In this document: positions 1 to 38,039 of the stretch, in pieces | How positions within the stretch are numbered: the first letter of the stretch is position 1 | Layout: every line of letters starts with the position of its first letter | Assembly: GCA_016776875.1 (NCBI GenBank) | Contig: JADHSN010000004.1 | Coordinates: forward strand, 1 to 38,039 | Source of the DNA: Gammaproteobacteria bacterium | GTDB taxonomy: Bacteria > Pseudomonadota > Gammaproteobacteria > Arenicellales > UBA868 | Direction: 5' to 3' | Length of the DNA: 38,039 nucleotides | Made by a program: the position numbers and the translations under genes | Notes under the pieces: generated by a model | Seen by the model: the letters and a program-made list of their open reading frames with translations, nothing else | Databases searched by the model: none | What the model was told of the DNA's origin: nothing

Positions 1-2
1 AT

Positions 3-1208
3 GTTGATGTCCTGATTATTGGATCAGGCTACACGGGACTTTGCACGGCATAGAAGACGGCGCGCGGCGGAAAAACGACACTGGTGATTGATGCAAACTA
101 GCCGGGTGGGGGCTGCAGTTCGAGAAATGGCGGACAAATTTCGACTGGAATAAAACCTGATTTTGACGTGCTTGCCAAAAATCATGGATCGCACACGGCT
201 TTCGAGGCGCACCGAGAAGGACTTCGGGCGATTGCCTCAATCGGTGATTTTATACAGGAAGAAGGAATCGATTGCGATTACCGGGTTTGTGGGCGATTTT
301 ATGGCGCCCACTCTCCCAAACACTTTGAAAAACTTAAACGTAAAATCAACGCGCAGCAGAAGGGCTTGGAAATCGATGCGCAGTTAGTGCAACGAAAGGA
401 TCAACATGAGGAGATAAGTTCAGATTTTTATCACGGCGGAATTATCCAAACGCAGTTTGCTTCTGTTGATCCTGCAGCCTACCATCAAGGCGTCCTCGGA
501 AAAGTGCGGGAAGCGGGGGCCCGTGTGGAGGGATTCACTGAAGCGCTTGCCGTGTCGAAGCGGTCAAAGGGTGCAGGTTTCGACGTTCAGACGTCACGTG
601 GTTTGGTTCGAGCTGGCGATGTTGTGGTGGCAACAAACGGCTATACATCCCGATTAACACCCTGGCTTAATCGACGGGTTTTTTCGATCGGGAGCTATAT
701 GATTGCGACAGAAGATCTTGGCGGCGATGTCGCCCGATCGCTGATACGCCGCGATCGCATGGTGGTGGACTCCCGCCGCATTGTTGTTTATTTTCGATTG
801 TCTCCCGATGGTCGGCGAATAATATTTGGGGGACGGGTATCTCTTAACGAGACTAATCCCCGGGTTAGCGCCCCCCGACTCCATAGGCACATGACTGCAA
901 TTTTTCCGCAACTCAGAACTGCGAAAATCAGTCACTCCTGGATGGGGTTTGTGGGTTGGACGTTCCAGCACATGCCGCATATTGGGCGACATGACGGTAT
1001 TTGGTACGCAATGGGGTATTGTGGATCAGGAGTTGCGCTTTCCACTTATTTCGGGACCAGGCTCGGTCAGCAAATCATGGGGCAAGAAGCGGGACGCACG
1101 GTGCTCTCTGACCTACCTTTTCGAACCCGCCCGGGCTACTACGGTAACCCATGGTTTTTGTCGGCTTCTGTCGGGTGGTATGGATTTTTAGATCGTCTTG
1201 GGATCTAG
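3..1208 (+). pseudogene. FAD-dependent amine oxidoreductase (DadA/PuuB type), disrupted by two in-frame TAG codons
   Basis: One continuous reading frame runs from the window edge to the TAG at 1206-1208. The start opens with a Rossmann dinucleotide-binding motif (VDVLIIGSGYTGLCTA) and continues through SSRNGGQISTGIKP, typical of DadA/PuuB-type flavoproteins that oxidise amino acids or polyamines. The C-terminal part, with PHIGRHDGIWYAMGYCGSGV, matches the FAD-closing segment of this family. The frame is interrupted by TAG at 51-53 and at 99-101, inside and just after the FAD-binding fold, with no frameshift. Translation restarting at GTG 168 would give 346 residues without the FAD-binding N-terminus, so an active enzyme is unlikely. 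Elsewhere in this window TAG ends normal genes (xerD, ccmH and this frame), so read-through is not expected. The true start lies before base 1. Sequencing error is the main alternative to decay. Confidence 0.75.
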
Positions 1209-1210
1209 CG

Positions 1211-2011
1211 TTAAAGAATAATTTCAAGAACAAATCGGGAGCCAAAATAACCCAGTGCCAGAAGGGTGAATCCCAGACCCGTCCAGACGATTGCGATCCG
1301 GCCTCGCCAACCGAGACATAGCCTTCCCAACACGAGTCCTAGAAGACTGATCCAGGCAAGCAGGGCGAGCACAGTATGATGGTTAAACAAAAAACTTTCG
1401 CCAAACATGTCATTAGAAGATAAAGCGCCACTGATCAAGGTAAGGGTCAAGAGACCAAAGCCAGAATAAACCATTTGAAATAAGGTGACTTCCATTGTCT
1501 GGATCGGGGGTAACGCCATATCAAGACTTAAGGATTGTTTTTGCTTCAGTCGCTTATCCTGAAAACCCAGTAAAAGCGCTTGTGCTAGCGCGAGACTTAA
1601 AAGGGCGTAGGCAAGCCCTGCGCCAACGACATGCATCAGTCCTGCTGCCCCCCCGAGTTGGGATAGGTAAGTCGGGCCCGGCATCCACCAGCCAACGGCG
1701 ACCGCGCTGAATGCGATCGGTAAAACGAGCAATCCCAGCGAATAAATAGGTTGAAAACAACGAACAATAAGAAACAAAGTGACAATTAAAAATACAATCA
1801 GGGAAAGTGTTGTGCCGAGGGCCAAATTAGGTGTTTCCTCAAGCAGAATCGGGGGTGCGAGCGTTAACCCGTGAGCCATAACAGCAAGATAGGTCAGCAT
1901 GATTTCAAAGGGGCGTGAGGCAGATTTTTTCTGGCTGGAAAGCGCTCGGAGCAAAAGGATCCAAGCACCAAGATACAGCGCCATTGCAGAAAAATTAATT
2001 AAATGAATCAT
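1211..2011 (-). CDS. ypjD: YpjD-like CcsA-family inner membrane protein
   Basis: 266 residues with about eight hydrophobic segments. It shows the YpjD/CcsA pattern: a central segment with HVVGAGLAYALLSLALAQ followed by LGFQDKRLK, and a C-terminal GWRGRIAIVWTGLGF then YFGSRFVLEIIL. This family belongs to the cytochrome c assembly (CcsA/HemX-like) superfamily; the exact role of YpjD is not established. It is divergent from ffh, the arrangement seen in many Gammaproteobacteria, which supports the name. The 173-bp gap to ffh must hold the promoters of both genes. It ends 2 bases from the end of the oxidoreductase remnant, convergently. Confidence 0.85.
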   Translation of the reverse strand: MIHLINFSAMALYLGAWILLLRALSSQKKSASRPFEIMLTYLAVMAHGLTLAPPILLEETPNLALGTTLSLIVFLIVTLFLIVRCFQPIYSLGLLVLPIAFSAVAVGWWMPGPTYLSQLGGAAGLMHVVGAGLAYALLSLALAQALLLGFQDKRLKQKQSLSLDMALPPIQTMEVTLFQMVYSGFGLLTLTLISGALSSNDMFGESFLFNHHTVLALLAWISLLGLVLGRLCLGWRGRIAIVWTGLGFTLLALGYFGSRFVLEIIL

Positions 2012-2184
2012 GTGAGTTTGGAATTAAAGGCGATAAGTTTTCGAACGATGGATTAGGGTGAAGCGACCGTGGGTGTAAAATAGTGTTTGGTTTAAGGATT
2101 AAGTTTAGCGTATGCGTTCAATGTAGGCGTTTCGCAATACATTAACCTAATTCATATTTTATTTAAAACGGGCATGATTATCGT

Positions 2185-3552
2185 ATGTTCTCTCAATTAG
2201 GCGATCGTTTAAAAGCAACGTTTAAGGATCTCACGGGTCGTGGAAGATTAAGCGACGAAAACATTAGTGAAGCATTGCGCGAAGTCCGAATCGCATTGCT
2301 TGAGGCTGATGTTGCGTTACCTGTCGTCAAGGGCTTTCTCGAAGAGGTGAAGATTCGTGCCGTTGGCGCTGAGGTCCTGACCAGTCTGACCCCTGGACAA
2401 GCCTTCATCAAGATTGTCAACGAAGAGTTGGTGAACTTGATGGGCGCTGCGAACGAGCGCCTCAATCTTGCGGCTCGTCCACCTGCTGTGGTGTTACTTG
2501 CCGGTCTTCAGGGCGCTGGTAAGACAACCACCGCAGCAAAGCTCGCTTATCTTCTTTCAACGCAGGAAAAAAAACGTGTCTTGCTCACCAGTGTTGATAT
2601 TTACAGACCGGCCGCGATTGAGCAACTTCGACAACTATCCGTTCAAGTAAATGTCGATTTTTTGAATGAAGGCGAGACACCGAAGGCAATCGCAGAGCGC
2701 GCGCTCGAGCACGCAAAAGTAAAAGCCCACGACGTCTTAATCATCGATACGGCAGGTCGGCTGCATGTCGATGACGAGATGATGGATGAGTTACGCGCGT
2801 TGCATGACGTCGTAAGTCCAATTGAGACCTTGTTCGTGGTCGACAGTATGACGGGACAAGATGCGGTTCGCAGTGCTGCCGCTTTTGATCAAGCACTTTC
2901 ACTGACAGGCGTCATTCTAACGAAAGCAGATGGCGATGCTCGGGGCGGCGCTGCACTTTCGATCCGTCAGGTGACGGGAAAGCCGATTAAGTTTCTTGGC
3001 ATGGGGGAATCCACAGAGGCACTTGAGCCTTTCTACCCAGATCGGGTGGCATCTCGAATTTTGGGAATGGGAGATGTTGTCGGCCTGGTTGAGGAGGTTC
3101 AGCGTAATGTCGACCAGGAAAAAGCTCGGAAAATCTCGGCGAAATTAAAAAAGGGGAAAGGGTTTGATTTTGAGGACTTTCGAGAGCAACTTCTTCAGGT
3201 CGAGAATATGGGTGGACTCGGTGGCCTGATGGATAAACTCCCTGGCGCATCCAATTTGCCCGCAGCGGTCAAAAATCAGGCCATGGGCGGGGAGACGACT
3301 CGCCTCATTGCGATCATTAATTCAATGACACCCCATGAGCGATTGTTTCCAGCCGTGATGAAAGGCTCCCGTAAGCGGCGAATTGCTGCGGGTTCCGGAA
3401 CGCAGGTCCAAGACGTCAATCGACTGCTAAAACAGTTCGCCCAAATGCAGAAAATGATGAAAAAAATGAAAGGCAAAGGGGGAATGTCAAAAATGCTTGG
3501 TCAATTAAAGGGGATGGGCGGGCCTGGCGGGGCTGGGTTTCCGTTTCAATAA
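2185..3552 (+). CDS. ffh: Signal recognition particle protein Ffh (SRP54 GTPase)
   Basis: 455 residues, the usual family length. Ffh binds 4.5S RNA and the signal sequences of nascent membrane proteins and delivers ribosomes to FtsY. The N domain spans about residues 1-95. The G domain carries the P-loop GLQGAGKTT (107-115), DTAGR (188-192) and TKADGDARGG (246-255). The C-terminal M domain (from about 300) ends in a methionine- and lysine-rich tail (QMQKMMKKMKGKGG) suited to signal-peptide and RNA binding. The ATG at 2185 gives the canonical MFSQLGDRL start. The 173-bp upstream gap is AT-rich near the start (2140-2170) and probably contains the promoter, but no clear -35/-10 pair could be chosen. 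It is followed by rpsP after 79 bp. Confidence 0.98.
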   Translation: MFSQLGDRLKATFKDLTGRGRLSDENISEALREVRIALLEADVALPVVKGFLEEVKIRAVGAEVLTSLTPGQAFIKIVNEELVNLMGAANERLNLAARPPAVVLLAGLQGAGKTTTAAKLAYLLSTQEKKRVLLTSVDIYRPAAIEQLRQLSVQVNVDFLNEGETPKAIAERALEHAKVKAHDVLIIDTAGRLHVDDEMMDELRALHDVVSPIETLFVVDSMTGQDAVRSAAAFDQALSLTGVILTKADGDARGGAALSIRQVTGKPIKFLGMGESTEALEPFYPDRVASRILGMGDVVGLVEEVQRNVDQEKARKISAKLKKGKGFDFEDFREQLLQVENMGGLGGLMDKLPGASNLPAAVKNQAMGGETTRLIAIINSMTPHERLFPAVMKGSRKRRIAAGSGTQVQDVNRLLKQFAQMQKMMKKMKGKGGMSKMLGQLKGMGGPGGAGFPFQ

Positions 3553-3587
3553 AAGCGGGCTAGCAAGAACAGTTCAAGGATTTTCTA

Positions 3588-3596
3588 TGGTAAAAT
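3588..3596 (+). promoter_or_regulatory. Putative extended -10 promoter of rpsP operon
   Basis: TGG-TAAAAT (TG at 3588-3589, hexamer 3591-3596) is followed by a GC-rich discriminator, CCGCGCG. A start near 3603 would leave a 29-nt leader before rpsP. No good -35 is visible, consistent with an extended -10 promoter. The 16-base string at 3585-3600 is nearly identical to one in front of the tRNA-Glu gene on the other strand (14 of 16), which supports both. Confidence 0.45.
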
Positions 3597-3631
3597 CCGC
3601 GCGATTAAACGATTTTTAGAGGATTTTGTTC

Positions 3632-3883
3632 ATGGTGACCATACGGCTCGCCCGCGGCGGCTCAAAGAAGCGGCCTTTTTACTCAATTGTAGTATCTGAT
3701 CGACGACGTCAGCCACGCGGTCGTTTCATTGAAAGGATTGGTTTCTTTAATCCAATGGCAGCTGAAAGCGAAGAGTCGTTACGTCTTGATCGCGAGCGAG
3801 CAGATTTCTGGATTAGTCAGGGTGCCCAACCATCAGAGCGCGTTGCCAGTCTGTTGAAAAATATGGAAGCATCAGCGGCGTAA
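3632..3883 (+). CDS. rpsP: 30S ribosomal protein S16
   Basis: 83 residues beginning [17 protein letters not shown], the signature N-terminus of bacterial S16, which stabilises the 16S rRNA 5' domain during 30S assembly. The ATG at 3632 is chosen over the in-frame TTG at 3626 because it gives the conserved start and sits about 9 bases after the AGAGGA ribosome-binding site (3617-3622). It is the first gene of the rpsP-rimM-trmD-rplS cluster; rimM follows after 33 bp. Confidence 0.98.
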
Positions 3884-3916
3884 TCGGTTTCTGCTCCCTT
3901 TTGATGGAGCAAATTC

Positions 3917-4426
3917 ATGACCGGGCAAAAAACTAAACCGCTGATTCTTGGAAAAATTAGCGGGGTGTTTGGCGTAAAGGGCTGGGTCAAAATTTTCGAC
4001 TATTCCCGCCACCGAGGCGATATTTTAAATCACCCTCGCTGGTTGTTAGGCCATGAGCCAAATTGGGCCGAACGCCGCGTTGAGGTCGGTCAGGTGCACG
4101 GAAAAACCGTGATTGCAAAACTTGTGGATTGCGACGACAGGGATGATGCAGAAAAGCTCAGGGGGATAGAAGTTGCAGTATATCCGGATTGGCTAATCGC
4201 AACAGAGCCTGGAGAGTTTTACTGGTTTCAATTGCAGGGCCTGGAGGTTTTTAATCTTGATAGCGAGCCACTTGGGAAAGTGACAAGCTTGATAGAGACA
4301 GGGGCGAATGATGTGTTGGTTGTGAAGGGTGATCAGGAGCGACTTATTCCCTACACGAAGAATGCGGTCAAACATGTTGACCTGGACAATGAAAGGATTA
4401 CTGTCGACTGGAGTGTTGATTTTTGA
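3917..4426 (+). CDS. rimM: Ribosome maturation factor RimM
   Basis: 169 residues, normal length. The N-terminal RimM domain shows LGKISGVFGVKGWVKIF, and the C-terminal PRC-barrel part shows GEFYWFQLQGLEVFN and TGANDVLVV followed by RLIPYTKNAVKHVDL. RimM helps 16S rRNA 3'-domain processing and S19/S13 assembly. The ATG at 3917 follows TGGAGC (3904-3909). It sits between rpsP and trmD, as in other Gammaproteobacteria, and is presumably co-transcribed with them. Confidence 0.97.
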   Translation: MTGQKTKPLILGKISGVFGVKGWVKIFDYSRHRGDILNHPRWLLGHEPNWAERRVEVGQVHGKTVIAKLVDCDDRDDAEKLRGIEVAVYPDWLIATEPGEFYWFQLQGLEVFNLDSEPLGKVTSLIETGANDVLVVKGDQERLIPYTKNAVKHVDLDNERITVDWSVDF

Positions 4427-4462
4427 CAATCAGGTAAACGGCCATCCCATGGACGGAAAAAA

Positions 4463-5218
4463 GTGCGAATAGATGTGGTGACCATTTTCCCGCAGATGTT
4501 CCAGGCCGTTGAAAATTGCGGCATGTCGAGGGTCGCTATCGAAAAAGGACATTTGGAACTTGGATTCTGGGATCCCCGAGATTACGCTGAAGATAGTTAT
4601 CGAAGAATAGATGATCGTCCTTATGGTGGGGGGCCAGGGATGGTCATGCAAGCGCCGCAGGTGACTCGTGCCCTAAGGGCGGCAAAGTCACAAGCGAGTG
4701 GAAAAGTTGTTTATTTGAGCCCCCAGGGGCGGACGTTGACTCAAGAAAGGGTTCGCGAGTTTGCGGGAGGACCAAACCTTGTGTTGCTGGCAGGACGATA
4801 CGAGGGGATTGATCAGCGAGTACTTGATGCAGAGGTGGACGAGGAAATATCGATTGGAGATTATGTGGTTGCGGGGGGAGAACTGCCTGCAATGGTATTA
4901 ATTGAAGCAATGGTTCGATGTTTGCCAGGTGTACTGGGGAATCACGAATCCATTGATGCTGAATCTTTCAGCAATGGTTTGCTTGACTGGCCGCATTACA
5001 CGCGACCGGAAGAGTTTGAGGATCGGTCGGTGCCCTCTGAGTTACTTGGCGGAGATCATGACAAGATCAGGCGTTGGCGGTTAAAGCAGGCTCTGGGCCA
5101 AACTTGGTTACGGCGACCTGATCTTTTAAAAGATAAACATTTAAGCGATGAAGAAGCATCTCTTTTAAGAGAGTTTAAGATTCAAACTTTGGAACAAGGA
5201 CAGGAGAGTTCCCAATGA
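4463..5218 (+). CDS. trmD: tRNA (guanine37-N1)-methyltransferase TrmD
   Basis: 251 residues. TrmD methylates G37 next to the anticodon using S-adenosylmethionine and prevents +1 frameshifting. Visible family features are the start [25 protein letters not shown], the trefoil-knot SAM-binding segment [13 protein letters not shown], and [20 protein letters not shown], then the C-terminal helical domain with YTRPEEF. The start is a GTG (4463) giving the conserved N-terminus; no in-frame ATG lies nearby. The stop overlaps the rplS start by 4 bases (ATGA), implying translational coupling. Confidence 0.98.
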
Positions 5219-5562
5219 CAAGTATCATTCAACAGTTGGAAAATGAGCAGTTGAAACCGGAGATTCCGGAGTTTTCGCCGGGGGACACCGTGCGAGTCCA
5301 GGTAAAAGTGAAAGAAGGTACGCGTGAGCGTCTTCAGGCGTTTGAGGGCGTTGTCATTGCGATAAAAAATCGCGGGCTCAACTCTTCTTTTACGGTTCGC
5401 AAGATGTCATATGGCGAAGGGGTAGAGCGGGTGTTTCAGACGCATAGCCCGCTTGTGGCGGATATTGAAGTTCGTCGCCGAGGAGATGTTCGCCGGGCAA
5501 AGCTTTATTACCTGAGAGGTCGCACCGGAAAATCAGCCCGAATCCGGGAAAAAATCGCTTAA
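5215..5562 (+). CDS. rplS: 50S ribosomal protein L19
   Basis: 115 residues matching L19, which sits at the 30S-50S interface: [32 protein letters not shown] and the C-terminal [21 protein letters not shown]. The ATG overlaps the trmD stop (ATGA), with AGGAGAG at 5202-5208 as ribosome-binding site. It is the last gene of the ribosomal cluster; a strong hairpin follows 11 bases after the stop. Confidence 0.98.
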
Positions 5563-5573
5563 GCGCCTAATAT

Positions 5574-5600
5574 GCCCATCAACTTTCGCAGTTGATGGGC
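5574..5600 (+). terminator. Perfect 11-bp hairpin after rplS
   Basis: GCCCATCAACT (5574-5584), 5-base loop TTCGC, AGTTGATGGGC (5590-5600): a perfect inverted repeat starting 11 bases after the rplS stop. The position suggests the end of the ribosomal operon. No T-run follows (CTCATC), so it may be an attenuator or an RNA-stabilising stem rather than a strong intrinsic terminator, letting some transcription reach the TPR-xerD pair. Confidence 0.55.
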
Positions 5601-5651
5601 CTCATCTTGGATCGGTGCCGATCAGAACCGTTGTTCGTGGACCGACTATTA

Positions 5652-7589
5652 ATGTCTCGCATAATGCTCCGGCGATTCACCAAGTTATCCGCAGTGATTT
5701 TGCGGATCATTGTGATTTTGTCTCCTTTATTGTCAGGGTTCATTAAACCCGCCCTTTCAGACGTTGCCATATCTACCTCCCCTCAAGCTGAGATCGCAGG
5801 TCCAGAGCCCCAGTTAGATTTTCAAACATTATTTAATTTCAACGAAGATTCGTCTACCGTCGACACGGATGCATCAGTCGAAATTAGAGGTTACATTGAT
5901 CGATTCGGGACTGATCTTGAAGATTTGTCTGCGACGCAATTGAATTCGGCTGGTCTAAGCCAACTCCAACTGTTTTTGGTTGATCAACTACCGCTTAGTT
6001 CAGATCAAAACTCTCGCGACCGACAATTCAAGCGCTGGCAACTATTAGAACAGCAAGCCGATTATCGGGAATTACATCAACAGTTGTGGCGAGTGTTTCT
6101 TGATGATAAGAGTCCAATCAAAACTGAAGTAGGTATTCGATTGGCCAGTTCAATATTGAAATATGGCCATCCTTCAGAGGCTCGAGATGTTTATCGCAGA
6201 CTTCTTGCTTGGCCTGACATTCAGGAGGGCGTCATCCGCCAGGCTCGTTATGGAATTATTCAGACTTTTTTTGCGCAGGAATATTTCGAAGACGCGAGCT
6301 TAGCGGCACACACTTTTGAAACCGCTTACCGCCCAGACCAGCCTTCCTGGAAATTACTCAAGGCCCAGATCGCGATTTCGCTGGATCAACCGAACGAAGC
6401 GATAGCCAGTCTCAGTGGCGTTGTGTCCCCGACTGCAGATTTATGGCGGACATTTGCGCAATGGCTAAATTCCGATCTTTCGGATCCTGAGGCGCTACAT
6501 CAACTTGGCCTCATCTCGGTCCCCTCGGCTAATCGAAACTTAAAAGTGCTTCGGCAGGCAATGATTGCTCAAATTGGGGTTTCATCCGAGTACGCTGAAT
6601 TAAGGGCGAGGGCGATTGAGTTTCTCATCAAATCGGAAGCACCGGTTCCGTCTTTTTTCAATTTCGATTTGAAGCCGAGTCTTTTGGCCGCTTATGCTGA
6701 TATAGCGGAGAATGTCCTTAAGAATCGCGGTATTAAAAAAACGGAAAAGGATCGCGCGTGGCGACTTGTTCTCCATGGGAAAAATATAGACATCTTGCAC
6801 CGTCGGGCTCTGGGAATTTTTTTAAACCGGGTGTCAAACGATTCAGAAGAGTCGTTCACGTCATATGAGTGGCTGGTTGAGAATTGTGCAGAAGATGGTT
6901 CTGATTTTTTATTACCGGTTTTTTTTGGCGAAGAAGGTATTCTTGAAAAATTTCAGAATCTGGATGATGGCGTTTTAGTTCTTTTGGTAGATTGGGCGCT
7001 CCGACAATCCGACGTTGCGTTGGCAGCTAATCTTCAATCCCATATTGATTCGCCTCCCCCCGGCATAAATATCGATGCTTGGACGCTTCGTTCCGCAAGA
7101 ATTCAGGTGCTGGGCGGTAATCCAGAACTGGGTGCGAGCCAGTTAGTCACGTGGTTTTCCGCCGCTGAAAAATTATCTCGGGGAAGTCTCGATCGGGCGA
7201 TGCAGATCGTATTCGATTTACAGTTTCTTGGGGAGCATGAGATTGTAATCCAGTTATTTAGGGAAATGGCACATTTAATTCGCACGGCAGAGCAAAAAAA
7301 GGAGTTTTTCTATTGGATGGCCCAATCATGGGCGGGTCTCGGTGATTATCCGCGCGCAGCGATTTACTATCTCGAATCCGCAAGTTTGACTGGAGAGTCT
7401 GACCTGTTGTGGCGTCAAAGCGCATTTTATAAAGCAGGCCAGTCGCTTGAAGACGCCAGCTATTATAGTGATGCGAAAAAGGTCTACACGATGTTGTTGG
7501 GGAACTCATCGGATCCAAAGATGTTGGCCAAGTTACAGTACCGGCTCGCCCAGATTCAACTTGCCGAAATACATCGGGACAAACCATGA
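5652..7589 (+). CDS. Exported TPR-like helical repeat protein, function unknown
   Basis: About 645 residues from the ATG at 5652. In-frame ATGs at 5592 and 5595 fall inside the hairpin after rplS and would add a non-signal-like extension, so 5652 (or 5664) is preferred. The N-terminus (MLRRFTKLSAVILRIIVILSPLLSG) is a signal peptide or single membrane anchor. The rest is largely helical with TPR-like periodicity, clearest near the C-terminus in AAIYYLESASL and DAKKVYTMLLG, and in ARDVYRRLLAW earlier on. No catalytic motif was found. The stop overlaps the xerD start by 4 bases (ATGA). A periplasmic or membrane-attached scaffold role fits; the specific function is unknown. Confidence 0.8.
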   Translation: MSRIMLRRFTKLSAVILRIIVILSPLLSGFIKPALSDVAISTSPQAEIAGPEPQLDFQTLFNFNEDSSTVDTDASVEIRGYIDRFGTDLEDLSATQLNSAGLSQLQLFLVDQLPLSSDQNSRDRQFKRWQLLEQQADYRELHQQLWRVFLDDKSPIKTEVGIRLASSILKYGHPSEARDVYRRLLAWPDIQEGVIRQARYGIIQTFFAQEYFEDASLAAHTFETAYRPDQPSWKLLKAQIAISLDQPNEAIASLSGVVSPTADLWRTFAQWLNSDLSDPEALHQLGLISVPSANRNLKVLRQAMIAQIGVSSEYAELRARAIEFLIKSEAPVPSFFNFDLKPSLLAAYADIAENVLKNRGIKKTEKDRAWRLVLHGKNIDILHRRALGIFLNRVSNDSEESFTSYEWLVENCAEDGSDFLLPVFFGEEGILEKFQNLDDGVLVLLVDWALRQSDVALAANLQSHIDSPPPGINIDAWTLRSARIQVLGGNPELGASQLVTWFSAAEKLSRGSLDRAMQIVFDLQFLGEHEIVIQLFREMAHLIRTAEQKKEFFYWMAQSWAGLGDYPRAAIYYLESASLTGESDLLWRQSAFYKAGQSLEDASYYSDAKKVYTMLLGNSSDPKMLAKLQYRLAQIQLAEIHRDKP

Positions 7590-8488
7590 CAGGCGATGAC
7601 CGTTCCGCAGGCCTAATTGACCAATTTCTTGATGCGGCCTGGCTCGAGTCTGGCTTGAGCGCTAATACCCTCGCGGCGTATCGGTCTGATCTTTCGGCAT
7701 TTAACAGATGGTGTGATGGAAAAATTGATGTCTTAGATAAGGTGAGTCGAGCTGATCTATTGAATTACTTAGCGGCAAACGTTTATGCCGGACTCAGCGC
7801 AAGATCGTCGGCTCGCCGATTATCAACTCTCAGACGTTTTTACCAATATCTTCTGAGAGAGGGTCTTATTGTCCTCGATCCTACTTCGGACATTCGATCT
7901 CCGGCCCAAGGTCGACCCCTACCTAAGGCAATGACCGAGACAGCGGTCGAAAAGCTTTTAGGTGCGCCTTCGGAAGGGACCGCACTATCACTTAGAGATC
8001 GCTCAATGCTTGAAACGATGTATTCAAGTGGGTTGCGGGTGTCTGAATTAGTGAAGCTCAATTTAAACCAACTCGACTTGAATACGGGTTTGATTCGAAT
8101 TGTGGGAAAAGGCGGCAAAGAAAGAATTGTACCGCTTGGAGATGAGGCAGCCGATTGTTTGCAGCGTTATCTAGAAATCGGACGCCCTGAGCTTCTCGGC
8201 GATCACAAAAGTGATGGCGTTTTTCTGACCCGACGAGGGCATCCGATGACCCGCCAGGCGTTCTGGCAACTGATCAAACGGTATGCGGTTAGGGCAGGGA
8301 TCACAACCGATATCTCCCCACACACCTTACGGCACGCCTTCGCAACACATTTGCTGAATCATGGGGCGGATCTTCGGAGTGTCCAAATGCTACTGGGACA
8401 CTCTGACCTTTCAACCACCCAGATTTACACCCATGTTGCTCGCGCTCGACTCCAGTCTCTTCACAGCGCACATCATCCCCGGGGATAG
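7586..8488 (+). CDS. xerD: Tyrosine recombinase XerD
   Basis: 300 residues, typical length. XerD with XerC resolves chromosome dimers at dif under FtsK control. The N-terminal SAM-like DNA-binding domain spans about 1-105. The catalytic residues of the family are visible: R151 (SGLRVSEL), K175 (GKGGKER), H246 and R249 (SPHTLRHAFATH), H272 (LGHSDLSTTQ) and nucleophile Y281 (IYTHV). The C-terminal LQSLHSAHHPRG resembles XerD more than XerC. It starts at an ATGA overlap with the upstream TPR-like gene and lies just downstream of the rplS cluster, as in pseudomonads. Confidence 0.95.
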   Translation: MTGDDRSAGLIDQFLDAAWLESGLSANTLAAYRSDLSAFNRWCDGKIDVLDKVSRADLLNYLAANVYAGLSARSSARRLSTLRRFYQYLLREGLIVLDPTSDIRSPAQGRPLPKAMTETAVEKLLGAPSEGTALSLRDRSMLETMYSSGLRVSELVKLNLNQLDLNTGLIRIVGKGGKERIVPLGDEAADCLQRYLEIGRPELLGDHKSDGVFLTRRGHPMTRQAFWQLIKRYAVRAGITTDISPHTLRHAFATHLLNHGADLRSVQMLLGHSDLSTTQIYTHVARARLQSLHSAHHPRG

Positions 8489-8501
8489 GGAACGAGGATC
8501 A

Positions 8502-9371
8502 TTAGTGTAGTGCGCGAGCAAGCTGTCGTCGATAAGAGGACACTCGGGAGTCAGCCGGATTAAGACTTTCAAATAATTGGACTAAGGTCTCCCTAGCTTC
8601 TTCAGCTTGCACCGACTCCCGGGCGCGCTGAATGATCTCGATGAGCGCTTGAACTCCATCATCAACGCTATCTTCACCCTGAAGTAACGCCTGACCCCAC
8701 TCAAGCCGCACATCCAAATTGTTAGGATCCCCATTAACTTTTTTTTCGATCATAGTTGCATCGACCTTGGTTCCAAGGCGTAATGCAAGATTCACTTGGG
8801 CGCGAATTCTTTTTATTTCGGCTTCGTAAGTGGTGTTCAGGGGTAAACCTGATAGCGCTTCAGAAGCAGAATGTGGATCGTTTGCCTTGAGTTGATATGC
8901 TGCGAGACTTAACAATAGTTTCGGATAGTTCGGATTTTCAACTCGAGCATTTTTTAATACCGAAATGGCATGGTCGATGTCGCCCTCGCCAGCTAACTGG
9001 TCAGCTTTATTAATTTCGGCATCGGCCGGATGATCCACATACCGATCAATAATTTCTTTAATCTGGGGTTCTGGCAGAACACCCATGAATTCATCAACTA
9101 CTTGTCCATGCCTGAAGATTTTGACCGTCGGCAGGCTCCGTATTTCGTAAGTGGCCGAAAGCTCTTTTTCCGACTCAGTGTCTATCTTGGCGACAAAAAA
9201 CCCACCTTGATATTCGAGTGCCAATTTATCCAGAATCGGCATCAACATCTTGCAAGGATTGCACCAGTCTGCCCAGAAATCGACTAAAACAGGTATCGAG
9301 TCTGAACGTTGCAAGACTTCTACTGCAAAGTCATCACTCTGAACGCTGGCGATGAAAGGGTTTTCGATCAT
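8502..9371 (-). CDS. cnoX: Thioredoxin-TPR co-chaperone CnoX (YbbN)
   Basis: 289 residues from the ATG at 9371. A longer in-frame start at 9452 adds a basic extension absent from the family and overlaps an intergenic inverted repeat. The N-terminal thioredoxin domain (about 1-110) has WADWCNPCKM with C37 and C40, and the cis-proline motif SLPTV. The C-terminal part is a TPR-like region (ADQLAGEGDIDHAISVLKNA and following). CnoX/YbbN proteins hold unfolded clients and protect cysteines; E. coli YbbN lacks the redox motif, while this one keeps a full CxxC and so may be redox active. It converges with xerD. Confidence 0.88.
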   Translation of the reverse strand: MIENPFIASVQSDDFAVEVLQRSDSIPVLVDFWADWCNPCKMLMPILDKLALEYQGGFFVAKIDTESEKELSATYEIRSLPTVKIFRHGQVVDEFMGVLPEPQIKEIIDRYVDHPADAEINKADQLAGEGDIDHAISVLKNARVENPNYPKLLLSLAAYQLKANDPHSASEALSGLPLNTTYEAEIKRIRAQVNLALRLGTKVDATMIEKKVNGDPNNLDVRLEWGQALLQGEDSVDDGVQALIEIIQRARESVQAEEARETLVQLFESLNPADSRVSSYRRQLARALH

Positions 9372-9453
9372 GGCGCTATTTTCTAACAATAGTCGGGCCG
9401 AGAAAAGCCTGATCAGGAAAAAAGATACCCGATCCGCTTTGCGCTGGAGCATG

Positions 9454-9499
9454 TTGCACTAGACTAGGACGATTTGCCGAGATCCTAATCTAGTACAAG
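9454..9499. repeat. Imperfect inverted repeat between divergent cnoX and EamA genes
   Basis: TTGCACTAGACTAGGAC (9454-9470) faces the reverse complement of 9483-9499, TTGTACTAGATTAGGAT: 14 of 17 positions match, with a 12-base spacer. It sits in the 142-bp divergent region, directly before the AAGGAGA ribosome-binding site of the EamA gene (9497-9503). It may be an operator or a hairpin in the leader RNA. Confidence 0.4.
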
Positions 9500-9513
9500 G
9501 AGAAATATTTAAA

Positions 9514-10434
9514 GTGGGCTTAGACACTTCACCCGCTGGACGCCGTGCCTTTCTTTATTACTCGGCACCGGGCCTTTTTGTTGTCTTGTGGAGCACTGGT
9601 TTTATTGGGGCCAAAATGGGTCTGCCTTACGCAGAGCCAGCAACATTCTTGGCGATTCGTTTTGCTTTGGTTTCGGTGATCCTCGGGGCGGCTGCGGTCG
9701 TTCTGCGACCCGCATGGCCGAGGGGTTGGCGAGCCTTTGCACAAATCATGCTGGTCGGCATCCTAGTTCACGGCGTATATCTTGGTGGAATCTTTGCGGG
9801 GATTAATCTGGGTGTGTCAGCGGGCGATAGCGCTTTGATTGTTGGAATGCAGCCTATCTTGACCGCAGTATTTATTGGACCCATGCTTTCCGAGATTGTC
9901 GACCGCAGGCAATGGTCTGGTTTTATATTGGGGACAGCGGGTATCTCCCTGGTGTCGCTGCGTTACCTCGGCAACTTTGACAGCTCGTTCGAGGGTGTAC
10001 TGCTATGTGTGTTCGCTGTTGTAGGAATGAGCATCGGCACGCTTTATCAAAAACGATTTTGCAAGGATATGAATCTTTTGAGTGGTGCATTTTTACAGTT
10101 CGGGGCGGCAACATTAATGATGTCAGTGTTAGCGTTGACATTTGAAACGACTCAGATTAGTTGGACGGGTGAATTTGTATTTGCTCTGGGTTGGCTTGTT
10201 TTCGTGTTGTCTCTGGGTGCAATGACGCTCTTGTGGCTTCTGGTTAGGGAGAAAGCGGCAACTCAAGTGGCTAGCCTTTTCTTTCTGGTTCCCCCTGCAA
10301 CCGCACTTGCAGCATGGCCATTATTTGGAGAAACACTTAATTCAAATTCGATCGCGGGAATGATTCTTGTCGTGTGTGGGCTACTTTTGGTAAGGCCGGC
10401 AAAAGAAAACAGGCATCGAGAGTCATTGAGATGA
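9514..10434 (+). CDS. EamA/DMT-family permease
   Basis: 306 residues with about ten hydrophobic segments in two repeats, the EamA (DUF6) drug/metabolite transporter layout. The first repeat begins GLFVVLWSTGFIGAKMGLPYAEP and contains AIRF; the second ends PLFGETLNSNSIAGMILVVCGLLL, the usual C-terminal EamA motif. Many relatives export amino acids or other small metabolites; no substrate can be deduced. The GTG at 9514 is chosen because of AAGGAGA 10 bases upstream. The stop overlaps the next gene by 4 bases (ATGA), so the two are coupled. Confidence 0.88.
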   Translation: MGLDTSPAGRRAFLYYSAPGLFVVLWSTGFIGAKMGLPYAEPATFLAIRFALVSVILGAAAVVLRPAWPRGWRAFAQIMLVGILVHGVYLGGIFAGINLGVSAGDSALIVGMQPILTAVFIGPMLSEIVDRRQWSGFILGTAGISLVSLRYLGNFDSSFEGVLLCVFAVVGMSIGTLYQKRFCKDMNLLSGAFLQFGAATLMMSVLALTFETTQISWTGEFVFALGWLVFVLSLGAMTLLWLLVREKAATQVASLFFLVPPATALAAWPLFGETLNSNSIAGMILVVCGLLLVRPAKENRHRESLR

Positions 10435-10943
10435 GATTATTGTGGCTCAAGAAGGTCATTATCTTGGCGAATTTGCTATTTGCCGTTTCGTTTCCTGCCA
10501 TGGCTGAGATGCTGGAGGGCTTCGTCGATTTTGATGGGCAACCTGCGGCCTTGAATAAAATTTTTCCGAAAGAGCGATGGGTTGTTGTAATGATCTGGTC
10601 CCATACATGCCCAATCTGCGCAAGAGAGATGAGTACGCAAGTCGAATTTCATGAGCGGCATAGAGAAGGTGATATTGCGGTCTTGGGCATGTCGTTAGAC
10701 GGGCAGTCAGACACGTTTGAGGCTTGGGCATTTTCGGAAGAGCACAGTGTAACGTTTCCAAATGTGTTAGCGGGCCCTCAAAGTGTTGCGAAATTTTTTT
10801 ATGAAACTTCAGGCCGACGATTGAAAGGCACTCCAACCTTTATGATTTTTGGACCCAAGCGGGAGCTTAAAGCTGTGCAGTCTGGACCAGTGGCGCCTGA
10901 AGTCATTGAACGCTTTATCGATCAACTTAAAAAAAACGATTGA
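10431..10943 (+). CDS. Secreted thioredoxin-like (TlpA/AhpC-fold) protein
   Basis: 170 residues from the ATG at 10431, which overlaps the stop of the upstream permease. Residues 1-25 form a signal peptide ending FPAMA, with likely cleavage before E26. The mature part shows a thioredoxin fold: VVVMIWSHTCPICAREM with redox cysteines C60 and C63, and cis-proline loop KGTPTFMIF. Such proteins reduce or oxidise cysteines of exported proteins in the periplasm, or act as peroxiredoxin-like enzymes. Placement between two EamA permeases is unusual, and no cytochrome c maturation gene is adjacent. Confidence 0.85.
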   Translation: MRLLWLKKVIILANLLFAVSFPAMAEMLEGFVDFDGQPAALNKIFPKERWVVVMIWSHTCPICAREMSTQVEFHERHREGDIAVLGMSLDGQSDTFEAWAFSEEHSVTFPNVLAGPQSVAKFFYETSGRRLKGTPTFMIFGPKRELKAVQSGPVAPEVIERFIDQLKKND

Positions 10944-10986
10944 TAGCATCGCGAACCTGTGATTATCAATTGGTAAAGATTAAACT

Positions 10987-11880
10987 ATGACTGACGAATA
11001 TAAAAAAGGATTCTGGCTCACGCTGGCTGGCGTAATGGCGTTTACGCCAGACGCGTTACTGATCCGTCTAACTGCGATTGATACATTTACGTTAGCATTT
11101 GGTCGAGGCGTGCTTGGCGGAACGGTCCTTATTCTCTGCTACATTATTTTTGTCAAAGATGGATTTATTGCGGCGTTACGACCTTTAGGTTGGTGGGGTG
11201 TTTTGTTTGTCTTTGTGCAGGCCGCGTCTTCAATCATCTTTTACGCGGCGTTTGCATTTACCTCGGCCGCAAATGTGCTAATTATTTTTGCGTGTACCCC
11301 GTTGGTTGCCGCTATTTTTTCGCGGGTTCTATTTGGGGAACGAATTGCCTTTATCACGAAGATGGCCATTTTAGGGAGTGCTTTGGGACTCGGGGTCGTC
11401 ACGTCCGGAAGTCTTGAAAGCGGACAGTGGGTGGGTGACGGACTCGCGTTTATTGATGTGATTCTTCTTGGTCTTTTATTCGCAATCATAAGAGGGCGGA
11501 AGCAAAGTAATATGGTGCCGGCCACTGGACTGGGTCTTTTGTTGGCGAGTGGCGTTTCATTTTTCTTTGCCGATTTCCCGGCCATGGCAGTGAATCAGTG
11601 GATATGGCTTGTGCTGGGGGGCGCCATATTACTGCCGGTAGCAATTTCTCTTCTAACGGTAGGGCCTCGATTCCTCCCGGCAGCGGAGGCGGCTATGTTG
11701 ACATTAATGGAATCAGTTTTAGGTCCTCTATGGGTCTGGATGGTAATTGGTGAGAATCCAGGTTTGCGTTCGGTAATCGGTGGGACGATTGTTATTGGCG
11801 TCCTTCTGGCACATTCAGTGATAAGGTTTCGATCACATGCGCCTGAAGACGCTGGCGTGAAATCAATCAAATCAGAGTGA
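10987..11880 (+). CDS. Second EamA/DMT-family permease
   Basis: 297 residues, about ten membrane segments, EamA family: GFWLTLAGVMAFTPDALLIRL, FGRGVLGG, a repeat boundary near SAANVLIIFACTPLVAAIFSRVLFGERI, and the C-terminal PLWVWMVIGENPGLRSVIGGTIVIGVLLAHS. It differs clearly from the permease at 9514 and is not a recent duplicate. It lies 43 bp after the thioredoxin-like gene and 55 bp before the amidohydrolase, so it may belong to the same transcription unit. Substrate unknown; given the next two genes, an amide or methylamine derivative is a guess only. Confidence 0.87.
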   Translation: MTDEYKKGFWLTLAGVMAFTPDALLIRLTAIDTFTLAFGRGVLGGTVLILCYIIFVKDGFIAALRPLGWWGVLFVFVQAASSIIFYAAFAFTSAANVLIIFACTPLVAAIFSRVLFGERIAFITKMAILGSALGLGVVTSGSLESGQWVGDGLAFIDVILLGLLFAIIRGRKQSNMVPATGLGLLLASGVSFFFADFPAMAVNQWIWLVLGGAILLPVAISLLTVGPRFLPAAEAAMLTLMESVLGPLWVWMVIGENPGLRSVIGGTIVIGVLLAHSVIRFRSHAPEDAGVKSIKSE

Positions 11881-11935
11881 TGATTTTCGGGGTCTGGTTC
11901 GGCGCAATACACCGGAAAAAAATGAGATATGAACC

Positions 11936-13183
11936 ATGAAAAAAACAGGTGATCTGGAGATTGACGGCGAGAGGCTATGGGACTCAATTATGGAAATCGC
12001 AAAAATTGGTGCGACCCAGAAAGGAGGCTCATGTCGACTTGCGCTCACTGATCTTGACCGGGAAGCGCGGGATCTTTTTGTGAGTTGGTGTCAAGACGCA
12101 GGATGCACAATTGCGATTGATAAGATGGGTAATATTTTTGCACGCCGGCAAGGCAGTGATCCGGATTTACATCCGGTTGCCGTGGGTAGTCATCTAGATA
12201 CCCAACCGACTGGCGGGCGCTTTGATGGCGTTTATGGCGTACTGACAGGATTAGAGGTTATTCGGACGCTGAATGATCACAAGATCAACACGAGACATCC
12301 TGTCGAGGTCGTCTGCTGGACAAATGAGGAGGGTAGTCGGTTTGCGCCTGCGATGGTCGCCTCTGGCGTGTTTGCAGGGGTTTACGAACTTGAATTCGGC
12401 TTATCGCGGGAAGATGAAGATGGGCGGACGATGGGCGAAGAGTTAACGCGAATTGGCTATGCTGGCGATCAGCCGATGGGGCGACCACTGCATGCCTATT
12501 TGGAGGCTCATATCGAGCAAGGACCCATCTTAGTCGAGGAAGAAATTGATATCGGCATTGTCACCGATGCGCAGGGGCAGCGTTGGTATGAGTTGGAGCT
12601 AACAGGGAAAGAATCGCACGCAGGGCCTACCCCGATGGATCGGCGTCAAGACGCTTTATTAGCAGCCGCAAGAGTGGTGACGTTAATTAATGATATTGGG
12701 CTTGCGCACGCTCCGTTAGCGTGCGCAACTGTTGGTATGATGCAGGTGCATCCGAACTCGCGAAATGTGATTCCGGGTCGGGTTTTTATGACTATCGATA
12801 TCCGTCATCCGGACGACGCTGTACTATCAAAGATGGATGCGCTGGTTCGAGGCGGGATTGCGGAGATAACAAACACTGCCGGAATTTCGCACGACATCAA
12901 TCAAATTTTTTATTACGCGCCTATTGCGTTTGATTCAAGTTGTGTTCGCGCTGTGGCCGAAGCAGCCTCAACGTGTGGGTACAGCGCGCGCGAAATTGTT
13001 ACAGGTGCAGGACATGATGCCTGTTTTGTCGCACATGCCGCTCCTACATCGATGATTTTTATTCCATGCATTGATGGTATCAGTCATAACGAGGTAGAGG
13101 ATATTCATCCGGCCTGGTCCACTCAGGGTGCTAACGTGATGCTTCAAGCGGTCCTCAGCAAGGCGGAACAAATCGCGAGCTAG
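11936..13183 (+). CDS. M20-family amidohydrolase (N-carbamoyl-L-amino acid hydrolase / allantoate amidohydrolase type)
   Basis: 415 residues, normal for hydantoinase/carbamoylase enzymes (AmaB/HyuC, AllC). Metal ligands of the family are visible: H86 (GSHLDTQPTGG), D97 (GRFDGVYG), E131/E132 (TNEEGSRFAP), H192 (EAHIEQGPIL), and a C-terminal histidine in DGISHNEVE. The dimerisation insert includes TGKESHAGPTPMDRRQDAL. These enzymes cleave a carbamoyl, ureido or similar amide from amino acid derivatives and release ammonia. The exact substrate cannot be read. The MttB-like gene follows after 50 bp, suggesting a shared nitrogen-compound pathway. Confidence 0.88.
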   Translation: MKKTGDLEIDGERLWDSIMEIAKIGATQKGGSCRLALTDLDREARDLFVSWCQDAGCTIAIDKMGNIFARRQGSDPDLHPVAVGSHLDTQPTGGRFDGVYGVLTGLEVIRTLNDHKINTRHPVEVVCWTNEEGSRFAPAMVASGVFAGVYELEFGLSREDEDGRTMGEELTRIGYAGDQPMGRPLHAYLEAHIEQGPILVEEEIDIGIVTDAQGQRWYELELTGKESHAGPTPMDRRQDALLAAARVVTLINDIGLAHAPLACATVGMMQVHPNSRNVIPGRVFMTIDIRHPDDAVLSKMDALVRGGIAEITNTAGISHDINQIFYYAPIAFDSSCVRAVAEAASTCGYSAREIVTGAGHDACFVAHAAPTSMIFIPCIDGISHNEVEDIHPAWSTQGANVMLQAVLSKAEQIAS

Positions 13184-13233
13184 AACTTAGCAGTGCAGCA
13201 TCTGAACTAAATTTTTCTGGAGGACGATAGGTA

Positions 13234-14775
13234 ATGAGTCGCATAGATAGGAATCGCGCGCGAAAAGAGCGCCGCGCGAGTCGCAGTGGGGCGGGTATTT
13301 CTCAGATCGGGTTTGGTCCGCTTAATAATCGCTATCCCCCGATTAATCCTTTGTCCGAGGCGCAGGTTGAAGAGATTCACAACGCTTCGCTTTGCCTGCT
13401 GCGTGACTCTGGAATCGAAGTGATGAGTGCTTCGGTCCGGGCTCAATTTCGCCGCGAGGGTGCGTCTGTTGATGACGATACGGGAATTGTTAAGGTTGAT
13501 CCCGAAATGATCATTGAGTTAATCGCTCGGGCCCCTCGGGAGATTCGACTCACTCCTCGTAATAGTGATCATACGGTAACACTCGGCGGCTCCCAGGTGA
13601 ATTTCGGCGCCGTTTCCGGTCCGCCGAATGTGCACGATTGCGTTCAAGGTAGGCGGGCTGGTAATTTTGCTGATTACAAGAAATTAATCAGTCTCGGACA
13701 AGCCTTTAACGTCATTAGCGTATTCGGAAATCAGTCGGTAGCGACCACGGATCTTCCAGTGCCGACCCGTCATCTGGATTGCTACGAGGCCAATTTAACT
13801 CTGACGGATAAGATTTTTTCTGCGATACCGATTGGGAAAGAACGCGTCGTTGACGCGGCACACATGGTCGCAATTGCTCGAGGCATTAGCCTGGATGAGT
13901 TGCATCGGAGTCCTGGTTTGATCGGTAATATCAATATTAAGTCGCCGCGAAAGTTAGATGAGGCAATGTCTGATGGGGCATTGGCGCTCGCCGAGCTCGG
14001 TCAGGCTGTTATCGTAACGCCGTTTACACTTTTGGGTGCGATGACGCCAGTCACAATGGCTGCTGCCCTGGTACAGCAAAATGCGGAGGCTTTATTGGGC
14101 TTATCAATGATACAGATGGCGTTCCCCGGAAGCCCTGTGGTCTATGGCGGATTTACATCTAATGTTGATATGCGATCAGGCGCACCAACTTTTGGAACGC
14201 CAGAAAATGCAAAGGCGAATCTTGCCGGAGGGCAGATGGCCCGTCGCTACGGATTGCCGTACCGCACGAGTGCCTGTAATGCGTCAAATTTGGTTGATGT
14301 CCAGAGTACCTATGAGACCCAAATGGCACTGTGGGGCGCCGTAATGGGGCACGGGAATCTTGTTTATCATGCCGCGGGATGGCTAGAGGGTGGCCTTGTC
14401 GCATCTTTTGAGAAATTTGTGATTGATGTGGAAGTGATTCAGCATTTGTCCGAAATGCTGAAACCGATTGATACCTCTGTAGATGAGCTCGCGGTTGATG
14501 CGATCTCCGGGGTTGAGCCAGGCGGACATTTTTTTGGGGCGGAACACACCATGGAGCGATACGAGTCTGCGTTCTACACGCCGTTTTTAAGTGATTGGCA
14601 AAATAATGAAAACTGGCAAGCGGCTGGCGCCAAAGATACGACCCGTCGGGCGACGGAGATCTGGCAATCAGTTTTGGAAAATTTTGAGCCCCCTAAATTA
14701 GATGATGATCGACGCGATGCATTAAGCGAGTATGTTCAGAGACGGAAGCGGGAGATTGGAACGAAAGAGGTGTGA
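13234..14775 (+). CDS. MttB-family (COG5598) methyltransferase without pyrrolysine codon
   Basis: 513 residues matching the trimethylamine methyltransferase (MttB) family over its whole length: PLSEAQVEEIHNASLCLLRDSGIEV near the start, FGAVSGPPNVHD, and in the second half GGFTSNVDMRSGAPTFGTPENA and YRTSACNASNLVDVQSTYET. Archaeal MttB needs pyrrolysine encoded by in-frame TAG; here the frame has none, as in the glycine betaine methyltransferase MtgB branch. Characterised members pass a methyl group to a corrinoid protein, but no corrinoid protein or reactivase gene is visible nearby. The N-terminal 25 residues are strongly basic. TGGAGGA (13218-13224) supports the ATG at 13234. Substrate unknown; a quaternary amine or related compound is plausible. 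Confidence 0.87.
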   Translation: MSRIDRNRARKERRASRSGAGISQIGFGPLNNRYPPINPLSEAQVEEIHNASLCLLRDSGIEVMSASVRAQFRREGASVDDDTGIVKVDPEMIIELIARAPREIRLTPRNSDHTVTLGGSQVNFGAVSGPPNVHDCVQGRRAGNFADYKKLISLGQAFNVISVFGNQSVATTDLPVPTRHLDCYEANLTLTDKIFSAIPIGKERVVDAAHMVAIARGISLDELHRSPGLIGNINIKSPRKLDEAMSDGALALAELGQAVIVTPFTLLGAMTPVTMAAALVQQNAEALLGLSMIQMAFPGSPVVYGGFTSNVDMRSGAPTFGTPENAKANLAGGQMARRYGLPYRTSACNASNLVDVQSTYETQMALWGAVMGHGNLVYHAAGWLEGGLVASFEKFVIDVEVIQHLSEMLKPIDTSVDELAVDAISGVEPGGHFFGAEHTMERYESAFYTPFLSDWQNNENWQAAGAKDTTRRATEIWQSVLENFEPPKLDDDRRDALSEYVQRRKREIGTKEV

Positions 14776-14805
14776 ATGATTTTGAGATTATTCGATAATT
14801 CTGGG

Positions 14806-15420
14806 TTACAACCCTTGGAGTGTCTTCGATAAAGTTGATAGAACTCTTTTTTTAATCAGGATTTGCGCTTTTTGGTTTGGGTGAAGTCCGTCGGCCTGGA
14901 GCAGTTGCGGGTCGCCAAAAATCTCATCGAATACTGACGGGATTAGAATGATATCGAATTGATCTGAGAGTTCGCGATAAATTGAACGAAACGCATCGCG
15001 ATAGGCAGACCCATAGTTTGCGGGAATATCCATTTCAATGAGGGCGATCGCCGCGCCATTAGATAGACCGGCTTGGATCATCGTTGAGAGATTTGACTTA
15101 ATTGCTGGAGGAGCATGACCGCGAAGGCCATCGTTGGCTCCCATTTCAATGATGACAAGGCTGGGTTGGTACCGCTCAAGGAGGCGGGGTAACGACTGTT
15201 TTGCTCCCGCTGTGGTCTCGCCACTCACAGAAGCGTTGATAAACTTCAATCTGCTTCCAAAGTCCTGCTGCGCTAAATGTACCCAGCCAGCATCTTCGGG
15301 CATTTGATAGGCAGCGCTCAGCGAGTCTCCCAGGACAAGAATAATCGGTTGATTCCCATTCGCGCCGAAACTGACGATCCATATCCCTAAACCGAGAATA
15401 CATGATTTGAAGAACGTCAT
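14806..15420 (-). CDS. tesA: Arylesterase / acyl-CoA thioesterase I TesA (SGNH hydrolase)
   Basis: 204 residues from the ATG at 15420, with an N-terminal hydrophobic segment ([20 protein letters not shown]) acting as a signal peptide. The four SGNH blocks are visible: LGDSLSAAYQM with nucleophile S33, SGETT with G67, GANDGLRG with N96, and DGLHPNQKA with D177 and H180. TesA is a periplasmic esterase/thioesterase/lysophospholipase. A longer in-frame start (15528) would run into ybbA and lacks a signal. It is divergent from ybbA, as in E. coli, with the two coding starts overlapping by 14 bases. Confidence 0.93.
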   Translation of the reverse strand: MTFFKSCILGLGIWIVSFGANGNQPIILVLGDSLSAAYQMPEDAGWVHLAQQDFGSRLKFINASVSGETTAGAKQSLPRLLERYQPSLVIIEMGANDGLRGHAPPAIKSNLSTMIQAGLSNGAAIALIEMDIPANYGSAYRDAFRSIYRELSDQFDIILIPSVFDEIFGDPQLLQADGLHPNQKAQILIKKRVLSTLSKTLQGL

Positions 15421-16081
15421 ATTAAGAGCCAATAAGCTAGTTCGCGATGTAGAGGGTCCGTCTGGAACATTGAGAATACTTGATAACGTCTCGTTCGAGA
15501 TAGCAAAGGGGGGATCAATTGCGATCACGGGCCCCTCTGGATCGGGAAAGTCTACCTTAATCTCTTTATTGGCCGGGATGGATCTTCCATCTCAAGGAGA
15601 GGTCTTTATTGGCGACCAAGATCTAAATCTGCTGGATGAGGACGGTCGCGCCAAACTCAGAGCGGGCAGGGTGGGGTTTGTATTCCAGTCTTTTTACCTC
15701 ATCGAAACATTAACTGCACTAGAAAATGTGATGCTGCCATTAGAGCTGGCAGGTATCTCAAATGCAAAAGAGGTTGCGGGCAGTTGGTTGGCGCGAGTAG
15801 GGCTTGAGAATCGTGGTGATCACTACCCGCAACAGTTATCCGGGGGCGAACAGCAGAGGGTCGCGCTCTCTCGCGCGTTCGCAATTGAGCCGGAGTTGCT
15901 TTTTGCCGACGAGCCGACGGGTAATCTGGATGACGAATCTTCAGCGCAGGTCACAGAGTTGCTCTTTTCTTTTTGCCACAATCGTGACTCAGCTTTAATT
16001 CTGGTGACTCATGATGCGAGTTTGGCGGCCCGATGTGAAAGAAGGCTACGACTCGTTAACGGCCGGATAGTGGAAGCATAA
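15407..16081 (+). CDS. ybbA: ABC transporter ATP-binding protein YbbA
   Basis: 224 residues, LolD/YbbA-type ATPase: Walker [10 protein letters not shown] (residues 42-50), Q-loop [21 protein letters not shown], signature LSGGEQQR, Walker [13 protein letters not shown], and H-loop LVTHD. It starts at a TTG (15407). The only nearby ATG (15402) is out of frame and stops at once, and the fold needs residues from this point. It pairs with the FtsX-like permease that begins one base after its stop, and diverges from tesA. In E. coli the unit is linked to periplasmic or outer-membrane transport, with the substrate not established. Confidence 0.92.
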
Positions 16082-16082
16082 A

Positions 16083-18578
16083 GTGAATTCGACTTTTTTT
16101 TATTCGTTGCGCGAGATTCGGCGGGATTGGCGGGCGCGCGAGATTGTGGCCTTGGGTATGGCGGTGGCGATATCAGTAGGTGCAGTCACCGCAGTACTGG
16201 GTTTTGCGGATCGGGTCACTAGTGGCTTGGAGAGAAGCGCGGGCGAAGTAATTGCTGCCGATATAAAGCTCGCCAGTCGTGAAGAATTTCCGAGCGAATT
16301 TTCGGAAAAGGCGCTTGAATTAGGGCTAAAGGTGGCGCATACGGTGTCTTTTCCGACCGTTATCTTTGATGACGGAAGGACGCTGTTAAGTTCTGTTAAA
16401 GGAGTCAGTGATCGATATCCTTTGAGGGGTGAACTTCAGGTTCAGACCGTTCAAACCGGGTCAAGTGTTGTTACCGCTCATGCAATTCCGGCCCGGGGCG
16501 AGTTATGGGTGGATGCCCGGGTGCTTTCGTCCATGGATTTAGCGCTTGGGGATCAATTAAAACTCGGGGAAAAGTCGTTTACATTGGGGGCTGTGCTGAC
16601 CTATGAGCCAGATCGAGGAGGACAGTTCTTCAGTTTTTCACCGCGACTGATGGCCAACATTACAGATCTTGAAGAAACGGGTCTTCTGGGTCCTTCGAGT
16701 CGCGCACGTTATGCCTTGTTGGCTGCGGGCCCTTCGGAGGTGGTGGAGCAGTTCGCCGCTATCGTTGATGATTTGCCATCTCCAAAATATACGATCATTG
16801 ATCTTGAATCGGCTCAGGAGCAAGTCGGGGCAACTGTCACCACATCAAGAGACTTTATTGGAATGGCAACCCTTGCGACGCTCTTGATTGCAGGGATTTC
16901 AATTGCGGTCGCATCAAGACGATATACAGAGCGCCGACGACGCCACGCCGCGCTGCTTCGTTGTTTTGGAGCAACGAGTCGCGAAGTATTGTTAATCTAC
17001 GGTCAGACGCTATTTCTCCTGAGTCTTTTCTGGGGTTTTGCCGGGATGCTCTTGGGTTATTTTGTTCAGGAAATAATGTCGACAATCCTAGGTGAATTCT
17101 TTACAACCGAATTAGGTGAGATAGACATTAATTCAGGTTTAATGGGTCTGTTGCTGGGCACAATCTTGCTTTTGGGTTTTAGTCTTCCGTCACTCTCACG
17201 CCTGACCCGGGTTTCCCCAACAGAGGTGCTTCGCAAAGTTGAACGGGCGCGGTATCAGGGTATCGATAGGGTGTGGCATCTCGTTTCTATCATTATTTTT
17301 TTGATACTGGCTTATACGCAAACCCGTTCGGTAGAGTTGGTTGGATTAGTTTTGTTTGCTGTCGTTGGCGTGCTTGTCGCGATGATGGGATGTAGCGCTT
17401 TTGTGTTGACCGGGTTGCGGAAAATTTCTCGAGGCGTTGGCGTTTCCTGGCGATTCGGACTTGGCCGGCTTTTTCGGGACAGAATGGCAAGCACCTTTCA
17501 AATATCAGCGCTTGGCATTGGGTTGACGGTACTGATCACTTTATCGTTCATTCGCGTTCAACTATTTGAATCTTGGGAAGCAAGAACGCCGGATGATGCG
17601 CCCAACTTTTTTTTCGCTAATATTCAGGATTACGAGAAAAATGCTTTAAAAGTTTTTTTTTCGACGCGGGTAAATTTGACCCCGTCTTTCACCCCAATGG
17701 CCACCGGTCGACTCGTATCGATTAATGGCGCGATCCCCAGCGTAGATGAATACCCGGACCCACGGACTGCTTCACGCATTGATGGCAATTTAAATTTTTC
17801 ATGGTCGGATAAGTTGCCTCAGGGTAATCGACTTGTCGACGGGGAGTGGTGGGATGCAACGACCACCGAGCCGGTCGTTTCGTTAGCGCAAAGCTGGGCA
17901 GAACCCTTGCGCGTCAAGGTTGGCGATCGGATTGGTGTGCGAGTGGGTACTGAGGAGATTGATGCATTGATCGTCAATATACGAGAGGTTCAGTGGGAGA
18001 ATTTCAATCCAAATTTTTTCGTGCTCTTCCCGCCGAATGTGTTCGCTAATGCGCCGCATACATACTTGAGTTCAACTCGCCTCGAAGGTCAGAACCAGGA
18101 TACCCTCGTGTCGCTGAATCAAATTTTTCCGACAATTAATATTATTGATATCGGCGCGATTCTTAAGCAGGTCAGACGCCTGCTGGATCTTGTCGGCCTG
18201 ACACTTAATCTGGTTTTTGGTTTTACGCTTGCCGCAGGAAGTGTGGCGCTCTACTCAGTAATGCAGTACGGTCATGAGGCGAGGGTACGAGATGTTGCAA
18301 TGCTGAAAGTGTTAGGGTGCGATCGCCGGCGGATCATGATGGCCCTGGGCGCAGAGTTTTTAACGATTTCGCTTATCGCAGGCCTAGTCGCGGGGATTTC
18401 TGCGTCGATGATTGGATGGTTATTAGCCGCCCAGATTTTTGATATTCCCTATCAGTTCAACCCCTTTGTTCTAGTTTTTTCAGTCTTTTTGAGTGCTATA
18501 ATCGTCGCGGCTTTAAGCATGTCACATGTTAAACATGCGCTACGAACCGCGCCTAAATTTGCTCTTTTATGGATTTAA
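16083..18578 (+). CDS. ybbP: FtsX-like ABC permease YbbP
   Basis: 831 residues, close to E. coli YbbP (about 800). The layout is an N-terminal membrane segment (EIVALGMAVAISVGAVTAVLGFADRV), a periplasmic domain, then FtsX-type membrane blocks with the conserved RRRRHAALLRCFGATSREVLLIYGQTLF, a middle block with FGLGRLFRDRMASTFQISALGIGLTVL, a second periplasmic domain, and a C-terminal FtsX block with RDVAMLKVLGCDRRRIMMALGAE. The GTG start (16083) directly follows the ybbA stop. With YbbA it forms a MacB/LolCDE-like mechanotransmission ABC system whose cargo is unknown. Confidence 0.92.
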   Translation: MNSTFFYSLREIRRDWRAREIVALGMAVAISVGAVTAVLGFADRVTSGLERSAGEVIAADIKLASREEFPSEFSEKALELGLKVAHTVSFPTVIFDDGRTLLSSVKGVSDRYPLRGELQVQTVQTGSSVVTAHAIPARGELWVDARVLSSMDLALGDQLKLGEKSFTLGAVLTYEPDRGGQFFSFSPRLMANITDLEETGLLGPSSRARYALLAAGPSEVVEQFAAIVDDLPSPKYTIIDLESAQEQVGATVTTSRDFIGMATLATLLIAGISIAVASRRYTERRRRHAALLRCFGATSREVLLIYGQTLFLLSLFWGFAGMLLGYFVQEIMSTILGEFFTTELGEIDINSGLMGLLLGTILLLGFSLPSLSRLTRVSPTEVLRKVERARYQGIDRVWHLVSIIIFLILAYTQTRSVELVGLVLFAVVGVLVAMMGCSAFVLTGLRKISRGVGVSWRFGLGRLFRDRMASTFQISALGIGLTVLITLSFIRVQLFESWEARTPDDAPNFFFANIQDYEKNALKVFFSTRVNLTPSFTPMATGRLVSINGAIPSVDEYPDPRTASRIDGNLNFSWSDKLPQGNRLVDGEWWDATTTEPVVSLAQSWAEPLRVKVGDRIGVRVGTEEIDALIVNIREVQWENFNPNFFVLFPPNVFANAPHTYLSSTRLEGQNQDTLVSLNQIFPTINIIDIGAILKQVRRLLDLVGLTLNLVFGFTLAAGSVALYSVMQYGHEARVRDVAMLKVLGCDRRRIMMALGAEFLTISLIAGLVAGISASMIGWLLAAQIFDIPYQFNPFVLVFSVFLSAIIVAALSMSHVKHALRTAPKFALLWI

Positions 18579-18605
18579 GAGTCGATCTGCGACCACTCTT
18601 TTCAA

Positions 18606-20744
18606 ATGAAAAAACTTTTCAGCACCCCAATTGGATGGATTGTTTCGTCTTTTCTTATTTTTTATTCCGGCTTTGCTTGCGCAGAGGGTGGCGATTTCGC
18701 GATCCCGGTTGTTGAGGAAGATGAAGAGGTGGAAGCGCCACCTCCGGCTCCAGCGCCGATAGCCGGAATTGGCGTCGCCGTTTTGGACACCGGCGTTCAG
18801 TTGGATCCAGCCCTTAATCCGGTATTATTTGTGCCAGGTAGCGCAAGTTATGTGGGTCAAAACCCGTTTGTTGATCTCGCAGAACAAGGAACGCATGGTA
18901 CGGCAGTCGCCCAGATCATTCTGACCCTGACACCCCAAAGTAAGATCTTGTCGCTTCAGACTTCGACGGGATCAACGTCAGTCTCGGGTAGTGCGGTTGA
19001 AGCCGCGCTCATGGCCGCTGCCGCAAATCCAAACATCCGGGTGATTAATCATTCAAACGCGGCACTCGCAGGCGTTTCTGGTGCGGCCATGCTGGCCACC
19101 GCAGTTGCCGATCAGGTCGTTGTAATGCAAGCCGGTAATAACTGGGCGCCTTATCCCGTTGGGGATGCCCGACATGCGCCTGGTTTGTCCGGGAAAGGAA
19201 TCATTGTTGGCGGCTTGGGTCCTGAAGACGAGATGCTCGGATTTGGCAACGAGGCCGGTGATATGGCGCAGCATTATGTGGTGGCGACGGGATCGTCACA
19301 ATTTGCAGATTATTGGGGTACATCGTTCGCAACGCCGCGCGTAAGCGCGTTGGCGGCGGGCTTACGTTTTCGGTGGCCAGATCTGAGGGCTGAGGAGATT
19401 GTTGCGGTGATCAAACGAACGGCGACCGATATGGGTGCGCCGGGAGTAGATGCTAAATATGGCTGGGGAAAAATTAATCCCACAAGGGCTTATTCGCCCA
19501 TTGGACTCGTCTATACGCCATCGGCTGCAGGGACGACAGCGAGTCCAGCCGAGCCCGCCGAAGAAGAGGCGCCGAGCGAGGATGACGTGGCGTCAACAGA
19601 GGTCTCTTTGCATCGGCTTACCGTTGGAGTACCCCTTTTCAATGCGTTGAAAGGAAGTGGATTTTTTGAGCGCGTGTTGGTTTTTGATCAGTTTAATCGA
19701 GATTTTAATTGGAATCTTTCCGCCTCACTCAAAGAGCAGGGCGCAACTAATTCAGCCCGTTCATTTTATTCTGATTGGCGGCGTGGGAAGACACCCGCCT
19801 TGATTGGCCAATCATCTGCTCATCAAATTTTTTCATTTACGCTCCCTCAATTTAACAAGGATCAGGCGACAGATCCTGTATTACTTGTCAGCACCTTGAA
19901 TGAGCAAGGACTTCAGAGTCACCTCGGGTTTGGGGTGCTTCCAAAGGCTAAGTCTGACCCCTTTCTTGCAATGGCATTGAAAGGGTTTTTAAATCCGAGC
20001 AGTTTCTTGAATAGCAAAATCCGTCTCGGGGACTATGATGCTGATGGCGTACATAGCCTAATTGCTTTTGACGCTACGCCTGACGTAGGCTTTGATCTAA
20101 GATATTCAGATATCGATGATACGAGTGACAATAATTATCAAGGGTCTCAAATCACGGCGGGCTCGCACGTCAAGTTTGGGGATTTTGGCGCCACTATTGA
20201 GGGTGGATGGTTATCAGAGGGCAAGAGTCTTTTTGGTGGAACCGCGAGCGGGCCTTTCGCCGTTGATCACGCCGAAACAAGATTCCTCAGGTTTTCGGGC
20301 TATCGAATGCTCTCGGCACAAACCGCTTTGGTTGGATCGGTGACGGGAGGATATACGGAAGTTCGTTCAGAGACTGGTTCATCTTTGAGTAATTTCTCTG
20401 ACTTGGTTTCCAGTGCTTGGATGTTGGGCTTAAGCACCCGTGAGGTTTTTAAACTCGGAGACAGCGTTTCGCTAACAATTGCCCAACCGCTCAGTATCAA
20501 CTCCGGGTCTGCTGATGTGGATATCGCTTACGGCATCGACCCAAATAACCGAGTGTTGCGACATCAGGATCGAATTAATTTTGCGACTAGCGGGGTTGAG
20601 GGATTAGTGGAAGTTGGATATCGGATGCCCTGGACAGATCAATTCGATATTGGCGCCTATCTCTCGCTTCAATCTCAAATAGTCGGGTCCAGACTCCAGA
20701 CGCTTGATCCGCAGTTCCTGTTGGTTGGGCGATCTTCCTTCTAG
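18606..20744 (+). CDS. Secreted S8 subtilisin-like protease with probable outer-membrane barrel
   Basis: 712 residues. The signal peptide ends about residue 26 (SGFACA), followed by an acidic, proline-rich stretch. A compact subtilisin domain spans about 50-300 with catalytic D61 (VLDTGVQL), H97 (GTHGTAVAQ), oxyanion asparagine in AGNN (178/179) and S240 (GTSFATPRVSALAAG). An acidic A/E/P-rich linker lies near 305-330. The rest (about 330-712) is poor in helix signals and rich in alternating polar/hydrophobic strands with G/S/N turns, ending in phenylalanine, as in autotransporter barrels. The catalytic domain is short for this group. It starts 27 bp after ybbP. Substrate unknown; surface processing or nutrition is likely. 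Confidence 0.85.
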   Translation: MKKLFSTPIGWIVSSFLIFYSGFACAEGGDFAIPVVEEDEEVEAPPPAPAPIAGIGVAVLDTGVQLDPALNPVLFVPGSASYVGQNPFVDLAEQGTHGTAVAQIILTLTPQSKILSLQTSTGSTSVSGSAVEAALMAAAANPNIRVINHSNAALAGVSGAAMLATAVADQVVVMQAGNNWAPYPVGDARHAPGLSGKGIIVGGLGPEDEMLGFGNEAGDMAQHYVVATGSSQFADYWGTSFATPRVSALAAGLRFRWPDLRAEEIVAVIKRTATDMGAPGVDAKYGWGKINPTRAYSPIGLVYTPSAAGTTASPAEPAEEEAPSEDDVASTEVSLHRLTVGVPLFNALKGSGFFERVLVFDQFNRDFNWNLSASLKEQGATNSARSFYSDWRRGKTPALIGQSSAHQIFSFTLPQFNKDQATDPVLLVSTLNEQGLQSHLGFGVLPKAKSDPFLAMALKGFLNPSSFLNSKIRLGDYDADGVHSLIAFDATPDVGFDLRYSDIDDTSDNNYQGSQITAGSHVKFGDFGATIEGGWLSEGKSLFGGTASGPFAVDHAETRFLRFSGYRMLSAQTALVGSVTGGYTEVRSETGSSLSNFSDLVSSAWMLGLSTREVFKLGDSVSLTIAQPLSINSGSADVDIAYGIDPNNRVLRHQDRINFATSGVEGLVEVGYRMPWTDQFDIGAYLSLQSQIVGSRLQTLDPQFLLVGRSSF

Positions 20745-20831
20745 CATTATCCCGGTTCCGCTTTTTTAGTCGAAAGGCGTCGTTTACAGTTGTTCGGCCG
20801 ATACACATTTTTCTAGACGCTGACTATTCGG

Positions 20832-20855
20832 GAAACCGATGGTTTCGACTAGAAT
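20832..20855 (+). promoter_or_regulatory. Putative promoter -10 and palindromic operator before the DddP-like gene
   Basis: GAAACC (20832-20837), GAT, GGTTTC (20841-20846) is a perfect 6-3-6 palindrome, immediately followed by TAGAAT (20850-20855), a plausible -10 element about 30 bases before the coding start. The palindrome would lie between -35 and -10, a common repressor position. No strong -35 is visible. This is pattern-based only. Confidence 0.4.
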
Positions 20856-20885
20856 GGCCTCAGGTCACCATAAGGTATTTCTGCC

Positions 20886-22130
20886 ATGACAGTTGAATCT
20901 GAAAAAAGCGTCGAACGAACGCCTCGTCAACACGGGGCGATGGAGTTCAGTGAGGCACCCGTTGATCTAGACACCGTTCGGCAAGATCGATTATCAAGAC
21001 TTCGGTTATCAATGGCCAAGCATGATGTTGCAGGGTTACTCCTGTTTGATCAAATCAATACACGGTACGCGACGGATGCGACCAACATGCAAGTGTGGTG
21101 CTCGCACTATGAAACGCGGTGCGTGTTTATTGCCCAGAACGGCCCGGTCGTGCTGTTTGACTATGCGAACCATCCCCATCTTGCCGAAGATTTGCCGGGA
21201 ATAGATGAATACCGAGTGATTCCCTCTTTTTATTTTTTTTCGGCCGGACCGAATGGTCCTGATCGCGTAAAGATTTTTGCAGACCAAATAGATGATCTAA
21301 TGAGAGCGCATTGCGGTGATGACCGGGTGCTCGGCGTTGACCGTTTATCGTTTCCAGCCTGTGACGCGCTCCGAGATCGTGGGTTGATTTTGGTTGAAGG
21401 CGAAGGTGTTTGCGAAAGGGCACGCTCCATAAAATCTGTTGGGGAATTGGAGTTAATGCGTGCATCGATGGCAGTCTGTGAGGCCGGATGCCTCTCGATG
21501 AAGGCTGCGCTTGAGCCCGGTATTACTGAAAATGCGCTTTGGGCGAAACTCCATGAGACAAATATTCGATTGGGGGGTGAATGGATAGAGACGCGTCTGT
21601 TGTCGTCAGGTCCGCGAACCAATCCATGGTTCAGAGAGTGCTCAATGCGACCGATCGAAAGAAATGACCTTGTCAGTTTCGATACCGATTTGATTGGGCC
21701 GTACGGATATTGCTCGGATATTTCCCGCTCTTGGTTGTGTGGAGACTGCCCTAGCGACGAACAGCGGCGTTTATATTCAGCCGCTTTTGAGCAAATTGAA
21801 ACCAATATTGCCGCACTTCGGCCCGGCCGAACATTCCATGATGTGTCGACGGATTGTTGGCGTATCCCGGAGGAGTACTTATCTCAACGTTATCCGTCGC
21901 TTATGCATGGGGTGGGGCTTGCGGATGAGTATCCCAGCATTAAGCACGAGACAGACCTGGATACCCGAGGTTATGAAGGAACGGTAGAGCCGGGTATGGT
22001 GCTTTGTGTAGAGTCATTTATTGGGTCGGTCGGGGGGCGTGAAGGCGTGAAACTTGAGGAGCAGGTTATCATTACTTCCACCGGTACCGAGCGAATGTCT
22101 ACCCTCGATTTTGAGATGGACTGGCTTTAA
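20886..22130 (+). CDS. dddP: DddP-like DMSP lyase (M24 metallopeptidase fold)
   Basis: 414 residues with a creatinase/prolidase-type N-domain and a C-terminal pita-bread metal domain. It closely resembles, from memory, Roseovarius/Ruegeria DddP, which cleaves dimethylsulfoniopropionate to dimethyl sulfide and acrylate: YATDATNMQVW, GGEWIETRLL, SGPRTNPWF, SFDTDLIG, LMHGVGLADE and EPGMVLCVE. The metal-ligand positions of DddP all align: D266, D268, D278, H341, E376, E391; so do the proposed catalytic D347 (six after H341) and Y336 (five before). A related M24 hydrolase with another substrate remains possible. TAAGG (20869-20873) precedes the ATG. It is first in a run of five close genes. Confidence 0.75.
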   Translation: MTVESEKSVERTPRQHGAMEFSEAPVDLDTVRQDRLSRLRLSMAKHDVAGLLLFDQINTRYATDATNMQVWCSHYETRCVFIAQNGPVVLFDYANHPHLAEDLPGIDEYRVIPSFYFFSAGPNGPDRVKIFADQIDDLMRAHCGDDRVLGVDRLSFPACDALRDRGLILVEGEGVCERARSIKSVGELELMRASMAVCEAGCLSMKAALEPGITENALWAKLHETNIRLGGEWIETRLLSSGPRTNPWFRECSMRPIERNDLVSFDTDLIGPYGYCSDISRSWLCGDCPSDEQRRLYSAAFEQIETNIAALRPGRTFHDVSTDCWRIPEEYLSQRYPSLMHGVGLADEYPSIKHETDLDTRGYEGTVEPGMVLCVESFIGSVGGREGVKLEEQVIITSTGTERMSTLDFEMDWL

Positions 22131-22151
22131 CTTCCCGACGACGATTGCTGA

Positions 22152-23129
22152 ATGAAGATCACCATTGATTGCTTGCAATACTGTAACTGGTCACGCGATA
22201 TTTTTGAGCAGATGCGTGAGGGAGGCCTGGATGCGGTTCATGTCACGATTGCTTATCACGAAGATTTTCGTCAGACGGTCGATCGAATCTCGAAATGGAA
22301 TCGCCTGCTTGATCAGTACAGCGATTTGATTCAGCCGGGGCGGACGGCGGACGACGTTTTGCGCGCCCGCGACACGAATAAAACGGCTATTTTTTACGGG
22401 TTCCAGAATTGTTCTCCGATCGAATCGGATATTGATCTCGTTGAGATCTGTCATCAGCTTGGCGCGCGATTTATGCAACTTTCGTACAATAACCAGTCGT
22501 TATTGGCGACCGGCTGTTATGAGTCAGATGATCCAGGCATTACCCGAATGGGAAAACAGGTTATCGCGGAAATGAATCGAGTGGGGCTGGTCGTTGACAT
22601 GAGTCATTCTGCAGAGCGCTCGACGTTGGAAGCGATAGAGTGCTCCACGCGGCCGATTGCCGTTACTCATGCGAATCCATCACGCTGGCATCCTGCTTTG
22701 CGGAATAAATCCGATTCAGTCCTTCGCGCACTGTCGGAGTCCGGCGGCATGATTGGATTTTCGCTTTATCCGCATCATCTAGCTGAAGGTAGCGCATGTA
22801 CGTTGGACAATTTCTGTCAGATGATCGCAGATACGGCCGATGATATGGGAATTGATCATATCGGGATTGGCTCAGACCTTTGTCAGGACCAGCCTGATAG
22901 CGTGGTCGAATGGATGAGAAATGGCCGTTGGACCCGTGAGAAGGATTTTGGTGAGGGATCCAAGGCATCCCCTGGATTTCCTGATCAACCCGCTTGGTTT
23001 AAAGATAACCGCGACTTCCCGTCGCTAAGGGCAGGATTGAAGAAAGTTGGCCTGAATGACGCCGCGGTGAACGCTGTCATGGGAGATAACTGGCTACGTT
23101 TCTTTGAGAAATCATTTGGCCCCGCGTAA
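22152..23129 (+). CDS. Peptidase M19 (membrane dipeptidase) family protein with incomplete metal site
   Basis: 325 residues with the M19 (renal dipeptidase) fold pattern: VDMSHS (H142), AVTHANPSRWH (H163, H170), HIGIGSD (D242) and the C-terminal MGDNWLRFF. The usual N-terminal DGHND metal motif is replaced by IDCLQY, so the first zinc-binding His and Asp are absent. The bridging glutamate position (GxEG in classical members) appears as Q85 in YGFQNC. A two-zinc dipeptidase mechanism is therefore doubtful; a one-metal hydrolase or another amidohydrolase-like activity is more likely. It lies 21 bp after the DddP-like gene and 30 bp before the next gene. No signal peptide, so cytoplasmic. Confidence 0.82.
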   Translation: MKITIDCLQYCNWSRDIFEQMREGGLDAVHVTIAYHEDFRQTVDRISKWNRLLDQYSDLIQPGRTADDVLRARDTNKTAIFYGFQNCSPIESDIDLVEICHQLGARFMQLSYNNQSLLATGCYESDDPGITRMGKQVIAEMNRVGLVVDMSHSAERSTLEAIECSTRPIAVTHANPSRWHPALRNKSDSVLRALSESGGMIGFSLYPHHLAEGSACTLDNFCQMIADTADDMGIDHIGIGSDLCQDQPDSVVEWMRNGRWTREKDFGEGSKASPGFPDQPAWFKDNRDFPSLRAGLKKVGLNDAAVNAVMGDNWLRFFEKSFGPA

Positions 23130-23159
23130 TTGCAGGCCGTAGGAGAGAATAGCAAGATT

Positions 23160-24887
23160 ATGAATTCCGACGTTGATCTATTGACCGAAAAGGAAGCCGT
23201 GAGTAACGGTTTTTTTTCGGACACCGTACCGCTACGACCGCCCGAAATGGTGTGCCGGATGGAGCGGATGGGAGCTGCGTTTCCCACTCGATTGAGTTTT
23301 ATCCGACTTCTGCTCAGGCGAATGAAAGAGGAGATGTGGAAAATTCAGAGAGTGCGTTTTGATCTGGATGGCTCGGGTTATGGTCGCGCGGTTTATGAGG
23401 TGCATACACCTGATCGTCAATATTCCCTGGCCGCTTTTGCCAATCCGCTCGCAGACCACCAGCGTACCGACCGTGTAATCGCGTCCGCATGGGACGCCGC
23501 GTTTGTCCTGTTTGACGGGAAGCCAACAGAGGGTGATCTGGAGCGCCTTGCTGATAATGCACCGCATCAAGAAGCAGGCCGCTTTGAGGCAACCGATTTG
23601 GTTATTTCTCGAGCTAATCGGAGTATGCGGTTGTTCGAATATGTGTGTGGTTGTCTAGCGAAAGGTGATCAACCCGATGCAGATAAGCTTCTAGAAGTTG
23701 GATATCTCATGCGAACCACAGCGGTCTACGGGAATGGCAAGTTTGGTATCAGCGATCGTTCCAGAATTAACTGGCGTGAAGAGGCTAGAAATTCGTTTCA
23801 AATCGAGATGTTAACAGTTTATTTGATCCGTCTTTTCACCGTGGATCAGCTAGATCATATCGCGAAATGTAGAGCCCCCGACAAGGCGGTTAAACTAAAG
23901 CCTGAACTCAAACGTGCGTTAGGTATAGGTAACGCAACGGGTCTCGGGATGGCGCCTTTTGTTGTGAGTCACCCTGAGTTATTCCATGAATGGTTTCACG
24001 CTCGGGAAACTGCGCTCGCACGAGTGCGCGCGCTCGACTTCGTATCACAAGAAAGCATTGACCGTGCTACAGCCCTTGCACAACGCGTTCTGGGCCATCT
24101 TGAGCAATGGCATTCGGGTGACCTGGAGTATCAATCAAGAAATCAACGACTCGGGGAGGATCTGAAGACTCTTCTGAGTTGGTTGTCCGATGGTTCAGCG
24201 TCCGGTATTCGTGAGCGGTTTTGGGATGATACGGTTCGAAAGAGTGAAACGGCGTTTGGCGTTGATGCCCAGGAATTGCTTGTTGCTTTACTTATCGAAA
24301 CATATCCTGAATGTGTTGAAGATCTTGAAAAGTCTTTTCATTCATCTGAGACACGAAGAATTGATGTTGCGATGACGGTAGCAGAATTTCGGGAACAGTT
24401 TGATAAGCAGTATGCTTGGGTCGATCAGTATGACTTTTCGACAGACGCAGAAAATACACATTTCTGGTATGTCTCTGAAAACAAACTTGAACCCCGTTTT
24501 GGCCGTCGACGTGAGGAGCCGGGGGCGGATAAGGAAATGCCCGTAGCGATTGCTCGAGATATGTCCGCGCTAAAAGGCGGTTTGGCGGCATTTGATCAGG
24601 CTGCGAGTCTTGCAGAGTTTCTGATTGCACATCCCGAATTCAGGCATTTAGTGCGACGGGCCCAATCTCTTTCGGACTTGCCTTACGGCGAGATACAGGA
24701 CAATTTGATCGCCGACGGTACTTCGCCACTCGATATCCTGCGATTTAAGCTTGCGAATTTTGGTGCAGCTAAGTTTGACCCAAAGTCAGCTCTTTGGACC
24801 CGAATTACGATGTTTCAAGGCGCGCCGTTACCGGAAGATTTAGATGGAGATTTAACGGATGACTGGTGGCTTCCGACGCTGCCTTGA
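23160..24887 (+). CDS. Large conserved-looking protein of unknown function
   Basis: 575 residues from the ATG at 23160, chosen because AGGAG lies upstream (23142-23146); the frame extends back to a TTG at 23130 that directly abuts the previous stop. I do not recognise a family. The protein is soluble, mostly helical, with no signal peptide or membrane segment. Noticeable segments are RVRFDLDGSGYGRAVYEVHTP, VGYLMRTTAVYGNGKFGISD, ALGIGNATGLGMAPFVVSHP followed by WFHARETALARV, and ENTHFWYVSENKLEPRFGRR. It looks like an intact enzyme rather than a decayed gene: the frame is long and free of interruptions. Its location within the unit and its 22-bp overlap with the DUF3726-like gene suggest the two act together. 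Confidence 0.75.
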   Translation: MNSDVDLLTEKEAVSNGFFSDTVPLRPPEMVCRMERMGAAFPTRLSFIRLLLRRMKEEMWKIQRVRFDLDGSGYGRAVYEVHTPDRQYSLAAFANPLADHQRTDRVIASAWDAAFVLFDGKPTEGDLERLADNAPHQEAGRFEATDLVISRANRSMRLFEYVCGCLAKGDQPDADKLLEVGYLMRTTAVYGNGKFGISDRSRINWREEARNSFQIEMLTVYLIRLFTVDQLDHIAKCRAPDKAVKLKPELKRALGIGNATGLGMAPFVVSHPELFHEWFHARETALARVRALDFVSQESIDRATALAQRVLGHLEQWHSGDLEYQSRNQRLGEDLKTLLSWLSDGSASGIRERFWDDTVRKSETAFGVDAQELLVALLIETYPECVEDLEKSFHSSETRRIDVAMTVAEFREQFDKQYAWVDQYDFSTDAENTHFWYVSENKLEPRFGRRREEPGADKEMPVAIARDMSALKGGLAAFDQAASLAEFLIAHPEFRHLVRRAQSLSDLPYGEIQDNLIADGTSPLDILRFKLANFGAAKFDPKSALWTRITMFQGAPLPEDLDGDLTDDWWLPTLP

Positions 24888-25624
24888 TTGCGGTAATGCG
24901 GCAATCAGCGACCGAGTTTAGGACACTTCTAACGAAAGCGGGACGGGGTGTTGGGCTCTCACCGGGACTCAGTGAAGATCTGGCGCGAGCGTCAGTCTGG
25001 CTACAAGCCTGTGGTTTCGCTGGTGGCCAAGCGGCGCTAGATGCGATTGAAGGCCTGGCCAGTAAAGGTTCTGATCCGGGATTTATTTCTCTGTCGAATC
25101 GATCGGTAAGCTCATCGAGCTCGCGGGGGAATTTATCTAGCGCCTATATTGGTGTACAACTTGCAGATGCTGTTCAATTGGGCTGGCCGTCCATGGGCGA
25201 GCCGTTTTTTTTTCGTGATCTGGATAGCCCGACACTCTCGGCGGCGGCCATCGCGCTCTCCTGTCGCGATCTTGATAGTGGAACTGAACTATCTGCGAGT
25301 ACATCAGACCTTTATTTTTTAAGTCGCCCCCAAAAAGAGGAAATCGTGATTTGCGCTCGCCCGCAAAACCAACCAGATGATGAAATAGGGGTCCATAGCT
25401 TGAAAGTAAGCGCAATCGATTCGGAGGGCGCGTTTTTAACAGCAGAAGTCCTGCTGGACCGAGCGCTAGAAGAACGACGTCTGCAAGAGGTCGATGCGGT
25501 CGGATTGTCTGTGAGTCGCAGTATCGTCGAGAAGCTGCAGCAGTTTGCGGCTTTATTGCTGGTGTCGGAGACCGAGCAATCCCTAAAATTTGGCGCGGGA
25601 GCAGGCCTCGTCGACTCTGACTAG
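24866..25624 (+). CDS. DUF3726-like protein of unknown function
   Basis: 252 residues from the GTG at 24866. A TTG at 24884 (a 4-base TTGA overlap with the upstream stop) and an ATG at 24896 are alternative starts. The N-terminal LTKAGRGVGLSPGLSEDLARASVWLQACGF resembles, from memory, the opening of DUF3726 proteins; the match is by eye. The middle and C-terminal parts are acidic, with no catalytic motif seen and no membrane segment. It overlaps the 575-residue gene upstream and ends 4 bases before the MFS start, so it is firmly part of the unit. Confidence 0.65.
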   Translation: MASDAALIAVMRQSATEFRTLLTKAGRGVGLSPGLSEDLARASVWLQACGFAGGQAALDAIEGLASKGSDPGFISLSNRSVSSSSSRGNLSSAYIGVQLADAVQLGWPSMGEPFFFRDLDSPTLSAAAIALSCRDLDSGTELSASTSDLYFLSRPQKEEIVICARPQNQPDDEIGVHSLKVSAIDSEGAFLTAEVLLDRALEERRLQEVDAVGLSVSRSIVEKLQQFAALLLVSETEQSLKFGAGAGLVDSD

Positions 25625-25628
25625 CGGC

Positions 25629-26816
25629 ATGACAAATCGATGGTGGAAACTAGCGGGCGTCTGGTTTCTCTACATGAGTTTTGGTTTGTCGATGGCAAGT
25701 CTGGCGCCGCTCGTCGAAGAGATTGAGAGCAGCCTTCGATTCTCGCACGCCGCGATGGGCAGCGTTATGGCGGCCTGGCAGTTTATTTATCTTTTTGCCG
25801 CAATCCCGGGCGGTCTTCTTCTTGATCGAATCGGGGCAAAATGGGGCCTTGCAGCCGGGGCTCTGGTGATCGGGGTCTCGGGCATTCTTCGGGGAGTTGC
25901 GGATAGTTACGTTGAGTTGCTGCTGGCCGTTTCGTTGTTTGGCCTTGGGGGGCCTTTGATATCTGCGGGCGCTCCGAAAGTTGTTAGTGAAAATTTCACC
26001 GGATCCCAAAGAGGATTCGCGATGGGGATCTATATTTCAGGTCCGGGTGTGGGTGCGATGATTGCACTTCTGGCGACGCAACCTATTTTATTACCCATGA
26101 TGGATGGTAACTGGCAACGACTCCTTCAATTGTGGGGCTTGATGAGTCTTGCCGCAGGTAGTTTTTGGTTGTGGGTGGCGAGACATGAGCACAGGCATCG
26201 GTCGGAGTCGGAATTTGGTCGGGAGATTTTTGCGAATCTGAAAAGCTTGCTCCGTATTCCTGCCGTTCAGCTGATTTCGGTGATGAGCATCGCCGTATTT
26301 GGGATAAACCACGGCATGGGAAACTGGTTAGTAGAAATCTTGAAACAGTTGGGATTAACTGCTGAGCAGGCAAGTTTATGGGCAGCCGTGCCGGTCGGCG
26401 TTGGGATTTTGAGCGCGCTGACCTTGCCTCGCTTAGCGACCGGTAGAAGACGTTTTCAGATTCTTATTGTTCTTTTTTCAGCATCAGTTGTTGCCAGCAC
26501 ACTTTTGTTATTTCAACCAACCGGTTTGATTTTATTAATGACTCTTGTGTTTGAGGGAATCGCAGCCGGATCAATGATGACCGTATTGTTATTAACACTG
26601 GTGGAGGTGCCGGAAGTGGGCGAGCGACGGGCGGGGACCGCGAGTGGATTTTTTTTTGCAGCCGCGGAAATTGGAGGCGTGGGCGGACCGGTTCTACTGG
26701 GTAGCCTCTTTGCACTTAACGGAAATTTTGATTTGAGCCTCGCCGCATTGGCATTCCTTGGGGTCTTTTTAATCGCAGCGGTCTTCCCATTGCGGAGATG
26801 GCTAAATCCGGCGTAA
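25629..26816 (+). CDS. MFS transporter (CynX/NimT-like)
   Basis: 395 residues from the ATG at 25629, 4 bases after the upstream stop; an in-frame start at 25590 would overlap the previous gene by 35 bases and adds a polar tail. Twelve hydrophobic segments are visible. The first loop motif is GGLLLDRIGAKWGLAAGALVIG, matching the MFS motif A, and the second half begins about residue 205 with a long loop (RHEHRHRSESEFGREIF). The family includes importers of small anions and amino acid-like compounds. As the last gene of the unit it probably imports the substrate or exports a product. Confidence 0.88.
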   Translation: MTNRWWKLAGVWFLYMSFGLSMASLAPLVEEIESSLRFSHAAMGSVMAAWQFIYLFAAIPGGLLLDRIGAKWGLAAGALVIGVSGILRGVADSYVELLLAVSLFGLGGPLISAGAPKVVSENFTGSQRGFAMGIYISGPGVGAMIALLATQPILLPMMDGNWQRLLQLWGLMSLAAGSFWLWVARHEHRHRSESEFGREIFANLKSLLRIPAVQLISVMSIAVFGINHGMGNWLVEILKQLGLTAEQASLWAAVPVGVGILSALTLPRLATGRRRFQILIVLFSASVVASTLLLFQPTGLILLMTLVFEGIAAGSMMTVLLLTLVEVPEVGERRAGTASGFFFAAAEIGGVGGPVLLGSLFALNGNFDLSLAALAFLGVFLIAAVFPLRRWLNPA

Positions 26817-26925
26817 AGCTTGCCATCACGGGTTTCGCCAGACACTATGAGTAAAGAGTCGGATAAGCTCTCTACGGCGCGACATAACATGCGGTGAGCA
26901 GATTCACAGTAAATTCATCTGGGCT

Positions 26926-26950
26926 CGTTAGTCTTATCCGATGACTAACG
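26926..26950 (+). promoter_or_regulatory. Hairpin enclosing the start codon of the 62-residue gene
   Basis: CGTTAGTC (26926-26933) pairs perfectly with GACTAACG (26943-26950) across a 9-base loop that contains the first two bases of the ATG (26941-26943). No Shine-Dalgarno sequence precedes this ATG. A second inverted pair, TCGGATAAG (26859-26867) and CTTATCCGA (26933-26941), competes for part of the same bases. Confidence 0.4.
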
Positions 26951-27129
26951 TAATTCTAGAGCGTGTGGGCATGTTGTGCATAGTGTCCGGAATAGGGTAT
27001 GTGGTTTTAGGATTGTTAGGCGCGGTGCCGCTGGAATTAACAGGCTCCGGTCTCACAAATATTAGAACCCCATCGGGCGTTGCGGTGGTTGGATGTTTAA
27101 TTGCCGCATTTTCGACAAAAGACAGGTAA
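26941..27129 (+). CDS. Small membrane protein, unknown function
   Basis: 62 residues, with one long hydrophobic stretch (MLCIVSGIGYVVLGLLGAVPL) and a second weak one near GVAVVGCLIAAF. No family recognised. The start is uncertain: ATG 26941 lacks a ribosome-binding site and sits in a hairpin, while ATG 26971 would shorten the protein to 52 residues. It is followed after 10 bases by another tiny membrane protein, so the three small genes probably form one transcript. Confidence 0.5.
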   Translation: MTNVILERVGMLCIVSGIGYVVLGLLGAVPLELTGSGLTNIRTPSGVAVVGCLIAAFSTKDR

Positions 27130-27139
27130 AGGAGTTCAA

Positions 27140-27322
27140 ATGTTTAAACGGTCTGACTTTTTCTTGTTGTTGGGCGTGATGCTTTCTTTTTTTGTATCGG
27201 GTTATTTGTGGTTTAACGGGCAAAGGATGGAAGGGCTCTTCACTGCGATATGGGTACCGGCCATCTTGGGTTTCGGCATCTACTTCAAACTCATGATGAT
27301 CTGGGGGAAAATCAATGACTGA
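27140..27322 (+). CDS. Small two-segment membrane protein, unknown function
   Basis: 60 residues from the ATG at 27140, preceded by AAAGGAG (27128-27134). Two hydrophobic segments are visible (FFLLLGVMLSFFVSGYLWF and LFTAIWVPAILGFGIYFKLMM) separated by a short polar turn, NGQRMEG. No family recognised. The good ribosome-binding site and the 8-base overlap with the next gene argue for a real gene. Confidence 0.65.
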   Translation: MFKRSDFFLLLGVMLSFFVSGYLWFNGQRMEGLFTAIWVPAILGFGIYFKLMMIWGKIND

Positions 27323-27428
27323 TCAAGTTTTATTCCTGACTGGCGTCGTTGTTTTTTCCTTAATGGGCTTAGCACTGATCTTGACGATCAAAGAATTCTC
27401 CGACATGAAGCGAAAGAAAGGAAAGTAG
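27315..27428 (+). CDS. 37-residue single-pass membrane protein
   Basis: A very short gene with ATG at 27315 and TAG at 27426-27428. It encodes one hydrophobic helix (VLFLTGVVVFSLMGLALILTI) followed by a basic tail, MKRKKGK, predicting the C-terminus in the cytoplasm. GGGGA (27303-27307) is a good ribosome-binding site, and the start overlaps the preceding gene by 8 bases. This is the layout of small subunits or regulators of membrane complexes, but no partner gene is adjacent. Confidence 0.6.
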   Translation: MTDQVLFLTGVVVFSLMGLALILTIKEFSDMKRKKGK

Positions 27429-27579
27429 GCAAGATCTATATAGAGTGCCACTTTTGAGCTTAGGCAACGCTATCACAGGCTTGTTTGCAATTGAGCGGGC
27501 TTTAGCGCTTTTCGGAAAGAAACTGTCCCGCCGTTTGTTCAGAAGTGCGCAATACCAATTTCTTTCGTTATCATTAGAC

Positions 27580-27654
27580 TGGCGCTCCCTAGGGGAATCG
27601 AACCCCTGTTTCCGGCGTGAGAGGCCAGCGTCCTAACCGCTAGACGAAGGGAGC
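27580..27654 (-). tRNA. tRNA-Glu (anticodon CUC)
   Basis: 75 bases including an encoded CCA (TGG at 27580-27582 on the plus strand). The acceptor stem GCTCCCT/AGGGAGC pairs fully; the T arm is AGGGG-TTCGAAT-CCCCT; the anticodon arm is CTGGC-CTCTCAC-GCCGG with anticodon CTC. The D arm TCTAGCGGTTAGGA and the overall sequence resemble E. coli tRNA-Glu, which has UUC. It decodes GAG only, so a UUC isoacceptor must exist elsewhere. Confidence 0.97.
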
Positions 27655-27665
27655 ATTTATCGGGT

Positions 27666-27681
27666 GCGGATGCTACCATAG
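27666..27681 (-). promoter_or_regulatory. Putative extended -10 promoter of tRNA-Glu
   Basis: On the minus strand this reads CTATGGTAGCATCCGC: extended TGG with hexamer TAGCAT (27675-27670) and a GC-rich discriminator. A start near 27663 would give a leader of about 9 bases. It is near-identical to the rpsP promoter candidate. GC-rich discriminators are typical of stringently controlled stable-RNA promoters. Confidence 0.45.
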
Positions 27682-27798
27682 CGCGACACAATTTTCCCAC
27701 TGGGTCGACATCCTGACATTGGATCAGGAGCTGTCCACCGGTCTAAATCCCCGAGTACCATTAGTCTGAAAGCATCCCATTCTAGCGATACCCTCAAG

Positions 27799-29112
27799 GT
27801 GTCAATTCCCCGTACCTTGCGCCCTGCAGAGCATGGTTTGCAGGTTTCATCGGTAAGTAAAGGCGCTCGAAAGATTATTGAGGAGCTCAAAAGCAAGGGC
27901 TTCCAGGCAGAACTTGTTGGCGGTTGTGTTCGAGATCTACTACTCAATAAAATTCCCAAGGACTTCGACGTCGCGACTAATGCAACGCCCGAACAGGTTC
28001 GCCAGGTTTTCGCTCGTTCTAGAATTATTGGGCGCCGGTTTCGAATTGTACATGTGCGTATGGGTCGGGAGGTCATTGAAGTTTCAACTTACCGCGCATC
28101 CTCCGAGAGTATTGATCTGAAAGCGGATGATGATTCGTCTTACAGTGCGTCTGGGCGTATTCTGCGTGATAACGTGTTCGGTAGTCGTGATCAGGATGTT
28201 TTTCGTCGCGACTTCACGATTAATGCGCTTTATTACGACACTGAGTTGAATACGGTGACTGACTATGTTGACGGATTCTCTGATGTCAAAAAACAAGTGC
28301 TTCAGTTCATTGGTGATCCAGCGCGACGTATAGAGGAAGACCCGGTTCGGATGCTTCGGATTGCCCGGTTCAAATCAAAGTTAGATCTTTTTGTTGACCC
28401 GGCTTGTGAGGCGCTTTGTCGAGAATGTGCCTATCTATTGCGCCAGGTGCCTCCCGCGCGTTTATTTGACGAGATTTTAAAGCTTTTCCATAGCGGCTTT
28501 GCGGTCAGGGTCTTTTTAGAACTTCGGTCGATGGGCTTGTTTTCGGAACTATTTCCCGAAGCCGATCGCGTTTTTAACTCGAGCGATATTGATCCTGACT
28601 CTGGCATTGTTTTTAAAGGACTGGAGAACACGGATCGCCGAATTGATGAAGGCAAGCCGGTCATCGCGGCCTTCCTTTTTGCTGTCCTGCTTTGGCGTTG
28701 TGTGTCTAGACGGCTCCGGTTGAGCGAGTTGGAAAAGCCAGTGAGTTTGATGCAGATGCACCACGCGGCTATTGATGTGCTTGGGCGGCAGGTTCAACGT
28801 GTTGCTATTCCACGCCGGATCTCAACGGTCGTTATGGATATTTGGGATATGCAGGTTCGTCTAGAAGCGCGCCGTCCTCGAACCATAAAGCGTCTGCTGG
28901 AACACAAGCGATTTAGAGCGGGATATGACTTTCTGTTGCTTCGATCACAAGCTGGAGAGGTAAAGACAGAAATTGCGGATTGGTGGACACAAATTCAGGA
29001 AGTTAATGACGAGCAGGCCATTTTGATGATTCAGGCTCTGACGGGTCCAAAAAGCCAGTCAAAGCGCCGTCGGCGACCTCGTAAACGGCAGCCCAGGCGA
29101 CCCTCGGAATGA
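27799..29112 (+). CDS. pcnB: Poly(A) polymerase I PcnB
   Basis: 437 residues. PcnB adds poly(A) tails to RNA 3' ends and promotes decay. The class II nucleotidyltransferase head shows LVGGCVRDLLLN and KDFDVATNATPEQV with the catalytic aspartates, then RRFRIVHVRMGREVIEVSTYRA and RRDFTINALYYD; the neck has RIEEDPVRMLRIARFKSKL. This distinguishes it from CCA-adding enzyme by the PcnB-type RRFRIVHV segment. The C-terminus is very basic (SKRRRRPRKRQPRRPSE), suited to RNA binding. The start is a GTG (27799) with a weak ribosome-binding site; no upstream in-frame ATG exists. The stop overlaps folK by 4 bases. Confidence 0.93.
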   Translation: MSIPRTLRPAEHGLQVSSVSKGARKIIEELKSKGFQAELVGGCVRDLLLNKIPKDFDVATNATPEQVRQVFARSRIIGRRFRIVHVRMGREVIEVSTYRASSESIDLKADDDSSYSASGRILRDNVFGSRDQDVFRRDFTINALYYDTELNTVTDYVDGFSDVKKQVLQFIGDPARRIEEDPVRMLRIARFKSKLDLFVDPACEALCRECAYLLRQVPPARLFDEILKLFHSGFAVRVFLELRSMGLFSELFPEADRVFNSSDIDPDSGIVFKGLENTDRRIDEGKPVIAAFLFAVLLWRCVSRRLRLSELEKPVSLMQMHHAAIDVLGRQVQRVAIPRRISTVVMDIWDMQVRLEARRPRTIKRLLEHKRFRAGYDFLLLRSQAGEVKTEIADWWTQIQEVNDEQAILMIQALTGPKSQSKRRRRPRKRQPRRPSE

Positions 29113-29633
29113 CTCACGATCAAGGATTGGTTAATGCCTGGATCGGTTTCGGCGCCAATTTGGGTGACCCACAAAAAGCGATCCAATCCGCGCTTCGATC
29201 GCTGGTCAGTACATCTGGCACCACGGTTACTGCGGTATCATCTTTTTATCGCACGGCACCCGTCGGATTCGACGATCAACCGGATTTCCTCAATGGAGTT
29301 GCTCGAATCAAAACAAATCTAGATTCGGGGGTACTTTTGGGACGATTATTGGAAATTGAGGCGGAAATCGGGAGAATTCGGACGAGCGAGCGTTTTGGTC
29401 CGAGGGTTATCGATCTTGATCTCCTTTTGTTCGGGGATCAGATAATCGATAGCGACGTATTAACGGTTCCGCATCCTCGCATGCAACTTCGTCGATTTGT
29501 TCTTGAGCCGCTCGCGGAGATCGAGGGCGAGATGGTTTTCCCGGGCGGGATCACCTTGAGTGCCTGCCTTAAGGATTGCGAGAATCAAGAGGTGACTCGA
29601 GAAGGCGCCATTGATTTCTCGGAGGCAAATTAA
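29109..29633 (+). CDS. folK: HPPK: 2-amino-4-hydroxy-6-hydroxymethyldihydropteridine pyrophosphokinase
   Basis: 174 residues, normal length. FolK transfers pyrophosphate from ATP to hydroxymethyldihydropterin in folate synthesis. The family motifs are AWIGFGANLGDP near the start, FYRTAPVGFDDQPDFLNGV, and the signature RFGPRVIDLDLLLFG with the two Mg-binding aspartates, then VPHPRMQLRRFVLEPLAEI. It starts in an ATGA overlap with pcnB, the same gene order as E. coli. Confidence 0.96.
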   Translation: MTHDQGLVNAWIGFGANLGDPQKAIQSALRSLVSTSGTTVTAVSSFYRTAPVGFDDQPDFLNGVARIKTNLDSGVLLGRLLEIEAEIGRIRTSERFGPRVIDLDLLLFGDQIIDSDVLTVPHPRMQLRRFVLEPLAEIEGEMVFPGGITLSACLKDCENQEVTREGAIDFSEAN

Positions 29634-29679
29634 CTGGGGGTCTCAAATTTGCCCGACAATGGGTTAAAATAATACCTTC

Positions 29680-29706
29680 TGAAATGCTGTTTTATTTCAT
29701 TTTTTT
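29680..29706 (+). terminator. Weak AT-rich terminator candidate after folK
   Basis: TGAAAT (29680-29685) pairs with ATTTCA (29694-29699) across an 8-base loop, followed by seven T. The stem is short and AT-rich, so efficiency is doubtful, but the position between folK and trpS fits. Confidence 0.3.
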
Positions 29707-29743
29707 ACCCTTACGAGTGATCGCTTGGACATAGTACTCAATC

Positions 29744-30958
29744 ATGAATTCTGAGCCTGAAGCGGGCAAGATTCTGTCGGGGATGCGTCCAACAGGACGT
29801 TTACATCTTGGTCATTACCACGGCGTTTTAAAAAACTGGGTCAGGCTGCAGGAAAGGAGTCAGTGCTTCTTTTTTGTGGCTGATTGGCATGCATTGACGA
29901 CACATTATGACGATCCCAGTGAGATGGGCACCCATGTTTGGGACATGCTGGTCGATTGGTTAGCTGCCGGTGTCGATCCTGAGCGCGCCACGCTATTTAT
30001 CCAGTCCCGAGTCCCTCAACATGCCGAACTTCACTTGTTGCTTTCGATGGTGACACCGTTGGGCTGGCTTTTAAGGGTTCCAAGCTTTAAGGATCAGCAA
30101 CAGAAATTGAAAGAACGGGATTTGGCAACCTACGGTTTCTTGGGGTATCCGTTGTTACAGAGCGCTGATATTTTGATGTATCGCGCAACTGGAGTGCCCG
30201 TCGGGGAGGATCAGGTTCCTCATGTGGAATTAACCCGTGAGATTGCTCGAAGATTCAATCATATTTTTGGCCGAGATATCGCTTTTGAAGAAAAAGCAGG
30301 TGAGGCGGTTAAAGGACTTGGTAAGAAACTCGCCAAGCAGTTCAGCCAAGCGAGAGGGCGGTGGCAACAAGAGGGTGATCAGGAAGCCTATGATCAGGCA
30401 CTATCGGTCATTCAGCAGTCTGTAAATATATCGGCAGAAAATAAAGAGCGACTGATCGGTTTTCTGGATGGGGGTGGTCGCGAAATTTTGCCGGAACCGG
30501 CGGCATTACTAACACCTGCTGCTAAGATGCCCGGCCTCGACGGCCAGAAGATGTCCAAATCCTATAACAACACGATACAAATGCGGGATGATCCTGACCG
30601 GGTCAACTCCCGTTTGATGTCAATGCCTACTGATCCAGCTCGACAGCGGCGCAATGATCCGGGGGATCCCGAGCGTTGTCCCGTATGGGAATTGCACAAG
30701 ATCTATACCGCCAGCGACACACGTGAGACGCTTGCGGCCGGATGCAAAAGTGCGGGCATTGGTTGCGTGGATTGTAAAAAACCTTTGCTCGAAAAAATAC
30801 TTGAAGAACAAGCAGAACTGCAGGACCGTGCCAGACCGTTTGAGCAGAATCCTGCCCGAGTGCGCGAGGTGATTGAGTCGGGCTGTGAACGGGCGCGTGA
30901 AGTCGCGGAAGAGACGCTTAATGAAGTACGTTTGGCCGTGGGAACTAAATATCAATGA
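29744..30958 (+). CDS. trpS: Tryptophanyl-tRNA synthetase
   Basis: 404 residues, longer than the E. coli enzyme (about 334) because of an insertion around 185-245, as in pseudomonad-type TrpRS. Class I motifs are HLGH (21-24, in PTGRLHLGHYHG) and KMSKS (269-273), plus GEDQVPHVELTREIARR. The C-terminal CKSAGIGCVDCKKPL is typical. TrpS charges tRNA-Trp in the cytoplasm. The ATG at 29744 gives the expected N-terminus, though no strong ribosome-binding site is seen. It overlaps scpA by 4 bases, starting a coupled run of four genes. Confidence 0.97.
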   Translation: MNSEPEAGKILSGMRPTGRLHLGHYHGVLKNWVRLQERSQCFFFVADWHALTTHYDDPSEMGTHVWDMLVDWLAAGVDPERATLFIQSRVPQHAELHLLLSMVTPLGWLLRVPSFKDQQQKLKERDLATYGFLGYPLLQSADILMYRATGVPVGEDQVPHVELTREIARRFNHIFGRDIAFEEKAGEAVKGLGKKLAKQFSQARGRWQQEGDQEAYDQALSVIQQSVNISAENKERLIGFLDGGGREILPEPAALLTPAAKMPGLDGQKMSKSYNNTIQMRDDPDRVNSRLMSMPTDPARQRRNDPGDPERCPVWELHKIYTASDTRETLAAGCKSAGIGCVDCKKPLLEKILEEQAELQDRARPFEQNPARVREVIESGCERAREVAEETLNEVRLAVGTKYQ

Positions 30959-31773
30959 GCAGTAAAACGGTCACTAAGGCCGACCAGGCAGATGCGTTGC
31001 AGAGCGCTACGGCGGTTGTTGGGGGAAAGCCTCTGGAACAATGGCCAAAAGATCTGTATATCCCGCCAGAAGCGCTCGAGGTGGTGTTGGAAAGCTTTCA
31101 GGGGCCGCTGGATTTGTTGCTCTATCTTATTCGAAAGCAGAATATCGATATTCTTAATTTGCCAATTGCCGATATTACGCGCCAGTACACACATTACATC
31201 GATCTTATGCAGCAGATGCGCCTTGATCTTGCGGGGGATTACCTTGTGATGGCGACGATGCTCGCCGAGATCAAGTCACGAATGCTCCTTCCTCGCCCGG
31301 ATCTGGATGAAGAGGATGAGGATGATCCTCGTGCGGTACTGATTCGTCGACTTCAAGAGTATGAACGATTCAAGAATGCAGCAGAGAGTCTTGATATGCG
31401 GCCTCGACTTGAGCGGGATCTCCATCTGGCGTACGCCGCTGTGGAAGACCCTGATCCACCCAAGATAGTTGCGGAAGTATCACTCGATGACCTGGTCGCG
31501 GCAATGCGAGTGGCAATGCTGGCAGCGTCGCGTCGGCAGCATCTGCAAATGGTTCCCGAGACTTTTTCGGTTCGCGAACGGATGAGCCAGGTTCTGGAGC
31601 GTGTTCGCAGCGGGGAATATGTTGCGCTCGGAGATTTTTTTACGCCTGAAGAGGGTCGAATGGGTCTAGTTGTTAGCTTTATATCGATTCTCGAATTAGT
31701 CAGGGACGGTATTCTTTTAGTGACTCAAACAGGAGAATTCGCCCCTATTCACGTCAGAGTTAAACCTTCATGA
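30955..31773 (+). CDS. scpA: Segregation and condensation protein A
   Basis: 272 residues. ScpA is the kleisin that bridges SMC heads; with ScpB it compacts chromosomes. The family pattern is clear: VVLESFQGPLDLLLYLIRKQNIDILNLPIADITRQY and DYLVMATMLAEIKSRMLLP, then an acidic linker (DEEDEDDPR) and a C-terminal winged-helix segment ending in SFISILELVRDGILLVTQ. The N-terminus has about 35 extra residues before the kleisin head. It starts in an ATGA overlap with trpS and ends in an ATGA overlap with scpB. Confidence 0.95.
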   Translation: MSSKTVTKADQADALQSATAVVGGKPLEQWPKDLYIPPEALEVVLESFQGPLDLLLYLIRKQNIDILNLPIADITRQYTHYIDLMQQMRLDLAGDYLVMATMLAEIKSRMLLPRPDLDEEDEDDPRAVLIRRLQEYERFKNAAESLDMRPRLERDLHLAYAAVEDPDPPKIVAEVSLDDLVAAMRVAMLAASRRQHLQMVPETFSVRERMSQVLERVRSGEYVALGDFFTPEEGRMGLVVSFISILELVRDGILLVTQTGEFAPIHVRVKPS

Positions 31774-32525
31774 AAGTTAAACCGGAGATGGTCAGCGCTC
31801 TTGAAGCGGCTCTTTTCTCGTCTGAACGCCCTTTAGGTGTTCGGGAGCTCTTAGCACTTTTTGACAAGCGTACCAAGAAAGAATCTATTGAGGCGGGGAT
31901 TCGTCAATTGCAGGAAGACTACAAGGGGCGAGGCGTCGAGTTAGCGGAAGTGGCGGGCGGCTTTAGATTTCAAACGCATATTGATCATGCGCCAGCTCTT
32001 CGGATATTGCGGGAGAGGCGTCCACCACGGTACTCTCGCGCGCTGCTTGAAACCCTTGCCATTATTGCTTACCGGCAGCCGGTTACTCGTGGTGATATCG
32101 AAGAAATTCGCGGCGTCACGGTGACGACTGAAATTATGCGGGTCTTGATTGAGCGAGAGTGGATCGCACAGTCCGGAACCCGAGAAGTGCCGGGACATCC
32201 CGCACTCTATGTCACGACTCCGCTATTTCTCGAGTACTTCGGGCTTGATTCGATTGACGCACTACCGACGTTAGATGAGGAGCGACAATTAGTCGAAATT
32301 GCGAAAGAACTCGGTATTGATATGCCCGAATCTTTGCAGATAACGTCGCCCCTGCCGGACGATGAAGAGGGTATTCAAACGGCTGACGATGCTGATCTCG
32401 AGGAAGAAGAGGAAACTGCAAACACCAGTCAGCCCGAAGATGGTGATTTCAATTTAAAAGAGGACAGCGATAATTCGGATGAGGCAACGGTTAAGCGAAT
32501 CGCCGTAAATTCGGAATTTGACTGA
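31770..32525 (+). CDS. scpB: Segregation and condensation protein B
   Basis: 251 residues. The two winged-helix domains are visible: VSALEAALFSSERPLGVRELLALF, then RYSRALLETLAIIAYRQPVTRGDIEEIRGV and ALYVTTPLFLEYFGLDSIDALPTL. ScpB dimers stabilise the SMC-ScpA complex. About 60 residues after the conserved core (from about 190) are strongly acidic (D/E-rich), an extension seen in many proteobacterial ScpB proteins. It overlaps scpA by 4 bases and rluB by 8 bases. Confidence 0.95.
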   Translation: MKVKPEMVSALEAALFSSERPLGVRELLALFDKRTKKESIEAGIRQLQEDYKGRGVELAEVAGGFRFQTHIDHAPALRILRERRPPRYSRALLETLAIIAYRQPVTRGDIEEIRGVTVTTEIMRVLIEREWIAQSGTREVPGHPALYVTTPLFLEYFGLDSIDALPTLDEERQLVEIAKELGIDMPESLQITSPLPDDEEGIQTADDADLEEEEETANTSQPEDGDFNLKEDSDNSDEATVKRIAVNSEFD

Positions 32526-33360
32526 ACGGATTCATAAAGCGCTAGCGAGAGCGGGTCTTGGCTCACGCCGAGAAATTGAAGCGTGGATAATAGAAGGCCG
32601 CGTTATCGTTAATGAACGCCCAGCGGTGCTTGGGCAACAACTGACCTCAAACTGTCGGGTTGTCGTGGATGGCGAGCGTGTTCGGCTGGCAAGGCAATCG
32701 ACTGCCACCGGGCAAGTGCTGCTGTACCATAAGCCGGTCGGTGAAATTTGTTCTCGCAGTGATCCGCAAGGTCGCCCTAATGTATTTGATAGGCTGCCCC
32801 GACTACGCGGCAAGCGTTGGGTCTCGGTTGGTCGCCTCGATATAAATACATCGGGTTTGATGATATTCACGACTGATGGCGAGCTCGCCAATCGACTCAT
32901 GCATCCGTCGAGCGAGATGGAGCGCGAATATCGTTGTCGCGTGCGCGGTAATGTTTCCAGCGAAGCTTTAAGTCAATTACTTAAGGGCGTCAAACTAGAC
33001 GGACACTTGTGCCGTTTTGAGTCCGTGACAGGGAAGCCGGGTACGGGCGCAAATTGCTGGTTCAGAGTAGTGATCAAAGAGGGGCGTTATCGAGAGGTCC
33101 GTCGAATGTGGCAAAGCATCGGATGCTCCGTTAATCGGCTTATTCGCCTGCGATATGGACCATTTTCCCTCGATCATCGACATCAACCTGGAGAGAGTGT
33201 CGAGTTAGGAGAGGATTTAAAAAAGCTTTTGATCCGAAGCATCGGAAGAAAACCAACGCTTCAGGCGGAGAAGAAGGTCCGTCAACCCAATCGTCTGCGC
33301 ACATCTTCAAAGGGTCGAGCAAGAATCACAAAAAATAGACGACAAAAGCCGCGAGCCTAA
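32518..33360 (+). CDS. rluB: 23S rRNA pseudouridine synthase RluB
   Basis: 280 residues. An S4 RNA-binding domain (IHKALARAGLGSRREIEAWI) is followed by an RsuA-family catalytic domain with GRLDINTSGLMIFT (catalytic D108), ANRLMHPSSEMEREYR and EGRYREVRRMW. The C-terminal 40 residues are basic and disordered-looking. RluB converts U2605 of 23S rRNA to pseudouridine; the location after scpAB supports RluB over RluE or RluF. The start is a TTG (32518) overlapping scpB by 8 bases; it is required for an intact S4 domain. Confidence 0.9.
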   Translation: MTERIHKALARAGLGSRREIEAWIIEGRVIVNERPAVLGQQLTSNCRVVVDGERVRLARQSTATGQVLLYHKPVGEICSRSDPQGRPNVFDRLPRLRGKRWVSVGRLDINTSGLMIFTTDGELANRLMHPSSEMEREYRCRVRGNVSSEALSQLLKGVKLDGHLCRFESVTGKPGTGANCWFRVVIKEGRYREVRRMWQSIGCSVNRLIRLRYGPFSLDHRHQPGESVELGEDLKKLLIRSIGRKPTLQAEKKVRQPNRLRTSSKGRARITKNRRQKPRA

Positions 33361-33404
33361 ATAAAGAAACGTGACGCTTGAGGCCGGGTAAGCGCGCAAG
33401 GGCG

Positions 33405-33902
33405 CTAGCGATCTTTCTTTGGATTTAGATGGGTCGCGTCGCCGTCAATCCGGCCCGTAAAATTAAACGCTTTCCCGAACCCCTTGATCCATTGCCCACC
33501 CAGAGGTTCTAGGGCAAATATTTGAAAGTCAGGAAGCGCGCTCAAGGTGTCGATAATCTCTCCAAAGCGCTCCAAGAATTTTGGAATGAGTGTTTGCCAC
33601 TCGGGCGTGTTTTGGTCAAAACGTCTTGTTGCACATTGGAACTGTAGCCGTCGGCGCGCATAGATTTGAACACACTTGTCCTCGTCTTCAATGAAAAGCA
33701 GCGTTGCGCGAGCGTCACGAATTAGGTTTGGGGTATGAGCCGAGAGATGGCTGGCTAGAATATAAAACACCCCATCATCGTCAATATATGGAGAGTAGCT
33801 GAGATCGGGTGATCCATCTTGGTTTATGGTTGATAGCAATACTGATTGAAAGTCGGCTAGGAAAAATTCGCACTCTGTTTTTAGTTTTGTATTGAGACTC
33901 AT
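33405..33902 (-). CDS. HugZ-like pyridoxamine 5'-phosphate oxidase-fold protein
   Basis: 165 residues with the split-barrel pattern of FMN/heme-binding proteins: FQSVLLSTINQDGSPDLSYSPYIDDDGVFYILASHLSAHTPNL near the start, and LLFIEDEDKC. The C-terminal GGQWIKGFGKAFNFTGR matches the GFGKA motif of the HugZ/HutZ heme-degrading group, which suggests heme use or heme-iron release. It lies 22 bp after metC on the same strand, so it is likely co-transcribed. FMN-linked oxidase activity is an alternative. Confidence 0.78.
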   Translation of the reverse strand: MSLNTKLKTECEFFLADFQSVLLSTINQDGSPDLSYSPYIDDDGVFYILASHLSAHTPNLIRDARATLLFIEDEDKCVQIYARRRLQFQCATRRFDQNTPEWQTLIPKFLERFGEIIDTLSALPDFQIFALEPLGGQWIKGFGKAFNFTGRIDGDATHLNPKKDR

Positions 33903-33924
33903 AGTTTTTTATGGGTTAGTGCGT

Positions 33925-35115
33925 TTATTTATTCAACCGGACAAATCCATTTTCAAGATCCGATTTCAGATCATCAATCTCTTCTAATCCCGCATGGATG
34001 CGGAGAAGTTGCCCGTCTGTCTTCCACTGGGTCGCGGTTCGATGCCGCTCTGGATAAGCAGGAATCATTAAACTCTCAAATCCACCCCAGCTGGCTCCGA
34101 TACCGAAAAGTTTCATTCCGTTGACCATATCGAGCAAGCGCTGGCGGGGCCTGGGTTTAAGTATGACGCCGAAAAGTCCCGAAGCGCCGAGGAAATCACG
34201 CTTCCAAAAGGTATGGCCGGGATGGTTGGGTAATGCGGGATGGAGCACTTGCAAAACTTCGTTTCGGCCTAGAAACCATTCGACTAGCGCAAGGGCATTC
34301 GCTTCATGGGACTTTAATCTTGTAATTAAGGTTCGCGTGCTGCGCAGGGTTGAATAAGCATCGTCTGGCGCTGCCGTCTGTCCAAAAAGTCGATGGGTGC
34401 TTCTTATTTTTTCAGAGACATGCTCAGCCGAGATAATGATGCCCATCATGACATCACTATGTCCACACAGATATTTGGTCGCGGCGTGAATTGAAACATC
34501 AACGCCATGGGCGAATGATTTAAAAAAGACAGGCGTCGCCCAGGTATTATCAAGAATGGTAATCACCCCGTGCGCTTTGGCAACCGCCGTAATCGCGGGA
34601 ATATCCTGCACTTCAAACGTTAGCGATCCTGGTGACTCGAGGAAGATCACTTTAGTGGTCGAGCGGATCAGATCTTTGATATCTCCGCCGATTAACGGGT
34701 CGTAGTACTCGACGCTCACGCCAAGATCCGTCAAGTATTCATCACAGAAAATTCGATTAGGCCAATAAACGGTATCTGCGATTAGTAGATGATCTCCTGG
34801 TCTTAAGAACGTCGTTAACGCAATGGATATCGCTGCAAGGCCGGAAGGCAGTAACACGGCATCATAACCGCCTTCGAGATCGGCAACGACAGTCTCCAAA
34901 TCGAAAGTGGTGGGCGTCCCCAGCAGTCCATAGACAACTCGATTCTTATTGGATGGGTCATGCCGTCTCTCAAAGGCATCCACATCTGGATGAAGAACGG
35001 TAGATGCGCGATAAACGGGCGTATTGACAACGCCGTGATGATCTTTTGATGAGCGCCCATTAATGATCGCACGAGTTTTCTCGCTGAGATGTGTCGGATC
35101 TGGATGTTTTTTCAT
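33925..35115 (-). CDS. metC: Cystathionine beta-lyase MetC
   Basis: 396 residues, PLP-dependent Cys/Met metabolism enzyme. Conserved features: YGLLGTPTTFDLE, LLPSGLAAIS, LDNTWATPVFFKS and the PLP lysine K214 in SIHAATKYLCGHSDVMMG. The C-terminus has SWGGFESL and LLRIHAGLEEIDDLKSDL. The enzyme splits cystathionine into homocysteine, pyruvate and ammonia in methionine synthesis; cystathionine gamma-synthase/lyase is less likely because the W-containing SWGGFESL segment is MetC-like. It diverges from argD over 127 bp. Confidence 0.9.
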   Translation of the reverse strand: MKKHPDPTHLSEKTRAIINGRSSKDHHGVVNTPVYRASTVLHPDVDAFERRHDPSNKNRVVYGLLGTPTTFDLETVVADLEGGYDAVLLPSGLAAISIALTTFLRPGDHLLIADTVYWPNRIFCDEYLTDLGVSVEYYDPLIGGDIKDLIRSTTKVIFLESPGSLTFEVQDIPAITAVAKAHGVITILDNTWATPVFFKSFAHGVDVSIHAATKYLCGHSDVMMGIIISAEHVSEKIRSTHRLFGQTAAPDDAYSTLRSTRTLITRLKSHEANALALVEWFLGRNEVLQVLHPALPNHPGHTFWKRDFLGASGLFGVILKPRPRQRLLDMVNGMKLFGIGASWGGFESLMIPAYPERHRTATQWKTDGQLLRIHAGLEEIDDLKSDLENGFVRLNK

Positions 35116-35242
35116 AATGCCGATATTTTAGCCGGTGTGGCGCTAGGGTTTACGTCGAGCTTTAAGACCGGTCTGGATGTTTTTTGCATTCAGGGAGGCT
35201 AGAATTCTCAACTCTATAAGTGGGGAAAGCAAGGATCGAGAA
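35116..35242. promoter_or_regulatory. Divergent metC / argD promoter region
   Basis: Two similar -10-like sites face outward: GGCTAAAAT on the minus strand (hexamer 35125-35130) for metC, and GGCTAGAAT on the plus strand (hexamer 35200-35205) for argD, 38 bases before its ATG. No clear -35 elements, so assignment is tentative. AAGGA (35231-35235) is the argD ribosome-binding site. Confidence 0.35.
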
Positions 35243-36490
35243 ATGACCGAAGTAAGCCGTGAGTGGTACGACAGCTATATGATGCCTAACTATGCGCCGG
35301 CGCAAATGATTCCGGTCAGGGGCTCTGGTTCTAGAGTGTGGGATCAGCAGGGGCGTGAGTATATTGATTTTGCTGGCGGCATCGCTGTCAATTCCCTGGG
35401 TCATGCACATCCCAAGCTTGTTGAGGTGTTGACAGATCAGGCAACCAAACTCTGGCATACCGCGAATGTCTTCGCAACGGAGCCGGCACTTAAGCTCGCT
35501 AAACAACTGACAGAATTAACTTTTGCGGACAAGGTGTTTTTTTCAAATTCAGGGGCCGAAGCTAACGAGGCCGCTATGAAGCTTGCGCGACGCCACGCAT
35601 TTAACCATCATGGGGAGCAGAAAGACCGCATCATTGCGTTTGAAAACGCATTTCATGGTCGCACATTATTTACAGTAACCGCGGGTGGGCAAGCTAATTA
35701 CCGAGAGGGATTTGGGCCACTACCCGGTGCAATTGATCATTTACCGTTTAACGATATCGAAGCATTAGAGGACGCGTTTGATGACAACGTGTGTGCGGTA
35801 ATCGTTGAACCGGTTCAGGGCGAAGGCGGTGTGATTGCAGCTGAAGGCGATTTTATGTCGGCAATTCGGCGCCTATGCAACCGTCATGATGCACTGATGA
35901 TTGTTGATGAAGTCCAATCTGGCGTCGGCCGAACAGGGGCGCTATATGCTTATGAACATTTTGGTATTCGACCTGATATTTTGACGACCGCAAAAGGTAT
36001 CGGTGGCGGGTTTCCTATTGCTGCAACCCTCGCAACAGATGAAGTTGCCCAATCACTTCAAGTGGGCACCCACGGGAGCACGTGGGGCGGCAATCCGATG
36101 GGGTGTGCGATTGGCAGTGCGGTTCTTGACATTGTAAGTGACCCCGAAACGCTCGCAGGGGTTGGGAAGCGGCGGCAGGCATTAGAGGAAGCCTTGATGC
36201 AGATCGGTTTACGCTATGGAGTTTTCGATCAAGTGCGGGGAATGGGTCTGTTAATGGGTTGCGTTTTGACTGATGCTTGGAAGGGTCAAGCGAGAGAGTT
36301 TCTTCAGGCCGCCCAGAGTGAGGGCGTATTTATTTTGGTTGCCGGCGCAAATGTACTTCGTCTGGCGCCATCGCTTCTTATTTCTTTTGATGAGATTTCT
36401 GTCGGAATGGCGCGTTTTGAGAAAGCGGTTCAGGCTGTTTGCGCAACGAACGAATCGGACTCACAAAAACAGACGGCCACTTCAGAATAG
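35243..36490 (+). CDS. argD: Acetylornithine / succinylornithine aminotransferase
   Basis: 415 residues from the ATG at 35243, which has AAGGA upstream and gives the family start (WYDSYMMPNYAPAQMIPVRGSGSRVWD); the frame reaches back to 35177 without a plausible start. Class III PLP aminotransferase: GGIAVNSLGHAHP, FFSNSGAEANEAA, AFHGRTLFTVTAGGQ, IVDEVQSGVGRTG (D222) and PLP lysine K251 in TTAKGIGGGFPIAA. It works in arginine synthesis (ArgD) or in arginine degradation (AstC); no ast genes adjoin, so ArgD is preferred, but one enzyme may serve both. Confidence 0.9.
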   Translation: MTEVSREWYDSYMMPNYAPAQMIPVRGSGSRVWDQQGREYIDFAGGIAVNSLGHAHPKLVEVLTDQATKLWHTANVFATEPALKLAKQLTELTFADKVFFSNSGAEANEAAMKLARRHAFNHHGEQKDRIIAFENAFHGRTLFTVTAGGQANYREGFGPLPGAIDHLPFNDIEALEDAFDDNVCAVIVEPVQGEGGVIAAEGDFMSAIRRLCNRHDALMIVDEVQSGVGRTGALYAYEHFGIRPDILTTAKGIGGGFPIAATLATDEVAQSLQVGTHGSTWGGNPMGCAIGSAVLDIVSDPETLAGVGKRRQALEEALMQIGLRYGVFDQVRGMGLLMGCVLTDAWKGQAREFLQAAQSEGVFILVAGANVLRLAPSLLISFDEISVGMARFEKAVQAVCATNESDSQKQTATSE

Positions 36491-36499
36491 TATCTGCTG

Positions 36500-37702
36500 T
36501 TACTCGACTCTCTCGTTAATGCTAATCTGAATGACGCGTGGGTCGGCTATTGAGAAAGTCTGGCTAAGGCCGACAAGATCGCCGGGAGTTTTTGTCGCAT
36601 TTCCACTCTTCGAGATGTGCGCGCCGATCACGAGTTGTGGATAACTCGATAGGGAATTGCCTTCTATCAAACGGTCACCATCGTTCAGCGTGATAACTCT
36701 CGGGAGAGGTAACGCGCTTAGTCGACGGGCCGCAATCGGCATCGGCGGACCGTTGGGGTCTTTGACGAAGACGAAGAGCGTGTCGTTTGGCCTGATGGAG
36801 GCAATTAATTCAGCCGGCACATCGACCTTTACTTCGATAACCGGATCGATGGCAGGGGTTTGATCCTGCGCCTGGCGAATTCGGGCAATGACTGCCTCTA
36901 CCTCAATACGAACTTCCGGCTCGTTTGCGACCATGCGCAGCAGGCGGTTAAAGATCATCAGCGCTTCATCGAATTTACCTCGCTGCTCGGCGGCGATACC
37001 ATATAGCCATAGCCCCTGAGGTTGGTCAGGACTAAGGGCAAGCGCTCTGGTGATGAGTTGCTCGGCTTCTCCCGCTAACACCCCATTCTGAGTCATCGCG
37101 ATTGCGTCCGCGAGCCGAATGAGAATTTCGGGATTATCAGGCTGAAGTGATATCAGGACGCGGTAGGCTTCGACAGCCTCTGCGTATCGGGCAGTGCCCA
37201 TAAGCGCATTTGCCAGTAGTGTCCATCCTCGGACGTCATCCGGTCGATCTTTTAGCTGTTCTTTCATCTGGGCCAGCATGGTGTCGACATCGGGTTGCAT
37301 TTCCGATGAGGGCGTAGTGTCGGCCAGCGGCAGCGAGTCGACATTGACTGCATTGGGACTGCCAATCATTAAGTAAATACCAACCGCAAGGATCGGGATC
37401 AATGCGCAAACAATTGAGGCGGTAAAAGGCGCGGGGAGTTGACTGTCAGAACCTTCAGGATGGGGCGATAGGTCGAACGTGAGCCCTTGTTCGAGATCGC
37501 GCCGCGACGCGTCATACTCTGCGTCACTAATCAGGCCTTGCTTTAAATCGTGTTTGAGTTCGGCCTCCCGCTCCCTCGCGATTTCAACATTGATGCTGTC
37601 TCTATTTAGGGACAGTCCCTTAGGCGCTCGCAAGAACGATGGGATTAGCGCGCCGAGCGTACCGAGCACCAGAATAGACGCGATAAGCCAAAGAAAAAAC
37701 AC
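36500..37702 (-). CDS. ccmI: Cytochrome c biogenesis protein CcmI
   Basis: 400 residues. Two N-terminal membrane segments (FFLWLIASILVLGTLGALIPSFL and ASIVCALIPILAVGIYLMIG) flank a cytoplasmic loop with EREAELKHDLKQGLISDAEYDASRRDLEQ, the classic CcmI loop. The periplasmic part has TPR repeats (DDVRGWTLLANALMGTARYAEAVEAY, and PQGLWLYGIAAEQRGKFDEAL) that hold apocytochrome c, then a C-terminal beta domain. It delivers apocytochrome to the CcmF/CcmH heme ligation complex. GTG start; it lies 3 bases after the ccmH stop. Confidence 0.95.
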   Translation of the reverse strand: MFFLWLIASILVLGTLGALIPSFLRAPKGLSLNRDSINVEIAREREAELKHDLKQGLISDAEYDASRRDLEQGLTFDLSPHPEGSDSQLPAPFTASIVCALIPILAVGIYLMIGSPNAVNVDSLPLADTTPSSEMQPDVDTMLAQMKEQLKDRPDDVRGWTLLANALMGTARYAEAVEAYRVLISLQPDNPEILIRLADAIAMTQNGVLAGEAEQLITRALALSPDQPQGLWLYGIAAEQRGKFDEALMIFNRLLRMVANEPEVRIEVEAVIARIRQAQDQTPAIDPVIEVKVDVPAELIASIRPNDTLFVFVKDPNGPPMPIAARRLSALPLPRVITLNDGDRLIEGNSLSSYPQLVIGAHISKSGNATKTPGDLVGLSQTFSIADPRVIQISINERVE

Positions 37703-37705
37703 GTC

Positions 37706-38039
37706 CTAACGCCCTTCGTCCAAAAGCGAAGCCGCCTTTGCCCGCGCCGTGGTTGATAGTTTTGTTTTGTTTTGACTTCGTCGTATCGTAATGAAAAAAA
37801 CAACCAGGGCAATAAGTAAAATTCCAAAAGGTCCAATCCATAAGAGCAGGGTTTGACCTTTAAGCGGGGGGCGATACAAGACAAAATCTCCATATCGGGC
37901 CACCATGAATTCAGCAATTTCGTTGTTGGAGGCGCCTGCATTTATCATTTCAAAAGTTTTCGCTCGCAGATCCTGCGCAAGTTCGGCGTTTGAGTCCGCA
38001 AGGTTCTGGTTTTGGCAAACCAGGCATCGTAATTCCGCG
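37706..38039 (-). CDS. ccmH: Cytochrome c biogenesis protein CcmH (partial, 5' end outside window)
   Basis: The frame runs to the window edge; the first complete codon visible is at 38038-38036. It shows the redox motif LRCLVCQNQNLADSNAELAQDLR, with a CxxC that reduces apocytochrome c cysteines, then NNEIAEFMVARYGDFVLYRPPLKG and a C-terminal membrane helix (LLLWIGPFGILLIALVVFFITI). An internal ATG at 37948 would lose the CxxC and is not the start. It lies just upstream of ccmI; other ccm genes probably follow beyond the window. Confidence 0.95.
   Translation of the reverse strand, partial: AELRCLVCQNQNLADSNAELAQDLRAKTFEMINAGASNNEIAEFMVARYGDFVLYRPPLKGQTLLLWIGPFGILLIALVVFFITIRRSQNKTKLSTTARAKAASLLDEGR

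Follow-up and report, generated by a model that had tools for sequence, protein, structure and literature searches.

The locus described here raises a twofold question: what does a long, intact protein without a nameable motif do in the cell, and does it work together with the product of the gene that follows it? The protein, 575 residues in length, is encoded in a stretch of 38,039 nucleotides, hereafter the window, from an Arenicellales gammaproteobacterium whose genome measures 1.8 Mb and is 75% complete. A sequence-only reading had drawn attention to this open reading frame (ORF) and to its DUF3726-like neighbour. The family of the 575-residue protein is designated P1 here, and the genes around which the argument revolves are the following:

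20886–22130, plus strand: M24/creatinase-fold protein, DddP-like, probable first gene of the operon (PF00557; NF043017 at 406 of 600 bits, below the DddP cut-off)
22152–23129, plus strand, stop included: M19 (membrane dipeptidase family) homologue with altered metal-site motifs (PF01244, 253 bits)
23160–24887, plus strand, stop included: P1, 575-residue protein, family unassigned (ORF, homologues, confident AlphaFold2 model)
24896–25624, plus strand, stop included: DUF3726 protein with a predicted Ldh2-type fold (PF12525; probable start taken from relatives; fold)
25629–26816, plus strand: MFS transporter, probable uptake system of the operon (PF07690; start ATG 25629 read from the DNA)

The P1 frame runs uninterrupted from ATG 23160 to the stop codon at 24885–24887, and the long intact ORF recognized from the letters alone is thus borne out. 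The same reading could put no name to the protein, and database searches agree: Pfam and NCBIfam returned no family at E ≤ 0.001, comparisons with PDB sequences by phmmer and by profile search gave chance matches only, and a Pfam scan of 16 diverse P1 members produced matches in single members only (best E 0.00076). No match to a characterized family emerged from these searches. Homologues occur in 65 of the 109 genomes of the same order and in 27 of 299 Pseudomonadota genomes, relatives are found on 168 plasmid records, and a scan of a genome collection confirmed at least 576 P1 stretches. Among the matches listed, an Arenicellales MAG is one of the nearest named relatives, and the hosts include marine Alpha- and Gammaproteobacteria, SAR116, Acidimicrobiales and soil Rhizobiales. 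P1 is a widespread and highly conserved family, and its ORF lies far beyond chance. As the hosts span marine and soil groups, the substrate is probably an abundant metabolite. An alignment of 16 sequences, reaching down to 29% identity to the P1 of the window, displays 55 invariant columns, including 13 arginines (R102, R105, R151, R157, R185 and R282 among them), one histidine and no cysteine. Judging by this composition, P1 probably handles an anionic or zwitterionic compound, as an enzyme or as a binding protein, and is unlikely to be a metal enzyme.

The gene immediately downstream had been read as DUF3726-like, an assignment confirmed by a PF12525 match of 31.8 bits against a curated cut-off of 22.1; the same profile is matched by 52 of 53 family members at E ≤ 1. 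The distribution of the two families is tightly linked. Within the order, DUF3726 (PF12525) is present in 54 of 109 genomes, all 54 of which contain P1, and in none of the 44 P1-negative genomes; comparison of coordinates by eye placed all 55 matches next to P1. The DUF3726 profile, which is short, found no match in eleven of the order's P1-positive genomes, in four of which P1 itself is only a fragment. Across the phylum sample, DUF3726 occurs in 25 of the 299 genomes, every one P1-positive, and all 27 matches lie, again by eye, directly downstream of P1; the P1-positive genomes without a match are G325, whose P1 is low-scoring and distant, and G393. A set of 90 loci was also compiled, 80 taken from the at least 576 stretches of the genome-collection scan, nine from plasmids and one being the window itself. 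A DUF3726 profile match accompanies P1 in 87 of them; the three exceptions are L064, whose contig breaks off shortly past P1, and L034 and L039, which belong to a distant clade and show weak matches (E ~0.02).

The two genes are also encountered as one: a P1–DUF3726 fusion of 814 residues is encoded in Mesorhizobium sp. 131-2-1 (L031) and another of 787 residues in a Rhodoferax MAG (L093), and in the P1 tree these two belong to separate, supported clades. The two families are near-obligate partners, genetically almost inseparable. The sequence-only reading had proposed a complex of the two proteins, or consecutive steps carried out by them, and had named missing co-occurrence as a finding that would speak against it; co-occurrence, adjacency and the two fusions in separate clades now back the suggestion. 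There is good support for a P1–DUF3726 complex or for joint action of the two in a single step, and two ‘unknown’ families become one testable unit.

The arrangement of the genes required revision. A 22-base overlap between P1 and the DUF3726 gene (24866–24887) had been described, which depends on GTG 24866 as the start codon. In 17 loci from the same genus, the window's own included, the DUF3726 protein has the conserved start MRQS or VRQS, which usually overlaps the P1 stop by a few bases or sits just after it. In the window this conserved start corresponds to ATG 24896, located 8 bases past the P1 stop, and judging from these relatives it is probably the true start in place of GTG 24866; the overlap would then be a start-codon artefact in this genome. 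Over 74 loci, the start as estimated by a regular expression, whose largest distances look like estimate failures, overlaps the P1 stop in 47 (mostly by 4 bases), follows it by 0–30 bases in 20 and lies further away in 7. Nor is P1 flanked by overlapping partners, as had been stated, for the M19 stop ends at 23129, 30 bases ahead of ATG 23160. The MFS start, ATG 25629, is in frame with the listed TTG 25590. Read from the DNA, the M24, M19, P1, DUF3726 and MFS genes follow one another on one strand with gaps of approximately 21, 30, 8 and 4 bases, which makes a single operon likely. With regard to the partners, the earlier account recognized the DUF3726 neighbour but missed both the upstream M19 gene and the Ldh2-type fold of DUF3726.

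This fold is apparent from the structural model of the DUF3726 protein (pLDDT 87.8, pTM 0.86). All 14 Foldseek matches at E ≤ 0.001 are Ldh2-type enzymes, a group known for NAD(P)H-dependent reduction of 2-oxoacids or imines, and in the VIA comparison 15 Ldh2-type entries score between Z 11.1 and 15.9, the best being 3uoe (208 residues aligned, rmsd 3.3), whereas the next row, unrelated, scores 3.4. At the sequence level, the window protein gave no match to Pfam Ldh_2 (cut-off 38.8 bits), and two divergent members gave weak ones below that cut-off (E 0.00086 and 0.0097, best 19.0 bits). Comparison of the DUF3726 profile with that of neighbouring Ldh2 proteins aligned the N-terminal 44 columns only, with a probability of 47%; as this signal is weak, it is the structural match that bears the claim of a relationship. 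The Ser-His-Gly motif, which holds the catalytic histidine of Ldh2 enzymes, is present in 15 of 17 neighbouring Ldh2 proteins and in none of 53 DUF3726 sequences, and the median length of the latter is about one third shorter (214 versus 336 residues). The modelled fold indicates that DUF3726 is an Ldh2-derived protein, which owing to the missing motif and reduced length is not to be filed as an Ldh2 enzyme.

The AlphaFold2 model of P1, built from an alignment of 78 sequences, is likewise confident (pLDDT 90.6, pTM 0.90). Foldseek detected nothing at E ≤ 0.001 in the PDB (best 0.26) or in BFVD (best 0.29), and VIA-align against 739 chains yielded no row at Z ≥ 5 (best 4.7). These comparisons cover the PDB, BFVD and the 739 VIA chains, and the fold tool may miss single domains in models of more than 400 residues; a new fold is therefore not proven. 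The strongest of the weak VIA rows is the phage Mu protein Mom (Z 4.7, 149 residues aligned, rmsd 4.8), and NAT10-type rows are found too; these rows may be labelled GNAT-like. Homology of P1 to GNAT-like or START-like proteins was considered and not accepted, the rows being weak and no fold match significant. A broader version of this idea, that P1 belongs to a known fold, perhaps one containing a GNAT-like alpha/beta domain, but has diverged too strongly for the searches to detect it, is a serious contender that we place somewhat below an even chance: the size of the model, the scope of the fold search and the Mom and NAT10-type rows are in its favour, and the failure of Foldseek and VIA-align to reach their thresholds counts against it.

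The third member of the module is the gene upstream of P1, whose product matches Peptidase_M19 (PF01244) with 253.2 bits against a cut-off of 26. An M19 homologue was found at 81 of the 90 loci, and at 70 it shares the strand of P1 and lies no more than 4 kb upstream. Nine loci are devoid of it in the DNA examined; since six of these extend over ~9.5 kb or more upstream, the M19 gene appears usual and not obligatory. Canonical M19 enzymes have a dinuclear zinc site formed by an HxD motif, a bridging glutamate and two histidines. Motif tallies over 80 of the homologues reveal that HxD is absent, with IDxLQYxNW in its place, that the glutamate of the EG motif is changed to glutamine and that both His motifs are retained. 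The nearest solved chain, 2i5g, an ‘amidohydrolase’ (E 1.5e-64, residues 3–321 of 325), is also without HxD in the alignment; we take it to be Pseudomonas aeruginosa PA5396 and, presumably, the product of P. aeruginosa pepD.

The wider neighbourhood varies between clades. In Aminobacter the order is LysR, ALDH, M19, P1, DUF3726, Ldh2 and a glycine-betaine-type ABC transporter; in Phaeobacter, LysR, ALDH, M19, P1 and DUF3726 are adjoined by a gene annotated as DMSP demethylase. The plasmid of Phaeobacter inhibens DSM 17395 carries P1 in two places. In Mesorhizobium the fused gene is found near a trimethylamine-methyltransferase-family gene and one for an FAD oxidoreductase, and in Vibrio and Caballeronia loci a BCCT transporter gene (PF02028, E 6.6e-150) is inserted between M19 and P1. 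The distant Ensifer locus comprises IclR, P1, a DUF3726-like gene, M19, a solute-binding ABC transporter, an aminotransferase, SSADH and two RidA genes. Over the 90 loci, ALDH is encoded upstream of P1 in 25, Ldh2 within 4 kb of P1 in 23, BCCT within 4 kb upstream in 10, the M24 protein within 4 kb upstream on the same strand in 8, and a glycine-betaine-type solute-binding protein or an MFS transporter downstream in 7 each. The ALDH is closest to alpha-ketoglutaric semialdehyde dehydrogenases, with a score far under the cut-off (459 of 770 bits).

Several further genes were noted in passing. Solved relatives of the window M24 protein are 4rzy and 4b28, and two M24 copies surround the P1 module in L048 and L055. 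Positions 13234–14775 of the window encode an MTTB-family methyltransferase (PF06253; TIGR02369 at 296 of 525 bits), probably a non-pyl-type relative judging by its intact frame, which recurs near P1 in a few loci. Genes for a LolD/YbbA-like ATPase, a YbbP-like permease and a subtilase-family protease stand in a row at 15407–20744 and are kept in L041 and L042, and a candidate tRNA gene, seen by eye, lies at ~27580–27655 on the minus strand between the operon and the poly(A) polymerase gene. In Mesorhizobium a SAM-dependent carboxyl methyltransferase gene (PF03492, a family associated with plants) is found directly downstream of DUF3726 (L063, 12232–13335; L067, L072, L098). Directly upstream of M19–P1–DUF3726, L089 (7989–9011), L088 and L097 encode a histone-deacetylase-family amidohydrolase (PF00850). 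Complete sets of three-subunit molybdenum-hydroxylase-type genes (CODH/xanthine-dehydrogenase family) occur near P1 in L085 (13284–16992), L078 and L054, and would be of interest if the substrate were an N-heteroaromatic compound.

Taken together, these neighbourhoods point to the uptake and breakdown of a betaine-like or cyclic amino compound, and the BCCT and glycine-betaine-type transporters, ALDH, Ldh2 and demethylation enzymes nearby suggest betaine catabolism in particular. As demethylation-family genes are very common in these genomes, their nearness to P1 is weak evidence, and an enrichment of such genes around P1 was considered and dropped for the same reason. Among the papers covered by a literature search, none describes these genes and none mentions DUF3726.

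The reading that we favour, with roughly even confidence, is that P1 and DUF3726 are two subunits of a cytoplasmic catabolic enzyme, usually accompanied by the M19-like homologue, that degrades an imported zwitterionic betaine-type osmolyte. The substrate would be imported by a BCCT, glycine-betaine-type ABC, solute-binding ABC or, in the window, MFS transporter, and since transporter types vary by clade, substrates may vary too. The P1:DUF3726 complex would then perform an unusual first chemistry, at a guess the activation or opening of an N-methyl heterocycle; the many invariant arginines of P1 would suit a carboxylate-bearing substrate. The M19-like protein may hydrolyse the amide or enamine formed, what is left of the carbon backbone may be broken down by ALDH, Ldh2, RidA or the M24 protein, and N-methyl groups may be removed by MttB-, DMGDH- or Sox-type enzymes. 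Against one joint explanation stands the distant Ensifer-type clade with its different gene context. A far bolder form of the proposal, to which we give little credence, holds that P1 is a new fold which, with its dehydrogenase-derived partner devoid of the usual catalytic motif, opens or activates the quaternary N-heteroaromatic ring of homarine or a similar compound by chemistry unlike the known oxygenase route of trigonelline breakdown.

It seems equally improbable that P1:DUF3726 has no catalytic role of its own and instead serves a nearby enzyme, Ldh2 or the M19 homologue for example, as chaperone, regulator or cofactor-insertion complex. DUF3726, lacking Ser-His-Gly, does resemble a degenerate copy of the Ldh2 protein often encoded beside it, and the six loci with long upstream flanks and no M19 gene fit such a role. 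However, P1 has many invariant polar residues along its whole length, as enzymes do, and the pair is retained at loci that have no Ldh2 or M19 gene nearby.

Homarine (N-methylpicolinate) is the most likely single compound that can be named, and is put forward tentatively because the marine spread, the betaine transporters and the combination of hydrolase, aldehyde-oxidizing and reducing steps fit it. A role for Mgd in homarine catabolism has been reported (PMC13390433), in which case N-methylglutamate would be an intermediate. A SoxA-family match at E ≤ 1e-200, which does not separate Sox from Mgd, is present in 19 of 27 P1-positive and 63 of 272 P1-negative genomes (Fisher p ~1e-6, relatedness not controlled, eight exceptions). 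The SoxA family is taken to include MgdC, and this co-occurrence lends weak support to a homarine/Mgd route. The eight P1-positive genomes without a SoxA-family gene at this threshold are gammaproteobacteria (families f23 and f24), and its absence argues against an N-methylglutamate/Mgd route there. More credible than homarine as a named substrate, and judged only a little short of even, is that the module degrades some other betaine-type or cyclic amino compound (carnitine, stachydrine, hydroxyproline betaine, trigonelline or a DMSP-like molecule) with homarine uninvolved, and clades may differ in this respect. The occurrence of the module in soil and plant-associated Rhizobiales, the affinity of the ALDH for alpha-ketoglutaric semialdehyde dehydrogenases, the genes annotated for DMSP demethylation that adjoin the Phaeobacter copy and the variation of transporter families between loci all point in this direction; yet a complete known pathway gene set for these compounds was recognized at no locus.

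Should homarine be the substrate, a large flow of carbon would be tied to an enzyme through this module. In surface water the compound reportedly makes up as much as 3% of particulate carbon (PMC8269262), values that a correction describes as overstated (PMC10134881).

How does the module compare with known systems? Sosa et al. 2026 reportedly describe a conserved homarine catabolic pathway, and its likeness to the proposed role of the module lies in a betaine substrate, environmental bacteria and the reported involvement of Mgd. The homarine operon presumably bears the name homABCDER, a term that the literature search did not find and whose letter count would fit ALDH, M19, P1, DUF3726, Ldh2 and the LysR regulator. 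If the published pathway names these genes, the biology is known, and the present work adds the DUF3726–Ldh2 link, the partnership statistics and the remark on the P1 fold. A second parallel is offered by Vibrio natriegens and P. aeruginosa, where a dipeptidase gene (pepD) and a hypothetical gene precede dgcAB (PMC12093977). The likeness consists of a predicted dipeptidase beside a hypothetical gene in a betaine-catabolism locus, and the available part of that account mentions neither P1 nor DUF3726 (PMC12093977). With respect to the M19 membrane dipeptidases (PF01244), the homologue described here differs in its lost HxD and its EG glutamate-to-glutamine exchange. With the type-2 malate/L-lactate dehydrogenases (Ldh2, PF02615), a family that includes ureidoglycolate dehydrogenase, sulfolactate dehydrogenase and delta1-piperideine-2-carboxylate reductase, DUF3726 differs in being shortened, devoid of Ser-His-Gly and under the Pfam cut-off, and shares the predicted fold over nearly its whole length.
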